A DNA stretch of 64,000 nucleotides from Kocuria sp. (GTDB lineage: Bacteria > Actinomycetota > Actinomycetes > Actinomycetales > Micrococcaceae): the NCBI RefSeq assembly GCF_030538595.1, contig NZ_JAUNTS010000008.1, positions 1-64,000 on the forward strand, in the 5' to 3' direction. The translations under genes and the position numbers were made by a program. Shown here in pieces: positions 1 to 64,000 of the stretch. Below the pieces are notes generated by a model. That model saw only the letters and a program-made list of their open reading frames with translations, searched no databases and had not been told where the DNA came from. Within the stretch, counting starts at the first letter, position 1; every line of letters starts with the position of its first letter.

Positions 1-84
1 CCCCCGGTGCATCGACGAGGACAACACCAAGGGCGGGTAATCAACCAAACAACAACAAATTATTTGGTATCAACAAACATGAAA

Positions 85-107
85 CACTATTGAGTTCTCA
101 AACAACA
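85..107 (-). promoter_or_regulatory. rRNA operon leader antitermination (boxA-like) element
   Basis: On the minus strand this reads TTGTTTGAGAACTCAATAG within the 23-base span, the conserved leader motif found upstream of 16S rRNA genes in Actinobacteria, with a boxA-type core for the antitermination complex. It points left, so the 16S gene should begin just outside the window. In related genomes tyrS is commonly followed by an rRNA operon on the same strand, which fits this layout. The rRNA itself is not visible here. Confidence 0.75.
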
Positions 108-196
108 AACCAGTAGAACCAACCACCCACCAACACGGCAGACAACCAGAACCCCGGGGCTGTGTGCTGCGATTTTTCTCATCGCTGCGGCCCGCA

Positions 197-225
197 ACAT
201 TACTCATCCTTCACATCTTGTGCAA
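197..225 (-). promoter_or_regulatory. Probable rRNA operon promoter
   Basis: On the minus strand TTGCAC (220-225) and TAATGT (197-202) are separated by exactly 17 bases, a good housekeeping-sigma promoter. It lies about 90 bases upstream of the boxA-like element, as expected for an rrn leader. Positions 1-84 continue the AT-rich leader. Positions 226-434 hold no gene I can support, so this stretch is the spacer between tyrS and the rRNA operon. Confidence 0.65.
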
Positions 226-434
226 CTCACCGTTGAGGCAAGTTCTGCACATGTCAGATCACACCCGATTGAGGTGACGTGGTTGCTGAGATGAACAGTG
301 GTCTTGGACCGAAGCGCCGGGTGCTGGTGGGCCTCTTGGCCCTGCCAGCTCCTCGCGGCAACAGATGAAAACACTACACCTGCCGCAGCACCCCCGCAAC
401 CGCCAAGTACCCCGGGGCCGGGTGCCCTCTGTCA

Positions 435-470
435 CAATGGCCTGGCACCAGTACTGGTGCCAGGCCATTG
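435..470. terminator. 36-bp perfect palindrome downstream of tyrS
   Basis: The left half is CAATGGCCTGGCACCAGT and the right half is its exact reverse complement, with no spacer. It starts 51 bases past the tyrS stop codon. As RNA it would fold into a very stable hairpin and probably ends tyrS transcription before the rRNA promoter. No U-tract follows on either strand, so a protein-binding or cruciform site is an alternative. Confidence 0.55.
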
Positions 471-521
471 CCTGCTGTGGGCCAAGCACCTGGTGAGGGT
501 GCCCCAAGAATCAGTGCGCCA

Positions 522-1832
522 TCATGGAGTGACGGTCACGATCGCCATGTTCTTCTTGCCGCGTTTGACCAGCGCGTACTTGCCGTGGAGTAGCTGATCT
601 GGCAGCAAAACGGCATCGGCACCGGAGACCTTGACATTGTTGACGGAGACCCCGCCGTCGTTGAGAGTCCGCCGCGCCTCAGACTTGGAGGCGGACAGTC
701 CGGTGGCCACCAGTACATCTACCAAGGACAATTGGTCCCTGGTCACTGCAGCGGAGGGCAATTCACGCACCAGATCAGCCAGCGTTGCCTCATCCAACTG
801 CGCAAAGTCGCCCTTGCCGAACACGGCCTCGGATGCGGCAATGGCCTGACGGGTTGCGGACTCACCGTGGACCAGGGTGTTCACCTCAGTTGCCAAGAGC
901 TTCTGGGCTTCGCGGCGGAACGGTTCCTCCGCCACCTTGCGCTCCAGCTCGGCGATCTCCTCCCGGGTGCGGAACGTGAAGACCTTGAGGCGGTCAATCA
1001 CGTCAGCATCTGCGGTGTTCAACCAGAACTGGTAGAAGGCGTAGGGGGAAGTCATCTCCGGGTTCAGCCAAATGGCGTTGCCTTCTGACTTGCCAAACTT
1101 GGTGCCGTCCGAGTTGGTGATCAGCGGCGTGCCGATGGCGTGGACGTTCACACCTTCGGTTTTGCGGATCAGCTCGGTTCCTGCAGTGAGGTTGCCCCAC
1201 TGGTCCGATCCACCCGTTTGCAGCACGCAGTTGTAGTCCCGGTACAGGTTCAGAAAGTCGTTGCCCTGCAACACTTGGTAGCTGAACTCTGCGTAGGAGA
1301 TGCCTTCCTCCGAGCTCAGCCGCTTGGCCACAATCTCCTTCTTGATCATGGTGCCCACGCGGAAGTTCTTGCCCACCTCACGCAGCAGATCAATGGCGGA
1401 GAGCTGAGATGTCCAGTCCAGGTTGTTCACCATGCGCGCGGCATTGACGCCATCGAAAGACAAGAAACGTTCGATTTGTTCGCGCAGCTTGTCCACCCAC
1501 TCGGCCACCACTTCACGGGAGTTCAACACCCGTTCCGTGGTTTGCCGGGGATCGCCGATCAGCCCGGTGGAGCCGCCCACCAACCCCAGGGGGATGTGCC
1601 CGGCCAGTTGCAAGCGCCGCAGCGTCAACAGCTGCACCAGATGGCCCAGGTGCAGGGAGGCTGCGGTGGGATCAAATCCGCAGTAATAGGTGACCGGATC
1701 GCCTGCGAGCACTTCCTCCAACGCAGCTTCATCGGTAGAGACGTAGACCAAGCCCCGCCACTTCAGTTCCTGCCAAACGTTGGGGAAGGAGGGATCGTTG
1801 TGCTGTTGCTCAAAGTTGATACGTTCCGTCAC
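522..1832 (-). CDS. tyrS: Tyrosyl-tRNA synthetase
   Basis: Charges tRNA-Tyr with tyrosine in the cytoplasm. The 436-residue product is full length for bacterial TyrRS. The class I HIGH-type motif is HLGH at residues 61-64, within the nucleotide-binding context GFDPTAASLHLGH, and the KMSKS-type motif is KFGKS at 245-249. The last 60-70 residues form an S4 RNA-binding domain, with a typical SASKSEARRTLNDGGV segment. It is the last protein gene before the rRNA operon on the same strand and follows the HelD-like gene by 69 bases. A palindrome follows its stop codon. No T-box leader is evident. Confidence 0.97.
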   Translation of the reverse strand: MTERINFEQQHNDPSFPNVWQELKWRGLVYVSTDEAALEEVLAGDPVTYYCGFDPTAASLHLGHLVQLLTLRRLQLAGHIPLGLVGGSTGLIGDPRQTTERVLNSREVVAEWVDKLREQIERFLSFDGVNAARMVNNLDWTSQLSAIDLLREVGKNFRVGTMIKKEIVAKRLSSEEGISYAEFSYQVLQGNDFLNLYRDYNCVLQTGGSDQWGNLTAGTELIRKTEGVNVHAIGTPLITNSDGTKFGKSEGNAIWLNPEMTSPYAFYQFWLNTADADVIDRLKVFTFRTREEIAELERKVAEEPFRREAQKLLATEVNTLVHGESATRQAIAASEAVFGKGDFAQLDEATLADLVRELPSAAVTRDQLSLVDVLVATGLSASKSEARRTLNDGGVSVNNVKVSGADAVLLPDQLLHGKYALVKRGKKNMAIVTVTP

Positions 1833-1901
1833 CCTCGCAAATTTACCAGCCGCCCCCAGACCAGTTCACCGGTGCCGTACCGCAGAAAGCAGCACCGAAG
1901 A

Positions 1902-4187
1902 CTACGACGCCAGCAGTCCCGCCGGCAGGTCACCGGAACCGATGACCCGCAACCGCTGAGTGGGGCGAGTCATGGCCACGTACAGCGAGCCAACGCCGTC
2001 GTATTCCCGGATGATCTCCGTGGGCTCCACCAGAATCACGGAATCGAATTCCAAACCCTTGGCCTCCCAGGTGGAGAGCACCACCACGTGATGATCTATC
2101 CGCCGCATCCCCGCCCCCACCTGCCCGGGCATCCGGTCAGACAGCACGGCACCCAGCTGTTGCACACGATCTTCGGGAGCAATCACAGCCACCAGTCCCC
2201 CGGCCACAGCGGCAACCTCAGCCTCAGTCTGATCGGCCACCACTTGCGCCAGGCGCTCCGCATCCGTGTCCGCAGGCAACTGTGTGACCACGGGAGGTTC
2301 ACCCTCCCTAACTGCCTGTGGGGTGGAGATCTCCAAGCCGGCTGCGCGGGCCACCGCCACTGCGGCTTCAGAAATGGCAGCCGGGGTGCGGTAGTTGACC
2401 GTGAGTTCATCCAGCACAAAGCGGTCCCCCACAAAAGGTTGCAAGGCTGCTTCCCAGGAGGTTGCTGCCGTTGCGGACCCACCCTGGGCAATGTCTCCCA
2501 CCACGGTAAAAGACTTCATGGGACAGCGGCGCATGAGTACCCGCCACTGCATGGGCGTGAGCTCCTGCGCCTCATCCACCACCACGTGGCCGTAAGCCCA
2601 GGTCCGATCCGCATGAGCTGCTTCAGCAGCAGTCATCCGGTACTCAGATTCCGCATTGAAAGCAGTCAGGTCCGCCGCGGTGACCACACCGTCCACGCCA
2701 ACATCCTCCAAGGACTGGTGCATGTTGTAGAGCGCCTTTTCAGCGTTCTCCGTGGCTTTGGCGCGTTCGGCCTCCGAAGTCCGGAAACGCACCCCGGCTT
2801 CCTCCAGATCACCCAGCAGCTCGGCCGCCTCATCCAGCAGAGGCACATCTGCCACGGTCAGATCAGCCTCTGCATCGCGGGCCAGGAGGTCGCGCTGACG
2901 CTGTGAATAGTGCCTGAAAGCCGAATCCAGGTAGTGCCGCTTGGCGAACAGCTGCCGCACCAAGGTCTCCGGGGACAGCGGCAGCCAGCACAGATTCAGC
3001 GCCTTGCGCACCTCCGGAGCCTGGCGCAGATCCTCCATCAAGTAGGAACGATCCATCACATTGCCCGAACGTTTGTTCAGATCCTGACCCAGCTTCTCCG
3101 CCAGTTCCCGCAGAACGATCTTCACGAATGTGGTGCGCGCCTGATTATGCGGTTTGCCGGTGGCACGGGCCTTGTCCCGTGCGCGACGCACCAGTTTGCG
3201 CGGAAGCACTACATCGTAAGAATCGGCGCGCAGCACCTGATCCTTGGCGGGAACCTTTTGCCGATCCCTGACCGCCTGCCGGATCACCTCCGTCATGTCC
3301 AGGCTGGCCTTGATCCGAGCCACCTCACGGTCGCGCTCGGGCGCACCGTGAATCCCCGGGTACAGGTCCGCCAAGGAGGACATGACCACACCCGTCTCCC
3401 CCAGGGACGGCAGCACCCGGTCGATGTACCACAGGAACGACGACGACGGACCGACAATCAGTACCCCCGACTTACGCAGCCGCTCACGGTGTTCATAAAG
3501 CAAATACGCCGCACGGTGCAGTGCCACGGCGGTCTTACCAGTCCCGGGGCCGCCCTGAACCACGTGCACGCCCGGCAGCGGTGCACGAATGATGCGGTCT
3601 TGTTCGGCCTGGATGGTGGAGACAATGTCCGTCATCCGTCCCGTGCGTTTGGAGTTCAGTGCCGCCAACAACGCCCCTTCACCCTGCAGCACGCCCTCTT
3701 CCCCCAGCATGGTGGGGTCCAGTACGTCATCCTCGATGGCGGTGACATCGCGGCCATCCAGGATCAGATGCCTGCGGCGTCGCACTCCCATGGGATGCCG
3801 CGCGGTGGCCTGGTAGAACGCGGCGGCTTCCCGAGCGCGCCAGTCCACCATCAATCGCTGATGGTCCTCCGTGGCCAACCCGATGCGTCCGATGTAACGG
3901 GGGTGATCGCCGTCGTCATCCGTGGCATCCAGGCGCCCGAAGACCAGCCGATGATCCACGGAGTTCAGCTGCGCCAAGCGGTCTTCATAATGCGTGGCAA
4001 AGGCGTCCCGCTCGGAACGGCTCTGGTGATTGCTGCCGGTCTCGGTGCGGCGCACCTTGGCCAGCTCCTCAGACTTTTCGGTCCGCAAAGCGTCCAGGCG
4101 GGCGTAGAGCACCCGCACATACTCGCGTTCCAACTCCAGTTGGCGTTCCACCGCCTGGGATGCCTGCGTGGTGGTGACCTCGGTCAT
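1902..4187 (-). CDS. helD: HelD-like RNA polymerase-associated ATPase (UvrD/Rep superfamily 1)
   Basis: Predicted 761-residue SF1 NTPase. Walker A GGPGTGKT lies near residues 212-219, Walker B is in VVVDEAQEL, and the C-terminal helicase motif has the segment WEAKGLEFDSV. The N-terminus is a charged helical region (QLELEREYVRVLYARLDAL). This fits HelD proteins, which use a coiled-coil arm to enter RNA polymerase and recycle stalled or post-termination complexes; in some actinobacteria HelD also affects rifampicin tolerance. The ATG at 4187 was chosen because GGAGGAGAA precedes it; an upstream GTG-type extension would add 12 residues. Close to the rRNA operon, where polymerase recycling would be useful, but that link is inference. 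A generic UvrD-family helicase is the alternative. Confidence 0.8.
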   Translation of the reverse strand: MTEVTTTQASQAVERQLELEREYVRVLYARLDALRTEKSEELAKVRRTETGSNHQSRSERDAFATHYEDRLAQLNSVDHRLVFGRLDATDDDGDHPRYIGRIGLATEDHQRLMVDWRAREAAAFYQATARHPMGVRRRRHLILDGRDVTAIEDDVLDPTMLGEEGVLQGEGALLAALNSKRTGRMTDIVSTIQAEQDRIIRAPLPGVHVVQGGPGTGKTAVALHRAAYLLYEHRERLRKSGVLIVGPSSSFLWYIDRVLPSLGETGVVMSSLADLYPGIHGAPERDREVARIKASLDMTEVIRQAVRDRQKVPAKDQVLRADSYDVVLPRKLVRRARDKARATGKPHNQARTTFVKIVLRELAEKLGQDLNKRSGNVMDRSYLMEDLRQAPEVRKALNLCWLPLSPETLVRQLFAKRHYLDSAFRHYSQRQRDLLARDAEADLTVADVPLLDEAAELLGDLEEAGVRFRTSEAERAKATENAEKALYNMHQSLEDVGVDGVVTAADLTAFNAESEYRMTAAEAAHADRTWAYGHVVVDEAQELTPMQWRVLMRRCPMKSFTVVGDIAQGGSATAATSWEAALQPFVGDRFVLDELTVNYRTPAAISEAAVAVARAAGLEISTPQAVREGEPPVVTQLPADTDAERLAQVVADQTEAEVAAVAGGLVAVIAPEDRVQQLGAVLSDRMPGQVGAGMRRIDHHVVVLSTWEAKGLEFDSVILVEPTEIIREYDGVGSLYVAMTRPTQRLRVIGSGDLPAGLLAS

Positions 4188-4244
4188 GGGAATGTTCTCC
4201 TCCGCTGAATACCGGCCCACCATATTAGTCAGCTACCGGGCAAC

Positions 4245-4805
4245 TCACACCCGGTAGAGCGCACGCACCCGGTGTCCACCCAGTTTGGCCCGCCCGCGCA
4301 GCTCAGTCAGTTCCATCACCAAACCAAAGCCCGCAATGTGAAGCCCAGCGCGATGCAACAGGTGACCGGTGGCCTCCAGCGTGCCACCCGTGGCCAGCAA
4401 GTCATCCACCACCAGGACTCGGGAACCCCGCGGGAGATCGTCCGTGTGCACCTCCAGGGTGGCCGAACCGTACTCCAGCTGGTAGCTCTGCTGGTAGGTC
4501 TCCCGGGGCAGCTTGCCCTCCTTGCGCACCGGCAGCACACCGCAACCAGCGGTGTTGGCAATGGCACCGGCCAGCAAAAATCCACGGGCCTCGACCCCGG
4601 CCACGCAGTCAAATTGACCGTCGAAAGCATCCGCGAGCGCATCCACCGTGCGCTTGAATCCAGCGCCGTCTGCAAACAACGGAGTGAGGTCTCGGAAAAG
4701 CACCCCCGGTTCCGGATAGTCGGGGATCTTGGCACACAAGCGGTCGATCATCTGCTCAACGGATTCGGAAGGCTGTGCGGTCTGCTGCTGATTCACACGC
4801 GCCAT
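4245..4805 (-). CDS. apt: Adenine phosphoribosyltransferase
   Basis: Salvages adenine to AMP using PRPP. The 186-residue product has the type I PRTase PRPP loop VLVVDDLLATGGT at about residues 130-142, the Apt opening PDYPEPGVLFRDLTPL at 28-43, and VEARGFLLAGAIA near 71. The ATG at 4805 gives the normal family length; a longer open frame to 4937 would overlap the upstream glycosylase gene and adds a sequence without family resemblance. It lies between the DNA glycosylase and helD genes, all on the same strand with short gaps. In many actinobacteria apt sits next to relA instead. Confidence 0.93.
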   Translation of the reverse strand: MARVNQQQTAQPSESVEQMIDRLCAKIPDYPEPGVLFRDLTPLFADGAGFKRTVDALADAFDGQFDCVAGVEARGFLLAGAIANTAGCGVLPVRKEGKLPRETYQQSYQLEYGSATLEVHTDDLPRGSRVLVVDDLLATGGTLEATGHLLHRAGLHIAGFGLVMELTELRGRAKLGGHRVRALYRV

Positions 4806-4836
4806 GGTAGCGGCTTGTGGGCCTGTCAGGCTCAGC

Positions 4837-5499
4837 TCAGGACTGTGCCGACCGCCGACGTACTGCCGCAGCCCGGTACGGGGACACGGTTTTGTCCCCG
4901 ACGGCGGCAAAACGCCACGGAAACTGTTGCCCGTCACCGCCCGGACCGGACACCCCAGTGCGCGCTGTGACCACCGCGTCCACGGGTTTCTGCGCCAACT
5001 CCAGGTGCACGCCGGGAAGGTGAGGGTCGGAGGTGAGCGGAGCGCCGTCGTCGGCCAGGGTCAGGCCCAGCGCTTGGGCCACGTTGCCCGGACCGCGGGC
5101 CAGCGCCGCGTCCGGCACGGGGGTACGACGGCGAGCCGAACGACGACGTCGCGCCAACTCCACACCCTCCACCACCTCACCGGCGCGGATCAGGCAGCCG
5201 CCAGCCGTTCCCTCCGGGCGGCACACCAGGTTCACGGCGTGGTGCATCCCATACGTGAAGTACACGTAAATGTGCCCAGCCGCTCCAAACATGGAGGAGT
5301 TGCGGGCGGTACGGCCGCGGTAGGTGTGTGCGCCGGGATCTGGCAGGTCGGAGTCCTGTGGCCCACCGTAGGCTTCAACCTCGGTGAGGCGCAGCGCCAC
5401 GGTGCCCTCAGCGGTGGTGTGACGCAGAATGGCGCCCAGGAGTTGGGGCGCCACCTGCGGTGCGGGTTCCTGCAGCAGGGCCAGCAGAGCGGGGTCCAC
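4837..5499 (-). CDS. 3-methyladenine DNA glycosylase, AAG/MPG family
   Basis: Excises alkylated purines in base excision repair. About 220 residues. Family signatures are LTEVEAYGGPQDSDLP near residues 39-53 (the second Glu of TEVEAY corresponds to the catalytic Glu), GAHTYRGRTARN and MFGAAGHIYVYFTYGMHHAVN with the DNA-intercalating Tyr region. The GTG at 5499 was preferred because the argH stop (5501-5503) is one base away, suggesting translational coupling; a frame open to 5553 would begin inside argH. Downstream gene is apt. Start uncertainty is about 18 residues. Confidence 0.9.
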   Translation of the reverse strand: MDPALLALLQEPAPQVAPQLLGAILRHTTAEGTVALRLTEVEAYGGPQDSDLPDPGAHTYRGRTARNSSMFGAAGHIYVYFTYGMHHAVNLVCRPEGTAGGCLIRAGEVVEGVELARRRRSARRRTPVPDAALARGPGNVAQALGLTLADDGAPLTSDPHLPGVHLELAQKPVDAVVTARTGVSGPGGDGQQFPWRFAAVGDKTVSPYRAAAVRRRSAQS

Positions 5500-5500
5500 G

Positions 5501-7009
<1,509 letters not shown>

Positions 7010-7060
7010 CTAACGCTCACCCTCCTTAGCCTGCTTCCCGAAAGCTCTCACCGCTGCGGC

Positions 7061-7130
7061 GGGCGAATTGGTGGGGGCTTCCTTGACCTGCTTCGCTTGA
7101 CGGTCTACGGAAGCCCCCACCAACCCGCCC
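7061..7130 (-). repeat. Conserved-loop hairpin A
   Basis: A 15-bp perfect stem pairs 7068-7082 (TTGGTGGGGGCTTCC) with 7109-7123. Past an AA/CC internal mismatch, a further 5 bp pair (7061-7065 with 7126-7130). The interior 7083-7108 is 26 bases. Read on the minus strand it has a 4-bp inner stem GACC/GGTC around the loop GTCAAGCGAAGCA. It is inverted relative to copies B and C. Confidence 0.85.
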
Positions 7131-7163
7131 TCGGAGGTAGTCCAGGATTTCCTATGGGCAGAA

Positions 7164-7229
7164 GACGACGACGGGCGCCCTCCGTAGGCCGTCAAGCGAA
7201 GCAGGCCAAGGAGGGCGCCCGTCGTCGTC
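7164..7229 (+). repeat. Conserved-loop hairpin B
   Basis: A 20-bp perfect stem pairs 7164-7183 with 7210-7229; the arm ends GGGCGCCCTCC. The interior 7184-7209 is again 26 bases and contains the inner stem GGCC/GGCC around the same 13-base loop GTCAAGCGAAGCA as copies A and C. The outer stem shares no sequence with A or C. The inner stem replaces the A:T pair of A and C with G:C, a compensatory change. Confidence 0.85.
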
Positions 7230-7244
7230 AGTGTGAAACGGGAG

Positions 7245-7298
7245 GTGGCAGAGGTCCCGCGGACCGTCAAGCGAAGCAGGTCAAGGGGCCTGTGCCAC
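7245..7298 (+). repeat. Conserved-loop hairpin C
   Basis: A 14-position stem pairs 7245-7258 (GTGGCAGAGGTCCC) with 7285-7298, with one mismatch and one G-T wobble. The interior 7259-7284 is 26 bases, with inner stem GACC/GGTC and loop GTCAAGCGAAGCA. It begins 18 bases past the argG stop codon (argG is on the minus strand), so it would be the first structure in the argG 3' region and could help terminate or stabilise that transcript. Confidence 0.8.
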
Positions 7299-7315
7299 AG
7301 CCGGTGTACGAACGA

Positions 7316-8527
7316 TCAGAGACCGTCGGCGGCCAGGCGCTGGTCGCGGGCGGAGGCCACCTTGGAGGACATGCCGAAAAGTTCGATGAACCCGCGGGCC
7401 TGGGACTGATCGAACGAGTCGCCTTCGTCGTAGGTGGCCAGGTTGAAGTCGTACAGGGAGGTGTCCGAACGGCGCCCGGTCACAGTGGCTTTGCCTGCGT
7501 GCAGGGTCATGCGGATGTCGCCGTTGACGTAGCGCTGGGTGTCGTCCAGGAACACGTCCAGGGACTTCTTCAGCGGGGAGAACCACTGGCCGTCGTAGAC
7601 CAGTTCGGTCCAGCGCTGACCCACGGTCTTCTTGAAGCGGGCCTGTTCGCGTTCGATGGTGACGTTTTCCAGCTCCTGGTGAGCGGCGATCAGGGCCATG
7701 GCACCGGGGGCTTCGTAGATTTCACGGGATTTGATGCCCACCAGACGGTCTTCAACAATGTCGATCCGGCCAACACCCTGTGCACCGGCGCGGCGGTTCA
7801 TCTCCTGGATGGCTTCCAGGGGGGTCACGGGGCGGCCGTCGATGGCTACGGGGATGCCCTGGGAGAAGGTCAGCACCACTTCATCGGGTGCCGGGGCAAA
7901 GGCGGGGTCATCCGTGTAGTCGTAGACGTCCTTGGTGGGGGCGTTCCAGATGTCCTCCAGGAAGCCGGTTTCAATGGCGCGGCCCCACACGTTCTGGTCA
8001 ATGGAGAACGGGTTTTTCTTGGTGGTGGCAATCGGTAAATCGTTGCGCTCGGCGTAGTCGATGGCCTTTTCGCGGGTCAGAGCCAGGTCACGAACGGGTG
8101 CAATGCACTTGAGGTCCGGGCCCAAGGTCTGAATGCCCACCTCAAAACGGACCTGATCATTGCCCTTGCCGGTGCAGCCGTGGGCCACGGTGGTGGCACC
8201 GAACTTCTTGGCGGCATCCACCAGGTGCTTGACGATCACCGGTCGGGACACTGCGGAGACCAACGGGTAGGAATCCATGTAGAGGCCGTTGGCTTTCAAC
8301 GCCGGCATGCAGTATTCGTTGGCGAACTCGTCACGGGCATCTGCCACCACGGCCTCCACGGCACCACAGTCCAGGGCTCGCTGGCGGATGGACTCCAGAT
8401 CCTCGCCGCCCTGTCCAACGTCCACGGCACAGGCAATGACCTCCGCTCCGGTGGCTTCACCGATCCAGCCGATGGCCACGGAAGTGTCCAGACCGCCTGA
8501 GTAGGCGAGTACAACGCGCTCGGTCAC
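7316..8527 (-). CDS. argG: Argininosuccinate synthase
   Basis: Joins citrulline and aspartate with ATP to give argininosuccinate. The P-loop AYSGGLDTS lies at residues 8-16, and [13 protein letters not shown] is present. Chosen start is GTG at 8527, preceded by AAGGAG at good spacing, giving 403 residues, the normal size; the open frame continues upstream to 8578 without family resemblance. ArgR-box-like sequences and a TATAGT -10 lie immediately upstream. In this genome argG is separated from argCJBDFR by an acyl-CoA ligase block of about 4 kb and so needs its own promoter. Confidence 0.97.
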
Positions 8528-8563
8528 GAAAATTCTCCTTGATGTCAGTTCGCTCGACGTTTG

Positions 8564-8598
8564 TGCATGACTATACACACCACAGTGTATTTATGCAC
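8564..8598 (-). promoter_or_regulatory. argG promoter with ArgR-box-like operators
   Basis: Two imperfect ARG-box-like sequences are visible: TGCATGACTATACA (8564-8577) and GTGTATTTATGCAC (8585-8598). The TGCAT/ATGCA half-site chemistry matches actinobacterial ArgR targets. A minus-strand -10 candidate TATAGT (8570-8575) lies inside the first box; its -35 (GTGCAT) is weak. The second box overlaps the end of the upstream ligase gene. ArgR with arginine would repress by occluding this promoter. The assignment rests on motif resemblance. Confidence 0.6.
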
Positions 8599-10108
8599 TG
8601 CTGCCGGTTCGCACGGCTCCGCGGTCCACTTCAATACTGCGTTTGAGGATTTTGCCGGTGGGTCCCTTGGGCAGGGATTCCACAATCTGCCACACCCGCG
8701 GCACTTTGTAGTTGGCCAATTGCGCCCGCACGTGCTCATCCAATGCTGCCACCACAGCTTCCACGTCCTCCGGCTGCTCCACAAAGGCGACGACGGCGGC
8801 CACCTCCTGCCCCAGTCGCTCGTCCTCCACGCCGATCACGGCGCATTCGGAGACACCGTCAAACTCAAAGATGACTTCTTCAACTTCACGCGGATACACG
8901 TTGTAGCCACCGCGGATGATCATGTCCTTCATACGATCCACAATGTAGAACAGGCCGTCCTGGTCCTTACGGCCCAGATCTCCGGAGTGGAACCACCCGT
9001 CCCGGATGGCCTCCGCCGTGGCTTCTTCTTTTCGCCAGTATCCGGCCATGACGTACTGGCCAGAAATGGCGATCTCTCCCACCTCCCCCACGGGTACTTC
9101 ATCCCCCAGTGCGTCCACCACACGCAGTTCGGCACCGCGCACCGGAGTTCCTATGGAACCGGCTGCGCGGGGTCCGTCGAACTGGTTGAAGCACACCACG
9201 GGTGAGGTTTCGGAGAGCCCGTAGCCCTCCAACACGGGAGCGCCAAACATCTTTTCCGCCCGGCGCAACACCTCCACCGGCAGCGGCGAGCCCCCGGAAA
9301 TCAGCCCGCGGATGTGCGGGAACTCCTCAACCTTGCGCTTCACAGCCTCCTGGACCATGGCGATGTGCATGGAGGGCACCGCAGCCACCAATGTCACGGC
9401 GTCGCGTTCCAGAACGTCCACGGCTTTGACGGGTTCAAATCTGGGGAGCAAGGTCACGGAGGCCCCAGCTGCAGCCACGGCATTCATGGCCACGGTCTGA
9501 CCAAACACATGGAAGAACGGCAGCCCGCCAAACATCACATCCCCGGGTGTGATGTTGAACAGCTCCACCACCAGCTCCGCATTGGTGCGCATGTTGCGGT
9601 GGGTCAGCATGGCTCCCTTGGGGCGTCCCGTGGTCCCGGAGGTGTAGAGCAGCACAGCGACGTCGTCCTCGTCTTTCGGTGCAATCTCACCGTGAGGTTG
9701 CTCTGCGGCAATCTCAGCCAAGCTGCCCGGCAGCACGGTGATCACGGTGCGATCCCCGGCGGCCTCCGCGGCGGTCTGCGCCATGGTTTCCCAGACCACC
9801 ACCGCCACCGCTTGCGAATCTTCCAGGTGATAGGCAACTTCACGCTGAGTCAGCAGCGGGTTCAGGGGAACCACAATCGCCCCGAGTTTGAGGATGGCGT
9901 TGTAGATCACCGGCACATGGGGAACGTTGGGCAGGATGATGGCCACGCGGTCGCCTTCGTTCACGCCTGCGCGCGCCAACTGGCCGGCAAAGCAGGCGCT
10001 GAGCTGATTCACCTGAGCAAAGGTCAGCTGGGAGTCGTCAAGTTTGACCATGACCCGGTCTGGATGTTCAGCAGCGGTGATGGTCAACAAGGTGGCCAAA
10101 TTGGTCAT
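8591..10108 (-). CDS. Long-chain fatty-acid/aryl acyl-CoA ligase (AMP-binding), paralogue 1
   Basis: Predicted ANL-superfamily enzyme that adenylates a carboxylic acid and transfers it to CoA. About 505 residues. Motifs: P-loop LLYTSGTTGRPKGAMLTH, GYGLSETSP, GDLGRKDQDGLFYIVDR, GGYNVYPREVEE and the C-terminal catalytic Lys in GPTGKILKR. ATG at 10108 chosen because GGAGG precedes it and the N-terminus MTNLATLLT then matches its paralogue at 10889-12409. Substrate cannot be read from sequence; long- or medium-chain fatty acids are most likely. It stands between argG and argR, where no lipid gene is expected. Confidence 0.88.
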   Translation of the reverse strand: MTNLATLLTITAAEHPDRVMVKLDDSQLTFAQVNQLSACFAGQLARAGVNEGDRVAIILPNVPHVPVIYNAILKLGAIVVPLNPLLTQREVAYHLEDSQAVAVVVWETMAQTAAEAAGDRTVITVLPGSLAEIAAEQPHGEIAPKDEDDVAVLLYTSGTTGRPKGAMLTHRNMRTNAELVVELFNITPGDVMFGGLPFFHVFGQTVAMNAVAAAGASVTLLPRFEPVKAVDVLERDAVTLVAAVPSMHIAMVQEAVKRKVEEFPHIRGLISGGSPLPVEVLRRAEKMFGAPVLEGYGLSETSPVVCFNQFDGPRAAGSIGTPVRGAELRVVDALGDEVPVGEVGEIAISGQYVMAGYWRKEEATAEAIRDGWFHSGDLGRKDQDGLFYIVDRMKDMIIRGGYNVYPREVEEVIFEFDGVSECAVIGVEDERLGQEVAAVVAFVEQPEDVEAVVAALDEHVRAQLANYKVPRVWQIVESLPKGPTGKILKRSIEVDRGAVRTGSSA

Positions 10109-10182
10109 GGAATCCTCCCGAAAACTGATCGTGACGTGCGCCACAGTCTAAGGGTGTCGGCGGGACGGAACACAATGGAGGC

Positions 10183-10620
10183 ATGAGCCACCACAATTCC
10201 CACACCGCCTCACAGGACGCAGGAGGCACCCCGGAGCTGACCCCCGCTGAGTTGGAACTGCTGCAGTCCATGTTCGATGCCGCACGCGAAGGCAGAACGG
10301 AGTACCTGGCTTCCGCCGTGGAGCAGGGGGTGCCCGTGAATCTGACCAACGGCAAGGGTGACACTTTGCTGAACCTGGCGGCCTACCACGAGCACCCGCA
10401 GACAGTGGCCATGCTCCTGGAACACGGTGCGGACACGGAACGCGTGTCAGACATGGGCTTCACGGCCTTGATCTGCGCGGTGTTTCGCGGCAACCAGTCC
10501 ATCACCCGGATGTTGCTGGAGGCTGGTGCCCGCCAGGACACCGGGTACCAGCACGCGCAGGACGTGGCCCGTGAATTCGGGCGCGCCGAGGTGTTGGAGT
10601 TGTTGATCCAGTATGGGTGA
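10183..10620 (+). CDS. Ankyrin-repeat protein
   Basis: The 145-residue product has no signal peptide or membrane segment. It contains roughly three ankyrin repeats, seen as NGKGDTLLNLAAYHEHPQTV, MGFTALICAVFRGNQSITRM and a degenerate third ending in GRAEVLELLI. Ankyrin repeats mediate protein-protein contacts; bacterial single-domain forms are often small cytoplasmic adaptors or catalase-associated AnkB-like proteins. No catalase gene is near. It is the only plus-strand gene among minus-strand neighbours and lies between two paralogous acyl-CoA ligases. Its partner is not evident. GGAGG lies too close to the ATG for ideal spacing, so the start is moderately certain. Confidence 0.8.
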   Translation: MSHHNSHTASQDAGGTPELTPAELELLQSMFDAAREGRTEYLASAVEQGVPVNLTNGKGDTLLNLAAYHEHPQTVAMLLEHGADTERVSDMGFTALICAVFRGNQSITRMLLEAGARQDTGYQHAQDVAREFGRAEVLELLIQYG

Positions 10621-10640
10621 CATGCGCCAAGGTCACTCAT

Positions 10641-10862
10641 TCAGGGGGCAAAGACGAGCATCACCGCAAACAAAACAGCTATTACAGCTATGGAAATAGC
10701 CATGGCAACGTAGCGATGCGACAGTCCCGCCGTAATGGCACCGCCGAGCGCCACAGGGGTGGACAGCATCCACCATGTGCTTTGGAAGTACAGACCGATG
10801 ACCAGGACAAGCACCGCGATCACCGTCAGGGGCCACGCCAGAACTCCACACGTTTCACGCAT
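10641..10862 (-). CDS. Small two-to-three-helix membrane protein
   Basis: A 73-residue, strongly hydrophobic product. Candidate membrane segments are LAWPLTVIAVLVLVIGLYF, a middle Ala/Gly-rich stretch and the C-terminal AISIAVIAVLFAVMLVF. No family recognised. It has an ATG start with AGGACT upstream, ends 20 bases past the convergent ankyrin gene stop, and is followed on its strand by paralogue 1 only after that gene. Its start is 26 bases past the stop of the second acyl-CoA ligase, so it may be co-transcribed with it. Composition supports a real membrane protein. Confidence 0.65.
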   Translation of the reverse strand: MRETCGVLAWPLTVIAVLVLVIGLYFQSTWWMLSTPVALGGAITAGLSHRYVAMAISIAVIAVLFAVMLVFAP

Positions 10863-10888
10863 AAGTCCTAGTCTTTCATGCTTTTTGC

Positions 10889-12409
10889 CTATTCCACTGT
10901 GATCTCACGCTTGAGGATTTTGCCCGTGGGGCCCTTGGGCAGGGCCTCCATCACCCGGTAGTGCTTGGGGCGCTTGTAGACGGCAAGACCCTCCCGGGCC
11001 GCGTGGCGCAGTTCGGTCACCACGGTGTCAGCATCGGCGTCGTCGGTGAGGACAATGCAGGCCACCACGTCCTGCCCCACGGTGATGTCTCCCTGGCCCA
11101 CCACCGCAGCCTCATGGACCGCGGGGTGTTCGTAGAGGATTTCCTCGATTTCGCGGGGATACACGTTGTAGCCGTTGTGCAGGATCATGTCTTTCTTGCG
11201 GTCCACAATGAAGAACCGGTCGGTTTCATCCTGCCTGCCCACGTCCCCGGTACGGAAGAACTCACCGGTGAAGGACTTTGCGGTGATCTCCGGCTGTTTC
11301 CAATACCCGGCCATCACAAACTGTCCGCGGACCGCCAGTTCACCGATCTCACCGCGCGGGACCTCCCGGCCGGAATCGTCAAGGATCCGCACCTCCGCGC
11401 CTTCACACGCTGTGCCGATGGACCCGGGCACACGCTCATTCACGGGATGGTTGAAGCACACCACGGGTGAAGTTTCGGACAGCCCGTAGCCTTCGTACAG
11501 GGTCACTCCGAACAGAGTTTCAAACTCTTTGAGCACCTCCACCGGAATGGAGGCCCCGCCGGAGATGGCATTGACCAACGCTGGGTACTGCTCACGATCA
11601 GCGCGCTGGAGGCTGTTGACGGCCACGAACATGGACGGCACACCCACAAATCGTGTGATCCCGTGCGCCTTGACCTGTTTGAGAACCGACCGCGGTTGGA
11701 AGGCGGCCACGGCACTCACGCTGGCTCCCACCGCAATGACGGCATTGAGGACCACGGTCTGACCGAACACGTGGAAAAACGGCAGCGCTCCCAGGAACAC
11801 GTCCTCCGGACGGTAGTCGAACATCCGGGTGGTCATCCACGCGTTTGAGCTCAAATTGTGGTGCGTCAGCATGGCGCCCTTGGGAGTACCTGTGGTCCCG
11901 GAGGTGTAGAGCAGCACTGCCAGGTCATCGTCACCGCGCTGCACCATTTTCGGGCCAGCACCGGTGGAGGATTCGGCGGGAAGGTGGCCATCGGCGTCGC
12001 GGGTAGTTCCTGCGGCCGCATCCAGGGTGAGCACTGCAATCTCTTCCCGCATTCCATCCACCACAGCGCGCACCTGCTCCGCCATCACCTGGAAGACCAG
12101 GACGGCGCTGACCTCAGCGTCCCGGAACAGCCCCTCCAGTTCGCGTCCGGTCAGCAGCGGGTTCAGTGGGACCACCACGGCTCCGGCTTTGAGGATGCCG
12201 TAATAGGCAATGGGCATGGCCGCCACATTGGGGGCGATCACCGCCACCCGGTCCCCCGGTTGCACACCCAGGTCTTGCAACTGCCGGTGCATGGCGTCCG
12301 TGAGCTGATCCAACTGCCGGTAACTGATGGACTGCGTCTCACTGCGAAAAGCAGTGTTGTGCGGATGACGCTGAGCTGAATTGGTCAGGAGTGTGGCCAG
12401 GTTAGTCAC
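10889..12409 (-). CDS. Long-chain fatty-acid/aryl acyl-CoA ligase (AMP-binding), paralogue 2
   Basis: A second ANL-superfamily ligase of 506 residues. Same motif series as the gene at 8591-10108: LLYTSGTTGTPKGAMLTH, GYGLSETSPVVCFNH, TGDVGRQDETDRFFIVDRKK, GYNVYPREIEEI and GPTGKILKREI. It shares the N-terminus MTNLATLLT with paralogue 1, so the pair probably arose by local duplication. Initiation appears to be at GTG (12409). It follows argR by only about 30 bases and may be expressed from the arg promoter, which would be unusual for a lipid gene. Substrate unknown. Confidence 0.88.
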   Translation of the reverse strand: MTNLATLLTNSAQRHPHNTAFRSETQSISYRQLDQLTDAMHRQLQDLGVQPGDRVAVIAPNVAAMPIAYYGILKAGAVVVPLNPLLTGRELEGLFRDAEVSAVLVFQVMAEQVRAVVDGMREEIAVLTLDAAAGTTRDADGHLPAESSTGAGPKMVQRGDDDLAVLLYTSGTTGTPKGAMLTHHNLSSNAWMTTRMFDYRPEDVFLGALPFFHVFGQTVVLNAVIAVGASVSAVAAFQPRSVLKQVKAHGITRFVGVPSMFVAVNSLQRADREQYPALVNAISGGASIPVEVLKEFETLFGVTLYEGYGLSETSPVVCFNHPVNERVPGSIGTACEGAEVRILDDSGREVPRGEIGELAVRGQFVMAGYWKQPEITAKSFTGEFFRTGDVGRQDETDRFFIVDRKKDMILHNGYNVYPREIEEILYEHPAVHEAAVVGQGDITVGQDVVACIVLTDDADADTVVTELRHAAREGLAVYKRPKHYRVMEALPKGPTGKILKREITVE

Positions 12410-12441
12410 AGAAAATCCTCGGGTTGCGGATCAGTACGGGG

Positions 12442-15249
<2,808 letters not shown>

Positions 15250-15253
<4 letters not shown>

Positions 15254-16269
15254 GATGTCTTTCCTTGCGAGTCTGGGACAATGACCTGAAGTGCGGCCGT
15301 GTCCGCCACGGGTGTTTCCAAGGTGGGGGCAAGCACGGATGGGGGCACGGCCGGGGCGGTGCCGTCCGCGCGAACTTCAGTGCCAATGCCTCGGTCGGTG
15401 AAGATCTCCAGGAGAACCGAATGGGCCTCCCGCCCATCCACAATGGTGGCTCGCCCCACGCCACCGTCCACGGCTGCCAGAGCAGCTTCCATCTTGGGGA
15501 TCATTCCCGATTGCAGGGACGGCAAGAGCTCACGCAGTTCACCTGCGGTGAGGGAGGCAATCAAAGAGTCGCGGTCTGGCCAGTGGGCGTAGAGCCCTTC
15601 CACATCGGTCAGGGCCACAAACTTCTCAGCCTGCAGTGCCACCGCCACGGCAGCCGCTGCCGTGTCCGCGTTGATGTTGAGCACTTCCCCGGTCACATTG
15701 CCGTGTGCATCCACCTCCGGGGCAATGGAGGAGATCACCGGGATGTTGCCGTTGGCAATGAGGCGGCGCAGAGGTTCCGGATTCACAGAGACCACTTCAC
15801 CCACATGGCCCAGGTCCACTTCCTCCCCGTCCACCACGGTTCCCCGCCGCACCGCGTTGAACAGGGAGGCATCCTCCCCGGAGAGTCCGACGGCGTACGG
15901 CCCGGTTGAATTGATCAGGTACACCAATTCACGCTGCACCTGTCCCGTGAGCACCATGCGGATGGCATCAATGGCTTCCCGTGAGGTCACCCGCAATCCA
16001 CCACGGAACTCGGATTCAATGCCCAACCGATCCAGCATGGCGTTGATCTGCGGTCCGCCGCCGTGAACGACCACGGGCTGGATGCCCACCGAGCGCAAAA
16101 ACACCATGTCTGCGGCAAAGGCTCGGCGCAGTTGGTCGGAGACCATGGCATTGCCACCGTATTTGAACACCATGGTGCTGCCGGAGAAACGTGTGATCCA
16201 CGGCAGGGCCTCCATCAGCACACCGGCCTTGAGCTTGGCGGAGGCGAATCGGTCCATGGGGGTTGTCAT
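15250..16269 (-). CDS. argB: Acetylglutamate kinase
   Basis: Phosphorylates N-acetylglutamate and is the usual arginine feedback point. 339 residues from the ATG at 16269. Amino-acid-kinase motifs: FKYGGNAM near residue 30, [18 protein letters not shown] near 60-77, and the C-terminal [15 protein letters not shown]. An additional roughly 35-residue tail rich in Pro/Ala/Val follows the catalytic domain. A longer frame to 16308 lacks family similarity. Arginine sensitivity cannot be judged from this reading. Confidence 0.95.
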
Positions 16270-16323
16270 GGGAATCTCCAGGGTTTGTGGCGGGAGAGGT
16301 GGGTGCACGGCTGAGCATGCAGC

Positions 16324-17547
16324 TCAGGTGGAGTAGGCGCTGTTTTCTTCCACGTAATCGTGGGTGAGGTCGTTGGTCCAGATGGTGGCCTCATGGGCGC
16401 CGACTTTGAGGTCAATGAGAACTTCCACCTGGCGCTGTGCCGCCAGGTCAACGCCATCACGTGAGTCACCGATCATGCCGTCACGGCACACGGTGACGCC
16501 GTTGATGGTCACGTCCAACTCATCGGGGTCAAAAACGGCCGCCGTGGTACCCACCGCTGAGAGCACCCGTCCCCAGTTGGGATCATTGCCGTAGATCGCG
16601 GTCTTGAACAGGTTGGAGCGCGCCACAGCTCGGGAGACTTCCTCCGCATCAGCTTCTGTCACCGCGTTGTACGTGGTGATCAGGATGTCGTGGCTGGCAC
16701 CTTCGGCATCCCGGATCAGCTGTGAAGCCAGGCTGTGACACACAGCGGTCAACGCCTGTAAGAACTCGGACTCATCCACAGCCGCACGGCTGGCCCCCGA
16801 ACCCATGAGCACCACCGTGTCATTGGTGGACATGCACCCGTCTGAATCCGTCCGGTCAAAGGTCTGAGCGCAGGCTTCTTCCAGGCACCGTTGCAACACA
16901 GATGACTCCAAGGCTACGTCCGTTGTGATCACCACCAACATGGTGGCCAACCCCGGAGCCAGCATGCCCGCACCCTTGGCCATTCCGCCCACGCTCCAGC
17001 CTTCACTGCTGTGACAGGCCGCCTGCTTGGGCACGGTGTCCGTGGTCATGATGGCTGTGGCGGCGGCCAGTCCGGCGTCGTCGTCCTGCGCCAATGCTGC
17101 CACCACCGGAGGCACACCGCCCCGAATGGTCTCCAGGTCAAGTTGCTCGCCGATCAGGCCCGTGGAGCAGACCACCACATCCCCTGCACCGACCTCCAGG
17201 GCTTCCCCCACCAACTCGGCGGTGGTGTGGGACGTTTGGAAGCCTTGCGGTCCGGTGCACGCATTGGCACCCCCGGAGTTGAGCACCACGGCGCGGGCAG
17301 CACCGTCCGCCACCACTTGACGGGACCAGTGAACGGGAGCCGCCGCCACCCTGTTGCTGGTGAACACCGCGCCCACGCTGGCCCGGGGGCCGTCGTTGAC
17401 CACCAGGGTAAAATCCGGCTTGCCGGAGGTCTTGAAGCCGGCTGTCACCCCGGCGGCCCGGAAGCCTGTGGCTGCGGTCACCCCGCGGTCCGTGGCAACG
17501 GGCATTCCAGCGCCCGGGTTCTGAGACGGGTGTTGGTGGGTGTTCAC
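16324..17547 (-). CDS. argJ: Bifunctional ornithine acetyltransferase / N-acetylglutamate synthase
   Basis: Recycles the acetyl group from acetylornithine to glutamate; bifunctional forms also make acetylglutamate from acetyl-CoA. 407 residues. The self-processing site is in KGAGMLAPGLATMLV (cleavage before the Thr of ATML, near residue 200), splitting the precursor into alpha and beta chains. GTG start overlaps the argC stop (GTGA). With no argA-like gene in the operon, bifunctionality is plausible but not shown. Confidence 0.95.
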   Translation of the reverse strand: MNTHQHPSQNPGAGMPVATDRGVTAATGFRAAGVTAGFKTSGKPDFTLVVNDGPRASVGAVFTSNRVAAAPVHWSRQVVADGAARAVVLNSGGANACTGPQGFQTSHTTAELVGEALEVGAGDVVVCSTGLIGEQLDLETIRGGVPPVVAALAQDDDAGLAAATAIMTTDTVPKQAACHSSEGWSVGGMAKGAGMLAPGLATMLVVITTDVALESSVLQRCLEEACAQTFDRTDSDGCMSTNDTVVLMGSGASRAAVDESEFLQALTAVCHSLASQLIRDAEGASHDILITTYNAVTEADAEEVSRAVARSNLFKTAIYGNDPNWGRVLSAVGTTAAVFDPDELDVTINGVTVCRDGMIGDSRDGVDLAAQRQVEVLIDLKVGAHEATIWTNDLTHDYVEENSAYST

Positions 17548-18596
17548 GGCGCCACTCCCTGCTGTGTCAAACCGGTCTGCTCAGGCAGACCCAAGGCAAT
17601 GTTCATGGATTGAATGGCACCACCGGCGGTGCCCTTGGTCAGGTTGTCCAGAGCTGCCACCACGATCACACGCCCGGCGCGTTGATCCGTGACCACCTGG
17701 AGCTGTACGTGGTTGGAACCCAGGACAGCTTGTGTGGTGGGCATCTGTCCCTCCGGCAGAACGTGCACAAAGGGCTCCTCCCGGTAGGTGTCCAGATAGA
17801 ACTGGCGTAACTGCTCACCGGAAAAGACATCGGTGAGGCGGGCGGTCGCCGTCGTGAGAATGCCACGCGGCATGGGCGCCAAGGTGGGGGTGAAGGAGAT
17901 GGTGACCTCCCGGCCACCGGCCGCCCAGCTGAGCCCCTGCTCGATTTCCGGTGTGTGCCGGTGCACTCCGCCCACGCCGTAGGCGGTCATGTTTCCCATG
18001 ACCTCCGCCCCCAGCAAATGTGGTTTGAGGGCTTTCCCCGCCCCGGAGGTTCCGGAGGCCGCCACAATCACGATGTCCGTGGTCTCCACCGCCCCAGCTG
18101 CCACCGCGGGAGCCAGCGCCAGCTGTGAGCCGGTGGGATAACAGCCCGGGACGGCAATGCGCGACTGCCCCTCCAGCCGCTCCCGCTGCCGCGTTCCGTG
18201 GGGGTCCACAATCATCTCCGGAAGCCCGTACGGCCAGGTGCCGGCATGCTCCGAGCCGTAGAACTCCTGCCAAGCGGCAGCAGATTCCAAGCGATGGTCC
18301 GCAGCCGCATCAATCACAACAGTGCCCTCCGGCAACTGTGCAGCAATCTCCCCCGAACGGCCGTGCGGAAGGGCCAGAAAAACGACGTCGTGCCCCGCCA
18401 ACGTCTGCACCGTGGACTCCACAAGAATCCGGTCTGCAAAAGCCTGCAAATGGGGTTGCAGATCGCCCAGGCGTTGCCCGGCGTTGGAGTGCGCGGCAAC
18501 GGCACCCACCTGCACGTCAGGGTGGTTGGCCAGCAGGCGCAGAACTTCCCCGCCTGCATAGCCGGTGGCTCCGGAAACAGCTACCGAAATGGTCAT
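17544..18596 (-). CDS. argC: N-acetyl-gamma-glutamyl-phosphate reductase
   Basis: NADPH-dependent reduction of acetylglutamyl phosphate. 350 residues from the ATG at 18596. Rossmann start VAVSGATGYAGGEVLRLL, catalytic Cys in VPGCYPTGSQLAL, and HRHTPEIEQ. First gene of argCJBDFR. The frame open to 18644 would run through the operator region and is rejected. ARG-box-like sequences lie directly upstream. Confidence 0.96.
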   Translation of the reverse strand: MTISVAVSGATGYAGGEVLRLLANHPDVQVGAVAAHSNAGQRLGDLQPHLQAFADRILVESTVQTLAGHDVVFLALPHGRSGEIAAQLPEGTVVIDAAADHRLESAAAWQEFYGSEHAGTWPYGLPEMIVDPHGTRQRERLEGQSRIAVPGCYPTGSQLALAPAVAAGAVETTDIVIVAASGTSGAGKALKPHLLGAEVMGNMTAYGVGGVHRHTPEIEQGLSWAAGGREVTISFTPTLAPMPRGILTTATARLTDVFSGEQLRQFYLDTYREEPFVHVLPEGQMPTTQAVLGSNHVQLQVVTDQRAGRVIVVAALDNLTKGTAGGAIQSMNIALGLPEQTGLTQQGVAP

Positions 18597-18605
18597 GCCC
18601 ACCAC

Positions 18606-18644
18606 CATACGCAAAGTTATGCAGTCGTGTCGATATTTATACAA
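18606..18644 (-). promoter_or_regulatory. argC operon operator/promoter region
   Basis: Minus-strand reading shows TGCATAACTTTGCGTATG (18606-18623) and an AT-rich TTGTATAAATAT (18633-18644), similar to the TGCAT/TATAC elements before argG. A TATAAA -10 candidate lies in the second element. These fit a pair of ARG boxes over the argC promoter. The divergent oxidoreductase gene begins at 18744, so the region could influence both. Confidence 0.55.
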
Positions 18645-18743
18645 GTGCGGTGCGGTGGTGACAGCGATAGGCTCGGAGTTCAGGCCACGCGACCGTTGCG
18701 GTCACGCGGCGCAGCCACATGAACGGTGAGGAGCGGCAATCCC

Positions 18744-19703
18744 ATGCGAGCAGTCCGAATTCACGAACACGGCGGCCCCGGTGTCCTAACGCTCGACGAA
18801 ATCCAAGACCCCACACCGCAACCCGGCCAAGTCCTGGTGAACACCGTGCGCACCGGCGTCAACTTCATTGAGACCTATCAGCGTGAGGGTGTCTACGACG
18901 TCGAGCTCCCCTTCCTCCTGGGCTCCGAAGGCAGCGGCGTGGTAGAGGCTGTGGGCGAAGGCGTCACCCAACTTTCCGTGGGTCAGCGCGTGATGACCTC
19001 TCAGGGGTCAGGCACCTACGCCCAGAAGTTCCTGGTCAATGCCGAACAGGCCGTTGCCGTGCCTGATCACATCAGCGACGACGACGCCGGCGCGCTCCCC
19101 CTGCAAGGCTTCACCGCGCATTACCTCACCCGTTCCACCTACCCCGTGGGTCCTGAAACCACCGCCGTGATCACGGCCGCAGCCGGTGGGGTGGGCGGGC
19201 TGGCCATCCAGTACATGAAGCAGCTGGGGGCAACGGTCATTGGGCTCACCTCCAGCCAGGACAAGGCGGACACCGCACGCTCACTGGGCGCTGACCATGT
19301 GTTGCCCTATGACGGTTTTGCCGACGCCGTCATGGACCTCACCCAGGGCCAGGGTGCAGACGTGGTGTATGACTCCGTGGGCAGAACAACATTTGACGAG
19401 TCTCTGGCTGCAACCACAACACGCGGCACCGTGGTGCTCTTTGGTGGCGCTTCCGGGCAGGTTCCACCCTTTGATCTCCAACGACTCAATGCCATGGGAT
19501 CGCTGTACGTCACTCGACCGTCACTCAATGCCTACTTGCGTTCCCCGGAGGAACTGCAGTGGCGCGCGAATGACCTGTTCCAAGCCATCCAGAACGGGTT
19601 GACCGTGCGAGTGGGCGGCAGCTATCCGCTGGAGGATGCAGCCTCCGCGCACACAGACCTGGAATCACGGGGCACGCAGGGCAAGTTGCTGCTCACGCCC
19701 TGA
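18744..19703 (+). CDS. NADPH:quinone oxidoreductase, zeta-crystallin type
   Basis: MDR-family reductase of 319 residues. N-terminal GroES-like fold (MRAVRIHEHGGPGVLTLDE), then the nucleotide-binding motif AAAGGVGGLAIQYMKQLGATVIGL. It lacks the zinc-binding cysteines of alcohol dehydrogenases, as is normal for quinone oxidoreductases. Closest in layout to Qor proteins, which reduce quinones by one or two electrons. Start at 18744 (GAGGAG upstream); an in-frame upstream ATG at 18726 is less likely. Transcribed divergently from argC; no functional link to arginine is evident. Confidence 0.88.
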   Translation: MRAVRIHEHGGPGVLTLDEIQDPTPQPGQVLVNTVRTGVNFIETYQREGVYDVELPFLLGSEGSGVVEAVGEGVTQLSVGQRVMTSQGSGTYAQKFLVNAEQAVAVPDHISDDDAGALPLQGFTAHYLTRSTYPVGPETTAVITAAAGGVGGLAIQYMKQLGATVIGLTSSQDKADTARSLGADHVLPYDGFADAVMDLTQGQGADVVYDSVGRTTFDESLAATTTRGTVVLFGGASGQVPPFDLQRLNAMGSLYVTRPSLNAYLRSPEELQWRANDLFQAIQNGLTVRVGGSYPLEDAASAHTDLESRGTQGKLLLTP

Positions 19704-19723
19704 GACGTGGTGCCGCCCAGGCC

Positions 19724-20449
19724 CTAACCGCGGTCCCGGCGGCGCAACCACACGGCGCCCCCAATGCCTGCTGCCAAGACCACCAGCGCGGCGCCGGCCA
19801 GCAACCAGCCCTTGACCTGCTGCTGGCTCACGCTGCGGTCCGTCACGGCTCCGTCCAGGCTGCCCTGCTTCTCCGTGGCCAGCACCTGAAGGGTGCTGTC
19901 TTCCACGCCCAGCACAATGTCTGCGCTCTGTTCAAAGTCATTGGTGACTTCACCCACGTCCGTGCCGCGCACCTCAACGGCCTGGCCCGGGCGCGGGAAG
20001 ATGGGATCGGCCATCCCGGAGTCGAATCGCTGGTTGGCGATCTCGGCATCGTCCGGGAGGGCAATCTGGTACACCGGGTTGAAGCCCGATCCTTCCAGGG
20101 CATTGGTCATGTTGGTGTAGTGCCCGCTGACCACCCAGGTGTCGTTGGCCCACCCGCGCAGTTGATCAGCACGCTGGAACGCGTTGTAGGAGAAAGCCAC
20201 CAACAGTACGGCCAGCAGCAGCCCCAGGATGGCAACACCCACCGATGACCAGGTCACGGAGGAATCGCTCACGGTCTCGGAATCCAGGCGGTTGAACCCC
20301 TGGAGCGGGTCATCTCCGCCAGCACCCGAGCCTTCCGCGGCGGCATCCAAGGGGGAATCAATCTCCTGGTCCTCGCGTTCGGGCACGGCGTCCCCGCCGA
20401 GCACGTCGGACTGCTCGTTGCCATCGTCAAAGAGGTTCTGTTTGTCCAT
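19724..20449 (-). CDS. Bitopic/two-helix membrane protein of unknown function
   Basis: A 241-residue product. The first ~65 residues are acidic and Gly/Ser-rich and lack a signal peptide. Membrane helix 1 is around residues 67-90 (VGVAILGLLLAVLLVAFSYNAF). A ~120-residue extracytoplasmic region follows, then helix 2 near 211-231 (WLLAGAALVVLAAGIGGAVWL) and an Arg-rich tail. The topology suggests cytoplasmic termini with one external domain. No family recognised. It lies downstream of pheT on the same strand but after a hairpin, so it is probably an independent unit. Confidence 0.7.
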   Translation of the reverse strand: MDKQNLFDDGNEQSDVLGGDAVPEREDQEIDSPLDAAAEGSGAGGDDPLQGFNRLDSETVSDSSVTWSSVGVAILGLLLAVLLVAFSYNAFQRADQLRGWANDTWVVSGHYTNMTNALEGSGFNPVYQIALPDDAEIANQRFDSGMADPIFPRPGQAVEVRGTDVGEVTNDFEQSADIVLGVEDSTLQVLATEKQGSLDGAVTDRSVSQQQVKGWLLAGAALVVLAAGIGGAVWLRRRDRG

Positions 20450-20546
20450 GTTTTACTCCTACCGGACCCGTGATCCCAGCTGTGGCGGGTTTGAACCCAT
20501 CAACACTGCGATCCACGGACTGGGGTTGGTTACGTGCACCGTGCCG

Positions 20547-20574
20547 TGGGCTCCACGCTATCGCGCGGAGCCCA
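20547..20574 (-). terminator. Hairpin terminator downstream of pheT
   Basis: An 8-bp stem TGGGCTCC/GGAGCCCA with a 12-base loop starts just past the pheT stop codon. No clear U-run follows, as is common for high-G+C terminators. The remaining bases of the pheT-membrane protein gap show nothing else. Confidence 0.55.
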
Positions 20575-20585
20575 TTCTGCACCGC

Positions 20586-23162
20586 TCAGCCGCGCAGTAC
20601 CGCACCGTGACGTTGGGCGGCCAAATCCACGGCGGCTTGGCGTGATGCGGAGGCTTCATCGGCGGTCAGCGTGCGATCCGGCGCCCGGAATCGCATGGCA
20701 AGGGCCACAGACTTCTGACCCGCAGGCAGCCGCTCTCCCTGGTAGACGTCAAAAACCCGGACGTCCTCCAATAGCTCACCGGCACCTTCTCTCAGGGTTC
20801 GTAGCAACTCACCGGCCGGTAGAGCTTGGTCCACCAGCAACGCCACATCCTGCGTGGCCGCGGTCTGCACCGAAAGCTCTTGGGCCTGCACACCGGCGGG
20901 ACGTGCCGCCACAATGGCGCTGAGATCCAGTTCCACCGCGCAGGTGCGTTCGGGCAGATTGCCCGCAGCAACCACCTGGGGATGCAACTCCCCGGCCCAC
21001 CCCACGGGCTGGCCGTCCGGTGTGCTGATCTGCGCGGTGCGTCCCGGGTGGAAGGCCTGGTGGGCGCCCTGGGCAATATCCAGCTCCACGCCCACGGCCG
21101 CCCCGATCATGACCGCGTAATCCAGTGCGTCCCGCCAGTCCAGGGCATCTGGGCTCACCCCCGGCGACGGCGCAGCAGCCTGGCCCGCCAGCACCACAGC
21201 CACTCGCCACGGCTGGTCAGGGATACCGGCATTGAGATCTTCCAGGACCTCTTGATCCAGCTTGACGGCACCAGCCGGTACATGGGCCGAACCCAGCTGT
21301 TGGCCCGGCAGGAAAACCACACCGGCCTGGAACAGCGCCAAGTCACGGAAGCCCCGGGAGTGATTACGCCGCAGTGTCTCCAGCATGGCCGGCAGAAGGG
21401 AAACTCGCAGGTGGCCCTTGGTCTCTGCCATCGGATTGAACAGTTTGACGCTGGGCACCTGGGCCCCGGCCTGGGCGGTACCCCACAGCTGGTTCTCCGT
21501 TTGGGACACGAATGGATAATCCAGCACCTCGGTCAAGCCCGCCGCAGCCAGTGTGTTGAGCACACGACGTCGCCCCGTCTGGTCCTCCGTCAGACCCCGA
21601 CCGGGCGGTGCCACCGGCAGGCGCGAAGGAATCTTGTGGTAGCCATCCAAGCGGGCCACTTCCTCCGCCAAGTCCTCTTGATCCACCAAGTCGGAGCGCC
21701 AGGAAGGGGGTGTGACCAGCCAGGCGTCGTCGTCGTTGGAATCTGCCTCCAGAGTGCAGCCGATCTGAGTCAGTAGCTGCTGGATGCGCTCGGGACTGTA
21801 GTCCACACCCACGCGCCGCGCGGGGTAGGTGGCGCTGAGACGAACCTGCTGCGGCTGCGGGCGCTGCTCAGTGCGGACGTCCCCCGCGTCGTTCCGTGCG
21901 GTGCCGCCGGCCAACTGGACCAACAATTCCACCGCGCGTTGTGCGGCAGCTGCCTGAATGGTGGGGTCCACACCGCGTTCAAAACGCTTGGAGGCCTCCG
22001 ACGGCAGGCGGTGGCGCCGGGCCGAACGGGCAATGGTGATGGGATCAAAGTGAGCTGCCTCCACCAGAACATCCGCGGTCTGGCCGCCCACCTCCGTGCT
22101 GGCTCCGCCCATGACGCCTGCAACGCCGATGGGTCCGGAGGCATCCGCGATCAGTAGATCCTCCGGGTCCAGGGTCCGCTGTTTGTCATCCAAGGTGGTC
22201 AGCGTTTCCCCGGGCTGGGCACGGCGCACCGTGATCTTTTCCCGGACCTGCGCCAGATCGTAAAAGTGCAGTGGCTGGCCGTATTCGAGCATCACGTAAT
22301 TGGAGATGTCCACGGGCAGGCTCAGGGAACGGATACCCGCCAGGCGCAGGCGGGATGCCATCCACGGCGGAGTGGGTGCCTGCGGGTCAATGCCGGTCAC
22401 CACGCGGGTGACAAAACGGTCGCAGCCGGGAACTCCGTTGATGGGGTTCTGATCAGCCAGTTCCACGGGGAATCCGGCGTTGTCGTCGTCGTTGGTGTGC
22501 GGTGCGCGGTCGGCGGCGTCCAAGACAAAGTCGTGAAACGGTTGGTTCACCGCGTGGCTGTATTCGCGGGCCACGCCGCGGATCGAAAAGCCGTAACCGC
22601 GGTCCGGAGTCACGTTGATCTCAGCGGCCTGATCGTAGAGTCCCAACAGATCCAGGGCATCCGAACCCACCTCCGGATCCAAGCCGATCCGGGAGAGCAC
22701 CAGGATGCCGTCATGATCCTCACCGATCCCAAGCTCCCGCACGGAGGCAATCATCCCGGCGGAGGTGTGGCCGTAAGTCTTGCGCGGGGTGATGCGGAAG
22801 TCTCCGTGCAGCACGGCACCGGGCAGGGTGACCACCACCTTGTCACCCACCTCAAAGTTGTGCGCGCCGCACACAATGCCCTGAACACCGGAAGGGTCAA
22901 TACCCTTGCCGGTCAGGGGCTGTTCCTGGCCTTCCGGAACCACACGAACCTGGCACCAGTTCACGGTCTTGCCGTTGGAATGTTCCTCCGGCTCGCGCGA
23001 AAGCACCTGTCCCACCACCACCGGACCCTGAATCTGATCCGAGGGGCGGTGGACCTCCTCTTCCTCAAAGCCCACCGAAACCATGGTTTCCATAACCTGC
23101 TCGGCAGTGGCGTCTTCCGGGACGGGCGCGTACTCACGCAGCCATGACAACGGAACTCGCAT
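20586..23162 (-). CDS. pheT: Phenylalanyl-tRNA synthetase beta subunit
   Basis: Beta chain of the alpha2-beta2 synthetase. 858 residues, normal for the family. N-terminal MRVPLSWLREY, tRNA-binding (OB-fold) region around residues 50-160 containing HNFEVGDKVVV, B3/B4 editing region, B5 domain and a C-terminal ferredoxin-like anticodon-binding domain ending in LTADEASASRQAAVDLAAQ. Begins one base past the pheS stop, so the two are co-translated. A longer frame to 23210 is a run into pheS and is rejected. Confidence 0.96.
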   Translation of the reverse strand: MRVPLSWLREYAPVPEDATAEQVMETMVSVGFEEEEVHRPSDQIQGPVVVGQVLSREPEEHSNGKTVNWCQVRVVPEGQEQPLTGKGIDPSGVQGIVCGAHNFEVGDKVVVTLPGAVLHGDFRITPRKTYGHTSAGMIASVRELGIGEDHDGILVLSRIGLDPEVGSDALDLLGLYDQAAEINVTPDRGYGFSIRGVAREYSHAVNQPFHDFVLDAADRAPHTNDDDNAGFPVELADQNPINGVPGCDRFVTRVVTGIDPQAPTPPWMASRLRLAGIRSLSLPVDISNYVMLEYGQPLHFYDLAQVREKITVRRAQPGETLTTLDDKQRTLDPEDLLIADASGPIGVAGVMGGASTEVGGQTADVLVEAAHFDPITIARSARRHRLPSEASKRFERGVDPTIQAAAAQRAVELLVQLAGGTARNDAGDVRTEQRPQPQQVRLSATYPARRVGVDYSPERIQQLLTQIGCTLEADSNDDDAWLVTPPSWRSDLVDQEDLAEEVARLDGYHKIPSRLPVAPPGRGLTEDQTGRRRVLNTLAAAGLTEVLDYPFVSQTENQLWGTAQAGAQVPSVKLFNPMAETKGHLRVSLLPAMLETLRRNHSRGFRDLALFQAGVVFLPGQQLGSAHVPAGAVKLDQEVLEDLNAGIPDQPWRVAVVLAGQAAAPSPGVSPDALDWRDALDYAVMIGAAVGVELDIAQGAHQAFHPGRTAQISTPDGQPVGWAGELHPQVVAAGNLPERTCAVELDLSAIVAARPAGVQAQELSVQTAATQDVALLVDQALPAGELLRTLREGAGELLEDVRVFDVYQGERLPAGQKSVALAMRFRAPDRTLTADEASASRQAAVDLAAQRHGAVLRG

Positions 23163-23163
23163 T

Positions 23164-24288
23164 TCAGACCTCCATCCCAAAGTGCTGTGTGAAGCGAATA
23201 TCGCCTTCAACCATGTCGTGCATGTCCGGCACGTTGTTGCGGAACATCAACGTGCGATCAATTCCCATACCGAAGGCAAATCCCGAATAGACATCAGGGT
23301 CCACACCGGCCGAGCGCAGGACGTTGGGGTGGACCATCCCGCAGCCTCCCCACTCGATCCAACGGTGGCCACCCTTGGCATTCGGGTGCCACACGTCCAT
23401 TTCGGCAGACGGCTCGGTGAACGGGAAAAAGTTGGGCCGCAGGCGAATCTTGGCTTCAGCGCCGAGCATCTGCCGGGCAAAATGCTCCAGCGTGCCCTTC
23501 AGATCTGCCATGGACAGCCCCTTGTCCACCGCCAAACCCTCAATCTGGTGGAACACGGGGGTGTGCGTGGCATCCAGTTCATCCGTGCGGAACACCCGCC
23601 CGGGTGCCACCACGTACAGGGGCAGCTCGCGGGTCAACAGCGAGCGCATTTGGACCGGTGACGTATGAGTGCGCAGCACCAAATGCGATTCCAGCGGATC
23701 CACAAAGAAGGTGTCCACCAGCTGTCGTGCGGGGTGATCGGGCTTGAAGTTCAGGGAATCAAAGTTGTACCACTCGGATTCAATCTCCGGGCCTTCGGCA
23801 ACCTCCCAGCCCATGCCCACAAAGATGTCGGCGGACCGCTCCATGAGCGTGCTGATGGGGTGGCGTCCGCCGATCCTCCGGCGACGCCCCGCCGACGTGA
23901 CGTCCACGGCCTCTTCCACCAGAATGCGCTCGGCGTGCTCGGCTTCCAGCACTTCCTGGCGCGCAGCGATGGCTTTGTTGACCCGGCCACGGGCTTGCCC
24001 CATGAGCTTGCCGGCCACGGCCTTCTGGTCCTTGGGCAGCTTGCCGATCTTGCGGTTGCCCAGCGCCAGCGGAGACTTCTCCCCGGTGTGCGCCAACCGG
24101 ACACCCTTCAGCTGGTCCAAGTCGGCAGCTGCCTCAATCGCAGCCAGCGCAGTTTCCACGGCGGTGGTCACTGCGGCCTCATCCGTGGGCTCGACCGCCA
24201 GGTCCGGTTGACCATCCATCACGGGGTCGGTTTGCGGCGCAATACCTTGCTGCTCCCCCGGCGTCGTTTCTGGTGTGCTCTGGGACAT
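23164..24288 (-). CDS. pheS: Phenylalanyl-tRNA synthetase alpha subunit
   Basis: Catalytic chain of phenylalanyl-tRNA synthetase. 374 residues from the ATG at 24288. N-terminal coiled-coil region, then class II core: [13 protein letters not shown], motif 2 around [20 protein letters not shown] and motif 3 in [15 protein letters not shown]. The first ~45 residues are a polar extension relative to E. coli PheS. A frame upstream to 24330 is not supported. No T-box or Phe-rich leader peptide was seen upstream. Confidence 0.96.
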
Positions 24289-24439
24289 GCGGCGTGTAGA
24301 CCTCTGCTCTCGTCTGACCTGGCCCCGCAACCGCCCCGAACGACGTCGTGGTGATAACGGGCGGCGCCCAGTCTAGCGAGTTCTCACCGGCCACCGCTCA
24401 TCTGCGACGCCCTGGTGACTGCCCTCCATCCGCCGAGGT

Positions 24440-24495
24440 CACCGGTTGTTGTTGAGACCACCGGCTACAGGCGGTGTTCTCAACAACAACCGGTG
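24440..24495. repeat. DUF559-flanking hairpin, copy 1
   Basis: An 18-bp perfect stem pairs 24440-24457 (CACCGGTTGTTGTTGAGA) with 24478-24495. The 20-base interior has a further CACCG/CGGTG inner stem around GCTACAGG, leaving one C/T mismatch between stems. It ends three bases before the complement of the DUF559 stop codon. Near-identical to the copy at 25639-25704. Confidence 0.85.
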
Positions 24496-24498
24496 CTC

Positions 24499-25485
24499 TC
24501 AGTGACGGACCGCCAGTGCCTCTTGCACCAGGTCGATCAGCGCCTGCGGATTGCGGGTGAGCATGGCCCAATTCACGCGAATCACGCGCCACCCCGCGTT
24601 GGTCAGAGCCTTTTCACGACGACGCTCGGCCTGGATCACCTGGGATGGATCACCAAAGCGGCCGGAATACTTGATGTCCCCATCAAACTCCAAGATCAGC
24701 TTTTCCTCCGCCCACGCAAAATCAACACGGAACGTCTCCCCCTGAGCTGTGACCTGATATTGCGGCACAAATCCTGAGAGGTTGTTCTGCACCAGGATTA
24801 GCCGCGTGAGCGTTTCTGCCACGGACTCGCTGCTGCCATCCGCCAAGGCGAACACCTGCCGAGCTCGCCGAACACCACGTCGAGTGGTTGCCTGTTCCAG
24901 CTGTGCCATGAGCAAATCGGGACCATGGTGTCCCTGAGTGCGGCGCAGATAACCGTCCACAACCACCAGCGCCTCACGCAGCGGCAACTCACGGGCACAG
25001 TCCACCGCGGTGCGGGTGAGTGAGGTGAGCTGATAGCCGTCAAAGGCGGTCACTTCAGGTTCTCTGAGCGGCCAGGCTTTGCCGTCCACCGGGCGACCGG
25101 AACGCCGTGTCCCACCCAGCGCGCCGGTAATGACCATTGGACGCCGCGGAACCACCAACAGCGGAAGGTGCCACAGCAGCGCTGCCGATCCGGCACAGAA
25201 GGTGGGATCGTGAGGCATGGTGCGGATGACGGCATAGTGCAACGCCAGGGCTCGGCCCCACGGTGGAAGTTCATCCCACAGCGTTTTGTCCAGCCAAGCA
25301 CCCCGAGCCACCCGGACCAGCCCCGTGCCGGGGTCATGACCATTGCTGTTCGCACGCGGTTCCCGTGCGGTACGCGCGCGAACCTCCGCCGTCGTCATGA
25401 TGGATTCAGGCTGAAGCCTTTGTTCCCACGCACTGGTCTGTGCGCTGGACCGGCTGGTTGGCTGGGTGTGGATGTGGCGTGTCAT
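24499..25485 (-). CDS. DUF559 protein (AbiEi-like N-terminus plus Vsr-like PD-(D/E)XK fold)
   Basis: A 328-residue protein if started at ATG 25485, or 299 if at ATG 25398; neither has a strong ribosome site. The middle region (LVRVARGAWLD, then FCAGSAALLWHLPLL, LTSLTRTAVDCAREL) matches the AbiEi/transcriptional-regulator-like module often fused to DUF559. The C-terminus is DUF559: SESVAETLTRLIL near 219-231, then catalytic-type residues in VDFAWAEEKLILEFDGDIKY (Asp255, Glu266, Asp268, Lys272) and QAERRREKAL. The fold is shared with very short patch repair endonuclease Vsr and other nucleases. Actinobacteria carry many such genes without known function. It interrupts the pheS-Nudix interval and is bracketed by two copies of one hairpin, suggesting acquisition as a unit. 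Nuclease activity is inferred. Confidence 0.82.
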   Translation of the reverse strand: MTRHIHTQPTSRSSAQTSAWEQRLQPESIMTTAEVRARTAREPRANSNGHDPGTGLVRVARGAWLDKTLWDELPPWGRALALHYAVIRTMPHDPTFCAGSAALLWHLPLLVVPRRPMVITGALGGTRRSGRPVDGKAWPLREPEVTAFDGYQLTSLTRTAVDCARELPLREALVVVDGYLRRTQGHHGPDLLMAQLEQATTRRGVRRARQVFALADGSSESVAETLTRLILVQNNLSGFVPQYQVTAQGETFRVDFAWAEEKLILEFDGDIKYSGRFGDPSQVIQAERRREKALTNAGWRVIRVNWAMLTRNPQALIDLVQEALAVRH

Positions 25486-25638
25486 GAGGTGAGCATCCAC
25501 TGTCAGGATTGAGCCGCGCTGACGGTCAGGGTCAAAATGTGGATAATCACGCGCCGGTCCAGAATTCCGCATACCCCGGGGAGGTGGCAACGCGCGCCAA
25601 GGTGCCCTACGCCGTCGTCGCCCCGCCTGCCGGGAAGC

Positions 25639-25704
25639 GAGAGCACCGGTTGTTGTTGAGACCACCGGCTTTAGGGGGTGTTCTCAACAACAACCGGTGC
25701 TCTC
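25639..25704. repeat. DUF559-flanking hairpin, copy 2
   Basis: A 23-bp perfect stem pairs 25639-25661 with 25682-25704; the arm contains CACCGGTTGTTGTTGAGA, identical to copy 1. The 20-base interior differs from copy 1 at only three positions. It ends 10 bases before the Nudix stop codon, so it sits downstream of the Nudix gene and upstream of the DUF559 gene. The stretch 25486-25638 between it and the DUF559 start shows no trusted promoter. Confidence 0.85.
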
Positions 25705-25714
25705 ACGCGCGAGG

Positions 25715-26233
25715 TTAGCTCAGCTGCGCGAGGAGGGCTTCCACGATCGGGCGGTCAGCCGGTATCCATTCGAGTTCGCGGGCGGCAGCACCGTGATCGT
25801 CCAGGGGGATCCAGCGCAACTCCAGGTGGTCGGCGCCGTCGTACTGCGGCCCGAGCATGAGATCACCGTCCACCACGGTGGCGGTCCACACACGCATGGC
25901 GGATGAGCTCTTCAGCGGCCACCCTTGCGCATGAGGCCCCGGGATTTCATGGTGAACCTGCAAGTCAACATCGAGCTCTTCGGAGCATTCACGGATCAGC
26001 GCGGCCTCACAGGAAGCGTCATCCGGGTCCGCTTTGCCTCCCGGGAACTCCCACATACCGCGCAGAGTTTCCGGGTAGGCCCGCTGCGCGGCCAAAAACT
26101 TGGTGGGATGCTCGGCGTCATCCAGGACGGCGGCGCCCACAACTTGGGTACGGAACACGTGGTCCTGCGGGTATGGCTCGGAACTGTCACTTTCGGCGGT
26201 CACCCACCCAGAATAACCAAAACTGTCAGCCAT
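25715..26233 (-). CDS. Nudix hydrolase (MutT-like)
   Basis: Predicted 172-residue Nudix enzyme. The N-terminal FRTQVVGAAVLDD strand and the Nudix segment GGKADPDDASCEAALIRECS continuing EEL are visible near residues 60-85. The box is imperfect: it appears to have one extra residue after GGK and lacks the consensus Gly near the end. MWEFPGGK strongly resembles 8-oxo-dGTP or CTP pyrophosphohydrolases (MutT/NudG type). Start ATG 26233 overlaps the upstream methyltransferase stop by a few bases, suggesting coupling. The substrate is not determinable. Confidence 0.85.
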   Translation of the reverse strand: MADSFGYSGWVTAESDSSEPYPQDHVFRTQVVGAAVLDDAEHPTKFLAAQRAYPETLRGMWEFPGGKADPDDASCEAALIRECSEELDVDLQVHHEIPGPHAQGWPLKSSSAMRVWTATVVDGDLMLGPQYDGADHLELRWIPLDDHGAAARELEWIPADRPIVEALLAQLS

Positions 26234-27224
26234 GGCCTGTTGACGACGACGTCGCACTCCCCCTGCGCTGGACCCTTGCCGAGGCATACAGACACAGGGT
26301 GGCTGCGGTACCCACGTTCAAAGACTCAGCCTGCCCGTACAGAGGCACTGCAATGCGGAACGCCGCCGCCTGTTTCTCCTGCGCGGAGAGCCCCTGGGAT
26401 TCATTGCCCAGGAGCCACACAGTTGGTGCTGCAAGATCGCAATCCACCTCTGCGCCGACTACGGCGGCATCTTGCAGCTCATCCAGGTTCAAGGCCGCGT
26501 AGCCGTCAGCGGCCAGGATTTGGTGGCCCTCCGCAGTGGCAGTCTCCACCAGATCCGTGAACTCCAGATTTGGTAACACCGGAAGGTGAAACAGCGAGCC
26601 CGCTGTGGAACGCACGGTCTTGGGGTTGTAGAGATCAACCGAACCGGAGGTCAGGACCACGGCATCAGCACCGGCCGCATCCGCAGCACGAATGATGGTC
26701 CCCGCGTTTCCGGGATCCTGCACTCGGCACAGGGCCGGAACCAGAGCAGCTGATGGGCTCAGTACATCGGAAAGACTCAGTGTTGGAATCTTGCACACTG
26801 CCACAGCGCCCTGCGGAGTCTGGGCATCCGCGATCACCGCCAGAACTTCCTCCGTGACCAACCGGATGAACACACGGTGGTTGCCCGCACCGTCCAGAAC
26901 CTCCGTCACCAACTGGGCGATGTCCGGGTGACGCTCCAAGCAGGTTTCAGTCACGTAGAGCGCATCCAGGCTGGGGAGCAGCGCGGAGGGGTGGGGCGGC
27001 GTCGTCGTTGTTCGGTCTGTGTCAGGGGCAGGGTCAAGAGCAAGGGCAGGGGAGCCCGAACGCACGTGCGCGACCAGGGCTTCCCTGACGTTCTGCGGCC
27101 CTTCGGCCAGGAACAAACCTTGCTTGGAACGTGCAGAACGCCTCGCCAAACCCGCGACCGTCCGGACCCGATCAGCTCGGGGATTGGACAGCAAGGATTC
27201 GGCGAGGCGTTCTGGGATGCTCAC
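26226..27224 (-). CDS. TrmH/SpoU-family RNA 2'-O-ribose methyltransferase
   Basis: A SPOUT-class methyltransferase, up to 332 residues. The N-terminal domain has RVRTVAGLARRSARSKQG, a substrate-binding segment like that of RlmB-type enzymes (FLAEGPQNVREAL). SPOUT motifs 1-3: CRVQDPGNAGTIIRAADAAG, WLLGNESQGLS and IAVPLYGQAESLNVGTAA. The knot region and SAM-binding loop are complete. Probable target is 23S rRNA or tRNA; the exact nucleotide is unknown. It lies just after rplT on the same strand, the conserved infC-rpmI-rplT-SpoU arrangement. Confidence 0.92.
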   Translation of the reverse strand: MSIPERLAESLLSNPRADRVRTVAGLARRSARSKQGLFLAEGPQNVREALVAHVRSGSPALALDPAPDTDRTTTTPPHPSALLPSLDALYVTETCLERHPDIAQLVTEVLDGAGNHRVFIRLVTEEVLAVIADAQTPQGAVAVCKIPTLSLSDVLSPSAALVPALCRVQDPGNAGTIIRAADAAGADAVVLTSGSVDLYNPKTVRSTAGSLFHLPVLPNLEFTDLVETATAEGHQILAADGYAALNLDELQDAAVVGAEVDCDLAAPTVWLLGNESQGLSAQEKQAAAFRIAVPLYGQAESLNVGTAATLCLYASARVQRRGSATSSSTGHG

Positions 27225-27248
27225 GTTGGTGCGCGTCTGATCCGAAAA

Positions 27249-27635
27249 TCAGGCAGCTTCGCGCGGGGCGGAGGTGTCGGCGGGTAGCGCGTTCTTGGCC
27301 ACCTCGACCAGTGCCACAAAGGCGGCGTTGTCGTTGACGGCCAACTCGGCCAGCATGCGACGGTCAACCTCAACCTCGGCCAGCTTCAGGCCCTGGATGA
27401 AGCGGTTGTAGGTCAGGCCCTCAGCGCGAGCAGCAGCGTTGATGCGCTGGATCCACAGGCGACGGAAGTCACCCTTGCGGGCGCGGCGGTGGTCGTAGTT
27501 GTAAACGTACGAGTGGATGACCTGTTCCTTGGCCTTGCGGTACAGGCGTGAACGCTGTCCGCGGTAGCCGGAGGCGGCTTCCAGAGTGGTCCGACGCTTC
27601 TTGTGGGCGTTTACCGCCCGCTTCACACGTGCCAC
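27249..27635 (-). CDS. rplT: 50S ribosomal protein L20
   Basis: Early assembly protein of the large subunit. 128 residues; family hallmark [19 protein letters not shown] and [16 protein letters not shown], then [15 protein letters not shown] short acidic/Ala tail is added after the normal end. Third gene in the infC-rpmI-rplT operon. In many bacteria L20 represses this operon by binding the leader mRNA. Confidence 0.98.
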
Positions 27636-27739
27636 GTGTGTACTCCTTACGGTTCTGTCCCCGGGGGAATCGGGTGACGGCTTACAAGTTTGTGGGGTGC
27701 AGGCGCCAATGGCCTGCGGAAAAGCTCAGTGAGCCGGGG

Positions 27740-27934
27740 TCACTTGCCCAGCATCTTCTTGACAACCTTGGCCTCACCGGGGGTGACAATCTTGTCACCG
27801 GCCAGGCGGCGGGTCAGTCGAGAGGACTTGTGCTCCAGGTAGTGGCGGCGGTTGGCCTGCTGACGCTTGACCTTGCCCGAACCCGTGATCTTGAAGCGCT
27901 TTTTGGCACCCGAGTGGGTCTTCATCTTCGGCAT
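27740..27934 (-). CDS. rpmI: 50S ribosomal protein L35
   Basis: A 64-residue basic protein with the family start [20 protein letters not shown] and [16 protein letters not shown]. Normal length, complete. Second gene of infC-rpmI-rplT; AAGGAG precedes the ATG. Two small hairpins lie upstream in the infC-rpmI gap and could bear on its translation. Confidence 0.98.
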
Positions 27935-27956
27935 GTCGGCCGTCTCCTTGTTCTCT

Positions 27957-27990
27957 CACCGCATCTGCGGTGCGTCACCGATTCGGTGAC
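27957..27990 (-). other. Twin small hairpins before rpmI
   Basis: CACCGCATCTGCGGTG (27957-27972) and GTCACCGATTCGGTGAC (27974-27990) form two adjacent stems of 5-7 bp in the 148-base infC-rpmI gap, shortly upstream of the rpmI ribosome site. They could be an L20-type regulatory structure, a processing site or a weak terminator. Nothing else is seen in this gap. Confidence 0.45.
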
Positions 27991-28082
27991 CTGGTCTGGG
28001 CTGTGCTGCACGGGGTGGGCGCAGCACAGCGTTGTGGTGCTCGATCCGCTGCCCGCAGTCAAAGGGCAGCAGTGAGTCTGGT

Positions 28083-29303
28083 TCAGCCTTGGCTCGGCCC
28101 CGGTTTGGGAGCGGGCTTGGGCGTTGCACCGGGCTTCGGTGCGGGCTTGGCGGCTGCTCCCGGCTTGGGTGCAGTTCCGGGCTTGGGGGCCGCAGCGGGT
28201 GCGGCCGGGCGTGCTGCAGGACGTGGTCCAGCAGCACCTGCGGGACGGGGCGCAGCGGTACGCGGAGCCGACGACGACGCCGGACGCGGTCCACCTGAGC
28301 GCGCCGGTGCACCGGTACGCGGGCCAGAAGATGCCGGTCGGCCACCTTCCGGACGTCCGGCACCAGCTGGGCGACCTGCCGGACGCCCTCCACGATCGGA
28401 TGCCCCACGCTCCGGACGGTCTCCCCGTTCGGGGCGCTCACCACGGTCGGCTCCACGGGAGCCACCACGTTCGGCGGGGCGGCCGCGGCCACCACCGGCA
28501 CGTTCACGGCGTTCTTCCTTGGGTGCCATGACCGGGGGCTGGTCCTCGGAGACCTTGAGGGGCGGAGCACCTTCCGGAACCTCGAACTTCTGCTCTGCCA
28601 TTTTGCGCAGCTCTTCGGGGATGGCTTCCCCAATGCTGTTGCCGCCCACGGGCAGAGCGGATTCGGTGTCGATCATCCCGGCTGCGCGAGCTTCACGCTC
28701 ACGGTCGCGGCGCGATGACTTGGTCTTCTGCGGAAGACGGTCTTCGGTGACGTCGTTTTCCTTGGCGCGGCGTGCAGCGGCACGAGCCTCGGACTTGTTC
28801 TTGAGCGGGCCCAAGACCATGACCATGTTGCGGCCGTCCTGGCGGGGGCTGGACTCCACCTGACCGAACTCGCCCAGGTCCTCAGCCAGCTTCTGCAGCA
28901 GGCGCACACCCATTTCCGGGCGGGACTGCTCGCGGCCGCGGAACTGGATCATGGCCTTGACCTTGTCGCCGTCGCTGAGGAAGCGGCGGGCATGGCCAAC
29001 CTTGGTGTCGTAATCGTGGTCATCAATCTTCAGACGGAAACGAACCTCTTTGAGGTTGGTGTTCGTCTGGTTCTTGCGGGACTCACGGGCCTTGACGGCA
29101 GCCTCGTACTTGTACTTGCCGAAGTCCATGAGCTTGGCCACAGGCGGCTTAGCGTTGGGAGCCACCTCGACCAGATCCAGGTCCGATTCGCGGGCAAGTC
29201 GCATGGCATCCTCAACTCGGACAATGCCAACCTGCTCGCCACCGGGGCCCACAAGACGGACCTCGGGGACACGGATTCTGTCGTTAATGCGTGGATCGCT
29301 GAT
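28083..29303 (-). CDS. infC: Translation initiation factor IF-3 with long C-terminal extension
   Basis: IF3 binds the 30S subunit and checks the start codon. The N-domain begins [19 protein letters not shown] and the core runs to about residue 170, ending in [10 protein letters not shown]. Another ~235 residues follow, rich in Lys/Arg/Glu, then Gly/Arg/Pro/Ala, with repeats such as KPAPKPG. The extension is longer than the core. No ATG, GTG or TTG lies at the family start position; AGGAG sits 6 bases before an ATC codon at 29303, so initiation at AUC is proposed. Rare AUU/AUC starts are known for infC and give IF3 autoregulation. The first conventional start would be an internal GTG at 29252, cutting into the N-domain. 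Confidence 0.92.
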
Positions 29304-29377
29304 GCTTGACTCCTGATCTAGAGCCGGGTTCCACCCCGGCTACATGGTGCTCTTTGAGTGCTTGTGGCAACAAAAAA

Positions 29378-29406
29378 CCTCCGCTGCCACATGGGGCAAG
29401 CGGAGG
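29378..29406 (-). terminator. Attenuator-like intrinsic terminator in the infC leader
   Basis: Minus strand: stem CCTCCGC / GCGGAGG with inner TGCC/GGCA, followed at once by TTTTTT (29372-29377). It lies ~70 bases upstream of the infC start, so it would stop transcription before the coding region. Leader terminators controlling infC-rpmI-rplT are known in other phyla (L20- or IF3-dependent). Here an alternative antiterminator pairing was not worked out. Confidence 0.7.
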
Positions 29407-29582
29407 TGATGTGATCGTTTCTACTCGGAACAATGTTGCTCCCACCGCATTGACATGCAGTGACGGCCCAATCCTGAACCGTGGCGGACGATCACCGTCT
29501 CTGACCCGGAGACCGTCCCAGCTGATCCCTCAGCGTGGCGTCAACGCGGGTGGGAGTTACCTCCACTTGCGCACTGTCCACC

Positions 29583-29609
29583 AGTATACACGTGAACCGC
29601 GATCTGGAA
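29583..29609 (-). promoter_or_regulatory. Possible infC operon promoter
   Basis: A minus-strand -10 TATACT (29583-29588) stands upstream of the attenuator, with a weak -35 candidate TTCCAG (29604-29609) at 15-base spacing. The stretch 29304-29691 holds no gene; it contains this promoter candidate, the attenuator, and a leader of about 270 bases. The divergent DUF1844 gene starts at 29692. Confidence 0.4.
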
Positions 29610-29691
29610 GCGTCTCGTGGCGCGATTCACGTTCTTGATGCGCGTCAGACGCGGTCCCACACCTGCAGCAGCACCGCATAGGCTTGGGGCC

Positions 29692-30156
29692 ATGACTTCC
29701 GAGAACACATTTCGCTTTGGGGCAGCTGATTCCGACGACGACATGACCCACCCCGCCGGAGAAAACACCTCCACCGTTGGGGGCTCTAGCCCCTCGGGGC
29801 TGGATGCCGACACCAAGGCGGCCGTTGACGAGCAGATGCGTGACATTGCAGAGGTTCCCGCCATCGAGGTCATCACCACCTCCGCTGTGCACCTGATGTC
29901 AGCGGCGGCCGTGAAATGTGGCCTGGCGGAGGGACCGGATGCTGCGGAGTTGAAGGACTTGGATGAGGCCCGGAAGCTGATCACAGCGTTGGCTGGATTT
30001 GTGACTGCTGCAGCCCCGGAAATTGGCTCACAGCACGCAGCCCCTCTGCGCGATGGACTGCGGACCTTGCAGCTGGCCTTCCGTGAAGCCTCACCGTTCC
30101 CGGACCAACCCGGTCAGGGCCCCGGCGAAAAGTTCACCGGCCCGGTCTACGCCTGA
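29692..30156 (+). CDS. DUF1844 protein
   Basis: A 154-residue acidic cytoplasmic protein. The conserved DUF1844 region is in VEVITTSAVHLMSAAAVKCGL-type sequence near residues 60-80, followed by DLDEARKLITALAGFV. Function unknown. It is commonly found next to infC in actinobacteria, transcribed divergently, as here. ATG at 29692 chosen over an upstream ATG at 29617 because family resemblance begins there and GGGG precedes it. Confidence 0.85.
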   Translation: MTSENTFRFGAADSDDDMTHPAGENTSTVGGSSPSGLDADTKAAVDEQMRDIAEVPAIEVITTSAVHLMSAAAVKCGLAEGPDAAELKDLDEARKLITALAGFVTAAAPEIGSQHAAPLRDGLRTLQLAFREASPFPDQPGQGPGEKFTGPVYA

Positions 30157-30179
30157 GCACCGGAGGCTCACCATCTAAA

Positions 30180-30244
30180 ACACGCTGTAGGCCACTGCGG
30201 CCACCACATGAGCCCAAGCACCCGAAAAGTGGCTCACAGCGTGT
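30180..30244. terminator. Bidirectional terminator between DUF1844 and sseB-like genes
   Basis: Arms ACACGCTGT (30180-30188) and ACAGCGTGT (30236-30244) pair over 9 bp, and GCCACT/AGTGGC add 6 bp after a small internal loop. It lies between convergent genes and AAAA precedes it on the plus strand (U-run for the minus-strand transcript), so it can end transcription from at least the sseB-like side. Confidence 0.7.
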
Positions 30245-30261
30245 CTCCAACGGCTCAGAGG

Positions 30262-31158
30262 TCAGATCCGGGCGGTTTCCAAAGAAATCTCCAGGGAGTC
30301 AACCTTCTCAGCCACAACGCGTTCCGTGGCCAACCGGTTTTGGAACGCGGCCACCACGTGGTTGAGGCGTTCCCGGTTCATCCCCGGCAGCAGTTGAAGC
30401 ACCACCGTGAGTTCGGGGCCTGATCCCCCACCACGCAAAGCACCTGCAAACTCACCTACCGCCACGGCCTGCGAGTCTGAACGCACAGCATCCACACCGC
30501 GCCCGGGGCGCACATAGGCTCCCGCCACACCATCCAAACCCAACGCAGATTGCAGCACAGCCTGCGAAACCTCACCAGAGGTATACGACGGCGCCCATCC
30601 CTCCCCCTTGGCCACAGCCCACAGAGCTGGACGGCGAACCACAAACGGTGCATCAGAACCAGGGTTGAGCACCAACAACTCGGTGCCGTCCTTGACGGCG
30701 GCAATCGCAATTTTTCGCACCTGGGCTGCCACGGGCCGGGCAGAGGCGTGCCACTGGGTGATCAGACGGTCAGAGGTGAACACCGGTTGCGCCTTCCGAC
30801 CGTCAGCGGCCTGCAGGGTCACCAGCGACATGTCCGCTTCTTTGTCCGCCACCAAGCCGTCCTCAGTGATCTCCGAGTGGCTGACCTCAGCCATCACAGG
30901 AACGAACAACCGGGTGTCAGCCAGTGCTGCCACCACATCCGTTTCCGCGACGGATCCGGATTGCCACTCAACCAGGGTTCGCGCCAGGGCCGCGTCAGCG
31001 GCGCCGTCGTCGTCAACGAACTGGTGATGGTGACCGTGGGCCAGGTCGCGGCCGGCCCACGGCTGACCGCCGGTGTCCGTTTCACCGCCGGCACTGCGCA
31101 GCTGGGCGGCGATGTGTGGGGGCAGCGGCCGTGATCCCGGTGCAGCGGGGTCAGACAT
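30262..31158 (-). CDS. SseB-family protein
   Basis: A 298-residue cytoplasmic protein. The SseB N-terminal domain spans roughly residues 50-190, seen in ALADTRLFVPVMAEVSH, DMSLVTLQAADGRKAQPVFT and DGTELLVLNPGSDAPFVV; a C-terminal SseB domain-like region follows. Function is unclear; SseB-type proteins are linked to stress tolerance in some bacteria. It overlaps the priA stop (TGATG), so it is coupled to the histidine genes. This priA-sseB pairing recurs in related actinobacteria. Confidence 0.85.
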   Translation of the reverse strand: MSDPAAPGSRPLPPHIAAQLRSAGGETDTGGQPWAGRDLAHGHHHQFVDDDGAADAALARTLVEWQSGSVAETDVVAALADTRLFVPVMAEVSHSEITEDGLVADKEADMSLVTLQAADGRKAQPVFTSDRLITQWHASARPVAAQVRKIAIAAVKDGTELLVLNPGSDAPFVVRRPALWAVAKGEGWAPSYTSGEVSQAVLQSALGLDGVAGAYVRPGRGVDAVRSDSQAVAVGEFAGALRGGGSGPELTVVLQLLPGMNRERLNHVVAAFQNRLATERVVAEKVDSLEISLETARI

Positions 31159-31964
31159 CAGGAACCCGGGCGGCCAGCGACGTCGAGCGCCTGCTCCAGC
31201 GTGAAGCGGCCAGCGTAGAGGGCTTTGCCCATGATCGCGCCCTCCACACCGGCGCCCACCAGCTGACGCAGCGCGGCAATGTCCTCCAGCGTTGCGATGC
31301 CTCCGGAGGCCACCACGGGCTTATGGGTGCGCTCGGCCACCTGCTGCAGCAACTCCACGTTGGGGCCCTTCAGGGTGCCGTCCTTGGTGACGTCCGTGAC
31401 CACATAGCGTGAGCAGCCGTCCGCCTCCAAGCGGTCCAGCACTTCCCAGAGATCGCCGCCCTCCTTGGTCCAGCCGCGGGCAGCCAGCGTGGTGCCGCGA
31501 ACATCCAGGCCCACGGCGATCTTCTCCCCGTACTGGCTGATCACCTTGCGGGTCCACTCCGGGTTTTCCAAAGCGGCGGTGCCCAAGTTCACCCGGGCCG
31601 GGTTCAGGGACAGTGCGCGCTCCAGGGATTCGTCGTCCCGGATGCCGCCGGACATCTCCACTTTCAATTCCAGGGACTGGGCCACCCGGGTCAGCACCTC
31701 AATGTTGTCCCCGGTGCCGAAAGCGGCGTCCAGATCCACCAGATGCAGCCATTCAGCACCGGCGTTCTGCCAGGCCAAAGCTGCCTCCAAGGGATCCCCG
31801 TACCCGGTTTCCGAACCCGACTCCCCCTGAACCAGACGCACGGCCTGCCCATCCCGGACATCGACGGCGGGCAGCAGTTCCAGGGGCGGCAGCCCTTGGC
31901 CTTGGGCAGCCAAATCTGCCACGTGCTGCTCAGAGTTGTGGGCTTCTGCGATGTTCTCAGACAT
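31158..31964 (-). CDS. priA: PriA: bifunctional HisA/TrpF isomerase
   Basis: A (beta/alpha)8 isomerase. 268 residues from the ATG at 31964, which has AAAAGGAA upstream. Motifs [23 protein letters not shown] (residues ~28-50), [15 protein letters not shown] with the first catalytic Asp, and [15 protein letters not shown] with the second. In most Actinobacteria this enzyme handles both ProFAR (histidine) and PRA (tryptophan) isomerisation, replacing TrpF; that is family knowledge. The first ~27 residues are an unusual polar extension. hisF, often adjacent, is not here. Confidence 0.93.
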
Positions 31965-32078
31965 GGGTTCCTTTTGCGGTTGGGACGTTGAAGAGGACGG
32001 GGACGTTGGAATGGTGCGTTCGGTTGTATGGCAAGGATTCCATGGGCGGAGCATCCCGGCGCGACGCCGGATCGCTCA

Positions 32079-32129
32079 CGGTGCCGATTCCCTTGCGGTG
32101 CTGGTTCCCTTACGGTGCGGGATCGTTTG
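32079..32129 (+). repeat. 17-bp imperfect tandem repeat, three units
   Basis: Units start at 32079, 32096 and 32113, each beginning CGGTGC and continuing with related bases; the first two read CGGTGCCGATTCCCTTG and CGGTGCTGGTTCCCTTA. It lies in the untranslated gap between the 55-residue membrane protein gene and priA. Likely slippage-derived; no function visible. Confidence 0.6.
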
Positions 32130-32144
32130 CGGAACCGGGAGTGC

Positions 32145-32312
32145 TCAGGAGTTGAGACCCACGATCCACGACCACGCACCGTAAAGGATCAGCGCACCGG
32201 AGGCCACCGCCAACAGGCCCACCACCCAGGTGGGAAACCCCTGTTGGCGGAAGGAAATCACGCCTCCGGCCAAAAATGCACCCAGGACTAGCAGGATCAC
32301 GGACCAGGTCAT
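32145..32312 (-). CDS. 55-residue membrane protein of the his operon
   Basis: Too small for ordinary gene calls. The product begins [20 protein letters not shown] and has a second hydrophobic stretch [17 protein letters not shown], giving two predicted membrane helices joined by a short polar loop (FRQQGFPT). The ATG overlaps the hisH stop as ATGA, strong evidence of coupling. It separates hisH from priA. Similar tiny membrane proteins occur in actinobacterial his operons, but the role is unknown. Confidence 0.75.
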
Positions 32313-33154
32313 GCCGTGGCCTGCTCTCCGTGGGCCTGGGGGGTCTGCTCACCGGCACGTTCCGCGGAAGGCGCCGGCAGAGCGTCGTCGCCATGGAGGC
32401 TGGTCAGTAGCGGGTCAAGGCGACCGGTGACGGGCAGCGTGCTGATCCAGTTGCGCAGCAACTGCAGACCCACTTCCCCAGATTTTTCCGGGTGAAACTG
32501 TGTGGCGGACAGCGGCCCGTTCTCCACAGCGGCAATGAACTTACTACCGTGCTCGGCCCACGTCACAGCGGGGGGAACCATGTGTTCACTTCCCACCGGA
32601 AAGTCCCAGTCCTGGACGCCGTAGGAGTGCACAAAGTAGAAACGTTCATTTTCAATGCCCTGGAACAGAACGGTCTCCTGCGGCGGCTCCACCGTGTTCC
32701 ATCCCATGTGGGGCACCACAGGTGCCTCCAGACGCTCGACCACTCCGGGCCACTGCCCCAGCCCTTCGGTACGCTCACCGTGCTCCACACCGTACTCAAA
32801 GAGCACCTGCAGACCCACGCAAATCCCCAGAACCGGGCGGCCACCCATGAGACGACGCTCGATCAGCGCCACCGCGCCCGCCTGCTTGAGGCCATCCACA
32901 ACGGCCTTGAAAGCACCCACACCGGGCACCACAAGGCCGTCGGCATCCAGCGCAGCTTGCTTGTTGTTGGTCAGCAGCACCCGAGCTCCGGCAGCCTCCA
33001 GAGCACGAACCGCCGAGCGAACATTGCCGGCGCCATAGTCCAGAACGACGACGACCGGGCTCACCTCACCGGACTGATGCACAGGCTCGCCCACGGTCTC
33101 CGGGGCAGGAATGGTTTTGCCTTCCGGGGTGACTCCTTCTTCCGGTGAACGCAT
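32309..33154 (-). CDS. hisH: Imidazole glycerol phosphate synthase glutaminase subunit
   Basis: Supplies ammonia to HisF for imidazole formation. Triad of class I glutaminases: Cys in [12 protein letters not shown], His and Glu in [12 protein letters not shown]. The catalytic part begins at [19 protein letters not shown] near residue 34. Both ends are extended: about 32 polar residues before and about 55 (Pro/Ala/Glu-rich) after the core, making 281 against a usual ~210. ATG 33154 overlaps the hisB stop. Partner hisF is not in this window. Confidence 0.94.
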
Positions 33155-33789
33155 CACAGGGCTCCCTTGGTGGATGGAATTCCGGTCACGCGCGGATCAG
33201 GTTCCACGGCCGAGCGCAAAGCCCGCGCCAAGGCTTTGAATTGTGCTTCCGCAATATGGTGCGCGTCCCGTCCACGGATCAGTTCCATGTGGAGGCAGAT
33301 CTCGGCGTGAAAGCTCAGGGACTCAAAAACGTGTTGGACCATGGACCCCGTGAAGTGTCCACCGATCAGGTGGTACTGCTGCCCTTCCGGCTCACCCACG
33401 TGAACGCAGTAAGGCCGCCCGGAAACATCAACCACCGCATGTGCCAGGGCCTCATCCAGAGGAATGGAAGCCTCTCCGAACCGGCGGATGCCACGCTTGT
33501 CCCCCAGGGCTTGTTTGATGGCCTCACCAATCACAATGGCGGTGTCCTCCACCACGTGGTGAACGTCAATGTGAGTGTCCCCGGTGGCCTGCACCGTCAG
33601 GTCGATCAGGGAGTGTTTGGAGAGCGCTGTCAGCATGTGGTCATAAAACGGCACGGTGGTGGAGATGTTGTTCTCCCCCGTTCCATCAAGGTTGAGTTCC
33701 ACCACAATCTGGGATTCGCTGGTGGCACGCTCAACTCTGGCGCGCCGCCCAGCTGGATCGGTCTGCGGGGGCTGATTGGGGTTATTCAT
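33154..33789 (-). CDS. hisB: Imidazoleglycerol-phosphate dehydratase
   Basis: Dehydratase of histidine synthesis. 211 residues, monofunctional (no HisN phosphatase). Metal ligands in the family motifs [26 protein letters not shown] and the second set [21 protein letters not shown]. Start ATG 33789 with GGAGAAAC upstream; the frame upstream to 33837 is unsupported. Overlaps hisH start. An adjoining 163-base gap separates it from hisC. Confidence 0.96.
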
Positions 33790-33952
33790 GGTTTCTCCGG
33801 AGTGGGGCTGGGTGGCGGTGCGCCTGGCTGTGGCCACGCTGGGTCGTGGTGAAGCTGGACTGTGGTGAAGCTGCTGCCGTGGCGAGATTAGGTGATGGCA
33901 AGGTCAGGCGGTGGTGAGCCGGACAGATTGGGGTTGTGACGCAACGCAGTAC

Positions 33953-35068
33953 TCACGCACTGGCGCTGAGGTGGGACTCCACGCCTTCCAGAAAGGCAGT
34001 GGTCTCTTCCTCAGTGCCGGCCGTGACACGCAGGTGGCCTTGAATTCCAACATCTCGGATCAAGATTCCACGGCTCAGCAGTTCTTGCCACAACGCTGGG
34101 GCATCAAAGTCACCACCAAAGAACACAAAGTTGGAATCAGATTCAGATGGGCTCAACCCCATTCGCTTGAGTTCATCCACTATTCGATCCCGCTGCATCT
34201 TGATGTCCTCAACATCGGCCAACAGCGTGGTCCGATTGCGCAGCGCTGCCAGCGCAGTTGCCTGGGACACTGCAGACAAGTGGTAGGGCAACCGGACCAG
34301 TCGAATGGCATCTGAGATTTCCGGGGCAGCGGCAAAATATCCGATCCGAGCTCCAGCCAGCGCAAATGCTTTGGACATGGTGCGGGTGACCACCAAGCGA
34401 GAGCGCCCAGGCAGCATGGTCAAAGCGGTGGCAGCCGGATTACGGGAAAACTCCGCGTAGGCCTCGTCCACAATCACAATCGTGTTGGAGTCGGCGCCTG
34501 CTTGATACACGGCCTCCACCACATCGTCTTCCAACGCGGTGCCCGTGGGGTTGTTCGGCGAGCACAGAATCACAATGGACGGGCGATGTTCGGCAACCTG
34601 CGCTGCTGCCGATTCAGCGCTGAGGGTGAAGTCAGCGGCCCGCTGCCCCGCGATGAACTCCGTATTGGTACCTGCGGACAGGATGGGGTACATGGAATAG
34701 GTGGGCACAAAGGACAATACGCTGCGCCCGGGACCACCGAAGGCTTGCATGATCTGCTGAAGGATCTCATTGGACCCGTTGGCTGCCCACACGTTGTCCG
34801 TGTGCAAGCCGTGCCCCAAATAGGCGGCGAGTTCCTGGCGCAACTCGGTGAATTCACGGTCCGGGTATCGGTTCAGGCCCAGCGCAGCTTTGGAGACTTC
34901 TTCCACAATGGCACGCTGCACATCCGCCGGCACAGGATGGGTGTTTTCATTGGTGTTGAGAGTGACCGGAACTTCCAGCTGGGGCGCACCGTAAGGGCTC
35001 TTGCCCCGTAGATCATCGCGCAGCGGGAGGGCGTTGAGGAGGTCGGTACGTTCAGCACTGTCAGTCAC
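33953..35068 (-). CDS. hisC: Histidinol-phosphate aminotransferase
   Basis: PLP enzyme of fold type I, 371 residues. Substrate arm LNTNENTHPVPADV near residues 37-50, PLP-contact VWAANGSNEILQQI, ILCSPNNPTGT, and the PLP lysine in VVTRTMSKAFALAGARIGY. Could also act on aromatic substrates, as seen in some actinobacterial HisC/Pat proteins, but its place upstream of hisB and hisH favours HisC. Upstream lies the heptamer repeat and LysM gene stop. Confidence 0.94.
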   Translation of the reverse strand: MTDSAERTDLLNALPLRDDLRGKSPYGAPQLEVPVTLNTNENTHPVPADVQRAIVEEVSKAALGLNRYPDREFTELRQELAAYLGHGLHTDNVWAANGSNEILQQIMQAFGGPGRSVLSFVPTYSMYPILSAGTNTEFIAGQRAADFTLSAESAAAQVAEHRPSIVILCSPNNPTGTALEDDVVEAVYQAGADSNTIVIVDEAYAEFSRNPAATALTMLPGRSRLVVTRTMSKAFALAGARIGYFAAAPEISDAIRLVRLPYHLSAVSQATALAALRNRTTLLADVEDIKMQRDRIVDELKRMGLSPSESDSNFVFFGGDFDAPALWQELLSRGILIRDVGIQGHLRVTAGTEEETTAFLEGVESHLSASA

Positions 35069-35107
35069 CCCACCAGTCTACGAGCCAGAGCCGCCGCCCG
35101 CAGGTCG

Positions 35108-35149
35108 AGCGTCAGGCATCAGGCGACAGGCGTCAGGCGTCAGGCGTCA
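35108..35149 (+). repeat. Heptamer tandem repeat, six units
   Basis: Six 7-bp units, three perfect GGCGTCA and three with single changes (AGCGTCA, GGCATCA, GGCGACA), fill the gap between the hisC start and the LysM gene stop. Likely slippage product, possibly variable in number between strains. Confidence 0.7.
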
Positions 35150-35177
35150 CACCATCTCACTCGGCAGGCTCAGTTGC

Positions 35178-35693
35178 TCACTTGGCAGGGACCAGAAGCT
35201 GCTGCCCCGCCGCGACCGACTGGCTGCGCAGATCATTGAGTTCCATGATTTCCGCAATGACCACGCGGGTGTCACGGTCAGCGTCCGCAGTCCGGGCCAC
35301 CTCCCACAGGCTCTCACCGGAAGCGACGGTGACCACTTCAGTCCCCGGACCCTGCACCGGTTCCGTGCTGGCTGTCACCGTGGCGGGAGCAACCAAGATC
35401 AGCAGAGCCATTGCCACCGCAGCCGTGGCCAGCATGACGGGCAGACCCACGAACAGGAGCCGACCACGCCGGGTCAAGTGCACACTCTGCTTGCTCTGTG
35501 CCTTCTGCTTGGCCTCTGCCTTCTGCAGGGTCTTCTGCACGCCAGCGCTTTGCGCACCAGCACGCTGCAATGCAGGTACCGCAGCGACCACTTCAGCACC
35601 GAAGGCACGGCAGCCCGAACGTACACCGCGCAGCAGCGGCGCCGAGGGGGCTGACCGATGGGTAATACGTGGCAACAAGCTGATGGCTGACAT
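35178..35693 (-). CDS. LysM-domain membrane protein, likely SOS cell-division inhibitor
   Basis: 171 residues: an Arg-rich cytoplasmic N-terminus, a helical segment rich in Lys/Gln/Ala (about 52-70), one membrane helix near 80-103, a short linker and a C-terminal LysM domain (119-169, EVVTVASGESLWEVARTADA onward). LysM binds peptidoglycan, so the domain should lie outside the membrane. Small LysM proteins divergent from lexA are known as DivS in Corynebacterium glutamicum and ChiZ in mycobacteria, where they halt division during DNA damage. A perfect SOS box at 35759 precedes this gene. The equivalence is by position and topology. Confidence 0.85.
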   Translation of the reverse strand: MSAISLLPRITHRSAPSAPLLRGVRSGCRAFGAEVVAAVPALQRAGAQSAGVQKTLQKAEAKQKAQSKQSVHLTRRGRLLFVGLPVMLATAAVAMALLILVAPATVTASTEPVQGPGTEVVTVASGESLWEVARTADADRDTRVVIAEIMELNDLRSQSVAAGQQLLVPAK

Positions 35694-35758
35694 TGGAATG
35701 CACTCCTTCTTGCAGGCCGTCTGACACCTTCACGGTGTTGGACCTGCCTTCCTGGGGC

Positions 35759-35774
35759 TCGAACAGGTGTTCGA
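35759..35774. promoter_or_regulatory. LexA SOS box 1
   Basis: TCGAACAGGTGTTCGA is an exact match to the Gram-positive/actinobacterial SOS consensus TCGAAC-N4-GTTCGA. It lies 66 bases upstream of the LysM gene start, downstream of a weak minus-strand promoter candidate (TCGACA, 18 bases, TAGAAA). Confidence 0.9.
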
Positions 35775-35825
35775 TTCCGTTGGGAACATTTCTAGCACGT
35801 GTGTACGAATGATGTCGACACGCGT

Positions 35826-35866
35826 TAGAACATTTGTTTGGTTACGCCCATCACCTCCCCTATGCT
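35826..35866 (+). promoter_or_regulatory. lexA promoter overlapped by SOS box 2
   Basis: An SOS-box variant TAGAACATTTGTTTGG (35826-35841) overlaps the -35 TTGGTT (35838-35843). A 17-base spacer leads to -10 TATGCT (35861-35866). LexA bound here would block its own promoter. The 316-base stretch 35694-36009 holds no gene; apart from these sites it is the ~140-base lexA leader, in which I see nothing else. Confidence 0.75.
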
Positions 35867-36009
35867 GGAGGGAGCTGATCAGCTGATTCACAAGCCGATC
35901 AATCGCAGGACGTGGTCTCCAACGTCATCGGCTTGTTCCTCTGGAACCAGTCAACAGAGGGGGTCAGACAACACAAGGATTTGAACCTCGGGCAGGGTGA
36001 AGGACGGTC

Positions 36010-36834
36010 ATGGCACGCAAGGAATCCACCCCAACCAATCTTCACGGGGAGCATCACGCAGAACCCCAAAAGCCCTTGTCCGCGCGCCAGCAGAAGATCC
36101 TTGAGGTCATCCAGTCCTCCATTGCGGAGCACGGCTACCCACCGTCCATGCGGGAGATCGGAGACCTGGCAGGGTTGGCTTCCCTCTCCAGCGTGACCCA
36201 CCAGTTGAACCAGCTGGAGCGGTTGGGCCACATCCGCCGGGACCCCAAACGCCCGCGTGCCATGGAGGTGCTGAATCTGAAGCACACCGCAGCTGGAAAA
36301 GACTCGAACACAGCTGCGAATCAAACCCGGGCCTCCGCTGCGCGCCAAAGTCCTGGACCCCACCGTGAGAGCACTGAACGCTCCTCCACCTCCGAGGTGG
36401 TCACACCCCTGCACCCATACGCTGCGGAGGCAACACCCACGCGCGGTGTGGAGTCGAATGACATCACGCTGGTGCCGCTGGTGGGCCACATTGCGGCCGG
36501 TGTGCCCATCACCGCGGATCAGCAGGTGGAGGACACCGTGGCTCTCCCGCGGCAACTCACGGGCCAGGGCGAACTGTTCATGCTGAAAGTCCGCGGGGAC
36601 TCCATGATTGATGCAGCCATCTGCGATGGCGACTGGGTTGTGGTCCGGCAGCAGAACACCGCCGACAACGGCGATATTGTGGCAGCACTGCTAGATGATG
36701 AGGCCACCGTCAAAACTTTCCGGCAACGCGATGGCCACACCTGGCTGTTGCCGCAGAACACCATGTACGAACCCATCCTGGGTGACCATGCCACGGTGAT
36801 GGGGAAAGTGGTCTCCGTGCTCCGCAGCTTGTGA
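36010..36834 (+). CDS. lexA: SOS repressor LexA
   Basis: Represses DNA-damage genes until RecA filaments trigger self-cleavage. 274 residues: N-terminal winged helix ([40 protein letters not shown]), then the S24 peptidase domain. Cleavage site Ala163-Gly164 (HIAAGVP), nucleophile Ser198 (RGDSMID), general base Lys235 (ATVKTF). The linker between domains is about 65 residues, longer than E. coli's, rich in Ser/Thr/Ala. AAGGA precedes the ATG. Confidence 0.97.
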
Positions 36835-36857
36835 GCTGTTAATCGTCGGCAGCCGCT

Positions 36858-37649
36858 TCACCGTAGGTCGTGAAGGTAGCCACGCACCTCTCGGATGGCG
36901 TTCAGAGCCAGAGGAAGTCCCATGTAAGGGAATCCCTGAACCAGGGCAGCAAGGATTGTCTCCACCGAGTTTCCGGACCGGACCGCCCCGGCCACATGAG
37001 CCTTGAGCTGCGGATGCAACCCGGCAGCGGCGAGCGCCACCAGGATCAACAGCTCCCGGGTGGCAATGTCCAAGCCATCGCGTGTCCAAAAGTCACCGAA
37101 ACAAAAGTCGGTCAGGAAATTCGGCACTGCTTGGCCATATTCGCCGGGAAGATCAGCCAGCAGATCAGCGATTTCATCACCGTAGAGCTCACTTTGGATG
37201 TGCTGGCCACGCGCATGCCGGTCAGTCTCCGTGACAGTTCCCTGCGCCGGCAACGGTAAGTGCACGCCGCGCTCGGTGAACACCTCAGAGATGGTTCCCA
37301 ATGCGTTCAAGGTGCGTGGGAACCCCAGGAAGGGTGCCAACTGATAGACGGACTCTTGGAGTTGAACCGGGGTGACTCCCACCTTCAAGGCAGCTGCAGT
37401 GTGCACTTTGAGCTGTGGCAACGTCTGCAGCGTGCTGAGCACGGTCACAGTGATCAATTCCCGGGTGCGAAAATCCAGCGTGCCGGTGGCGAATACATCG
37501 CCAAAGACCACTGACCGCAAAATCTGCATGAACTCGGGATGTGGCTCAACATCCGTGGTGTTCCGGGTACCGAACAAGCGGGAGTACACCTCTTCTGAGG
37601 CAGCCACCCGGTCAAAATCCTGCTGGTGGGCAGAAGGTGTCTGATTCAA
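36858..37649 (-). CDS. Tandem carboxymuconolactone decarboxylase-family protein
   Basis: Two CMD domains in 263 residues: first about 50-130 (FRTRELITVTVLSTLQTLPQ, then HTAAALKVG), second about 180-260 (IATRELLILVALAAAGLHPQ, then HVAGAVRSG). Both keep the Glu...His pattern typical of CMD but lack the CxxC of AhpD. Proposed start TTG at 37649, which overlaps the cupin stop and has GGAG upstream. Co-directional and coupled with the cupin and Zn-dehydrogenase genes. Substrate unknown; gamma-carboxymuconolactone is unlikely without other pca genes. Confidence 0.85.
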   Translation of the reverse strand: MNQTPSAHQQDFDRVAASEEVYSRLFGTRNTTDVEPHPEFMQILRSVVFGDVFATGTLDFRTRELITVTVLSTLQTLPQLKVHTAAALKVGVTPVQLQESVYQLAPFLGFPRTLNALGTISEVFTERGVHLPLPAQGTVTETDRHARGQHIQSELYGDEIADLLADLPGEYGQAVPNFLTDFCFGDFWTRDGLDIATRELLILVALAAAGLHPQLKAHVAGAVRSGNSVETILAALVQGFPYMGLPLALNAIREVRGYLHDLR

Positions 37650-38074
37650 CGTTGCTCCACGTCTCCCATGGCAGCGATCACGGCACGTTGGTATTCGGCG
37701 TCGTCCACGGGCTCCAACCACTGAGTGGGGTCACCCTGCCCCGTGGACTCCAGCATGGCAACGTGGGCCATGAAACGAGAGTCCAGGGCACCGTGCCAGT
37801 GCTCTTCACCCTCCGCGGCCCACACCGTGTCTCCTGGCCGAAGCACGTACACGGTGCCTTCACGATTGACCACCACTCCCAAGCCATCCGTGCAGTACAG
37901 GGTTTGGCCGAGTTCATGGCTGTGCCAATTGGTCCGGGCCCCCGGTGCGAATCGAACGTGGGCTGCCGTGAGTTTGGAGGCTCCGGGTTCCGCCACGATC
38001 CCGTTGACATAAACATCACCCGTGAAGCGATCGTGCGGGCCTTTGGCCGTGGCAGATGCAGGGTAATTGTGCAT
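37646..38074 (-). CDS. Small cupin-domain protein
   Basis: 142-residue single-domain cupin. Motif 1 includes ARTNWHSHELGQTLYCTDG (metal-binding His residues and a Gln in place of the usual Glu region), motif 2 includes GDTVWAAEGEEHWHGA. A metal-dependent fold for small-molecule binding or conversion. AAGGAGGT precedes ATG 38074. It lies between the dehydrogenase and CMD genes and overlaps the latter. Frequently paired with CMD proteins in bacteria; function not established. Confidence 0.88.
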   Translation of the reverse strand: MHNYPASATAKGPHDRFTGDVYVNGIVAEPGASKLTAAHVRFAPGARTNWHSHELGQTLYCTDGLGVVVNREGTVYVLRPGDTVWAAEGEEHWHGALDSRFMAHVAMLESTGQGDPTQWLEPVDDAEYQRAVIAAMGDVEQR

Positions 38075-38180
38075 GATGACCTCCTTGAGAGTCAGTGAGA
38101 ATGCTTGTGGGATCACTCGGTGCAACTGCCCGGTCTGCGCGGCCTCCCTCAGTAGAGCCTGGGCAGCGCAGACCGAGCGG

Positions 38181-39203
38181 TCACGGCCAGATCAAAGCCT
38201 TGATGGCTCGGCGTTCGTCCATGGCCTTGTAGCCTTCAGCGATTTCCTCCAAAGGCAGTTCAAGGTCAAAGACCTTTCCGGGGTCGATCTTGCGATCCCA
38301 GATGAGCTGGATCAGTTCCGGCAGGAAACGCCGCACAGGTGCAGGACCGCCCAGCAGGCTGACTTCCGCCCCGAACAGGGTTTCTCCGGGTAGTGAGACA
38401 TCATGGGAGACACCCACAAAACCCACGTGACCGCCTGGCCTGGCCGAATGAATTGCCTGCAGCATGGATTGCTGAGTGCCCACGGCCTCCACCACGCTGT
38501 GCGCGCCGTAGCCGCCGGTCATCTCCTTGATCTTGGCCACACCGTCATCACCGCGTTCTTCCACAATGTCTGTGGCACCGAATTCACGAGCCAGCTTTTG
38601 CCGGGACTCGTGTCTGCTCATGGCAATGATCCGCTCCGCACCCAGTTGCTTGGCAGCCAAAACGGCCAACAGGCCCACGGCGCCGTCGCCAACCACCACC
38701 ACGGTCTTGCCCGGCCCTGCCTGTGCTGCCACGGCGCCGAACCAGCCCGTGCCCAAAACGTCAGAAGCCGCCAGAAGAGATGGAATGAGCTCTGGATCTG
38801 GCTGGCCGGGGGTGGCCACCAGGGTGCCATCCGCCAGCGGGATGCGGACAAGTTCCGATTGTGCGCCGCCCGGGGTGGCGAATTCGCCCTGGATGCACCG
38901 AGATTGGAAACCGGACTGACAGATTTCGCAGGTGTTGTCCGAAGCCATGAAGGAGCCCACCACAAAGTCCCCCACGGACACGTTGCGGACGTCGGCACCT
39001 ACCTGTTCCACCACACCCACGTATTCGTGGCCCATGGGACGTGGGTCCGCGATCTCATCAATCCCCCGCCAAGGCCACATGTCCGAACCGCACACGCAAG
39101 CAGCGGTGACCCGAATGATGGCATCGGTGGGCTTTTGGATCACGGGATCCTCCCGGTCCTCAACCCGGACGTCTCCAGAGCCGTAAATGATGGTTCCGCG
39201 CAT
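38181..39203 (-). CDS. Zinc-dependent alcohol dehydrogenase family protein
   Basis: 340-residue MDR dehydrogenase. Catalytic zinc site in ACVCGSDMWPWRG and GHEYVG. The structural-zinc lobe has NTCEICQSGFQSRC, with three of four usual cysteines. Rossmann motif VVVGDGAVGLLAVLAAKQLGAE. NAD(P)-dependent oxidation of an unknown alcohol or reduction of an aldehyde. First gene of a three-gene unit with cupin and CMD genes (spaced ~107 and -4 bases) inserted between lexA and dinG. Confidence 0.9.
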   Translation of the reverse strand: MRGTIIYGSGDVRVEDREDPVIQKPTDAIIRVTAACVCGSDMWPWRGIDEIADPRPMGHEYVGVVEQVGADVRNVSVGDFVVGSFMASDNTCEICQSGFQSRCIQGEFATPGGAQSELVRIPLADGTLVATPGQPDPELIPSLLAASDVLGTGWFGAVAAQAGPGKTVVVVGDGAVGLLAVLAAKQLGAERIIAMSRHESRQKLAREFGATDIVEERGDDGVAKIKEMTGGYGAHSVVEAVGTQQSMLQAIHSARPGGHVGFVGVSHDVSLPGETLFGAEVSLLGGPAPVRRFLPELIQLIWDRKIDPGKVFDLELPLEEIAEGYKAMDERRAIKALIWP

Positions 39204-39323
39204 GACACTTCTCCTGGGGATGTGGTCCTTGGTTCCGGTCAGAAACCCTGTACTTCTTCCACCCTAGTCCCGCTCATGACTCTTGAGGAGGGACGGATGC
39301 ACCCACCATCCGGGCACCCATGA

Positions 39324-41423
39324 TCAGGTTTTTGGGTTCAGGCGGTGGAGGGCGCCCAGGACCACGGAGCGGTCCGCAGTGGTCCACAACGGGGGCAGAC
39401 TGGCCCGCAGGAAGCCTCCGTATCGAGCGGTGGCGATCCGGGAATCCAGAATGGCAACCACACCGCGGTCTGAGCCCGAGCGGATCAGCCGACCGGCCCC
39501 CTGCGCCAGCCGTACCGCTGCATGCGTTGCAGAGACTGCCATGAACCCGTTGCCTCCGGCATCAGCTGTGGCTCGGGTGCGGGCGGTGGACAGCGGATCA
39601 TCCGGGCGAGGGAAAGGAATTCGGTCAATCAAGACCAATCGGCAGGAATCCCCCGGGACATCCACGCCCTGCCACAGGCTCATGGTGCCGAACAGGCAGG
39701 TTTCTGGGTCCTCCGCAAATTCCTGGACCAAGGAGTTCAGGGAGGCATCCCCTTGACACAGAATGGGAATCTCGGTTCGTTCCCGCAGGTGTTCGGCGGC
39801 TTCCTCCGCGGCCCGTCGGGAGGAGAACAACCCCAGCGCGGCTCCCCCGGATGCCTCAATGAGTTCCAGGATTTCCTCCAACATGGCTGGGGACAACTGG
39901 CGCCCGGGCTTCTCCAGGTGCTTGGCCAGGTACAGAATGCCTTGACGTGCGTAATCGAAAGGGCTGCCAACATCCACACCGTCCCAGCGCGGGGCGCCTG
40001 CACCTTGCAAACCCAAATCCCCGGCCACGGAGTCAAAGGACTCCCCCACGGACAGTGTTGCTGAGGTCATGATCACGGTGCGGCCGTCAAAGAGTCCATC
40101 CCGCAACTGGCCTGCAACAGATAGCGGAGCCACGTGCAGGGTGGCGGGGTCATCATCCTGGGCCGGAACATAGCCCCGTCCGGGTTCCCAACCACCGGCA
40201 CGGGAAATCCACAGAACCTCCCGGTGTTCATCGGCCTCCAGCATCCGCTGGCACAAGTCCAGAATTTCGGTGACCCGCGAGCGCGCCATTTGCCGCCCGC
40301 CGTCGGCCTCTGCCTCCTGACCTGAACCACCCTTCTCCGGTTTTGAATCGGTCATGGCCTGGCGAGCGGCATCTCGGATTCGACCCACGGCACCCACCAT
40401 GGCTTCGTTCAAACCGCGGGGCAGCAACTCGGCCGGAACGCCGGTCAGGCAACGTTCAAGATCGTCAGCCCCTGCTTGCAGGTCATCGGAGGAGGCGGCG
40501 GTGTGCTTGCGGATGGAGGTGGCCGCAGCGCGCACAGCCGCAGCAGACAACGCCCCGGTGACTGCGCCAGTGACTCGGTCACGTAGTTCATGGGCCTCGT
40601 CAATGATCACAACATCGTGTTCCGGAAGCACCTGCACATCTTCAAACGCGTTGATGGCCAGGAGCGCATGGTTGGTGATCACCACGTCCGATTCAGCAGC
40701 CCGTGCCTTGGCCAGCTCCGCAAAGCACTCCTCCACGAACGGACAGGAACGGCCCAGGCACTCCCGGGCGGTCACGGAGACTTGACGCCAGGCCGCATCG
40801 GTGACGCCCGGCAGTACTTCGTCCCGATCTCCCGTGTCCGTTTTCTGTGCCCAGTCGCGCAGACGTTGCACCTCTTGGCCGAGCGCGGAGACGGGAGCGG
40901 ATGAGGGATGGGAGCCTTCCCCGGGGGTGGCGAACAGGGCGCCGTCGTCGTCTTCCGGATAGCCGCCCTCCAGTTTGTGGAGGCAAGCGTAGTTACTGCG
41001 GCCTTTGAGCAGCGCCACCTCCATGCCTTCAGGCAGTTCACCCTCCAGCGCCGCCAGAAGCCTGGGGACGTCGCGGCCCACCACCTGGGATTGCAGGGCG
41101 AGCGTTGCCGTGGCGATCACCACGGGTTTGGAAGCCGCCCCGCGATGGGCTGCGGCATGGTGCAAGGCCGGAGTCAGGTAGGCCAGGGACTTACCCGTGC
41201 CGGTTCCGGCCTGCACCAACAGGTGCCGGTTCAGTTCCAACGCCTCTGCCACCTTGGCCGCCATGAACCGTTGGCCGTCGCGGCGCTGCCCGCCCAGCGC
41301 GCTGACAGCTGTGTCCAGGAGGTGAAGAGCATCCGCTGCTCCGGGCAGAGTTTCGGGACGTTCGGTCACGGCCCGGCCCTTGCCGTCCCGGATGCCTGCG
41401 GACGGGGAAACCGTGGTGCTCAT
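39324..41423 (-). CDS. dinG: DinG-type ATP-dependent DNA helicase
   Basis: XPD-like SF2 helicase, 699 residues. Walker A QAGTGTGKSLAYL near residues 70-82. Four Fe-S cysteines: one in NYACLHK near 144 and three in CLGRSCPFVEECFA near 220. DEAH box VVIIDEAHEL near 270. Motif VI QGAGRLIRSGSDRG near the C-terminus. DinG unwinds D-loops, R-loops and forked DNA; in E. coli it is LexA-regulated. No convincing SOS box was seen before this copy. ATG 41423 is followed by normal N-terminal sequence. Confidence 0.94.
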   Translation of the reverse strand: MSTTVSPSAGIRDGKGRAVTERPETLPGAADALHLLDTAVSALGGQRRDGQRFMAAKVAEALELNRHLLVQAGTGTGKSLAYLTPALHHAAAHRGAASKPVVIATATLALQSQVVGRDVPRLLAALEGELPEGMEVALLKGRSNYACLHKLEGGYPEDDDGALFATPGEGSHPSSAPVSALGQEVQRLRDWAQKTDTGDRDEVLPGVTDAAWRQVSVTARECLGRSCPFVEECFAELAKARAAESDVVITNHALLAINAFEDVQVLPEHDVVIIDEAHELRDRVTGAVTGALSAAAVRAAATSIRKHTAASSDDLQAGADDLERCLTGVPAELLPRGLNEAMVGAVGRIRDAARQAMTDSKPEKGGSGQEAEADGGRQMARSRVTEILDLCQRMLEADEHREVLWISRAGGWEPGRGYVPAQDDDPATLHVAPLSVAGQLRDGLFDGRTVIMTSATLSVGESFDSVAGDLGLQGAGAPRWDGVDVGSPFDYARQGILYLAKHLEKPGRQLSPAMLEEILELIEASGGAALGLFSSRRAAEEAAEHLRERTEIPILCQGDASLNSLVQEFAEDPETCLFGTMSLWQGVDVPGDSCRLVLIDRIPFPRPDDPLSTARTRATADAGGNGFMAVSATHAAVRLAQGAGRLIRSGSDRGVVAILDSRIATARYGGFLRASLPPLWTTADRSVVLGALHRLNPKT

Positions 41424-41461
41424 AGGGGAATGTTTCTCCAGGAGTGTTCAGCCCGGTGGCG

Positions 41462-43120
41462 CTATGGACGATCTGCTGCGGGTTCACCGGCGGGAACCGC
41501 CGCTTCAGCCGCACCGTCCGCCACGGAAAACTCAAGGGGCTGTTCCGGCACGTACCGGGCCAGCTCCCCCGCCAGATCCTCCCGTACTTTGACCAGCAGG
41601 TGAGTGCCTTCTGCAAGGTATTCGGTCCGCAGGATCTCGGCATCCCAGCTGTGCAGTCGGGAGACCACATCTCCGTCACTGTAGGGCACCATCAGGTCCA
41701 ACACGTGATCCGGGCGCGGAATGGAGCTGGCGATCAGGTCTTTGAGTTCTTCGATCCCGGCACCGGTGTGGGCCGAAACCACAGCTACGTTCTTGTAGGT
41801 GTTGCGCAGGCGCTCGATCACGAACGGATCAGCGGCATCAGCCTTGTTGACCACAATGATTTCCGGCAGCGTGGTGGCCTGAATGTCCGCCAGCACCTCA
41901 CGTACCGCGCGAATCTGGCCTTCCGGATCCGGGTGGGCACCATCCACCACATGCAGGATCAGGTCCGCATCGGCCACTTCCTCCAGGGTGGATCGGAAAG
42001 CCTCCACCAGCTGGGTGGGCAGTGAGCGCACGAATCCCACGGTGTCGGAGAGTGTGTAGCCGATCCCGTCCGGAGTGGTGGCCTTGCGCACGGTGGGGTC
42101 CAGCGTGGCGAACAGCGCGTTCTCCACCAGCACACCGGCGTCCGTGAGCCGGTTCAGCAGGGAGGACTTACCGGCGTTGGTGTACCCCGCGATGGCCACG
42201 GAAGGCACGGAATGACGACGGCGATTCAACCGCTTGGCCTCACGGGCCGGCTTCATGGCCGCAATCTCCCGCTTCAACTTGGCCATGCGGGCTCGGATAC
42301 GACGCCGATCCAGCTCGATCTTGGTTTCACCGGGACCGCGCGAACCAATCCCTTCACCAGCTGCGGCACGGCCACCGGCCTGACGGGACAGGTTGCCACC
42401 CCAACCGCGCAGACGCGGCAGCATGTATTCCAGCTGAGCCAACTCCACTTGGGCCTTGCCCTCTTTGGACTTGGCGTGCTGGGCAAAGATGTCCAGGATC
42501 AAACCGGTCCGGTCAATCACCTTGACCTTGACCACATCCTCCAGTGCACGGCGCTGGGACGGGGCAAGCTCCTCATCCACCACCACGGTGTCCGCACCGG
42601 TGGCAGCCACAATCTCCTTGAGTTCCAGTGCCTTGCCGGAGCCCAGGTAGGTTGCGGGATCGGGTGTGCTGCGGCGTTGGATCACGCCATCCAGGACTTC
42701 CGAGCCCGCAGTTTCGGCCAGCGCGGCCAGTTCCCGCAGGGAGTTTTCGGCGTCCTCGGCCCGCCCGGAGGTCCACAGTCCGGCCAGGACCACCTTCTCC
42801 AGACGCAGTTCGCGGTACTCGACCTCGGTGATGTCTTCCAGTTCCGTGGACAGGTTGGCCACGCGGCGCAGCGATTGCCGCTCGGCAAGATCAAACTGCT
42901 CGCCGTCAGAACCGGTGTGGACGGTTTCGCCCGCCAGTTCGCGTGCCCGGCCGCCCAACACGTGACCGGCCTCAGCACCGCGATCCTGTGTTGCCCGCGC
43001 CCGGGAGAGCACCCGCTCCACCACATCTTCCAATTCGGATGGGGTGGGCTGATGACCGCGTTCGGAGAGCTCGGCGGAACCTGACGAGGGGTTGTGGGAG
43101 CCGTTATGGGTGTTGGTCAT
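41462..43120 (-). CDS. hflX: Ribosome-associated GTPase HflX
   Basis: 552 residues. HflX N-domain with ALEDVVKVKVIDRTGLILDIF, glycine-rich linker, coiled-coil, then GTPase domain: G1 GYTNAGKSSLLNRL near 310-323, G3 DTVGFVRSLP, G4 NKAD. HflX splits stalled ribosomes under stress. The first ~90 residues form an actinobacterial extension. Neighbour of dinG and close to dapF/miaA/miaB, a conserved arrangement. Confidence 0.96.
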   Translation of the reverse strand: MTNTHNGSHNPSSGSAELSERGHQPTPSELEDVVERVLSRARATQDRGAEAGHVLGGRARELAGETVHTGSDGEQFDLAERQSLRRVANLSTELEDITEVEYRELRLEKVVLAGLWTSGRAEDAENSLRELAALAETAGSEVLDGVIQRRSTPDPATYLGSGKALELKEIVAATGADTVVVDEELAPSQRRALEDVVKVKVIDRTGLILDIFAQHAKSKEGKAQVELAQLEYMLPRLRGWGGNLSRQAGGRAAAGEGIGSRGPGETKIELDRRRIRARMAKLKREIAAMKPAREAKRLNRRRHSVPSVAIAGYTNAGKSSLLNRLTDAGVLVENALFATLDPTVRKATTPDGIGYTLSDTVGFVRSLPTQLVEAFRSTLEEVADADLILHVVDGAHPDPEGQIRAVREVLADIQATTLPEIIVVNKADAADPFVIERLRNTYKNVAVVSAHTGAGIEELKDLIASSIPRPDHVLDLMVPYSDGDVVSRLHSWDAEILRTEYLAEGTHLLVKVREDLAGELARYVPEQPLEFSVADGAAEAAVPAGEPAADRP

Positions 43121-43266
43121 GAATCCTTTTCATGGTTTGGGTGGGCCGCATCTGTGAGCCACGGCCAGGTCTTCTTGATGTTCAACGGCACCGGCACCGG
43201 CCTTGTTCCCGCTCCCTGGATTCGTCCTCACCCGGGCCCTGGGAGGCTGCGTCTAGGCTGGCTCGT

Positions 43267-43890
43267 ATGACTGCGCATTACTTCCTCACCCCCGATGGTC
43301 CTGAACAGCGGATGGAATTGGAAGTCCAGCTGCGCGGTCAGCAACTCCGGGTGGTCACCGCAGACGGCGTGTTCTCTCCCAAAGCCTTGGACAAAGGCAC
43401 CGCCGTGCTGCTGGAGGAGGTTCCAGACCCCGTGGGCCGCGAGTTCTTGGACCTGGGCTGCGGTTGGGGGCCGATCACTTTGGCCATGGGGCTGGGGTCC
43501 ACAGCGCACGACGACTCCCGGGTGACCGCCGTCGACGTCAATGAACGGTCCTTGGCACTGACCCGGGACAACGCGGCTGCCCACGGCGTGCGTGTAGAGG
43601 TTTGTCTCCCGGATGAGGTGCCGCCGGAGAGGCAGTTCGATGTCCTGTGGTCCAACCCGCCCATCCGGATTGGCAAGGAGGCGCTGCACAAGTTGCTGCT
43701 GCGCTGGTTACCCCGCCTGAGCCCCACCGGTGAGGCATGGTTGGTGGTGCAGAAGAATCTTGGCGCAGACTCTCTGCAGAAGTGGATGCTGACCGCCCTC
43801 CCGGAAGCCACCGGGACCGCGTGGGACGTGGAGCGGGTCAGCACCTCCAAGGGGTTCCGGGTGTTGCGGGTCAGCCGAAGCGCCCGTTAG
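43267..43890 (+). CDS. RsmC-like class I SAM methyltransferase
   Basis: 207 residues, from ATG 43267 (an earlier frame from 43132 lacks resemblance). Begins MTAHYFLTPDGPEQRME; SAM motif FLDLGCGWGPITLAMGL near 60-77; catalytic-type motif DVLWSNPPIRIGKEALH (NPP[I/F]) typical of 16S rRNA G1207 methyltransferase RsmC. Likely N2-guanine rRNA methylation. Single plus-strand gene between hflX and dapF, convergent with dapF. Confidence 0.9.
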   Translation: MTAHYFLTPDGPEQRMELEVQLRGQQLRVVTADGVFSPKALDKGTAVLLEEVPDPVGREFLDLGCGWGPITLAMGLGSTAHDDSRVTAVDVNERSLALTRDNAAAHGVRVEVCLPDEVPPERQFDVLWSNPPIRIGKEALHKLLLRWLPRLSPTGEAWLVVQKNLGADSLQKWMLTALPEATGTAWDVERVSTSKGFRVLRVSRSAR

Positions 43891-44878
43891 CCACCACCAC
43901 GGCTGGTCCCGCCAACACCACGTGTTCGGCGCCGTGCGGGCCCTCCACAAAAGTTGCTGAGACCACTCCACCGGGGACTTCGATCAGCCATTCATCCGGT
44001 GCGCTGTCTCCCGCCCAGAAACGAGTGGCTGCAGCCGCAGCGCAAGCCCCCGTGCCACAGGACTGTGTTTCCCCTACGCCGCGTTCGTGCACGCGCATCC
44101 GGATGCGGCCGATTTCCTCAGCTCCGGTTCCGTCCTCCTCAATGGGCACCACAAACTCCACATTGGTGCCATCCGGTGGGGTGGGACGCACCGTGGGCTC
44201 GGTGAACAACTGCAGCGAATCCAACTTTTCGCCCTCGGCCAGAGCCACCACGGTGTGGGGGTTGCCCATAGTGATGGACACCGCCGGACGGGGAACACGC
44301 AGCCCAGCGCCGGTCACCACGGAGTCGGAGCCACGTGAGCGGGCGGTATCGCCGTCGATGAACCCCCAGGGGCCCATGTCCACGGCGTAACCATCCTCCG
44401 TACGGGCCACAGCCTTGACCCCGGCCCGGGTGCCGATCCGCACCACGGCACCTTCGGCCAGCTCAATGAGCCCGTGGCCCACCAGCGTGTGTACAAAAAC
44501 TCGAACCCCGTTGCCGCACATCTCCGCAATGGAACCGTCCCCGTTGCGATAGTCCATGAACCATTCCGCTTCCGGAGCCTGCTCCAAGAGCTGGCGGCCT
44601 TCCTCCAGGTGCTCAGAACGGGCAATTCGGATGAACCCGTCACCGCCAATGCCCGCGTGGCGGTCACAGGCCAGACGGACCGTTTCGTCACTGAGCAACA
44701 GCTCCGCCTTGGGGTCCACCACCACCACAAAGTCATTGCCCGTCCCGTGCGCCTTGACGAACGGCCAGCCGGTCAACTCGCCAAACACCTGTTCGGTGCG
44801 GCATGCGGGGCTGTGCTCTTGGGGCATGGTTGGGGTGTGGTCCTGGGATTCTTGCGGCTGGGGTTCTTCGGTGCTCAC
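43871..44878 (-). CDS. dapF: Diaminopimelate epimerase
   Basis: Converts LL- to meso-diaminopimelate for lysine and peptidoglycan. 335 residues. Catalytic cysteines in AEMCGNGVRVF near residue 120 and SCGTGACAAA near 273; substrate segments HGTGNDFVVV and GNPHTVV. About 40 polar N-terminal residues precede the conserved start, so a later initiation is possible. Its 3' end overlaps the convergent methyltransferase gene by about 20 bases. Confidence 0.95.
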   Translation of the reverse strand: MSTEEPQPQESQDHTPTMPQEHSPACRTEQVFGELTGWPFVKAHGTGNDFVVVVDPKAELLLSDETVRLACDRHAGIGGDGFIRIARSEHLEEGRQLLEQAPEAEWFMDYRNGDGSIAEMCGNGVRVFVHTLVGHGLIELAEGAVVRIGTRAGVKAVARTEDGYAVDMGPWGFIDGDTARSRGSDSVVTGAGLRVPRPAVSITMGNPHTVVALAEGEKLDSLQLFTEPTVRPTPPDGTNVEFVVPIEEDGTGAEEIGRIRMRVHERGVGETQSCGTGACAAAAATRFWAGDSAPDEWLIEVPGGVVSATFVEGPHGAEHVVLAGPAVVVANGRFG

Positions 44879-44887
44879 GCGCCCATG

Positions 44888-45817
44888 CTAGTCCGCCGGG
44901 CTGGTTGCCCTGATCAGCTCCACGGCTCGATTCACCAGCAGCGGATCATGGGCGGGGAGCCACTGCACGCGAGGATCGGCGCGGAACCAGGTCAGCTGCC
45001 GCTTGGCGAACTGACGAGTGGCCACCACGGTGGATTCCACGGCTTGTTGTCTGCTCATGGTGCCGTCCACGACGTTCAAGAACTGTCCGTAGCCCAAGGC
45101 ACGAGAGGCTGTTTTTCCTTCGCGCAATCCTTGCGGGATCAGGGCACGGACCTCCGCCTCCAAACCCACTTCCACCATGTGCGCCACACGGTCAGTCAAC
45201 CGGTTGTAGAGCACATCCCTCTCCAGATCCAGAGCGATCTGCACGGTGGGTTGCACGTAGCTGCGTTGCGGCATGAAGGAGGTGAACGGACGGCCCGTGA
45301 CGTGATGGACCTCCAGTGCGCGGACCAGGCGGCGATCATCCTTGATGCGCGACGCCGATTCCGGGTCCACTTCCTGCAGACGCGCCCGCAGAGCACCCGG
45401 GCCATGCTGATGCAGTTCAGCTTCCAAGCCCGCGCGAATCTCCGGGTCCGTTCCGGGAAATTCCATGTGATCCAAGGCCGCCCGGACGTAGAGCCCGGAA
45501 CCGCCCACCAGGATGGGTAATTTGCCGCGGGCTCGGATCTGGGCAAAGCACTGCCGCGCCTGCTCCTGGAACACGGCCACAGATGCTTCCTGCGTGACAT
45601 CCATGATGTCCAAGAGGTGGTGGGCCACGCCGTCGCGCTCCTGCACGGTGGCCTTGGCCGTGCCAATGTCCATGCCCCGGTAGAACTGCATGGCGTCCGC
45701 ATTGACCACCTCGCCGTTGAGTTCCCGAGCCAGGCGCACGCTCAGCGCGGTTTTGCCAGTCCCGGTGGGACCCACCAGGGCGACGACGGGCAGCTCAGGA
45801 GGCTCCGGTCCGGTCAC
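44888..45817 (-). CDS. miaA: tRNA dimethylallyltransferase
   Basis: Adds dimethylallyl to A37 of UNN-reading tRNAs. 309 residues from GTG 45817, two bases after the miaB stop. P-loop [16 protein letters not shown] near residues 15-30, [25 protein letters not shown] and [11 protein letters not shown] longer frame to 45898 begins inside miaB and is rejected. Forms a pathway pair with miaB immediately upstream. Confidence 0.95.
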
Positions 45818-45818
45818 C

Positions 45819-47429
45819 TCAGCGACCGCTGACCGGGGACGGCACCACCGGGAGGGAAGGCATCCCCAGGCTGACCTGGCCGGGTGCGGCATTGGCACCC
45901 GCGCCAGTGCCGCAGGACTCGGCTTGCTCCCGCTCCCATGCGTCCCCGCCGCGGGAACGCCGCACGCTGTACTGCGCCCCCGTGGGGTCGGAGATCAGGT
46001 GGTAAGCAGCAGCCTGGGTGATCGGAACTGTCACAAAATCTCCCGGGCGGGGAGGCTGGGCACCGTCAGGGACGGAAAAGTGCACCAGCCGCTGGTCTTG
46101 AGCACGGCCGGACAGCCTGCGGGTCTCCCCGCTCTTCTTGCCGGCATTGGCGGTGACCAAAAGTTCCACGGTGCGGCCCAACATGGCAGCGTTCTCCTCC
46201 GCCGCAATACGATCCTGCAGCGCCACCAACCGTTCAAAGCGCTCCTGAACCACAGCCTTGGGCAGTTGATCCTCACGTTCACCTGCGGGGGTTCCCGGCC
46301 GCACCGAATACTGGAAGGTGAAGGCCGAGGCGAAGCGGGACTCCTCCACCACCCGCATGGTGTCCTGGAAGTCCTCTTCCGTCTCTCCCGGGAAGCCAAC
46401 GATGATGTCCGTGGTGATCGCGGCATCCGGAATCTGCGCCCGGACCTTCTCCAGAATGCCCAAGAACTTCTTGGACCGGTAAGAGCGCCGCATCTCCCGC
46501 AGCACACGGTCGCTGCCCGACTGCAAAGGCATGTGCAGCTGCGGCATCACATTGGGGGTCTCAGCCATGGCATCAATCACGTCATCCGTGAAGGCCGCCG
46601 GGTGCGGAGAGGTGAAGCGCACACGCTCCAAACCCTCGATCTCACCGCAGGCGCGCAGCAGCTTGGAAAATGCCTGCCGGTCACCAAAGGACACACCGTA
46701 GGAGTTCACGTTCTGCCCCAGCAGGGTGATCTCCACCGCCCCCTGGTCCACCAACGCTTGAACCTCGGCAAGAATGTCCCCGGGACGCCGGTCTTCTTCC
46801 TTGCCACGCAGGGAAGGCACAATGCAGAAGGTGCACGTGTTGTTGCACCCCACAGAGATGGAGACCCAACCGGCGTAGGCCTGGTCCCGCTTGGTGGGCA
46901 AGGCCGACGGAAAAGTCTCCAGGGACTCCAGAATCTCGATCTCGGCTTGTTCATTGTGCCGGGCCCGCTCCAACAGCACGGGCAGGGACCCAATGTTGTG
47001 TGTTCCAAAGACCACATCCACCACCGGGGATTTCTTCAGAATGGTGTCCTGGTCTTTTTGAGCCAGGCAACCGCCCACGGCCACCTGGAAGTTCTGATTC
47101 TTCTGCTTGTGTTCCACCAATTGGGAGAGGTGACCGTAGAGCTTGTTGTCTGCGTTCTCCCGCACCGCGCAGGTGTTGAAGACCACTAGATCGGGGTCCT
47201 GTCCATCCCGCACCGGGGTGTAGCCGGCCGTCTCCAAGAGCCCGTTGATACGTTCGGAATCGTGCACGTTCATCTGGCACCCGAAAGTACGCACCTCAAA
47301 GGAACGCGGAGAGTCCAAGACGGGGATCTCCGGGGCTGTGGTGGACGGGCCGGTCCGGGCCGGTTGTGCCGTGCTGGGGGTCTGGGTGTGGGCGCTCGCA
47401 GCAGTTACCTGGGCGTCAACGTTGGTCAT
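45819..47429 (-). CDS. miaB: tRNA-2-methylthio-N6-dimethylallyladenosine synthase
   Basis: Radical SAM enzyme that methylthiolates i6A37. N-terminal MTTase domain ([14 protein letters not shown], with cluster Cys also in [11 protein letters not shown] and VGGCLAQ), radical SAM motif [15 protein letters not shown] near residue 196, and a C-terminal TRAM domain followed by a ~45-residue tail. 536 residues with ATG 47429; a GTG two codons upstream is equally possible. Directly precedes miaA. Confidence 0.96.
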
Positions 47430-47468
47430 ACTCACCCGACAAGGATAGTGGCCACGTCAAACCCCCTC

Positions 47469-47537
47469 CTCCGCCGAGATCATGGTTTGTGGAGGATTCC
47501 GGGCGAAAAATTGAGAGGAACCATGATCTCGGCGGAG
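47469..47537. repeat. Long hairpin abutting the recX stop codon
   Basis: A 19-bp perfect stem pairs 47469-47487 (CTCCGCCGAGATCATGGTT) with 47519-47537, around a 31-base interior that contains GGGCGAAAAATTG. The recX TAA complement begins at 47538, the next base. Probably ends recX transcription. No U-run follows the stem, and the AT-rich segment sits inside the loop. Confidence 0.8.
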
Positions 47538-48143
47538 TTAGGTGGGTGGGGATTCGGCCAGGACCTCTTTGACGACGTCGAAGGCCATGCCCGGGGCGTA
47601 TCCCTTACGCGCCAGCATGGAGACCAGACGGCGGGTGAGCTTGTCCCGTGAGGCTCGATCCGCCAGCTGCTCGGTCAGTTGCTCGCCGGACGGTGCCTTG
47701 CGGCGGACCAACTCCAAGGCGTCAGCGCGTTCGTCGTGGTCGGTGCGCTGCTCCAAAGCTTCTTCCACCAGCTCGGGGTCAATCCCTTTGGCTTGTAGGT
47801 CTCGGCGTAATGCCGGCCGCGCAAGTTTCCTGGTTTCCGCCCGCGACCGCACAAAAGCCTGGGCGAAGGCAGCATCATCCACCAATCCCACGTCCTCGAA
47901 ACGGTCCAGCACCGCCATGGCAACGTTTTCGGGCACTCCGCGATCCGCCAGCTTGTCCTCCAGCTGACGACGAGACTTGGCCGATGCCGTCAACTGACGC
48001 AGCACAATGTTGCGAGCCGCTTCATACACGTCCGCGTCGGTCTGGGCGGCTGTCTCCGGTGCGCTGGGCTGCTGGGCTCGCCCGGAACGTTGGTATCGCT
48101 CTTGGGCGCGGCGACGGCGCTGTTCGTACATATTCTCAGTCAT
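47538..48143 (-). CDS. recX: RecA regulator RecX
   Basis: Binds RecA filaments and modulates recombination. 201 residues: ~45-residue charged N-terminus (YEQRRRRAQERYQRSGRAQQ), then the three-helix RecX repeats (ARNIVLRQLTASAKSRRQLE, DRGVPENVAMAVLDRFEDVGLVDDAAFA, LRRDLQAKGIDPELVEEAL). Downstream of recA on the same strand; a 12-bp hairpin lies between, so recX is likely expressed by read-through at lower level. Confidence 0.93.
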   Translation of the reverse strand: MTENMYEQRRRRAQERYQRSGRAQQPSAPETAAQTDADVYEAARNIVLRQLTASAKSRRQLEDKLADRGVPENVAMAVLDRFEDVGLVDDAAFAQAFVRSRAETRKLARPALRRDLQAKGIDPELVEEALEQRTDHDERADALELVRRKAPSGEQLTEQLADRASRDKLTRRLVSMLARKGYAPGMAFDVVKEVLAESPPT

Positions 48144-48184
48144 GGCCTGCTGTCTCAGTCATGCTCTGCTTTCGGATACTCCAC

Positions 48185-48217
48185 GACCCCGAAAGGCAAC
48201 GTCACTTTCGGGGTCGG
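48185..48217 (-). terminator. recA-recX intergenic hairpin
   Basis: Stem CGACCCCGAAAG / CTTTCGGGGTCG, 12 bp perfect, 9-base loop, in the 108-base gap after recA. It may act as a partial terminator that keeps recX below recA, as in E. coli. No U-run visible. Confidence 0.7.
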
Positions 48218-48251
48218 GACTTCTAGTGGGTCTGCGCAGTGTCAGAGGACC

Positions 48252-49349
48252 TCAGAACGCAGCCTTGGCGGAAGAATCGGTGGCACCGAAATCAGCCACC
48301 ACACCATCCTCATCAACTTCCGGAGCATCATCCTCCAAGATCCCCAACTTGGTCAGGATCTTGTGTTCAATCTCCATGGCCATTTCCGGGTTGTCCCGCA
48401 GGAATCGACGGGCGTTCTCCTTGCCCTGGCCCAGCTGGTCACCCTCATAGGTGAACCAGGCACCGGACTTCTTCACAATGCCCTGCTCCACACCGAGGTC
48501 GATCAACCCGCCCTCCGTGGAGATGCCCTGACCGTAGAGGATGTCGAACTCCGCCTGCTTGAAGGGCGGTGCCATCTTGTTCTTCACAATCTTGGCGCGG
48601 GTTCGGTTGCCCACGGGGTTGGCGCCGTCCTTCAGGGTCTCAATGCGGCGGACATCCACCCGCACGGAGGCGTAGAACTTCAAGGCCTTACCACCGGTGG
48701 TGGTTTCCGGGGAGCCAAAGAAGACACCGATCTTTTCACGCAGCTGGTTGATGAAAATGGCGGTGGTCTTGGAGTGGGACAACCGGCCGGTGATCTTACG
48801 CAGAGCCTGAGACATCAGACGGGCTTGTAGACCCACGTGGGAGTCGCCCATTTCACCTTCGATTTCAGCCTTGGGCACCAGGGCAGCCACGGAGTCGATC
48901 ACCACGATGTCAATGGAGCCAGAGCCCACCAACATGTCCATGATCTCCAGCGCCTGCTCACCCGTATCAGGCTGGGAGACCAGGAGGTTGTCAATGTCCA
49001 CCCCGAGCTTCTGGGCGTAGACCGGGTCCAAGGCGTGTTCGGCGTCAATGAAAGCGGCAATCCCGCCTGCCTTCTGCACGTTGGCTACGGCGTGCAAGGC
49101 CACGGTGGTCTTACCGGAAGATTCCGGTCCGTAGATCTCCACCACGCGACCGCGCGGGAAACCACCCGTGCCCAGAGCCACATCCAGCGCGATGGAACCG
49201 GTGGGAATGACCTCCACCTTCTGTGCCGGCCGCTCCCCCAGACGCATGACGGAGCCCTTGCCGTAGTTTTTGTCGATCTGAGCCAGGACGGTCTCTAGCG
49301 CCTTTTCACGGTTGGCATCCGCATTTACTGCGCTGGTCTTGGGGGCCAT
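48252..49349 (-). CDS. recA: Recombinase RecA
   Basis: DNA strand exchange and LexA co-protease. 365 residues. Walker [15 protein letters not shown] near 72-85, Walker [13 protein letters not shown], the L2/Gln region [21 protein letters not shown] and [14 protein letters not shown]. No intein, unlike some mycobacteria. SOS box and promoter lie ~250 bases upstream, a long leader. ClgR-like and DUF3046 genes are upstream, as in relatives. Confidence 0.98.
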
Positions 49350-49580
49350 GATTCACCTCGTGTGTGTTCGTGGTGCGGCCACTGCGGCCGCCGGGGTGGG
49401 CGGAAAAGTTATGGGGTGCTTGCACTGGGCCACCACCTCCACCCGGAGCTGTCAGAAACAACGCTAAAGCGGGGGTCAGACAACACAAGGCCCGAGCCCA
49501 AAACCGAGGGGGAAGTACTCGGCGTCGAACCCAAAAAGCGCCCTGTGGAGTCATGAGGGCTTGCCTCAAGCACGACCGCT

Positions 49581-49611
49581 ACCTTACACAATTTATCGAA
49601 CACATGTTCGG
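49581..49611 (-). promoter_or_regulatory. recA promoter with LexA SOS box
   Basis: TCGAACACATGTTCGG (49596-49611) matches the SOS consensus at all but the last base. The minus-strand -10 TAAGGT (49581-49586) lies just downstream, so LexA would cover the spacer and -35. The interval 49350-49660 (311 bases) holds this site and the recA leader; no gene seen. Confidence 0.85.
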
Positions 49612-49660
49612 ATGGATGGTGCGGGCGTGTCACGCTGTGAAGAGTTCTCCCACGTGACGG

Positions 49661-49882
49661 TTACTTCTTGGGCTCCATGTCAGGGCCCCACCACCGACCC
49701 TCCGGAACGTCCTGATCCTTGCACAGCGCAAACCACACCGTCTTGGGGTCCACGCCATCGCGCAGTGCCTGCTCGGCGGTGCGGTGGTTCAGTTCCCCCA
49801 GCACCGTGTCCTGGGCCAACATCCGCCCCTGGGCGGCACCGAATTCGTGCGAGAGCATCTGGTAAAACCGGCTCAGCCTCAA
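49661..49882 (-). CDS. DUF3046 protein
   Basis: A 73-residue protein with the family pattern MRLSRFYQMLSHEFGAAQG, LGELNHRTAEQALRDG and ending VPEGRWWGPD. DUF3046 occurs almost only in Actinobacteria, between clgR and recA, as here; function unknown. Start is TTG at 49882 with GGAGGG six bases upstream. A competing GTG in another frame is a shadow. Confidence 0.88.
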   Translation of the reverse strand: MRLSRFYQMLSHEFGAAQGRMLAQDTVLGELNHRTAEQALRDGVDPKTVWFALCKDQDVPEGRWWGPDMEPKK

Positions 49883-49943
49883 TTTTCACCCTCCATCACA
49901 CATCACATCACTGAAACAAAAACACTCCCACCGCAAAACAGCA

Positions 49944-49974
49944 GGACCCACCCGCCACAATGGCCGATGGGTCC
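49944..49974 (-). terminator. Hairpin downstream of the clgR-like gene
   Basis: Stem GGACCCA / TGGGTCC around a 17-base loop lies about 60 bases past the regulator's stop codon. TGCTGTTTTGC follows on the minus strand, a weak U-tract. Likely terminates the regulator transcript ahead of DUF3046. Confidence 0.5.
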
Positions 49975-50036
49975 CAATGCCGTTCGGGGACGCTGGTCTC
50001 AACTCAGCGTGCCCCCGCACGTTGCGAGTTCAAACC

Positions 50037-50426
50037 TCAGTGGGCGCGAACGCCAAATTCGTGCTGGTACTGCTCGCGCAGTTCCGCGGGCACAGTGTCC
50101 GGTGCCAGGTTGCCCTCAACCTCAGCAACACGATCTGCCACCTCACGCAGCATGGCGGAGACGGGCACGTCCAGTGCAGCGCAGATGGAGGCCAGCAGTT
50201 CCGAGGAAGCTTCCTTCTGCCCGCGCTCCACTTCACTGAGGTACCCCAGCGAAACTCGGGCGGAGTGCGAAACCTCACGCAGGGTGCGTCCCTGCCGCTG
50301 GCGGACTGAACGTAGGACCTCACCGATTTCCTGGCGCAGGACAACGGGCTTGGGTTCCGCGTGAGCGGAATCGTTGATGGAAGTGGTTTCGACGTCCTTC
50401 CAGCGGATGACGCCGTTGACTGACAC
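50037..50426 (-). CDS. clgR: ClgR-like XRE transcription regulator
   Basis: 129 residues. XRE/Cro helix-turn-helix: [47 protein letters not shown] (residues ~35-95). ClgR activates clp protease and related genes in actinobacteria and typically stands between cinA and recA, as here. The assigned GTG (50426) has no ribosome site; a strong GAGGAG lies 6 bases before an in-frame ATT at 50447, leaving the true start open. Confidence 0.85.
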
Positions 50427-50590
50427 GGGGGTCTTGGTCGTCGTAATGATTGGCTCCTCAATCGTGCGGAAAAATCTCCGCGTGGCCCGGTGCTCTGCCG
50501 ATCAGCTCGGCACCGGATGGCCCTTCCCTGGGCCGTTCGACGGGTACAACCGCCGAACAGGTCACCATTGTTCCCGATAGTTTCCCAGAT

Positions 50591-51097
50591 TTACTGGGAG
50601 CTTTCTGAGAGCTGACAGTGCACCGCGAGTTCGGTCAGTGCCACTTCCACACAAGCCTGCCGGATCTGAGGTCGCGTACCGTCCAGGTGCAACTCCAGGC
50701 TGCGGGTTCCGCCGAGGCCGGCCAGCCCCACGTACACGGTGCCCACGGGTTTGCCGTCATGCGGTTCCGGACCTGCCACGCCCGTGGTGGCCACGGCGAC
50801 GTCGACCCCCAGCACCTCACGCGCACCCCGCGCCATGTCCTCTGCCACCTGGGCATCTACCGCGCCAACTCGGTCCAGAAGCTCAGCGGAAACCCCCAGT
50901 ACCCGGGTTTTCACGGCGTGCGAATAGGACACGACTGCACCTTCAAAAACCGCAGATGCGCCCGGGACGGACACCAGTGCGGCGGCCACGGACCCTCCGG
51001 TCAATGATTCCGCAGTGCCCACCGTCAGGTGACACTGCGCTGCCACCGCCACCGCGCGTCGGGCTGCTTCCAGAGCGGCTTCTTCATGACTCCCCAT
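50591..51097 (-). CDS. CinA-family nicotinamide-nucleotide amidohydrolase
   Basis: 168-residue stand-alone CinA C-terminal domain (PncC). Motifs TVGTAESLTGGSVAAALVSV, GAVVSYSHAVKTRVLGVS and VAVATTGVAGPEPHDGKPVGTVYVGL. PncC deamidates NMN to nicotinate mononucleotide in NAD salvage. Sits between pgsA and the clgR-like gene, a common order. Starts 18 bases after pgsA ends. Confidence 0.92.
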   Translation of the reverse strand: MGSHEEAALEAARRAVAVAAQCHLTVGTAESLTGGSVAAALVSVPGASAVFEGAVVSYSHAVKTRVLGVSAELLDRVGAVDAQVAEDMARGAREVLGVDVAVATTGVAGPEPHDGKPVGTVYVGLAGLGGTRSLELHLDGTRPQIRQACVEVALTELAVHCQLSESSQ

Positions 51098-51114
51098 GAC
51101 GCTGCTCCGGTGAA

Positions 51115-51741
51115 TCAGCTGTTGTCCACGGGACGCCCCGCAGCCAAGGCGTCACGGCGCAATTGCCACGCCTTGATCACGTAATCAATGCCCGTCACCA
51201 CGGTGGAGATCAACGCCAGCGCCATGAAGAACCAACCCAGCCAAGCCCACCAGGCACCCACCACGGGCACCAGCGGCAGAATCATGACCAGCAGGGCAAT
51301 GGTCTGCAGCACGGTCTTGAGCTTGCCACCCTTGCCCGCAGCCATCACGCCGTAGCGGATCACCACAAAGCGCATGAGCGTGATGCCCCATTCGCGCACC
51401 AGGATCACAATGGTGACCCACCACCACAGTTCTCCCAGGATGGAGAGCACCACGAACGCAGCCCCCGTGAGGAGCTTGTCCGCAATGGGGTCAGCAATTT
51501 TGCCGAATGAGGTGATCAGCCCGCGGGCCCGTGCAATGTCCCCATCCAACTTGTCCGTGAACATGGCCAGGGCGAACACACCGAAGGCAGCCCACCGCAT
51601 GGCCTGGGAGTCATGCCCGAAAGGACCGCCTGCCACCAGGAACCACACAAACAACGGGACCAACAGAATCCGCAGGGTGGTCAGTGCGTTTGGCAGATTC
51701 CAGTTGGAGGCGTTGGGTGCTTGCGCGTCAGTGGTTGTCAT
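51115..51741 (-). CDS. pgsA: CDP-alcohol phosphatidyltransferase (phosphatidylglycerophosphate synthase)
   Basis: Membrane enzyme making phosphatidylglycerophosphate from CDP-diacylglycerol. 208 residues, several membrane helices. Full CDP-OH-P motif: DGDIARARGLITSF then GKIADPIAD, with all catalytic Asp residues. Lies between ftsK and cinA, the usual actinobacterial place for the PgsA paralogue. Four bases separate it from ftsK. Confidence 0.92.
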   Translation of the reverse strand: MTTTDAQAPNASNWNLPNALTTLRILLVPLFVWFLVAGGPFGHDSQAMRWAAFGVFALAMFTDKLDGDIARARGLITSFGKIADPIADKLLTGAAFVVLSILGELWWWVTIVILVREWGITLMRFVVIRYGVMAAGKGGKLKTVLQTIALLVMILPLVPVVGAWWAWLGWFFMALALISTVVTGIDYVIKAWQLRRDALAAGRPVDNS

Positions 51742-51745
51742 CGGT

Positions 51746-54745
51746 TCATCGTCCCGTCAGCTGCCAGGCGTCGTCAGATGCGGACTCCTCGGCGTCGTCG
51801 TAGTAATCAGTGACAGCCGGACCCGTGGGCTCGGCCAAGGGGTCCACACCGGAGTCCCCGCTGGATCCCCCCGTGCCCGCGTGCTCCTGGGCACCCACGA
51901 CGACGGCGGTCGGCGGTTCCTCCCCGCGGATCACCGCCAGCGTGGCGGCAAGATCGTCCGGGCGGACCAGCACGTCGCGGGCCTTGGAGCCCTCGGAGGG
52001 GCCCACCACCCCGCGGGATTCCATGAGGTCCATCAGACGGCCCGCTTTGGCAAAACCCACACGCAGCTTGCGCTGCAGCATGGAGGTGGAGCCGAACTGC
52101 GTGGTGACCACCAGCTCAACCGCCTGCAGCAGAACGTCGAGGTCGTCCCCGATGTCCTCGTCAATCTCCTTCTTGGGGGCCTCCTGCACCACGTCCTCAC
52201 GGTAGTTGGCCTTCATCTGAGACTTGACGTGCTCCACAACCTGGTGAATCTCAGATTCCGCAACCCAGGCACCCTGCACACGCATGGGCTTGGAGGCACC
52301 CATGGGCAGGAACAGGGCGTCACCTTGACCGATCAGTTTCTCCGCGCCCGGCTGATCCAGCACCACGCGGGAGTCGGTCACGGAGGAGGTGGCAAAGGCC
52401 ATGCGGGAAGGCACGTTGGCCTTGATCAGACCGGTCACCACGTCCACGGAGGGGCGCTGGGTGGCCAACACCAGGTGGATACCGGCCGCACGGGCCAGCT
52501 GGGTGATGCGCACAATGGCATCTTCCACATCGCGGGGGGCCACCATCATCAGATCGGCAAGCTCATCCACGATCACCAGCAGGTACGGGTACGGCTTGAT
52601 CTTGCGCTTGGAGCCGGGTTCCGGCTGAACCTTGCCGTTGCGCACACCCTTGTTGAAGTCATCAATGTGTTTGTAGCCGTAGTGCGAAAGATCGTCATAG
52701 CGGGCATCCATTTCCCGCACCACCCACTGCAGGGCTTCAGCAGCCTTCTTGGGGTTGGTGATGATCGGGGTGATCAGATGCGGCACGCCTTCATAGGCGG
52801 TGAGTTCCACGCGCTTGGGGTCCACCATGACCATGCGCACCTCATCCGGGGTGGCGCGCATGAGCAGGGAAACGATCATGGAGTTCACGAAGGAGGACTT
52901 ACCGGCACCGGTGGCACCGGCCACCAGCATGTGCGGCATCTTGGCCAGGTTGGCCACCACAAAGCCGCCCTCAACGTCCTTGCCCACGCCCATGACCATG
53001 GGGTGGTCGTTCTTCCGGGCCGCTTGCGAACGCAGAACGTCACCCAACACCACGGTTTCGCGGTCCGTGTTGGGAATCTCAATACCGATGGCGGATTTGC
53101 CCGGGATGGGAGAGAGGATGCGGACATCCGAGGACGCCACGGCGTAGGAGATGTTCTTGGACAGCGCGGTGACCTTCTCCACCTTGGTCCCCGGGGCCAG
53201 CTCAATTTCATAGCGGGTGACCGTGGGGCCACGGGAGAAACCGGTGACCTCCGCGTCCACCTTGAACTGCTGCATGGTCTCCGTCAACGCCCGCACCACG
53301 GCGTCGTTGGCTTCCGAACGCTCCTTGGCGGGCGCCCCCTGGATCAACGACGACGACGACGGCAGCGAGTACGCCACGTCCCCATCCAGCTGCAGCTGTT
53401 CCGTACGTTCGGGGATCGGAGTGGCCTGCGCAGAAGGAGTATGGCCAGCAGGGACCGGTGCGGGGATCACGGTGGTGTCCCCGTCCGTGCCGTCGGCGTC
53501 AATCAGTGCGGCTGCTCCGGAACCGGCAGCGGTGTCTGCCGCTCCCGTTCCTGCTGCCTCAAGACCCTGTTCACGGCGCAGTTCCTGGGCGGCCAGTTGA
53601 TCGCGGGTGAGGCGTTTCTGTCCCGGACGCAAGCCGGGTCCGGACGAGCCGGCTGCGGACCGGGCAGCGGCGTCGTCGTGATCCGCCGCGCCCTCAAGGG
53701 GTGAACCTGCTTGATTTGCGGACTCGACGTTGAACACTGAGGCCGCTGCGCTGCGGCGGGCGGAGGGCCCAGTCTGCTCCACCACGGGCACCTGATCCGT
53801 GGCTTCCCCGATCACCGCGGTCTCAAAAGCCTCATCCCCGTGGTAGGCGTCCAACCGCTCGCGCTCAGCGTTTTTGCGGTCCTGTTTGGCCTTCTTCCGG
53901 GCCGCCCGCCGTGCCGCACGGTCATGGGTGGGGGCGGGGTCGCGGTCGTTGAGGTAGGAGCGGTCGTGGTCATCGGCACTGAGATCAGCAGTGGAATCCC
54001 CCCGAGTACGGCCGGGATCAGCCCCGAGCACGGCGTCCCAGGCATGGGCAAGTCGCGGACCGATCTGGGCAAGAGGTGTGCCCGTGATGATCAGAATGGA
54101 CAGAGCCAGAACGACCCCGCACAGCACCGCTGCCCCCACGGGAGTCACCACGGAACCCAACGGGCCGGCCACCAGGTAGCCAAAGGCGCCACCGGCCGTG
54201 AGGCGAGCGTCAAAACTCTCCGTGACCCCTGGCGAACCACCGATCACGTGGGCCACGCCTGCACCGGCCAGGATGGCGACCGTCAGGCCCACAGCAATCC
54301 GATTGTTGGTGGAGGTGGGAATCGGGCGCCGGAAAACTCGCACGGCAAAGCCAATCAGGGCCAGGGGCAAGGCCAGCGCGGCCCAGCCGATCAGCCCTGC
54401 CACCAACCAGTGCACACCGTATGCGGCTGGCGAAACCACGGGGACGCCCGCCCCGTACAGGGCCCACCACTCAACCACCGCCACCACCAGACCAGTGGTG
54501 AGCAGCACCAAAGCACCGCCGTCCCGGCGGTCTTGGGGTTCAAGGTCAGTTCGGAGTGTGCCGATGCGTCGGACTGCGCCACCGATCAGGTGCGCAAACC
54601 AGAGCCAAGTGCCTACAAGGGCCTCCACCGCGCGCTCACCAAAACCGGGCTGTGGGTTGTTTGAAGAACCCTTTTTTGCCTTCGAGTTGGTGGAACCGCG
54701 CGACGTCGATGCACCCTTGCGGGCGGGGGAAGTACGAGTCGCCAT
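51746..54745 (-). CDS. ftsK: DNA translocase FtsK
   Basis: Septal DNA pump for chromosome segregation. 999 residues. Four N-terminal membrane helices (about 60-230: ALVLLTTGLVVAVVEWWAL, GLIGWAALALPLALIGFAV and others), a ~250-residue acidic/Ala linker, then the motor with Walker A VAGATGAGKSSFVN near 613 and Walker B LLVIVDELADLMM. C-terminal gamma winged helix (STSMLQRKLRVGFAKAGRLM) recognises KOPS-like DNA. Complete. Confidence 0.97.
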   Translation of the reverse strand: MATRTSPARKGASTSRGSTNSKAKKGSSNNPQPGFGERAVEALVGTWLWFAHLIGGAVRRIGTLRTDLEPQDRRDGGALVLLTTGLVVAVVEWWALYGAGVPVVSPAAYGVHWLVAGLIGWAALALPLALIGFAVRVFRRPIPTSTNNRIAVGLTVAILAGAGVAHVIGGSPGVTESFDARLTAGGAFGYLVAGPLGSVVTPVGAAVLCGVVLALSILIITGTPLAQIGPRLAHAWDAVLGADPGRTRGDSTADLSADDHDRSYLNDRDPAPTHDRAARRAARKKAKQDRKNAERERLDAYHGDEAFETAVIGEATDQVPVVEQTGPSARRSAAASVFNVESANQAGSPLEGAADHDDAAARSAAGSSGPGLRPGQKRLTRDQLAAQELRREQGLEAAGTGAADTAAGSGAAALIDADGTDGDTTVIPAPVPAGHTPSAQATPIPERTEQLQLDGDVAYSLPSSSSLIQGAPAKERSEANDAVVRALTETMQQFKVDAEVTGFSRGPTVTRYEIELAPGTKVEKVTALSKNISYAVASSDVRILSPIPGKSAIGIEIPNTDRETVVLGDVLRSQAARKNDHPMVMGVGKDVEGGFVVANLAKMPHMLVAGATGAGKSSFVNSMIVSLLMRATPDEVRMVMVDPKRVELTAYEGVPHLITPIITNPKKAAEALQWVVREMDARYDDLSHYGYKHIDDFNKGVRNGKVQPEPGSKRKIKPYPYLLVIVDELADLMMVAPRDVEDAIVRITQLARAAGIHLVLATQRPSVDVVTGLIKANVPSRMAFATSSVTDSRVVLDQPGAEKLIGQGDALFLPMGASKPMRVQGAWVAESEIHQVVEHVKSQMKANYREDVVQEAPKKEIDEDIGDDLDVLLQAVELVVTTQFGSTSMLQRKLRVGFAKAGRLMDLMESRGVVGPSEGSKARDVLVRPDDLAATLAVIRGEEPPTAVVVGAQEHAGTGGSSGDSGVDPLAEPTGPAVTDYYDDAEESASDDAWQLTGR

Positions 54746-54781
54746 ACAACCAGGGTAAACGACGCCGACGGTGAGGTGCGA

Positions 54782-55090
54782 TCAGTCGCCGTTGCGCCGG
54801 TCCCGCTCAGCGTCTTCCCGGGCCCAACGCCGCCGGTTGACGTCATCACGCAGGATCAGGAACCAGATCACGCTGAAAACCATCAGCACGGCGCCGATCA
54901 AAAAACCTGCGGAGGCCAAGCCCATGGTCAGGATCTCCGGATCTGTTGCCACGCACTCCCGTGACATGTCTCCGGCCGGGCAGTCTGACCATGGGCGGAT
55001 CATGACCAGCACCCCGGCAACCAAGCTGGCCGCCGAAATCACGGCGCCCAGCACCAGCATGATGATGCGGGGTTTGCCGAAGCTGCTCAT
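54782..55090 (-). CDS. Small two-helix membrane protein
   Basis: 102 residues from ATG 55090. Helices near 9-30 (IIMLVLGAVISAASLVAGVLVMI) and 56-80 (MGLASAGFLIGAVLMVFSVIWFLIL), with a Cys-containing external loop (SDCPAGDMSRECVAT) that could form a disulphide, and a charged C-terminal RRRWAREDAERDRR. No family recognised. Placed between rnj and ftsK, 16 bases past the rnj stop. Confidence 0.75.
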   Translation of the reverse strand: MSSFGKPRIIMLVLGAVISAASLVAGVLVMIRPWSDCPAGDMSRECVATDPEILTMGLASAGFLIGAVLMVFSVIWFLILRDDVNRRRWAREDAERDRRNGD

Positions 55091-55106
55091 GGTGAAGACC
55101 TCACCT

Positions 55107-56807
55107 TCAGTTCTTGGCGTCCGATTCGACCACCACGGGCACAATCATGGGCTTGCGGCGCAGCTTGCGTCCCACCCACGGGCCGATGGTCCGGCGGACA
55201 ATCTGCTGGAGTTGATGCGTGGTGTACTGCTTGGGTTCATGCAGCGCATCCTCCAGGGCACCCGTGATCTTGGGGATGATGTCGTCAAAGACACGGTCAT
55301 CCTCGGCCACGCCACGTGCGTGGACATCCGGGCCGTTGACCACCCGTTTCTGTTTGCGATCAATCACGGCCACCACGGAGACAAAGCCCTCTTCACCCAG
55401 GACAATACGGTCCTTGAGGTCCTCTTCGGTGATCTCACCCACGGAGGAACCGTCCACGTAGACAAACTTGATCTCATGACCGCCCACAATTCGGGCTTTG
55501 TGATCCTTCATGTCCACGCAGGTGCCGTTTTCGGTCAGCAGCACGTTCTCCGGGGGCACACCCGTGGCCTCGGCCAGTTCACCGTTGGCCATCAGGTGGC
55601 GGATCTCACCGTGTACGGGCATCACGTATTCGGGTTCCACAATGTTGTAGCAGTACAGCAGCTCACCCGCTGAGGCGTGGCCGGACACGTGCACCTTGGC
55701 ATTGGACTTGTGCACCACGTGAGCACCCAAGCGCATCAGCCCGTTGATGATCCTGAACACGGAGTTTTCGTTGCCCGGGATCAAGGAGGAGGCCAGGATC
55801 ACGGTGTCACCTTCACGGACCTGCACGCGGTGGTCACCGCGCGCCATCCGGGACAGCGCTGCCATGGGTTCCCCCTGGGAGCCGGTGCACATGATGACCA
55901 GTTCGTCATCCCGGAACTGCTCCACCTTGCGCTGATCCACCAGCACGCCTTCGGGCACATCCAGGTAGCCCAGCTCTGCGGCGATCCCCATGTTGCGTTC
56001 CATGGAACGCCCCATCAGAGCCACCTTGCGCCCGGAGGCCACGGCGGCGTCGAGCACCTGCTGCACGCGGTGCACGTGCGAGGAGAAGGAGGCCACCACC
56101 ACCTTCTGATTGGACTTCTGGATCACATCAGCCAGCACTCCCCCAATGTCTTTTTCCGTGGGGGTGAAGCCTGGGACTTCTGCGTTGGTGGAGTCGGTCA
56201 GGAACAGATCCACGCCTTCCTCACCCAGGCGGGCAAAGTGGCGCAGGTCCGTGATCCGGCCGTCCAGTGGCAGCTGGTCCATCTTGAAGTCGCCGGTGTG
56301 CAGCACGGTTCCCGCTTTGGTGCGCATGAACACGGCCAGGGCGTCCGGAATCGAGTGGTTCACGGCCACGAACTCGCATTCAAATTCGCCCAGTTTCTCC
56401 ACCTGACCCTCGCGTACGGTCAGCGTGTAGGGCTTGATGCGGTGTTCACGCAGCTTGGCTTCCACCAGAGCCAAAGTCAGCTGGGAACCAAGGATCGGAA
56501 TGTCCGCGCGGCGCTTCAACAAATACGGCACAGCGCCAATGTGATCCTCATGCCCGTGGGTGAGCACAATGGCCACAATGTCATCCAGGCGGTCCTCGAT
56601 GTGGGAGATGTCCGGGAGGATCAGGTCCACGCCGGGCTGATTCTCCTCTGGGAAGAGCACACCGCAGTCCACGATGAGCAACTGACCGTTGATCTCGAAC
56701 ACGGTCATGTTGCGCCCCACCTCACCCAGGCCACCCAGCGGGGTCACCCGCAAGGTGTCTTTGCCCAGGGCAGGCGGTGCGCTCAAGTTTTCCATCCAAT
56801 GGGTCAT
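55107..56807 (-). CDS. rnj: Ribonuclease J
   Basis: 5'-3' exo/endonuclease of mRNA decay and rRNA maturation. 566 residues. Metallo-beta-lactamase motifs: THGHEDHIGAVPYLL (near 85), AVNHSIPDALAVF, LHTGDFKMDQ, and beta-CASP HASAGELL region with SGHA. C-terminal domain ends RPIGPWVGRKLRRKP. AAAGGGG precedes the ATG. Follows dapA by 44 bases, as typical in actinobacteria. Confidence 0.96.
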   Translation of the reverse strand: MTHWMENLSAPPALGKDTLRVTPLGGLGEVGRNMTVFEINGQLLIVDCGVLFPEENQPGVDLILPDISHIEDRLDDIVAIVLTHGHEDHIGAVPYLLKRRADIPILGSQLTLALVEAKLREHRIKPYTLTVREGQVEKLGEFECEFVAVNHSIPDALAVFMRTKAGTVLHTGDFKMDQLPLDGRITDLRHFARLGEEGVDLFLTDSTNAEVPGFTPTEKDIGGVLADVIQKSNQKVVVASFSSHVHRVQQVLDAAVASGRKVALMGRSMERNMGIAAELGYLDVPEGVLVDQRKVEQFRDDELVIMCTGSQGEPMAALSRMARGDHRVQVREGDTVILASSLIPGNENSVFRIINGLMRLGAHVVHKSNAKVHVSGHASAGELLYCYNIVEPEYVMPVHGEIRHLMANGELAEATGVPPENVLLTENGTCVDMKDHKARIVGGHEIKFVYVDGSSVGEITEEDLKDRIVLGEEGFVSVVAVIDRKQKRVVNGPDVHARGVAEDDRVFDDIIPKITGALEDALHEPKQYTTHQLQQIVRRTIGPWVGRKLRRKPMIVPVVVESDAKN

Positions 56808-56851
56808 GCGACCCCTTTCTCATGGTTGCTGCTCTCAAGGGAGAGCGTTGA

Positions 56852-57766
56852 TCAAATCTTCAAAGTGTTGGCGATGACGGACCCGTTGAGATCGGCCGTC
56901 ATGGCAGCCAGTTCAGCTTCCGTGGCATCCACGTAAGGCAGGCGAACGCGGTGGTTGGGCAGCACGGACTGCCAGTTCAAAATCTGCTTGGCCGCAACTG
57001 CACCTGGCACATGGGTCATGGTGGCCCGCACCACGGGCTCCAGGTCATGGGCGATCTGCAGTGCTTCCTGCAAGTTGTCCGCGTTGACCGCATCAATCAA
57101 CCGGCGGAACCGGGGGGTGTCCACGTGGGTGGTGACCCCCACCAGGCCCACGGCCCCCACGGACATCCAGGGCAGTACCAGGCCGTCATCCCCGGAGTAG
57201 AACAGCAGGTCGGTTTCTGCGATCACACGCATACCGGCCACCAGGTCCGCCTTGGCGTCCTTGACGGCCACGATCTTGGGGTGCTCGGCCAACCGCAGCA
57301 GCGTGTCCACGGACAGCGGGATGCCTGTACGGCCGGGAATGTCATAGAGCATGATCGGGAGGTCCACGGCATCTGCCACGGTTTCAAAATGAGCCACCAC
57401 ACCGGCTTGGGTGGGCTTGTTGTAGTACGGGGTGACAATCAGCAGACCGTCCATGCCTGCCTTCTGGGCCTGGGCGGAGAGGTGCAGCGTGTGGTGGGTG
57501 TCATTGGACCCGGCACCGGCCACCAGGGCCACCTTGTCCCCCACGGCATCCCGCACGGTGCTGAACACGGCAAAGTGCTCATCATCCGTCATGGTGGAGT
57601 ATTCACCGGTGGTGCCACCCACCACCAGACCGTCACAGCCTTGCTCCACCAGGCGGATGGCCAGAGCTTCCGTTGCGGCCAGGTCCACGGCGCCGTCGTC
57701 CTTGAAGGGGGTGACCATGGCGGTGAGCAGTGTTCCGAACAGAGGCTTGTCCTGGTGCGCAGTCAT
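56852..57766 (-). CDS. dapA: 4-hydroxy-tetrahydrodipicolinate synthase
   Basis: First step of the lysine branch, pyruvate plus aspartate semialdehyde. 304 residues from ATG 57766; an open frame to 58087 is rejected. Motifs GTLLTAMVTPFKDDG, GGTTGEYSTMTDDEH, catalytic Tyr in ITPYYNKPTQ region (VTPYYNKP) and Schiff-base Lys in VAVKDAKADL. Starts 10 bases after the TPR-like protein gene; dapB lies just beyond that. Confidence 0.96.
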   Translation of the reverse strand: MTAHQDKPLFGTLLTAMVTPFKDDGAVDLAATEALAIRLVEQGCDGLVVGGTTGEYSTMTDDEHFAVFSTVRDAVGDKVALVAGAGSNDTHHTLHLSAQAQKAGMDGLLIVTPYYNKPTQAGVVAHFETVADAVDLPIMLYDIPGRTGIPLSVDTLLRLAEHPKIVAVKDAKADLVAGMRVIAETDLLFYSGDDGLVLPWMSVGAVGLVGVTTHVDTPRFRRLIDAVNADNLQEALQIAHDLEPVVRATMTHVPGAVAAKQILNWQSVLPNHRVRLPYVDATEAELAAMTADLNGSVIANTLKI

Positions 57767-57776
57767 GGCATACACC

Positions 57777-58445
57777 CTAACTTGCTGCGCCCGCGGACCG
57801 GGGTCCGGAATCGGCTCCGGCGGCAGAAAGTCGCACGGCCTGGCGCATGGCGCCGCGGGCCCGCCGGGTGTCCCCGGAGGCGCTGTACGCCAAGGACAGT
57901 CGATACCAGGCACGCCATTGCTCGGGTTCAGCCTCCACCTCACCCTGCCAGCGGGGGAAATCGGCATCCGCAGCCTCACGCACGATCCGGCCGGAAGGAT
58001 GCCGTGGCAGATTGTCCTCCGGCAAACCGCCCTCCGCTGCCAGTTGCCGCCCCAGCTGTTCAATCCGCACGCCAAACAGCAGTTCACGTGCCAGCGCCCA
58101 GATGCCCAGAACGGGAATCAGCACCAGGGCCACCCCCATGATCCGGCTCACCCAGGTTTCGGCCGTCATCAGAATCCACGCACGCTGCAGGGACAGGGCC
58201 AGATAAAACACCAGCAAGGCCACCATGGCTGCCGTCAGCGCTTTACCCCGGTTGGTGGACTCCAGCAACGTGAAGACCCCGGCGAACGCGCCAATGACCA
58301 GCACTGTGAGCTTGGCCGTGGTGGGAATCGGAAGCAACCACAGGGTGATCAGGGCAGCAACCAGCACCACCCACCCCAGTAGCCGCAGCGAATTCATGGA
58401 CGACGACGCCCCGCCGCCGTCTTGTACCGCACCCCCGTTTTTCAC
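57777..58445 (-). CDS. Membrane protein with TPR-like C-terminus
   Basis: 222 residues starting with GTG that overlaps the dapB stop (GTGA). Four hydrophobic stretches in the first ~120 residues (LLGWVVLVAALITLWLL, LTVLVIGAFAGVFTLL, ALTAAMVALLVFYLAL, IMGVALVLIPVLGIWAL). The C-terminal cytoplasmic part has one TPR-like unit: WRAWYRLSLAYSASGDTRRARGAM. Function unknown. Coupled between dapB and dapA, it may share their expression. Confidence 0.75.
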   Translation of the reverse strand: MKNGGAVQDGGGASSSMNSLRLLGWVVLVAALITLWLLPIPTTAKLTVLVIGAFAGVFTLLESTNRGKALTAAMVALLVFYLALSLQRAWILMTAETWVSRIMGVALVLIPVLGIWALARELLFGVRIEQLGRQLAAEGGLPEDNLPRHPSGRIVREAADADFPRWQGEVEAEPEQWRAWYRLSLAYSASGDTRRARGAMRQAVRLSAAGADSGPRSAGAAS

Positions 58446-59251
58446 GCGTCCAGATCCATGAAGTTCTCCAACCCGTGAGTGAGGCCCGGATGGGTGACCA
58501 CGTTACGCACGCCCAGAAGAACTCCGGACATGAAGGAGATGCGGTCAAAGGAGTCGTGACGGATGGTCAACATTTCACCCTCATTGCCCAGCAGGGTCTC
58601 CTGATGAGCCACCAACCCGCGCAGGCGCACCGAGTGGACGCTGACCTCCTCAATTTTGGCCCCGCGGGCCCCATCAGGATCTGTTTCAGTGGCATCGGGT
58701 GAGGCTCCCAATCCGGCATCGCGCCGGGCCTGGGCAACCAGTGCCGCGGTGCGGGCCGCGGTGCCGGAGGGGGCATCCACCTTGTTGGGGTGGTGCAGTT
58801 CAATGATCTCCGCGGATTCAAAGAACTTTGCCGCAATCGCGGAGAAACGCATGGCCAGCACGGCTCCGATGGAAAAGTTCGGGGCGATCAGAACGCCCAC
58901 ACCGGGATGCTGCTCCAAGAGGTCCTGCAAGCGATTCAGGCGTTCTTCATCCCAGCCGGTGGTTCCCACCACGCAATGGATACCGTTCTCCACGCAGAAG
59001 CGCACGTTGTCCTCCGTGGCGGAGGGAACCGTGAGGTCAATGGCCACCTGGGCTCCGGCCACCACCAGCTGTTGCAGAGAATCATTGTGGTCAATGGTGG
59101 ACACCAGGTGAACATCCTTGGCGTGGTCCACTGCCTTGACGGCTTCGGAACCCATCCGCCCGTGGGCACCCAAAACCGCCACCTTGATGGGTTCGGTGTT
59201 GGCGGGATCGGCGTTGTTGCTGGATTCGGCCTTGCTGTTCTCTTGGCTCAC
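58442..59251 (-). CDS. dapB: 4-hydroxy-tetrahydrodipicolinate reductase
   Basis: NAD(P)H-dependent second step of the DAP pathway. 269 residues. Rossmann VAVLGAHGRMGSEAV near 24-38, catalytic ELHHPNKVDAPSGTA with the His and Lys. N-terminal ~22 residues are polar and non-conserved. Complete. Followed by a coupled membrane protein gene and then dapA. Confidence 0.96.
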   Translation of the reverse strand: MSQENSKAESSNNADPANTEPIKVAVLGAHGRMGSEAVKAVDHAKDVHLVSTIDHNDSLQQLVVAGAQVAIDLTVPSATEDNVRFCVENGIHCVVGTTGWDEERLNRLQDLLEQHPGVGVLIAPNFSIGAVLAMRFSAIAAKFFESAEIIELHHPNKVDAPSGTAARTAALVAQARRDAGLGASPDATETDPDGARGAKIEEVSVHSVRLRGLVAHQETLLGNEGEMLTIRHDSFDRISFMSGVLLGVRNVVTHPGLTHGLENFMDLDA

Positions 59252-59339
59252 TGTTGCTCCTTGCGTGCCTGTTGGCTGCGTTGTGTGTCCAATTCACCGG
59301 GGCCATCATCTGGTCCCAGATCATTGAGGTTGTACGGCG

Positions 59340-60755
59340 TCAATCCTGCTGCGGTGCCACCACCTGGACCACGGTGGGGCCTTGGGCCAGTTCTTGGGCC
59401 AGGGTTTGAACCTGCTGCGGGGTGACGGCACGGACCCGGTTCAACGTTTCTTCCAGGTCATAGAACTCCCCCGTGGTCAGCTCCGCCGAGCCCAAACGGG
59501 ACATTCTGGAACCGGTGTCCTCCAAGGCCAGGACGGTTCCACCGGCAAGTTGTCCCACCACCTTGGTCAGTTCCGCCTCCCCGATTCCGTCATGGGCGAG
59601 CTTGTTGAGCTCATCGGTCATCAGTTGCAGCACCTGATCGGTCTTGGCCGGGGTGCACCCGGCGTACATCCCAAAATAGCCAGCATCTGAGTAAGACCCG
59701 CCAAAGGAGAAGGTGTTGTAGGCCAGCCCTCGCTTTTCGCGGATCTCCTGGAACAACCGGGATGACATCCCACCGCCCAGGGCCGCGTTGAGGACTGTCA
59801 TGTGATAGCGGCGGTCGTCGCCGGCCACCAACCCGGGGAGACCCACCACCACATTGGACTGCTCCACCGGACGGTGCAGCATGTGCCTGCCCCACTCCGG
59901 CTGGGGTGTGGTGGCATCCACGGAGCCCCGGGTACGCCGTTGCTTTGCCGTGCCCGGTTTGTAGGCGTCCCATCCTGCGGCAGCCATGGACTGCACCACC
60001 ATGTCCACCACGGCCTGGTGTTCCAAACCACCCGCGGCGGTCACCACCAGGCCCTCCGGACGGTAGTGCTCTTGGAAGTGCTGCCACACGCGCTGACGGG
60101 GTACCGCCAGAATTTCATCCGGTGTGCCCCCGATGGGACGGGACAGCGGATTACCGCGGAAGACATGCTCCACAAAATGCTCGAAAGCAACATCCGTGGG
60201 ATCGTCCTGGTCCATGGCCAGTTCTTCCAGGATCACACCGCGCTCGCGCTCCAGCTCATCCGGGTCCAACACAGCGCCGGCCACCATGTCCGTGAGGACG
60301 TCCACGGCCATGGGCAGCTGCTCGGAGAGCACGCGGGCAAAGTAGCAGGTGTGCTCCTTGGCCGTGATGGCATTGGATTCCCCACCCACTTCATCAAAGG
60401 CTTCAGCGATCTGCAGGGCATTGCGCTTGGCCGTCCCCTTGAACAGCAGGTGTTCCAGGAAATGCGTGGAACCCAGATGTCCCGGGGCTTCATCACGCGA
60501 TCCCACACCCACCCAAAATCCCACGGTGGCAGACAGCAATCCGGGCATGGATTCAGTCAGCACACGGGTGCCGCAGGGCAGGACTGTGCGGGTGACCACG
60601 GCGCCGCCGTCGCCGTCGTGAATCACGTGGGTGAACCCACCCTGGGTGGCGCTTCCCGCTGCACTGTGGTCGTGCGGAACGGAAGGCGAAGAGATGCGTT
60701 CAGTGGCGCTCGCGGGTGTTGAACCCGGAAGCAGAGGGAGGTCTACAACCGTCAT
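59340..60755 (-). CDS. M16-family zinc metallopeptidase (PepR-like)
   Basis: 471 residues. Inverted zinc motif HFLEHLLFKGT with distal Glu in ERGVILEEL region (HxxEH...E). Matches mitochondrial-processing-peptidase-like proteins next to pnp in actinobacteria. The first ~40 residues are polar, with no signal peptide, so it is cytoplasmic. C-terminal half is the M16 inactive-like domain. Substrates unknown. Confidence 0.93.
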   Translation of the reverse strand: MTVVDLPLLPGSTPASATERISSPSVPHDHSAAGSATQGGFTHVIHDGDGGAVVTRTVLPCGTRVLTESMPGLLSATVGFWVGVGSRDEAPGHLGSTHFLEHLLFKGTAKRNALQIAEAFDEVGGESNAITAKEHTCYFARVLSEQLPMAVDVLTDMVAGAVLDPDELERERGVILEELAMDQDDPTDVAFEHFVEHVFRGNPLSRPIGGTPDEILAVPRQRVWQHFQEHYRPEGLVVTAAGGLEHQAVVDMVVQSMAAAGWDAYKPGTAKQRRTRGSVDATTPQPEWGRHMLHRPVEQSNVVVGLPGLVAGDDRRYHMTVLNAALGGGMSSRLFQEIREKRGLAYNTFSFGGSYSDAGYFGMYAGCTPAKTDQVLQLMTDELNKLAHDGIGEAELTKVVGQLAGGTVLALEDTGSRMSRLGSAELTTGEFYDLEETLNRVRAVTPQQVQTLAQELAQGPTVVQVVAPQQD

Positions 60756-60862
60756 GCGGTAACCGGTGTCTCCTGTGTGTATTGGTATCTGGGTGTATTG
60801 ATGATGGTGTGGCCCCGGAGCGAGCCGGAATGACAGCGGAACCCCACAATCACCCCGTGATG

Positions 60863-60904
60863 GCCGTCATCCCCGGGGCTCACAGGAGCACCGGGGATGA
60901 CGGC
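60863..60904 (-). terminator. pnp terminator hairpin
   Basis: Perfect 14-bp stem GCCGTCATCCCCGG / CCGGGGATGACGGC with a 14-base loop, between pnp stop and the peptidase gene. A second small hairpin ACCAGGA/TCCTGGT lies near 60929-60947. Together they probably separate the two transcripts. Confidence 0.7.
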
Positions 60905-60971
60905 GAACTCACCGGTGCCATGAGCCCACCAGGAAACGATCCTGGTGCAGGCCACGGCGCCAGCGTGAGGA

Positions 60972-63239
60972 TCAGGCCTCTTCAGCAGCCTCCGCAGAAT
61001 CCGCGGAGTCAGCCGAGTCGTCCTCGGCCACCACCGGGGAGAGCGACAGTTTGCCGCGGTCATCCACCTTGGTGATCTCCACCTGGACCTGCTGGCCCAC
61101 GGAGACAACGTCCTCGACCTCGTTGACGCGCTTGCCGTCGTTGAGCTTGCGCAACTCGGTGACGTGCAGCAGACCGTCCCGGCCCGGGGTCAGGGACACG
61201 AAAGCACCGAACGTGGTGGTCTTGACCACCGTGCCCAGGTAGCGCTCGCCGACCTCCGGGACCTGCGGGTTGGCAATGGCGTTGATGGCCGAACGGGCAG
61301 CCTCCGCGGAGGGACCGTCCACGGCACCGATGTAAACCGTGCCGTCGTCCTCAATGGAGATGTCAGCGCCGGTGTCTTCCTGGATCTGGTTGATCATCTT
61401 GCCCTTGGGGCCAATGACTTCACCGATCTTGGAGACGGGCACGTTGACAGTGATGATCCGCGGTGCGTGCTCGGACATTTCATCCGGGGCGTCAATCGCG
61501 GCGTTGATGACGTCCAGGATGGCCAGACGGGCCTCACGGGCCTGGCCCAGAGCGGCGTCCAGAACATCCGAAGGGATGCCGTCCAACTTGGTGTCCAGCT
61601 GGATGGCGGTCACAAAGTCCTTGGTGCCGGCCACCTTGAAGTCCATGTCACCCAGGGCATCTTCCGCACCCAGGATGTCGGTCAGGGCAACGTGGGCGTC
61701 CTTGCCGTCCACCTGGCCGGTGACCAGACCCATGGCAATGCCCGCCACCGGGGCGCGCAGCGGCACACCGGCGTTGAGCATGGACAGGGTGGAGGCGCAT
61801 ACGGAGCCCATGGAGGTGGAGCCGTTGGAGCCCAGGGCCTCGGAGACCTGACGGATGGCGTACGGGAATTCCTCGCGGGACGGGATCACCGGGGCCAGCG
61901 CGCGCTCGGCCAAGGCACCGTGACCGATTTCGCGGCGCTTGGGCGAACCCACGCGACCGGTCTCACCGGTGGAGTACGGCGGGAAGTTGTAGTGGTGCAT
62001 GTACCGCTTGGACTTCACCGGGGACAGGGAGTCGATCTGCTGCTCCAGCTTGAGCATGTTCAGCGTGGTCACACCCATGATCTGGGTTTCACCGCGCTGG
62101 AAGATCGCAGAACCGTGCACGCGCGGCAGGATCTCCACCATGGCGGTCAGCTCACGGATGTCCTTGGGGCCACGGCCGTCAATACGCACGCCATCACGCA
62201 GGATGCGCTGACGCACGGTCTCCTTGGTGAGCTTCTGGTAGGCGTCGTTGACCTCGTTCAGGCGATCCGCGAACGGCTTGCCCTCACCGGTCAGATCAGC
62301 CAGCACCGACTGGTGCAGCTCATCGGTGGCGTCTTCGCGTTCCTGCTTACCGGCAATGGCGTACACCTCAGCCAAGCGGTCGCCAGCAGCCTCCTTGACG
62401 GCAGCTGCGACGTCGTCGCCGTGGCCACCAAAGTAGGGCAGCTCCATGGCGGGCTTGCCGGCGCGGGCCTTCAGATCCGACTGGGCTTCGCACAGCGCCT
62501 TGATGAAGGGCTTGGAGGCCTCCAGGCCCTCAGCCACGATGTCCTCCGACGGTGCCACGGCACCACCCTGGATCAGGTCCCAGGAGTTGTCGGTGGCTTC
62601 GGCCTCAACCATCATGATGGCCACGTCTTCGGTGCCGTCGGCAGCGGTCACCACACGACCGGCCACAGCCATGTCGAACACGGCGTTCTCCAACTGGGAG
62701 TGCTTGGGGAAGCACACCCACTGGTGCGTGCCATCAGCCTGGGCGATCAGCGCCAGACGCACGCCACCCACGGGGCCGCCAAAAGGTGCGCCGGAAAGTG
62801 TGGTGGACATGGACGCGGCGTTGATGGCCACGGTGTTGTAAATCTCATCCGGGTCAATGGCCAGGACGGTCACAACCACCTGGACCTCGTTACGGATGCC
62901 CTTGTCAAAGCCGGGGCGCAGCGGACGGTCGATCAGGCGGCAGGCCAGGATCGCGTCCGTTGACGGGCGGCCTTCACGGCGGAAGAAAGAGCCGGGGATG
63001 CGGCCATCGGCGTACATCCGCTCTTCCACGTCCACGGTCAGGGGGAAGAAGTCAAAACCATCGCGGGGCTTCTTGCCGATCGCGGTGGTGGACAGCAAGG
63101 TGGTGTCGTCGTCAATGGACACCAGGGTGGAACCAGCTGCCTGCTGTGCCAGCAGACCGGTTTCAAAGCGCACAACGCGCTTGCCGTATCGGCCGTTGTC
63201 AATCACGGCCTCTGCAAACTGAATCTCGGGACCCTCCAC
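60972..63239 (-). CDS. pnp: Polyribonucleotide nucleotidyltransferase
   Basis: Phosphorolytic 3'-5' exoribonuclease; in actinobacteria also the main polynucleotide-tailing enzyme. 755 residues: two RNase PH domains (first begins [20 protein letters not shown]; second [18 protein letters not shown]), KH domain ([20 protein letters not shown]) and S1 domain ([20 protein letters not shown]), then an acidic Ala/Asp/Ser tail. GTG start (63239) with GGAGGTGA upstream. rpsO lies upstream. Confidence 0.97.
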
Positions 63240-63616
63240 GGGTCACCTCCATTTCATGTGGGGATTCTTCTGATGTGGCAGCAAATCCACCGCACTCGCG
63301 CTCGGCCTTCGATCGAAGCCCACGGTGCCACCCACTGATGGGTGTTCCGTGAGCCACTGTCGAGGACCGTCACCCGAGTCTGGGTGGAACTTCACGTGCC
63401 GTGACGGCGTCACCTGTGTGGCGGCGTCGTCGTGGCCCTCGCCTCACGGCGATGACCGGTACTACATCCCTAGCCTGTCAGGTTCGTGGTCTTCACGCCT
63501 GGATTTGAGGCTGAGAATTCGCTGCGGGCACTGGTTTTTCGGTGCCCGGACAGAGGACAGGGGCGGGGTTCCACCCGATTCAACGGGCCGAACCCCGCCC
63601 CGGCTCAAGACGGTGA
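63240..63616 (-). other. rpsO-pnp intergenic region: terminator and pnp leader
   Basis: A 377-base gap without a gene. It holds the rpsO terminator (63560-63601), a second hairpin CGGGCAC/GTGCCCG (63525-63531 with 63542-63548) and a possible promoter with TAGGGA -10 near 63470. The remaining ~220 bases would be pnp leader, rich in short inverted repeats. pnp leaders in other bacteria are cut by RNase III and bound by PNPase; such a function here is inference. Confidence 0.5.
63560..63601 (-). terminator. rpsO terminator
   Basis: An 11-bp stem GGGGCGGGGTT / AACCCCGCCCC, with an inner CCCG/CGGG pairing, begins 16 bases past the rpsO stop. No U-run, typical of actinobacterial terminators. Confidence 0.75.
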
Positions 63617-63886
63617 TCAGCGGCGCAGGCCGAGGCGCTCGATGAGCGCACGGTAGCGGGCGATGTCGGTGTCACGCAGGTAGGTCAACATACGACGACG
63701 CCGACCCACCAGGCCCATCAGGCCGCGGCGGGTGTGGTGGTCGTGCTTGTGCATCTTCAGGTGCTCGGTGAGATCCGTGATGCGACGAGTCAGAACTGCG
63801 ATCTGAACCTCGGGCGAACCGGTGTCGCCTTCGTGAGTCGCGTATTCCTTGATGATTTCCTGCTTGACGGCTGCGTCAAGGGCCAT
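63617..63886 (-). CDS. rpsO: 30S ribosomal protein S15
   Basis: Binds 16S rRNA in the central domain. 89 residues from ATG 63886, with AAGGAG upstream. Family pattern [61 protein letters not shown]. The frame open to 63955 is not part of the protein. The ~114 bases upstream (63887-64000) are GC-rich leader that may fold; S15 autoregulates via its leader in several phyla. Confidence 0.98.
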
Positions 63887-64000
63887 GATGAACTCCTTTA
63901 AGTTCAGTGCCGTGCGGCCCGGGCGTGATTCTTCACGCCGGGTCCCTGGACCCACTGGCGCGGGTCTTGCGGGGGTCCGTCCACCACGGACTGCAGGCGG

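Follow-up and report, generated by a model that had tools for sequence, protein, structure and literature searches.

Hairpins at the ends of genes are usually regarded as sequence-free stoppers whose loops are irrelevant. Iron-responsive elements are hairpins whose apical loop is fixed and whose stems are free, and they are read by a protein (aconitase/IRP); the attC sites of integrons are hairpins of variable sequence located behind genes, which are read through their folded bottom strand and whose orientation is tied to the gene. REP elements, according to excerpts of PMC2817692 and PMC3733652, carry a GTAG head 5' of their palindrome. The hairpins described in our study, which we call core hairpins, reverse the usual picture of gene ends: across three genera, and at sites that include rpoB-rpoC and argG-argH, their loop is kept and their stem is rewritable. 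They belong to a known kind, the gene-end palindromes, and what appears to be new is their conserved apical core.

The stretch of DNA analysed here, the window, comprises 64,000 nucleotides (C18:1-64000) of a Kocuria genome of 3.14 Mb (G000). Its argG gene, for argininosuccinate synthase (7316..8527, - strand; Pfam PF00764 and PF20979), points with its 3' end towards three hairpins, A, B and C, and downstream of these lies argH, for argininosuccinate lyase (5501..6949, - strand; Pfam PF00206 and PF14698), in the same direction; the limits of both genes come from a codon-score gene caller. The positions given for the three hairpins in an earlier note on this sequence were confirmed, as were the 26-base interior of each and the inner stems that it had described, and the window contains the 13-base loop at exactly three places (7089-7101 on the - strand, 7191-7203 and 7266-7278 on the + strand), which also bears out the remark that one copy is inverted. 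Hairpin A (7061..7130, - strand; outer arms 7061-7082 and 7109-7130, inner stem GACC/GGTC) is the distal copy, its core lying on the argG/argH strand, and it is also matched by the covariance model presented below. Hairpin B (7164..7229, + strand; outer arms 7164-7183 and 7210-7229, inner stem GGCC/GGCC) has its core antisense to argG, and its outer stem of 20 perfect bp is also present in Kocuria soli and, with one compensated change, in Kocuria subflava. Hairpin C (7245..7298, + strand; outer arms 7245-7258 and 7285-7298, inner stem GACC/GGTC) adjoins the argG stop codon most closely of the three, again with an antisense core.

The outer-stem lengths had been reported as 15(+5), 20 and 14 bp. 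Perfect pairing holds over 15 bp in A and 20 bp in B, and the stem of A, with two G-T pairs admitted, grows to 22 bp on the core strand, but the stem of C is not a perfect one, its 14 positions comprising 12 Watson-Crick pairs, one G-T pair and one mismatch. Similarly, the outer stems do differ from each other, but the claim that they share no sequence is too strong within Kocuria, where the stem bases adjacent to the core usually read YTCC/GGAR. When folded as RNA, the core strands of A, B and C reach -53.9, -55.5 and -32.5 kcal/mol (z = -8.9, -11.6 and -4.9), with none of 200 shuffles as stable for any of them; in DNA folds of the six strands, five beat every shuffle, while 24 of 200 shuffles were as stable as the complement strand of C. 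A probable broken remnant of a fourth copy, consisting of one arm and half a core, lies at 7013..7037 and is 84% complementary to 7198-7222. Three copies and a probable remnant inside 290 bases would fit a local duplication confined to the argG-argH gap. We assign this explanation a negligible probability and consider it already refuted, because unlinked loci and other genera hold copies with different stems.

In total, we tabulated 34 copies in 10 genomes from three Micrococcaceae genera, 27 of them with the exact loop (G/A/C)TCAAGCGAAGCA and seven with variant loops, a number that is a floor, since variants come from the model search and exact-pattern searches miss them. The table passed over matches with fewer than two inner pairs, and its 27 exact rows are the 27 hairpin places of the exact-pattern search. 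The 12-mer TCAAGCGAAGCA is present in four of 27 Kocuria genomes: six times in the genome of the window, seven times in G022 (which matches Kocuria subflava YIM 13062), and three times each in G010 and in G018 (which matches Kocuria soli M5W7-7). All 19 of these exact occurrences sit in core hairpins, and the association is therefore not due to chance. The architecture of these 19 copies consists of an outer stem, an asymmetric internal loop with 3-5 bases on its 5' side and 1-3 on its 3' side, an inner stem of 3-5 bp, and the 13-base loop. The variant copies that we accepted are one in G011, two in G018, three in G022 and a weak one in G000.

A covariance model was built on 10 of the 19 Kocuria copies, chosen for their in-register internal loops. 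In this 10-row alignment, covering both stems, 14 of 18 pairs have changed on both sides and 99.4% of the 180 cells are paired; none of 500 shuffles was as good, and sliding the partner by one column reduced the pairing to 45-48%. Searches with the model, in which only the best first-look candidates were scored (150 or 14 per genome), matched eight of the 27 Kocuria genomes at E <= 1, and the hits L032, L033, L034, L039, L052, L058 and L059, together with L272 and L275 in the genus g26, were excluded by eye. L052 (G018:C27:18395-18440) is a plain gene-end hairpin with stem GGCCCCCGGACC and loop GTCAA, resembling the core minus its GCGAAGCA part.

Beyond Kocuria, the model matched eight of 395 genomes of the family. 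Five of these are Kocuria genomes and two are non-members, which leaves G078, from another genus, as the only true new member. In the genus of G078, which we refer to as g26, seven genomes were searched and more core hairpins were found. The exact pattern CNTCAAGCGAAGCAG occurs at 36 places in 18 of the 395 family genomes, and 27 of these places, in nine genomes, are core hairpins: 19 in Kocuria, seven in g26 (three in G100, two in G149, and one each in G163 and G078) and one in g31 (G301). At the remaining nine, in nine other family genomes, no such hairpin was seen when judged by eye, and in the order outside the family (361 genomes) three matched the exact pattern, none as a core hairpin. 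The pattern search recommended in the earlier note thus yielded additional copies in the genome of the window, in other Kocuria, in g26 and in g31. According to that note, a lack of other copies, or copies with a kept outer stem and no covariation, would have reduced the finding to a local duplication; instead, further copies turned up both at unlinked loci and outside the genus, and they have different outer stems and covarying pairs. A related, narrower pattern returned at least 115 stretches from a collection of 84,980 species; among the matches listed, eight have an inner stem of at least 3 and an outer stem of at least 10, and all eight belong to K. subflava or K. soli. An origin from phages or plasmids is without support from our searches, in which 15 stretches of viral contigs carried the core pattern, none of them structured, and a near search of a plasmid collection with the argG-argH region returned two records, covering the argG part only.

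We also considered whether a known RNA family could account for these hairpins, and rejected it. At the gathering cut-off, Rfam gave no match in eight loci; at lax E-values there were 16 matches in four loci, all under their own cut-offs (the best with E 0.025 and 29.8 bits vs 88), several of them eukaryotic microRNA models lying on the hairpins. A literature search found no described element of the same form, which is no proof that none is in print; the earlier note knew of none either. We conclude that the core hairpins are a real family without Rfam annotation, selected for its apical core.

This selection is best appreciated by comparing loop and stems. Taking as inner stem the unbroken run of Watson-Crick pairs, all 27 exact copies have at least three such pairs beside the loop and a further outer stem; the inner stem measures 3 bp in four copies, 4 bp in 14, 5 bp in six and 6 bp in three, and is represented by 12 sequences (GACC/GGTC, GGCC/GGCC, GGAC/GTCC, CGGAC/GTCCG, GAAC/GTTC, GAC/GTC, GCGCC/GGCGC, GCGTGC/GCACGC, GGCCAC/GTGGCC, GCGGC/GCCGC, GGCGGC/GCCGCC and AGC/GCT). 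Position 1 of the loop is G in 22 copies, A in three and C in two. Outer arms were compared over 18 bases, ungapped and anchored on the core, with shuffled arms as control. The strongest support for selection on the core comes from the rpoB-rpoC gap, where the four core-bearing g26 species show no difference in the 12-base core, with a loop identity of 0.96 against 0.37 for the arms, and where the arms past their first six bases are no better than shuffled ones (0.27 vs 0.26). Across ten unlinked loci, the loop identity is again 0.96, and that of the arms 0.43 (0.35 past six bases) against 0.30 when shuffled. At argG, in five species, the loop reaches 0.97 and the arms 0.45 when copy C of the window is used or 0.58 when copy B is used, with shuffled values of 0.35-0.38. 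Only the rpoB stems are at chance level past six bases; between sister species, some likeness is left in the stems at argG and metI (0.45-0.58 vs 0.34-0.38 shuffled), and where these stems can be aligned they differ by compensated changes. The stems at argG are shared in part by descent, as with copy B in K. soli and K. subflava. Both the loop/stem comparison and the covariation support the proposal of the earlier note that a folded strand is under selection through its core, while its stems are held to pairing but not to a given sequence.

Relatives that do not carry the core help to place these results. The argG-argH interval, whose comparison among strains had been suggested, turned out to be a standing hairpin site: among 25 of the 27 Kocuria genomes (the table excludes G001 and G016), five have the core, 19 have another long hairpin, and G020 has none. 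The metI gap, compared in 16 of the 27, shows three genomes with the core, 12 with another hairpin, and again none in G020. This genome is small (2.3 Mb), its argG-argH gap measures 20 bases, and there is no gene-end hairpin either there or in the metI 3' gap. The exact core is absent from G004 and G020, and it was probably lost in both, because their argG identity places them between core-bearing species; an independent gain in G010 and G011 would be a possible alternative. We also considered whether every clade might repeat a terminator loop of its own, and rejected this: 12 of the 27 genomes contain CTCCTAGACTGGAG, once in each except for one genome with two copies.

The patchy distribution raises the question of whether the core is a passenger, now without function and left over from a past spread in which a segment of about 26 bases entered the loops of terminator hairpins already in place. 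The stems resemble the ordinary gene-end hairpins of Kocuria, at least seven of the 34 tabulated loops are variant, and the absence of an exact core from G004 and G020, which lie among core-bearing species by argG identity, would also agree with it. However, the conservation of the 12-base core in all four core-bearing rpoB gaps, next to stems at chance level past six bases, is hard to reconcile with an idle sequence, as is the pairing of the inner stem in every one of the 27 exact copies; moreover, in the argG, metI and rpoB gaps that we examined, no relative has the same stem minus the core, a result that lends no support to the earlier suggestion of an element inserting into host inverted repeats. 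We therefore regard the passenger explanation as quite improbable.

The position of the copies is informative about their likely role. They are located between argG and argH in G000, G018, G022, G010 and G011; between genes for a MetI-type permease and an RseP-type protease in G000, G018 and G022; by the gene of a transglycosylase-associated (GlsB-like) protein in G000 and G022; between rpoB and rpoC, recognised from sequence, in four g26 species; and between gcvT and gcvH in g31. Copies are also present in convergent gaps: between greA and ilvA in K. soli, in K. subflava and, in another genus, in G100, between gntP and a diacylglycerol kinase gene, and in gaps that involve citrate synthase and an OpuAC-type gene. 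Neighbouring genes were named by Pfam or from sequence, with limits from the codon-score caller, and those with Pfam names are mostly housekeeping genes. At 15 of the 16 same-direction loci, a set that excludes convergent gene pairs, the core closest to the upstream gene is antisense to it and lies 35-62 bp past its stop codon (counted by hand; two-sided binomial p = 0.0005). The exception is found at an integrase-family (xerD-like) gene of G022, where the gene beyond is a weak call without a Pfam match. It is important to note that orthologues are not independent, so that by gene family the preference is only five of six, with xerD as the exception. Six same-direction loci have a second, inverted copy: hairpin A in the window, argG in G010, metI in G018 and G022, and rpoB in G149 and G100.

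Two further observations concern what lies past the hairpins. In the rpoB-rpoC gap of G078 (L354), the core hairpin is followed by a probable decayed second core, GCAAGCGAAGCA, oriented like the distal copies elsewhere. In the metI 3' gap of the window's genome (L314), there is a truncated tandem repeat of the core hairpin just past it, GACCTTCTCGCTTGAGGTCC and then the repeated outer arm, which suggests slippage or unequal duplication at the hairpin.

We tentatively favour, with somewhat less than even confidence, an explanation in which these gene-end hairpins are of the terminator or 3'-end type and a putative trans-acting factor reads their conserved tip, most likely on the transcript. As 3' untranslated or intercistronic stem-loops, they would stop transcription or protect or process the upstream mRNA at its 3' end. 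This generic job would fall to the outer stem, of which therefore only the pairing would be kept. The tip would be the recognition module: the 13-base loop (G/A/C)TCAAGCGAAGCA, which reads UGCUUCGCUUGA followed by C, U or G where a proximal copy is transcribed in sense, closed by the inner stem of 3-6 bp and set off from the outer stem by the asymmetric internal loop. The factor, most likely an RNA-binding protein or a ribonuclease, would set the share of the upstream message that ends or survives at the hairpin. The sequences themselves show the fold, the covariation of both stems, the conservation of the loop across genera, the position past the stop codon and the orientation preference, whereas the choice of RNA over DNA as the target, the existence of the factor and its action are inferred. 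Among the readings offered in the earlier note, a putative protein-binding RNA gives the best fit, while the recombinase or nuclease target found no positive evidence, and Y1_Tnp, the REP enzyme family, was found in none of the 27 Kocuria genomes.

Which nucleic acid is read can be approached through the strand properties of the hairpins. For comparison, we took ordinary gene-end hairpins from about 497 kb of the window's genome, 46 of them behind same-direction genes and 37 in convergent gaps. The former have 24 G-T vs 9 A-C non-standard pairs on the sense strand (p = 0.014), the bias that RNA folding is expected to leave, and the latter 22 G-T vs 17 A-C. In the core hairpins, the wobble mark of a folded sense RNA is not seen: the 34 copies have 20 G-T vs 16 A-C on the core strand, and on the sense strand at same-direction loci the hand count is 15 vs 12, or 10 vs 12 minus one decayed copy (core vs ordinary hairpins, Fisher p = 0.19, or 0.05 minus that copy). 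In RNA stability, 21 of the 27 exact hairpins favour the core strand over its complement, by a mean of 2.0 kcal/mol, of which about 1 is given by the core itself in one constructed case; for proximal copies, the core strand is the antisense strand. Sense-strand pyrimidine-rich tails like TCGTCGTCTTCT accompany five of ten proximal Kocuria copies, in the manner of a terminator, none of the rpoB copies has a U-rich tail, and the mean number of T per 10 bases after the hairpin is 2.3 on the sense strand vs 1.7 on the core strand (15 copies). The sequence GCGAAGC, which is contained in the loop, is known to form a DNA mini-hairpin of unusual stability. In favour of the transcript are the location of the hairpins, their orientation and their tails, and in favour of DNA are the inverted pairs, the strand neutrality and the GCGAAGC mini-hairpin; taken together, these features suggest that the tip is more likely to be read on the transcript than on DNA. 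Against the transcript stand the lack of a clear wobble mark, the greater stability of the core strand in 21 of 27 hairpins, the rpoB copies without U-rich tails and the seven of 34 loops that have decayed or varied. In addition, the distal copies of inverted pairs are opposite in sense in all six cases and are equally conserved, and a sense-RNA motif fails to explain them for this reason.

The main rival explanation is a DNA element comparable to REPs or BIMEs, in which the core strand would fold as single-stranded DNA and be bound or moved by a nuclease, a transposase or a chromosome protein, and the inverted pairs would be dimers. Pairs of the same polarity at six loci, few and patchy copies in three genera, wobble pairs without strand preference and the strand bias in stability are all in its favour. 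Moreover, the bases before the inner stem in Kocuria are often G(T/C)(A/G)G, comparable to the GTAG head of REPs in the excerpts cited above, but this head is not kept in g26 and g31. Two of eight core variants resemble enterobacterial REPs better than at least 999 of 1000 shuffles: one outdoes all 1000 shuffles in its likeness to a Citrobacter REP printed in PMC2817692, and one from G100 is equalled by 1 of 1000 in its likeness to a Klebsiella REP; for the other six variants, however, 39-158 of 1000 shuffles were as good. Unlinked copies lack conserved stems, some stems are inherited vertically between species, and a search for Y1_Tnp (PF01797) found it in none of the 27 Kocuria genomes, with the control positive in five of 14 genomes. 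This makes mobilisation in the manner of REP/RAYT through a Y1 (HUH) transposase a rejected candidate for Kocuria, the genus covered by the search, and we consider the DNA element as a whole unlikely.

The inverted pairs also invite an explanation by kissing loops, in which the loops of both partners would pair with each other within a single transcript, through up to 13 complementary bases, and so clamp the intercistronic region. There are six such pairs, and both partners in G100 have A as the first loop base. However, the same A occurs in the third copy of G100, at an unlinked single locus; most loci have a single copy, and the copy table suggests that single copies are equally conserved; the metI partners differ at two loop bases in G018 and at one in G022; and the conservation across genera is left unexplained. 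We thus consider kissing loops very improbable, and return to the gene-end hairpin with a tip that is read by a factor.

An extension of this explanation comes from three core-less g26 species (G135, G119 and G051), whose rpoB-rpoC gaps (L350 2240-2440, L351 1300-1500 and L353 1260-1500, respectively) contain a conserved structured interior of about 66 bases, here called core 2, running from TCGGGGAAAGCCGGATA to GTCGTTCCGGCGGCCCGA within outer stems that differ (CCTCGGG, ACATCGGG and GTATCGGG). Rfam gave no match for the three loci. A 17-base core-2 pattern was found in three of the 355 loci examined, which are these same gaps. A search of viral contigs with the core-2 pattern gave 32 stretches, none with TTCCGGC in the next 90 bases. 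On the basis of one gap in three species, core 2 suggests exchangeable apical modules on generic stems. Gene-end hairpins in Micrococcaceae might then be modular, with the outer stem as a freely rewritten holder and, at the tip, an interchangeable cartridge for which there would be a dedicated reading factor. One such cartridge would be the 13-base core and another core 2, at the same type of gap. We regard this generalisation as doubtful, but if true it would amount to a new layer of post-transcriptional (or hairpin-DNA) control through apical modules.

Other palindromic families are present in the genome of the window. A second family, in which the stem consists of all or part of CTCCGCCGA(A/G)A(A/T)CATGGTT and the loops vary and are richer in AT, accounts for ten copies among 117 hairpins in about 497 kb (window 47469-47537; L191 4088-4154; and L250, L257, L258, L265 and L269); stem differences between its copies are matched on the opposite arm, in a scan that demanded perfect stems. 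A third family, with stem CACCGGTTGTTGTTGAGA or part of it and an interior of 20-26 bases, is located at 24440-24495 and 25639-25704 of the window, where it starts about 3 and 10 bases past stop codons as placed by the codon-score gene caller, and at L267 10144-10209 and 11713-11770. Smaller families have stems with CCCTCACG in three copies (L252 12351, L253 9345 and L264 12201) and with CAATTGTGTG in two (L192 11682 and 15925).

If the tip of the core hairpins is indeed read by a factor, that factor would regulate 3' ends generally, in an actinobacterial group that, to our knowledge, is without Hfq and ProQ. The 13-base target is compact and defined, and the mechanism is directly testable.

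Among described systems, the core hairpins can be compared with intrinsic terminators. They share with them a stable hairpin just after the upstream stop codon (the core follows the stop at 35-62 bp at 15 same-direction loci), a long GC-rich stem of free sequence and, on some Kocuria copies, a pyrimidine-rich tail, and in relatives that lack the core the argG and metI gaps are mostly occupied by a different hairpin. Unlike terminators, whose loops are normally free, with a median interior of 8 bases in our 46 same-direction controls, they conserve a 13-base loop together with the inner stem and internal loop; several lie between codirectional genes that are usually cotranscribed (rpoB and rpoC, gcvT and gcvH; cotranscription is presumed), and the rpoB copies do without a U-rich tail. 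With RAYT-associated REP, BIME and REPIN sequences they have in common that they are palindromic, intergenic, near gene ends and found in inverted pairs, as well as the G(T/C)(A/G)G before the inner stem of many Kocuria copies, which recalls the GTAG (GYRG) head described in excerpts of PMC2817692 and PMC3733652. This head is frequent but degenerate in Kocuria and mostly absent in g26 and g31, and the core hairpins differ from REPs in that 1-10 copies were found per genome and their stems are variable, with an arm identity of 0.43 vs 0.30 shuffled at ten unlinked loci. Like attC sites, they are of variable sequence, stand behind genes and have an orientation linked to the gene, but their neighbours with Pfam names are mostly housekeeping genes and their conserved part is the apical loop. 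The resemblance to iron-responsive elements is one of analogy only, and no relationship is claimed: both have a conserved loop, a short upper stem, an interior asymmetry and a free lower stem, whereas the sequence and size of the loop are different and the core hairpins lie at bacterial gene ends. The core hairpins may work like a terminator or a 3'-protecting hairpin whose tip is read by a protein.
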